From positions 1-10,269 of the forward strand of contig CAMWXF010000037.1 of assembly GCA_947178115.1 (NCBI GenBank): a stretch of 10,269 nt of DNA. The letters run 5' to 3'. This stretch comes from an uncultured Lachnospiraceae bacterium. Lineage in GTDB: Bacteria > Bacillota > Clostridia > Lachnospirales > Lachnospiraceae. Below the pieces are notes generated by a model. That model saw only the letters and a list, made by a program, of their open reading frames with translations, searched no databases and was not told where the DNA came from. Of the stretch, positions 1 to 10,269 are shown one piece after another. The translations under genes and the position numbers were made by a program. Each line of letters begins with the position of its first letter. Within the stretch, counting starts at the first letter, position 1.

Positions 1-2269
1 CATAATAGAGCTTACCGTCGTTATACTGATCCTCATAGGTAATCGTCAGCCTGTAGACACCTGCATTCTTAGGAGAAATATCAGTACTGCTCATCTCATA
101 CCAGTCGTCTTCATCTGCGGGACCCCAGCTCTCAAACCCATTTGTCTGGTTCTCCTCCTGAATCTGCGCATCCAGCAGATCATCCGCACTGTAATATTGC
201 TCCCATGTATAGGTGAACTCTCTCAACAGTGTTTTGACCGGCTCATTGCCTTCTTTTGTTTTCACACCGACAACATTCTTATACTCGCTTCTCGCGCCGT
301 AAATCGGTTTGCCGTCATAGGTCTTGGCCGTCAAATCAGCGATCGTTAAAGCACCCTTCTTATCACCGAGCAGCTTCGTGATATCGATCTCCACCTCCGC
401 ACCGGGAGTCACCTCGACCGCAATCGCCTTATCAGCTGCTGTAGGTGTAGTATCTGTCTCATAATTGTAGTCAACGCCGTTGATATTGGAATCGTCATTG
501 ACATCCGTTCTGTGGCTGTAAGTGCCGTTTGCGTTATAGATTGCCTTCTTTCCGTCATAAATAACGCGGTACTTCTTATCAGCATCTAACCTGTAGCCCG
601 CATCATCTATATTCTTCCAACTGCTGCTGTCCTCCGATTCCTGCAGTGTGAATAGAGGCTCATAGATCTGGCTCACATTGGAATCATCGAATCCGGTTCC
701 CCAGACACTGCCTGCCTTCATTGCCTTGGTAACATCTTCGGTGGTTTCCTTGCCGTCTTTATTCGTCACCTTCGTTACCTTATAGGTAATCTTAGACAGC
801 ACTTCCTGCGCGGTCGTGCCTTCCAGAACCTTCAGCGATTCCTTATTTGTTGCCTCTACCGTGAGCATCGCCGGTTCGATCTCTACATCAATCTCATCGT
901 TGCTCTTTGCATAGATTCCCTCTTCGCCTGCATAAACCACATAATAAGTATAACTGCCGGCATCTGTCGGCGGCATTACCTTGCCGTCCTGATCCAACTC
1001 GCATCCCGGATATTCCGCCCACTCTCCGGTTACCGGAACTGCCTTGTCATCCTGACCCTTGAGTTCCACATAATCATCGGAAGCTGCATCATAGTATTTT
1101 ACCACGTATGTATAATCATCCGTGAGCTTCGGTGCTTCCGCCGGCTTTCCATCATACACTTTGGCCGTTATCGAAGTTGCCTCGGTCTCCTCATCCGGTT
1201 TCCACTTATCTGTTAATTTGACCTCTACTATCGTATGAATCAGATCCGTTACCACAATATCCGCGGTAAAAGACTCTAACTCATAATTCGCATAGACTGC
1301 CTTGCGGTCTGCAGCGGCATCCGCCTTAAAGTCCGGCGTAATATCTATGACATAGTCGCCGTTTTTCTTTAATTTGGTTCCGTTCTTGATCTCCGTACCG
1401 GTTATCGCGTCTCTGACTCCAACCACGGTCAGCACCAGATCCTCCTCACTAATGGCATTCTGTGCCGATTCAACACGGCCAATCACTGGCTTTACCGTCT
1501 CCTTCAGTGTGCCCGGCGCTACCATAATCCTTCCGTCTTCATAATCACCAACCAGGATTTTTACAGGCGCCTTCGTGATCTCACAGGTCACTTTCTTCTC
1601 CGCGCCATCGTGCACATCCGTGACTGCCGGATAGGATAAAGTGAGTTCATAAGTTCCCGCATTAATCGGTTCCTCGCCTGTTGCCATAGCGGTATAGTTC
1701 CCGTCCGCACCCTGCACCTTCCATGCATAAGTCACGCCTACATCCAACGCAGGTTCCATCTCAGAGTTACCGTTTTCCGTCTTCTTAAGCTGTACGCTGC
1801 CCAGATCAAATACAGAATATCCCGTATAAACAGCTTTCGTCTCCAGATCATCCGTAACGATCTCGTATACCGGTTTCTCCGCGCGGGGTGCCGGCTCATC
1901 CACTGTAGCCGGCGTATTGTCTGCGTCCGCTGCCGCATTGCTGCCGGATGCGTTTTCTCCTGTATTTGCTGTCGCATTGTCGGCGCCGGTTACATCAGCT
2001 CCCGTATCCGCCGCCGTATCATCAGCTCCGGTTACAATCTCCTCCGTGCCTGCCGCCATGTTATCATCGCCAACCGTTGTCGCATCTGTCGATGAATCTT
2101 CCTCCGTTCCTTCGGTCGCCTGCACTGCCGCATCGTTCTCCACGGTCTGCACCCCGTCACTGCCGGGTGCCGCAAGAGCCGTTGACGGAATCATGCTGAC
2201 AACCATTGTTACTGCTAAGATCATGGCCAGAATCCGTCTGGTCTGATATAGCTTTGTTATCTTACCCAT
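1..2269 (-). CDS. Large secreted surface protein with YDG/MBG-like repeats (3' end outside window)
   Basis: An open frame of 756 codons with no stop runs off the left edge, so the C terminus and any anchor (LPXTG or cell-wall-binding repeats) are unseen. The start at 2269 has an excellent ribosome site, AAGGAGGA at 2283-2276. Residues 1-34 form a signal peptide: a basic start (MGKITKLYQTRR), a hydrophobic core and a likely cut after ALA or ALAA. Residues 35-130 are a low-complexity acidic linker rich in Ala, Thr, Asp and Gly. Beyond it, units recur. Each opens with a Y-T/D-G element (VYTGYS about 148; VYDGKP about 371; TYDGKP about 650) and ends with an AG-x-Y strand (NAGTYELTLSYP about 203; DAGSYTYYVVYAG about 436; NAGVYRLTITYED about 735). 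This pattern is typical of the YDG/MBG-type beta-sandwich repeats of bacterial surface proteins. The sequence is acidic and lacks visible enzyme motifs. Role in adhesion or surface structure is inferred. Its promoter region holds a G9 tract (see separate entry). Confidence 0.9.
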   Translation of the reverse strand, partial: MGKITKLYQTRRILAMILAVTMVVSMIPSTALAAPGSDGVQTVENDAAVQATEGTEEDSSTDATTVGDDNMAAGTEEIVTGADDTAADTGADVTGADNATANTGENASGSNAAADADNTPATVDEPAPRAEKPVYEIVTDDLETKAVYTGYSVFDLGSVQLKKTENGNSEMEPALDVGVTYAWKVQGADGNYTAMATGEEPINAGTYELTLSYPAVTDVHDGAEKKVTCEITKAPVKILVGDYEDGRIMVAPGTLKETVKPVIGRVESAQNAISEEDLVLTVVGVRDAITGTEIKNGTKLKKNGDYVIDITPDFKADAAADRKAVYANYELESFTADIVVTDLIHTIVEVKLTDKWKPDEETEATSITAKVYDGKPAEAPKLTDDYTYVVKYYDAASDDYVELKGQDDKAVPVTGEWAEYPGCELDQDGKVMPPTDAGSYTYYVVYAGEEGIYAKSNDEIDVEIEPAMLTVEATNKESLKVLEGTTAQEVLSKITYKVTKVTNKDGKETTEDVTKAMKAGSVWGTGFDDSNVSQIYEPLFTLQESEDSSSWKNIDDAGYRLDADKKYRVIYDGKKAIYNANGTYSHRTDVNDDSNINGVDYNYETDTTPTAADKAIAVEVTPGAEVEIDITKLLGDKKGALTIADLTAKTYDGKPIYGARSEYKNVVGVKTKEGNEPVKTLLREFTYTWEQYYSADDLLDAQIQEENQTNGFESWGPADEDDWYEMSSTDISPKNAGVYRLTITYEDQYNDGKLYY

Positions 2270-2335
2270 TCTCTGTCCTCCTTATATGATTTGTCTGTTA
2301 TTGGGTTACTACGCAATATAAAGACACGTAAGCCC

Positions 2336-2365
2336 ATTCTACCCCCCCCCTATAAAAAAAATCAA
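2336..2365 (-). promoter_or_regulatory. Putative promoter of the surface-protein gene with homopolymer spacer
   Basis: On the minus strand the -35 box TTGATT (2365-2360, 4 of 6 to consensus) and -10 box TAGAAT (2341-2336, 5 of 6) are separated by 18 nt (2359-2342). The spacer is six T, ATA and nine G. The start codon lies about 65 nt downstream of the -10 box, leaving a normal leader with a strong ribosome site. Loss of one G would give the optimal 17-nt spacing; gains would move the boxes further apart. A second -10-like hexamer, TATATT at 2320-2315, has no matching -35 box. The promoter is read from sequence only. Confidence 0.6.
2342..2361 (-). repeat. Adjoining homopolymer tracts (T8, then G9 on the minus strand)
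   Basis: The plus strand shows C9 at 2342-2350 and A8 at 2354-2361, separated by TAT. Read in the direction of the surface-protein gene this is T8-ATA-G9. A nine-base G/C run is the kind of tract prone to strand slippage during replication. It is placed between the putative -35 and -10 boxes and upstream of the expected transcription start, so a length change would alter promoter geometry and not the mRNA or protein. Confidence 0.9.
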
Positions 2366-2382
2366 GTGCTTTCGCTTAACTT
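2354..2382 (-). terminator. Weak candidate intrinsic terminator after the SDR-kinase gene
   Basis: Directly at the stop codon (TAA, 2378-2376) the transcript can fold into a small hairpin. A GC-GAAA-GC tip (2375-2368) sits on an AAGT/ACTT stem (2382-2379 with 2367-2364) with a three-base bulge, and eight U follow at 2361-2354. The stem is short and imperfect, so termination may be partial. The U run doubles as part of the downstream promoter's -35 box and spacer, so it may be there for that reason only. Confidence 0.35.
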
Positions 2383-4370
2383 ATCTCCATCCGCTCCCAC
2401 TTCCGTTCCATATCCGCCACAAGCGCAAGCTGTGTCCGACAGCGGTCCAGATTCTGTCCTTCCCGCTCCGTATGGTAATAGATGTCCCCTTGCAAATAGT
2501 CCGTCAGGAAACGCATGCCCTGCTCCAGCGTAATGATTTTAGCGCCCATGGGAAGCGTCTCGATCTCTTTCTCCGTCAGACTGGTACCGCACCCTGCCAG
2601 ATAGCCCTGGGCATACGCTTCGTATAATTCCAGTGAAAGAGACACTTTACTCACATCCGTTTCATCTTCTGCCGCGGTACTGGCTCCGAAACGGATCGCA
2701 TCCCCGAAGTCATAGGCGCACAATCCCGGCATAATCGTATCCAGATCCACGATGCAGACCGCCGCATGGGTCTGCTCATCCAGCAAAATATTGTTAAGCT
2801 TCGTATCATTGTGCGTAATTCTAAGCGGCAGCTCGCCCCGTTTCTGCATGTCCGTAAGAACGGACATCTCATCCCTGTGCGCTCTGATAAAATTGATCTC
2901 TTCCACCACACTGTCCGCTCTGCGGCACACGTCCTGTTCCACCGCCCGTTCAAAATCCTGATAACGTTTCGGCGTATTGTGAAAATCGGGAATCGTCTCA
3001 TGCAGCGTTTCGGCGGGATAATCCGCCAGCATCGCCTGAAAACATCCGAAAGCACGACCGTTCTCATAGAAATCTTCTTTCCGCTCCACCCGGTCTAAAG
3101 TCGTTATATGCTCAATGCAGAGATAGACCCGCCAGTCCTGTCCCTGCGCATCGGTGTAGTATGATGTACCAGCCACGGTCGGAATCACGGTCATAGTCTC
3201 CCGCTCGGGATCACCGCCCGCTTGAATGATTTTCTCCCGAAGATAGGCAGTCACATTCACAATATTTTCCATCAGCTCATCCGTATTGCGGAAAATCTCT
3301 GTATTGATTTTCTGCAGGATAAACTTACGTCCACCCTCTGTCGTCACGAGAAAAGTGTGATTGATATGCCCGCTGCCGTGCGGTTTGACCGACAGAATTT
3401 CCCGTTCCGGCAGGAAATGGGCGAAAATCTCCTTTTTCTCCACGATCTCAATATAATAATCGATCAACTCATAGATCCAGTCATGCAGTCTTGTAAACTG
3501 AAATCCCAGCTTCTGTGCCCGATCCGTATTGATACTGTAGCTCGGCTCGCCGTTATAGGGCGCCGGATCTCCCGCGCTGTCCAGAACCGCCCGCGTGTGT
3601 GTTTTCTTTTCCACATAGTCAATAATCTCCCGAAGTGAGATCGTACCGGCGGAACATCCGTTGACAGCTTTGACAGACAACTGTGCCGTCGGGTCCGCAG
3701 ACCCATGATCACCGGACAGATCAGCAACGCATGCCATATCATCCATGCCCGCCAGATAAGCCAGAAACTCTCCCGCCTCATCGGAGCGTATATAGCCCAT
3801 CTGCGCATCAATATTGTCAATATACATGGGCTGCGACTTCATGACATGTTCCACATAGAACAGCATACGGTTCGTATAATCATCCCTGCCGATCACGAAA
3901 GGATAGCGTACGGCCATCCAATTCCTGTCATCATAGCACACACGCAGCGCGCACTCCGCCTGTCTCTTAATCACGTCATACGGAAAGTCCGCCCTGTCGC
4001 ACCAGATCAGATTTTCATCCGCCCCGTCGTAATCCTCTTCCACCGTGTCCATATGCTTCGGCCGATATACCGCTGTTGTTGACATATAGAGATAGCAGCC
4101 ACAGTCGATCACTTCCATAATTGATCTGATGTCATTGGAGCAGTAAGCAATCTTATCTATAACAACATCAAAGTACTTCCCCGCAAGTGCCCTGCGCATA
4201 CTCTCTGCATCTGAGCGGTCCATGATAATCCGTTCTACCGAATCACCGAAGTCATCTCCGCTCCTGCCGCGGGTCGCTATCGTCACATGATGACCGTCCG
4301 CCAACAGTCTATGAACCATCGGAATCCCGAAAAACCTTGTACCGCCGATAACCAGAATATTTTTTCCCAT
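2376..4370 (-). CDS. Fusion protein: atypical SDR epimerase/reductase + NahK-like sugar kinase (APH fold)
   Basis: The 664-residue product is cytoplasmic, with no signal or membrane segment. Residues 1 to about 310 form a Rossmann-fold extended SDR. It has the nucleotide loop GGTRFFG (9-15, with Arg replacing the central Gly as in atypical or CSP41-like SDRs), an active-site-like STTAVY (97-102) and YxxxK as YDVIK (131-135). Residues from about 325 to 664 form a phosphotransferase domain of the aminoglycoside/choline kinase fold. It has GSGHINHTFLV as ATP loop (332-342), ILQKIN (351-356), the catalytic loop HNDTKLNN (520-527), and DLD (542-544) followed by DFGDAIR (554-560). The HNDTKLNN and DLDTIMPG wording resembles N-acetylhexosamine 1-kinases. 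A sugar kinase joined to a sugar-nucleotide epimerase-like domain fits a hexosamine or hexose pathway, but the substrate is not shown. The start lies 2 nt after the upstream stop, with only a modest AAAGG ribosome site, suggesting coupled translation. Two separate proteins by sequencing error is unlikely because the frame is continuous. Confidence 0.9.
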   Translation of the reverse strand: MGKNILVIGGTRFFGIPMVHRLLADGHHVTIATRGRSGDDFGDSVERIIMDRSDAESMRRALAGKYFDVVIDKIAYCSNDIRSIMEVIDCGCYLYMSTTAVYRPKHMDTVEEDYDGADENLIWCDRADFPYDVIKRQAECALRVCYDDRNWMAVRYPFVIGRDDYTNRMLFYVEHVMKSQPMYIDNIDAQMGYIRSDEAGEFLAYLAGMDDMACVADLSGDHGSADPTAQLSVKAVNGCSAGTISLREIIDYVEKKTHTRAVLDSAGDPAPYNGEPSYSINTDRAQKLGFQFTRLHDWIYELIDYYIEIVEKKEIFAHFLPEREILSVKPHGSGHINHTFLVTTEGGRKFILQKINTEIFRNTDELMENIVNVTAYLREKIIQAGGDPERETMTVIPTVAGTSYYTDAQGQDWRVYLCIEHITTLDRVERKEDFYENGRAFGCFQAMLADYPAETLHETIPDFHNTPKRYQDFERAVEQDVCRRADSVVEEINFIRAHRDEMSVLTDMQKRGELPLRITHNDTKLNNILLDEQTHAAVCIVDLDTIMPGLCAYDFGDAIRFGASTAAEDETDVSKVSLSLELYEAYAQGYLAGCGTSLTEKEIETLPMGAKIITLEQGMRFLTDYLQGDIYYHTEREGQNLDRCRTQLALVADMERKWERMEIS

Positions 4371-4372
4371 AC

Positions 4373-5989
4373 TTATAACCGTACCTTTCTTTTTTCTGAC
4401 TGCCTCAAAATATACTCTCCGATTCCCATGCAGATAAAAACAAACGGCGTACAGAGCACCTGCTGATAACAGAAGAAGTTATAGCACATATACGCCACTA
4501 TCGCCGCCGCGATTCCCGCCGCCATAACCTCCCGTCGATGCACGTACATAAGCCGTCTGATCTCTGTCACATAAATGCCCAGATATGCCGCCGCTCCGAA
4601 AATTCCGCCGTTAATAAGTATATTCAGCCACTCATTATGGGCATTCGTCAGCTGCTTCGTACCCCACAGCAATTCCTCTTCCTCATTATAATGCGCATTG
4701 ACATAAGAATGAAAACAGTCGGGTCCCACGCCGAAAAGCTTATGCACGACCTTTTCCTCTGCAAAAAGCTTCGCGCTGAAGCGCCATATCCTGCCCCTGC
4801 CGTTTCCCCAGTCGTCATTCCAGTTAAAATATGAGACATCCGCCAGCCGGTCGGATACCGCCTGCGGCAGCATACCTCGCGCCTGCAGACCGACCACAAG
4901 CACAATGCCCAAAACTGCGGCCGCAGCTGCAACCGGTACGATCTGCCCTGCCCTTCTCATCAAGTCCACCGGATAACATCGGTCCATGTCCTGTATCCCC
5001 ATGGCATACAGCAGAACCGTAACAGCCAGACAAATCCCAAACAAAAACCATGTAATCCACGAATCCCACATCAGCCTTGTCACAAAATCCACCTTCAGCT
5101 CCGGGTTCGGACGAATCCCTACAAGAACCGCCATAATCTTTCCCGAAGCAAAGAAGAGCGTAAGCACACCCATAAACCGGCACATCTTTGCCCTCTCTCC
5201 GGCCACTGTCACAAGTAGCAGAATCAGCGCGCCTGCCAGTGCAAAATAAGCGCTGTCGCTGTTCTGGGTCACCAGCGTACAGAAACCGAGCACAGTAAAC
5301 AAACCGCCTGCCCACAGCCATTCTTTCCGATCCGTGTGCAGAAACACACCGATGCCGACCGGCAGCGTCACGCCAAGAAAACTCCCATACCAAGACGCCT
5401 GCCCCAGAGTGGATAAGAACTGTGCTTTCTGCCCATAAGACAATCCGTCATAGAAACCGATGGGATCGATCAGTAGTCTGTGCAGAATTCCGATCCCGTA
5501 GACAATGCCGGCCGCCATGCATAACACCGTCAATATCAGGCGGTAGTATCTGCCGAATCGGGATAGCATAAGATAGAGCAGCACGAAACTAATCTGCGAC
5601 ATCAATCCCATGTTCCATCCGGTATATCCCCACAGGGCATCCTGATAAAATCCTCCGGAAATTACAGATATTCCCGATAATATCAAATATGCAAGCACAA
5701 ATCCGTCCGTGACGGATATTTGCGGTCTTCTATGTTCTTTTACCCGAAAAAAACCGTACGGTATCATTGCCATAAGCAAAACCGCACCGCCGCCAATCAT
5801 GACAGTCCGGTATGCTGCGAATTTCGCGTTGCCGATCTGATGATAACCATCCGCAGCGTAGAAGGGTACTGCGGTGCACAGAATAATCAATACTATGGCC
5901 AGCAAATACTCTATGATCTGCCCTGTGACTTGAACTCCGGTACCCGCAGAATCTTTCTTCTGATCATTCTTTACAATCTTATTGCTCAT
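4373..5989 (-). CDS. O-antigen ligase/polymerase family membrane protein (second paralog)
   Basis: The product is a 538-residue multi-pass membrane protein with roughly 12-14 hydrophobic segments, beginning about residues 26-46 and ending about 506-525. Between about 371 and 450 lies a long, presumably extracytoplasmic loop with NDDWGNGRGR (391-400), GVGPDCF (420-426) and LTNAHNE (447-453). His451 starts an exact match to the WaaL motif H[NSQ]-x9-G-x-x-[GTY] (HN, nine residues, G462, G465). WaaL and Wzy family members transfer or polymerise undecaprenyl-linked glycans outside the membrane. In a Gram-positive host the likely roles are polymerising or attaching a surface polysaccharide, or glycosylating protein; sequence alone does not separate these. 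It shares block after block with the upstream gene (STLG, VTQ.SDSAY, DWGNGRG, GPDCF, NAHNE, QQVL.TP, MGIGE), so the two arose by tandem duplication. Gaps are 3 bp upstream and 2 bp downstream. Confidence 0.88.
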   Translation of the reverse strand: MSNKIVKNDQKKDSAGTGVQVTGQIIEYLLAIVLIILCTAVPFYAADGYHQIGNAKFAAYRTVMIGGGAVLLMAMIPYGFFRVKEHRRPQISVTDGFVLAYLILSGISVISGGFYQDALWGYTGWNMGLMSQISFVLLYLMLSRFGRYYRLILTVLCMAAGIVYGIGILHRLLIDPIGFYDGLSYGQKAQFLSTLGQASWYGSFLGVTLPVGIGVFLHTDRKEWLWAGGLFTVLGFCTLVTQNSDSAYFALAGALILLLVTVAGERAKMCRFMGVLTLFFASGKIMAVLVGIRPNPELKVDFVTRLMWDSWITWFLFGICLAVTVLLYAMGIQDMDRCYPVDLMRRAGQIVPVAAAAAVLGIVLVVGLQARGMLPQAVSDRLADVSYFNWNDDWGNGRGRIWRFSAKLFAEEKVVHKLFGVGPDCFHSYVNAHYNEEEELLWGTKQLTNAHNEWLNILINGGIFGAAAYLGIYVTEIRRLMYVHRREVMAAGIAAAIVAYMCYNFFCYQQVLCTPFVFICMGIGEYILRQSEKRKVRL

Positions 5990-5992
5990 ACA

Positions 5993-7756
5993 TCACTTTT
6001 CCCACGTTTCTGTTAACCCGTCTTCCGCACGCTTGGCCATACTTCGACAGAGCCGTTCCCCGATCCCCATGACGATAAAAATATAAGGCGTATTGAGCAC
6101 CTGCTGAAAACTGACCATACCGTGTACCGCATACGCCAATATGCCCACCGCGCACATATACAGAAGCGGCTGTTTATCCGCCCTGCGCATACATCTTAGG
6201 AACGCGCTCAGAAAGAGTCCCAGATAGCACAGAAAACCAATCGCTCCCACATTGACAAGCTGTGTAAGCAGCTCATTATGCGCATTAGTCAGCCGTTGAT
6301 TGGTAAAGCTGTCCGCCAGCCTCTGCGCCAGCATGGGCACGTCATACACATAATCCGCGAAACAATCCGGTCCTATGCCCACAACCTTATGTAGTGTATC
6401 CATGTTCCGGTACGCGTCGATACCACAATTCCACGCGGCTCCTCTGCCGTTTCCCCAGTCTTCGTTAAAGATAAGCAGGAACCCGCTCTCTTCCTCCGCT
6501 GTCCCTGCCGCTCCCCTGACATGAAGAATACCGTTGTGAAACAGATAAGCAGTTACAACACAGAATAATACAACACTCACACCTACCGCGACAACGCCCC
6601 TCTGCCTGTGCTTTCCCATATAAGGTCCTCGCAACAGACGCCAAATACCCGTGCTGGCAGAACCGTCCGCCTTGCTGCCCGCAAAAATATAAGAAGCCCT
6701 GTCCAATCCACGAAGCAGTCCATAACATAGTATAAGAATTGCAAGTGCCCACAGTATGACATTGCCGTCAAACAGCGCCGCAGTAATACGCGATCCTCCG
6801 TCTGCCGGTTCGTAATTATAATCCAGTGCCGGGATATATCGCAGAACCCGCCCTAACCGGCAACTTACGGCAAACATCATGCACAGCTCCAGAAAGCGAT
6901 ACATCTTATGACCGTTATGAAACGATAACAGAAACAAAACAATAAATATTATAGCAAAAACAAGATATGCACTGTCACTGCCCTGCGTCACACCACTGAG
7001 CATAGCAATCATACTATAAATACCTGCAGGCAGACGAGCCCACCCGCCGGCGCTGCACCAATACCATGCGATTCCGATCGATGCCGCCACAGACCAGTAA
7101 CCGCAGAACCAATTGATGTTACCAAGCGTAGAAATAAATGTATCTGTCTGTCCCTCCATCACGATCGGATAGACAGAATACCGATTGCAGATTCCCAACA
7201 GAAATACCACCGCCGATGCCGCCAGCCATACCTCGATCCAACCTCTGTTTTGATAAAAATAACGGGAGAAAAAGAAATAGAGCAGTACAAATATCATCTG
7301 CGTGACGGTTCCCATGTACCATCCCTCCACTCCCCAGAGCGCATCCTCCTTATAAGCAGAGCCGAGATACGACAGCATCACCGCGACAAAATACCCGTAG
7401 GCAAACCAGTCCGTGACAGACATCGTCTGATAATGCTTTACCAGCCAGTGCCCATCCCGCCGGCACAAAACCGCTGCCACAATGACGACTGCCATCACCG
7501 CAATCGTTGTCAAGCTGATGTTTCGGAAAAGCTCATACTTCACATCACCGATCAGTGTATAGCCGCCCGGCGCATAGAAAGGGTATATCAACACCATCAC
7601 AAGGAAATATGCCATCATAATCCCTTGGCAGATATCCGTGTGCCAGCCACCCTTTTCACTCTCCGCCATCACCGCGTCCGACTCCGGCAAATCTTCCGCT
7701 AATTGTTCCGCATTTGTCTGTTCTGATTCAATACAATTTCGTTCCGTTCTTTTCAT
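5993..7756 (-). CDS. O-antigen ligase/polymerase family membrane protein (first paralog)
   Basis: The 587-residue product is paralogous to the next gene. After an acidic cytoplasmic tail (about 1-40) come roughly 12-14 hydrophobic segments from about 43-63 to 550-568. Key blocks are ALWGVEGWYMG (139-149), FISTLGNINW (207-216), VTQGSDSAY (256-264), NEDWGNGRG (431-439), GIGPDCF (460-466) and LTNAHNE (489-495). His493 begins an exact WaaL-type motif, HN-x9-G-x-x-G (G504, G507). Both paralogs keep the motif His and the GRG Arg, so both look active. They differ in the loop between GPDCF and NAHNE and in this protein's long insert (about 355-385). The ribosome site before ATG 7756 is weak (ATCGG). 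Met30, preceded by GGAGT, is a less likely alternative start that would remove much of the acidic tail. It is first of a three-gene block with 3-bp and 2-bp gaps. Polymerase, ligase or protein oligosaccharyltransferase roles remain open. Confidence 0.88.
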   Translation of the reverse strand: MKRTERNCIESEQTNAEQLAEDLPESDAVMAESEKGGWHTDICQGIMMAYFLVMVLIYPFYAPGGYTLIGDVKYELFRNISLTTIAVMAVVIVAAVLCRRDGHWLVKHYQTMSVTDWFAYGYFVAVMLSYLGSAYKEDALWGVEGWYMGTVTQMIFVLLYFFFSRYFYQNRGWIEVWLAASAVVFLLGICNRYSVYPIVMEGQTDTFISTLGNINWFCGYWSVAASIGIAWYWCSAGGWARLPAGIYSMIAMLSGVTQGSDSAYLVFAIIFIVLFLLSFHNGHKMYRFLELCMMFAVSCRLGRVLRYIPALDYNYEPADGGSRITAALFDGNVILWALAILILCYGLLRGLDRASYIFAGSKADGSASTGIWRLLRGPYMGKHRQRGVVAVGVSVVLFCVVTAYLFHNGILHVRGAAGTAEEESGFLLIFNEDWGNGRGAAWNCGIDAYRNMDTLHKVVGIGPDCFADYVYDVPMLAQRLADSFTNQRLTNAHNELLTQLVNVGAIGFLCYLGLFLSAFLRCMRRADKQPLLYMCAVGILAYAVHGMVSFQQVLNTPYIFIVMGIGERLCRSMAKRAEDGLTETWEK

Positions 7757-7809
7757 CCGATTTTAATATCTGTCTTGTTCAATGCATGTCACAATAAAAC
7801 TCCACTTTT

Positions 7810-8886
7810 TTAATCATAATCCAACACCCCTTTTTCGTCAAACTCTCTCTGTTTCGCATTCATAATTTTCCATATTTCCACGACAACAATAAGTGCCAGA
7901 GGTCCTTTAATAATTCCGCCGACGCCAAACAGTCTTATACCCGCATAGACCGCTGACAGCATAAAGACAGGCGCTACACCGATCTGCCTGCCGATCAGCT
8001 TCGGCTCTAACAGCTCTCTTGTCAGAATACATATCCCGTACAGAACCAGACACACTGTCATCCTCCCGTACTGTCCGTTCAGCATCTGCCATAAGGATAA
8101 CGGCACAAGCACAATACCTGTCCCGATAAAGGGCAGTACATCCATCACTCCTGCCAGAATCCCAAACAGGATTCCCCCGGCTACCCCTGCCACGCTCAGC
8201 ACGATACTGCACAGCACGCTGATAATTAATAAGATTACTCCCTGCGCCTTAATAAAAGTAATAATATAAGTCATAACACCTTCTATTACCGTCCAGACTA
8301 ACCGCAGTTCTTCCGATCCCTTCAATGTCTCGACAATGTCGGCATATTCCTTTTCCAATAAAAAGGCTGCAATACACGTAATAGCGAGGAAACCGATCGC
8401 CGCAAAGATTCCCTTACAGCAGTTATAAGAAGAAGATATAATCTGTGGCATTACCTGTATCTGCACATTCTCCATGACAACAGTCATCTGCTCGATTACA
8501 AACTGTTCAATCTGCTGTCCGTCCCATCCGAATCTGCCGTCCAGTCCGCAGCAGCACTGATGGAAGAAAAGCTCCAGCTTCTCCCCCACCTGTGTGCAGA
8601 ATGCCGGAAGTCCCTCCAACTGTCTGCCGCCCAGTATCATAATAACCCACAAGATTCCCATGATCAGAAGGAGCAGGGGCAGTATGATTCCCACCGCCAG
8701 AAATTTCTTCTTGATCGGAATCCGCCGCTGAATGCGCTGTAACAGCGGATAACAAAAAGTAATCAGAAGAAATGCCAGCACAAAAGGTGCGATTAATGTA
8801 AATATATATCGGAAGAAAAACCAGACTCCTGCAAGGATGATACATATTCTGATCAGTTTATGATTCCAGATAGACTGCAGATTCAT
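7810..8886 (-). CDS. AI-2E family (YtvI-like) multi-pass membrane protein
   Basis: The 358-residue product has the AI-2E/UPF0118 layout. Paired N-terminal membrane segments (about 12-28, 29-48, 64-86) precede an extracytoplasmic or amphipathic region (about 90-150). Further segments lie at about 158-177, 203-232 and 233-265, and a C-terminal pair at about 275-340. Diagnostic stretches are DVLPFIGTGIVLVPLS (249-264), RELLEPKLIGRQIG (290-303) and FGVGGIIKGPLAL (320-332). The family includes exporters and antiporters and the sporulation protein YtvI of endospore formers. The length fits YtvI-type members, but the assignment within the family is tentative and the transported substrate unknown. 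A cysteine cluster (CCC at 111-113, CC at 156-157) is unusual. The ribosome site AGGAAGG is about 13 nt before the ATG, rather far. Upstream lie a terminator and AT-rich -10-like sequence; 53 bp separate it from the ligase block, so readthrough is possible. Confidence 0.85.
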   Translation of the reverse strand: MNLQSIWNHKLIRICIILAGVWFFFRYIFTLIAPFVLAFLLITFCYPLLQRIQRRIPIKKKFLAVGIILPLLLLIMGILWVIMILGGRQLEGLPAFCTQVGEKLELFFHQCCCGLDGRFGWDGQQIEQFVIEQMTVVMENVQIQVMPQIISSSYNCCKGIFAAIGFLAITCIAAFLLEKEYADIVETLKGSEELRLVWTVIEGVMTYIITFIKAQGVILLIISVLCSIVLSVAGVAGGILFGILAGVMDVLPFIGTGIVLVPLSLWQMLNGQYGRMTVCLVLYGICILTRELLEPKLIGRQIGVAPVFMLSAVYAGIRLFGVGGIIKGPLALIVVVEIWKIMNAKQREFDEKGVLDYD

Positions 8887-8913
8887 AATTATCGATACAC
8901 CTTCCTGTAACGT

Positions 8914-8944
8914 AAAAAGAAACAGAGATTTTGTACTCTGTTCC
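8914..8944 (-). terminator. Intrinsic terminator between the RluA gene and the AI-2E gene
   Basis: On the minus strand, GGAACAGAG (8944-8936) and CTCTGTTTC (8927-8919) form a continuous nine-pair stem with one G-U pair and an eight-base loop, followed by five U (8918-8914). On the plus strand the 3' side is not U-rich, so it works toward lower coordinates. It ends only 27 nt before the AI-2E start codon and lies about 108 nt after the RluA stop codon. Confidence 0.8.
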
Positions 8945-8963
8945 TCTTGTTTCCTACTGCTAT

Positions 8964-8974
8964 ATTATATTATA
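8964..8974 (-). promoter_or_regulatory. Overlapping TATAAT -10-like boxes upstream of the AI-2E gene
   Basis: Two perfect TATAAT hexamers overlap by one base (8974-8969 and 8969-8964) within an AT-rich stretch. No convincing -35 box lies 16-18 nt upstream of either, and there is no extended TGn element. If used, transcription would start about 8957 and meet the terminator hairpin after only some 13 nt. Confidence 0.35.
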
Positions 8975-8985
8975 TTTTCAATATG

Positions 8986-9029
8986 TTATACGGCTGTTAT
9001 ATGCCTAACCGATTACCGACAGCGTATAA
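8986..9029. repeat. Imperfect inverted repeat in the RluA/AI-2E intergenic region
   Basis: The plus strand has TTATACGGCTGT at 8986-8997 and ACAGCGTATAA at 9019-9029. These are inverted copies except for one extra base, separated by 21 nt. On the minus strand no U run follows, so it is not a standard terminator. It could be an RNA hairpin in the 3' region of the RluA mRNA or a protein-binding site next to the TATAAT boxes. The rest of the 165-bp gap shows nothing else. Confidence 0.5.
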
Positions 9030-9051
9030 TCCTCTGTACAACTCGATGTTT

Positions 9052-9843
9052 TTACGGATAATAGGGCTCAAATTCTTCTGTCTGAAAAATTTTTCCCTCC
9101 GGTCTGATCTTAAAATCCATCCTTTTCCCTGTCCGCGGATGTCGGAAAGATAATTGACAGGCACATAGCGCAACTTCTTTAACACGCATCTGCTCCGATA
9201 TTCTTACCGTCTGCGCATCGGCATATTTGTAATCACCCAGAAGGCTCATCCCTGCATGGCTCATTTGCACCCTGATCTGATGATGCCTGCCGGTGTAGAG
9301 ATGGATCTTCGCAAGAGCAATCTCTGCTTTCCGAGTCAGAATCTCATATTCCAGCACTGCCTTCTTAGCGCCCTTAACCTCCGGCGGCACAATACGGGAA
9401 ATATTGGTCCGATTATCTTTTACCAGATAGTCTTCCAGCCTGCCGCCGTCGGTCCGCTCCTGTCCGCAGATTACCGCATAATAATATTTCTCCATGCGGT
9501 TCTCCGCAATTTGTCTGCTCAGTTCGGCGGCTGCACGCTTGTTTCCCGCAAATACCAGAATACCTTCCACCGGCTGATCAAGGCGATGAACGACACCCAG
9601 ATAAGGGATCGCTTGTGAAGCATTGTCCTGCCATCTTCCACCTTCACTTTGCTGCCCGCCATCTTCCCGCAGTCTACCCTTGCCCCTGCCATGCTCCGGG
9701 CGCAACAGATAGTTCGTAATCTCACTCACCATATCAGCCTGTCCGACTCTGGCAGTCTGCGTCGCGATCCCCGCCGGCTTATGACACACGATTATATCAT
9801 TATCCTCGTAGAGGATTCTCTCCGTATTCATACTAATATACAT
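9052..9843 (-). CDS. RluA-family 23S rRNA/tRNA pseudouridine synthase
   Basis: The 263-residue enzyme would isomerise uridine to pseudouridine in structured RNA in the cytoplasm. It begins with the catalytic-domain motif DNDIIVCHKPAGI (14-26), has no S4 RNA-binding domain, and carries HRLDQPVEGILVFA (86-99) with Asp89 as the expected catalytic residue. Other family blocks are YYAVICG (121-127), GRHHQIRVQMSHAG (185-198) and LLGDYKYAD (201-209). The short, S4-less form matches RluA/RluC-like single-domain members; the target uridine cannot be told. HRLDQPVEG replaces the more common HRLDxxTSG. A low-complexity Gly/Arg/Glu-rich insert fills about residues 49-77, before the active-site block. The start is uncertain: AAAGG sits one base from the ATG at 9843 (too close) and about 13 nt from the in-frame ATG at 9831 (Met5). 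The gene lies 80 bp after the response-regulator gene. Confidence 0.92.
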   Translation of the reverse strand: MYISMNTERILYEDNDIIVCHKPAGIATQTARVGQADMVSEITNYLLRPEHGRGKGRLREDGGQQSEGGRWQDNASQAIPYLGVVHRLDQPVEGILVFAGNKRAAAELSRQIAENRMEKYYYAVICGQERTDGGRLEDYLVKDNRTNISRIVPPEVKGAKKAVLEYEILTRKAEIALAKIHLYTGRHHQIRVQMSHAGMSLLGDYKYADAQTVRISEQMRVKEVALCACQLSFRHPRTGKRMDFKIRPEGKIFQTEEFEPYYP

Positions 9844-9867
9844 GCCTTTCTCTCAGCCTGCTGCACA

Positions 9868-9896
9868 ATATTACTATGACTCACTTTAAGCGTGAA
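9868..9896 (-). promoter_or_regulatory. Weak candidate promoter for the RluA-family gene
   Basis: TTCACG (9896-9891, 4 of 6) and TAATAT (9873-9868, 4 of 6) are spaced by 17 nt on the minus strand, giving a start around 9861 and a leader under 20 nt before ATG 9843. The boxes are poor, and cotranscription from the response-regulator gene is an alternative. Confidence 0.3.
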
Positions 9897-9916
9897 ACAT
9901 TAAGGCAATTAAAGTG
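9882..9916. repeat. 8-bp inverted repeat between the response-regulator and RluA genes
   Basis: CACTTTAA at 9882-9889 and TTAAAGTG at 9909-9916 are perfect inverted copies separated by 19 nt. No U tract follows on the minus strand, so it is not a clear terminator. It begins 7 bp after the response-regulator stop codon and overlaps the weak promoter candidate, so an operator or 3'-end hairpin is possible. Confidence 0.45.
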
Positions 9917-9923
9917 GATCATA

Positions 9924-10269
9924 CTAGATCTTAAAACGATATCCCACACCCCAGATCGTCTCGATATACTGCGGCTTCGCGGTATCAAATTCAATCTTCT
10001 CGCGAATCTTCTTAATATGCACCGTGACCGTAGCGATATCCCCGATGGAATCCATATCCCAGATCTCACGGAACAATTCCTCTTTAGAATATACATGGTT
10101 CGGATTCTCCGCTAAGAAAGTCAGGAGGTCGAATTCCTTCGTGGTGAAAATTCTCTCCTCACCATCCACATAGACTCTTCTCGCTGTCTTGTCAATCTTA
10201 AGCCCTCTGATTTCAATGATATCGTTAATTTTCTGGTTGCTGCCCACAAGTCTGTCATAGCGTGCCATA
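9924..10269 (-). CDS. OmpR/PhoB-family response regulator, C-terminal DNA-binding part (5' end outside window)
   Basis: The visible 114 residues are a linker plus a full winged-helix output domain. KIDKTARRVYVDGEE forms the N-terminal beta strands; FTTKEFDLLTFLAENPNHVYSKEEL and REIWDMD follow. TVTVHIKKIREKIE is the recognition helix, and IETIWGVGYRFKI is the wing with the signature G-x-GYRF end. The frame stays open to the right edge. MARYDRLVGS at the edge matches the usual linker after a receiver domain, so that Met is very unlikely to be the true start and the receiver domain should lie outside the window. The protein would bind direct repeats in promoters when phosphorylated by a partner histidine kinase. 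No kinase follows it: the next gene is the pseudouridine synthase, so the kinase must be upstream or elsewhere. The stop codon is TAG at 9926-9924. Confidence 0.93.
   Translation of the reverse strand, partial: MARYDRLVGSNQKINDIIEIRGLKIDKTARRVYVDGEERIFTTKEFDLLTFLAENPNHVYSKEELFREIWDMDSIGDIATVTVHIKKIREKIEFDTAKPQYIETIWGVGYRFKI

Follow-up and report, generated by a model that had tools for sequence, protein, structure and literature searches.

A poly-G tract in the -35/-10 spacer of a probable phase-variable promoter of a secreted-protein gene in Lachnospiraceae

The window, that is, the whole analysed stretch of 10,269 nt, is a contig of a MAG (371 contigs, 2.13 Mb, 64% complete) of an uncultured Lachnospiraceae bacterium. 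The gene proposed as the controlled one (positions 2..2269, minus strand) encodes a large secreted protein of at least 756 amino acids and extends beyond the contig end. No Pfam or NCBIfam family matched the part of this protein encoded in the window, and one Big_2 domain was found in a homologue; of its initial annotation as a secreted repeat protein, it is the secreted part that is supported, by a signal peptide judged by eye. The gene upstream (2376..4370, minus strand) comprises, according to domain matches, epimerase-like and APH-type phosphotransferase domains in one open reading frame (ORF), and its stop codon is separated from the -35 box by 10 nt. Two adjacent genes at 4373-7756, also on the minus strand, match the O-antigen-ligase-like family Wzy_C, here in a Gram-positive lineage, the second of them below the Pfam cut-off. 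A Wzy_C-type ligase-like gene is also found at locus L122 directly before a surface-protein homologue without a start region, the homologous stretch following directly after the ligase gene.

Read directly from the window letters on the minus strand, positions 2365-2336 are TTGATT TTTTTT ATA GGGGGGGGG TAGAAT. This layout comprises a -35-like hexamer TTGATT (2360..2365, minus strand, as are all features of the promoter), matched by TTGNNN in the same position in most homologous promoters, an 18-nt spacer composed of T6, ATA and G9 (2342..2359), and a -10-like hexamer TAGAAT (2336..2341). The G9 tract, which is the proposed slippage site, abuts the -10 box (2342..2350) and corresponds to G7-G13 in homologues; a T8 run with two of its bases within TTGATT (2354..2361) is interrupted in the closest relative, G012, where one T is replaced by G. 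Directly 3' of the -10 box lies TTACGTGT (2324..2331), which in several orthologues is the right arm of an inverted repeat; the left arm, situated there upstream of the -35 box, is absent in the window. A Shine-Dalgarno-like AGGAGG occupies 2277..2282, and the promoter layout ends 66 nt upstream of the ATG at 2269. When the minus strand was re-read, the boxes, the tracts and the 18-nt spacing proved to be exactly as initially claimed, and a homopolymer of at least 7 nt, the mark of a porA-type slippage promoter, is indeed located between the -35 and -10 boxes.

The boxes coincide with the consensus in 9 of 12 positions, which does not exceed chance (the window contains 18 sites of this kind vs. 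a mean of 15.3, s.d. 4.6, in shuffled sequences), as would be expected if the match were accidental, the gene were transcribed from elsewhere and the G run were a mutational curiosity. Unlike the box match, the G9 run and its placement exceed chance. As the box match alone is at the chance level, the case for a promoter rests on the comparison with relatives.

Runs of seven or more Gs occur at three places only in the 2.13-Mb assembly, every one of them being exactly G9; a second-order Markov model (24.9 kb of the same genome) predicts approximately 24 G7, 4 G8 and 0.7 G9 runs vs. 0, 0 and 3 observed. The layout TTGNNN...G7...TANAAT applies to two of these three: the promoter in the window and a promoter in contig 102 (TTGACA, 19 nt, TATAAT), which precedes an ORF for a secreted protein of at least 2136 amino acids. 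The third run is situated before a gene for a GntR-type regulator. Tracts of G9, G10 and G11 are found just upstream of this GntR-type gene in three species (G000:C66:5298-5306, i.e. L224; L188; L048), hence the regulator may be phase-variable too.

Matches to the surface protein were observed in 17 of the 77 genus genomes, the genome of the window included; the comparison set contained one genome per species. A G7-G13 run was present just upstream of 22 of the 26 homologue starts examined (one G7, five G9, eight G10, seven G11 and one G13), so the position of the tract is conserved among the homologous promoters, as in the porA type, which speaks against an accidental match. The four starts without a tract, which would agree with such a match, are L117, represented by junk sequence at a contig end, L126, where TTGACA and TATAAT separated by 17 nt (counted by eye) are found instead, and L124 and L127, where neither a tract nor an evident substitute was seen. 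Outside these 26 starts, the layout search lists G9 just before the start in G075:C11, and L137 begins at a contig end. Spacers in the surface-gene family range from 16 to 22 nt (partly counted by hand from printed sequences), and the L116 promoter is without a clear -35 box.

The nearest relative at the locus, G012 (96% over 281 bp), also has G9, as do all of four related promoters (L008, L229, L091, L092). Unequal tracts with similar flanks were observed for G012 and G011 (G9) vs. G054 (G10), and for G044 (G13) vs. G075 (G11); in L222 (G045:C13), three tandem poly-G promoters approximately 1 kb apart (G11, G10, G11) each precede a similar secreted-protein start. These length differences, a further property of the porA type, are seen between species and between paralogues only. 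A G004 scaffold has a gap within a homologous promoter, with an identical 13-bp flank on each side and a tract that reads G9 on the broken end and G11 on the opposite one, and contigs of G048 and G050 start at the promoter, within approximately 165 nt of the start of the surface-gene homologue; these are weak hints of length heterogeneity, and homopolymer assembly trouble would look alike. In G004 and G007, four assembly gaps (L165, L178, L212, L219) are bordered by poly-G on either side, which points to such tracts as sites where assemblers break.

The layout TTGNNN-N{4,13}-G7-TANAAT yielded 77 matches, or 74 sites after three nested matches were dropped, in 41 of the 77 genus genomes; in the family, with genomes drawn evenly, it was found in 36 of 299 (or 34 of 297 once the two from the same genus are set aside). 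The backward pattern, which controls for direction and composition, not for function, gave no match in either set, and with the tract placed alike before most homologue starts we regard an accidental box match as highly improbable. With spacers of 21-25 nt there were five matches, two of them holding an inner TTGACA, vs. one in the control.

Runs of G8 or more are present in 76 of the 77 genus genomes, with 1 to 95 per genome, as counted in draft genomes, some of which are contaminated up to 7%. Within 182 kb around the tracts of G003, G004 and G007, runs of four to seven Gs number 501, 83, 12 and 0, and runs of eight to thirteen Gs number 7, 8, 44, 8, 2 and 1, respectively. The distribution is bimodal, long runs forming a separate class; the stretches were selected for tracts of at least 8, and this selection explains neither the empty class at 7 nor the mode at 10. 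MutS domain I was detected in 74 of the 77 genomes, the remaining three being only 66-68% complete. This rules out loss of mismatch repair as the cause of the tracts, and slippage need not be fast. In viral contigs, tract lengths are equal within each of four same-flank pairs. The related promoters of viral L252, L257, L260 and L261 (G8, G8, G7 and G10), which have AATTGC ... GCAATT arms around them, are possible slippage promoters in phages.

The initial annotation took G8, which would give a 17-nt spacer, for a stronger state than G9. This is doubtful, as poly-G promoters peak at 19 nt and ordinary ones at 17 nt. For poly-G promoters of the genus with TTGAC boxes, the spacer is 19 nt in 28 of 44 and 17 nt in 3 of 44, with a spread of 14-20 nt (the 30 of 74 sites without TTGAC boxes were left out; 37 of all 74 are at 19 nt), whereas ordinary TTGACA...TATAAT pairs from two genus genomes have their peak at 17 nt (48 of 116) and only 4 of 116 at 19 nt (Fisher test, p ~7e-16 for 19 nt and ~9e-6 for 17 nt, related promoters being treated as independent). 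The 116 control rows came from G004 and G011, with four poly-G rows removed, one nested pair kept, and rows of six other genomes left out. Outside the genus, the spacers are spread over 14-20 nt with no sharp peak (36 sites; search limited to at most 20 nt); the family sample comprised 54 rows, of which 47 were kept after removal of five already in the genus and two identical G287 copies.

The prefix and the tract sum to 19 nt in 28 cases vs. 13.9 expected by free combination, and none of 20,000 shuffles was as high; the variance of the sums is no smaller than in the shuffles (p = 0.24). The captured tract state in the genus is not random, and base change at the tract edge together with shared ancestry can yield the same excess. 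Either a weak state was captured in most of the sampled genomes, or the functional length of a G-tract spacer is greater. Since poly-G promoters peak at 19 nt, the working length may be longer than 17. The 18-nt state of the window is likely active.

The sharp 19-nt mode, the excess of sums beyond all shuffles and the equal G9 in G000 and G012 could also mean that the tract has a fixed structural role in the promoter, as stiff, A-like G-tract DNA or as a protein site, held at one length by stabilising selection and involving no switch. In that case one would not expect sums as variable as in the shuffles, a surface-gene family with spacers of 16-22 nt and tracts of G7-G13, or a family-wide sample spread across 14 to 20 nt. 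Similar tracts also occur within coding sequences: for tracts with at least 60 open codons on either side (n = 23), 14 have the flanking frames in one frame and 9 have them out of step. We therefore consider a fixed structural part unlikely, and a tract of switching length remains the preferred reading.

The census of the 182 kb around G003, G004 and G007 covers 78 tracts. Setting aside 8 beside assembly gaps, which the classes exclude, 8 count as promoter tracts under a strict rule, which overlooks weak boxes such as TTGCTT; 14 fall within a single open frame, 9 between open frames that do not join, and 39 are intergenic or near ORF ends. The profile scan took in 10 of the 19 tract-bearing ORFs, which included three methyltransferases (one of the FkbM type), MBOAT, WcbI, ATPgrasp_ST, a hexapeptide transferase, a citrate lyase ligase, an ORF whose AMP-binding match is below the cut-off and another that matched nothing. 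As for the ORFs following tract-bearing promoters (seven, hand-picked), five have a signal peptide by eye, and the other two encode a GntR-type regulator and a membrane protein; Pfam matches identified a FIVAR protein and a DUF285/leucine-rich-repeat protein. The earlier assignment of the controlled gene to the class of switched surface genes holds to the extent that, in the cases looked at, the layout mostly precedes genes for secreted proteins. Flagellin-like genes of three genomes (L195, L172, L208, the last matching Flagellin_N) have G10 directly before TAAA(A)ATG, where it might act on the translation start.

The poly-G promoter of the surface-gene orthologues L038, L040, L033, L029 and L031 lies between inverted arms ACACGTAA ... 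TTACGTGT, which are 8 to 14 nt long. If these arms were repressor operators, the tract could tune their mutual arrangement and not the box spacing alone, as in nadA, whose tract is flanked by NadR operators (PMC2791445). Exact arms of 11 to 14 nt are found in 3 of 73 promoters vs. approximately 0.3 expected by mispairing, and in L031 the two arms, although both differ from the usual sequences, still pair; however, the left arm is missing both in the window and in G012, the arms of L037 do not pair, one arm differs in L033, and most of the 73 promoters have no arms at all, which makes control through operators improbable for this promoter. Inverted repeats as a general feature of poly-G promoters are rejected for the same lack of arms in most of the 73. 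An invertible promoter is rejected as well, as the left arm is absent in the window and all 22 of the 22 homologous tracts read as G towards the gene.

We consider it probable that the poly-G tract is the slippable part of the -35/-10 spacer, forming a porA-like phase-variable promoter for the gene of a secreted, surface-type protein. Gs would be gained or lost in the tract through replication slippage, the changed number of Gs would alter the distance between the -35 and -10 boxes, and transcription would thereby go up or down at random among cells. The part of the initial annotation that called the promoter phase-variable gains from the tract being conserved in orthologues and paralogues, from its length differing between species, and from the genus-wide recurrence of the layout with an empty backward control. 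What the analysis establishes is the anatomy, the retention of the tract in this promoter and the length differences between species and between paralogues; slippage among the cells of a population, an effect of it on transcription and the identity of the ON length are inferred.

The best reading is that this promoter is part of a set of poly-G tracts spread across the genus, in secreted-protein promoters and within surface-glycan genes. More tentatively, such promoters may be tuned to approximately 19 rather than 17 nt, because RNA polymerase would read a G-tract spacer as about 2 bp shorter, and may form part of a multi-locus poly-G phasome of these gut Lachnospiraceae, with as many as 95 tracts of at least G8 in a genome, some in promoters for giant secreted proteins and others within surface-glycan genes. 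Should the tracts slip, random surface changes would occur in a group of gut bacteria, which would matter for resistance to phages, for antibody binding and for strain differences within the gut; slippage, if real, would be readable directly from existing metagenome reads.

A porA-like promoter switch is of a known kind, here in an unexpected lineage; no report of poly-G promoter switching in Lachnospiraceae was found in a literature search of titles and abstract openings among the best-ranked matches, with most subscription papers and preprints outside its scope. In porA of Neisseria meningitidis, 11G gives high surface expression, 10G approximately 2-fold lower and 9G 13-fold lower (PMC3639595); here as well, a surface protein is preceded by a G tract of comparable length at the equivalent position between the -35 and -10 boxes, whereas the host is a Gram-positive Lachnospiraceae member, the switch is a putative one, and the commonest spacer with strong boxes in the genus is 19 nt. 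The tp0126 promoter of Treponema pallidum likewise has poly-G within the -35/-10 spacer and is transcribed best at 17 nt (as told in PMC7864442), but it belongs to another phylum, and here dozens of tracts per genome are seen in many relatives.

The nearest gut case is the pilus of Bifidobacterium breve, where poly-G slippage takes place in a gut commensal and G tracts within promoter spacers are also mentioned (PMC9187656); unlike the promoter in the window, the pilus switches described there restore a reading frame, and the host belongs to Actinobacteria. The nadA repeat of N. meningitidis has flanking repressor operators (PMC2791445), comparable to the arms of some orthologues described here, and is situated upstream of the promoter, unlike the tract of the window, which lies in the spacer. 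Within Clostridia, phase variation is known from the invertible promoters of Clostridioides difficile (PMC11868660), where the switch is a site-specific inversion and not slippage as proposed for the promoter in the window.
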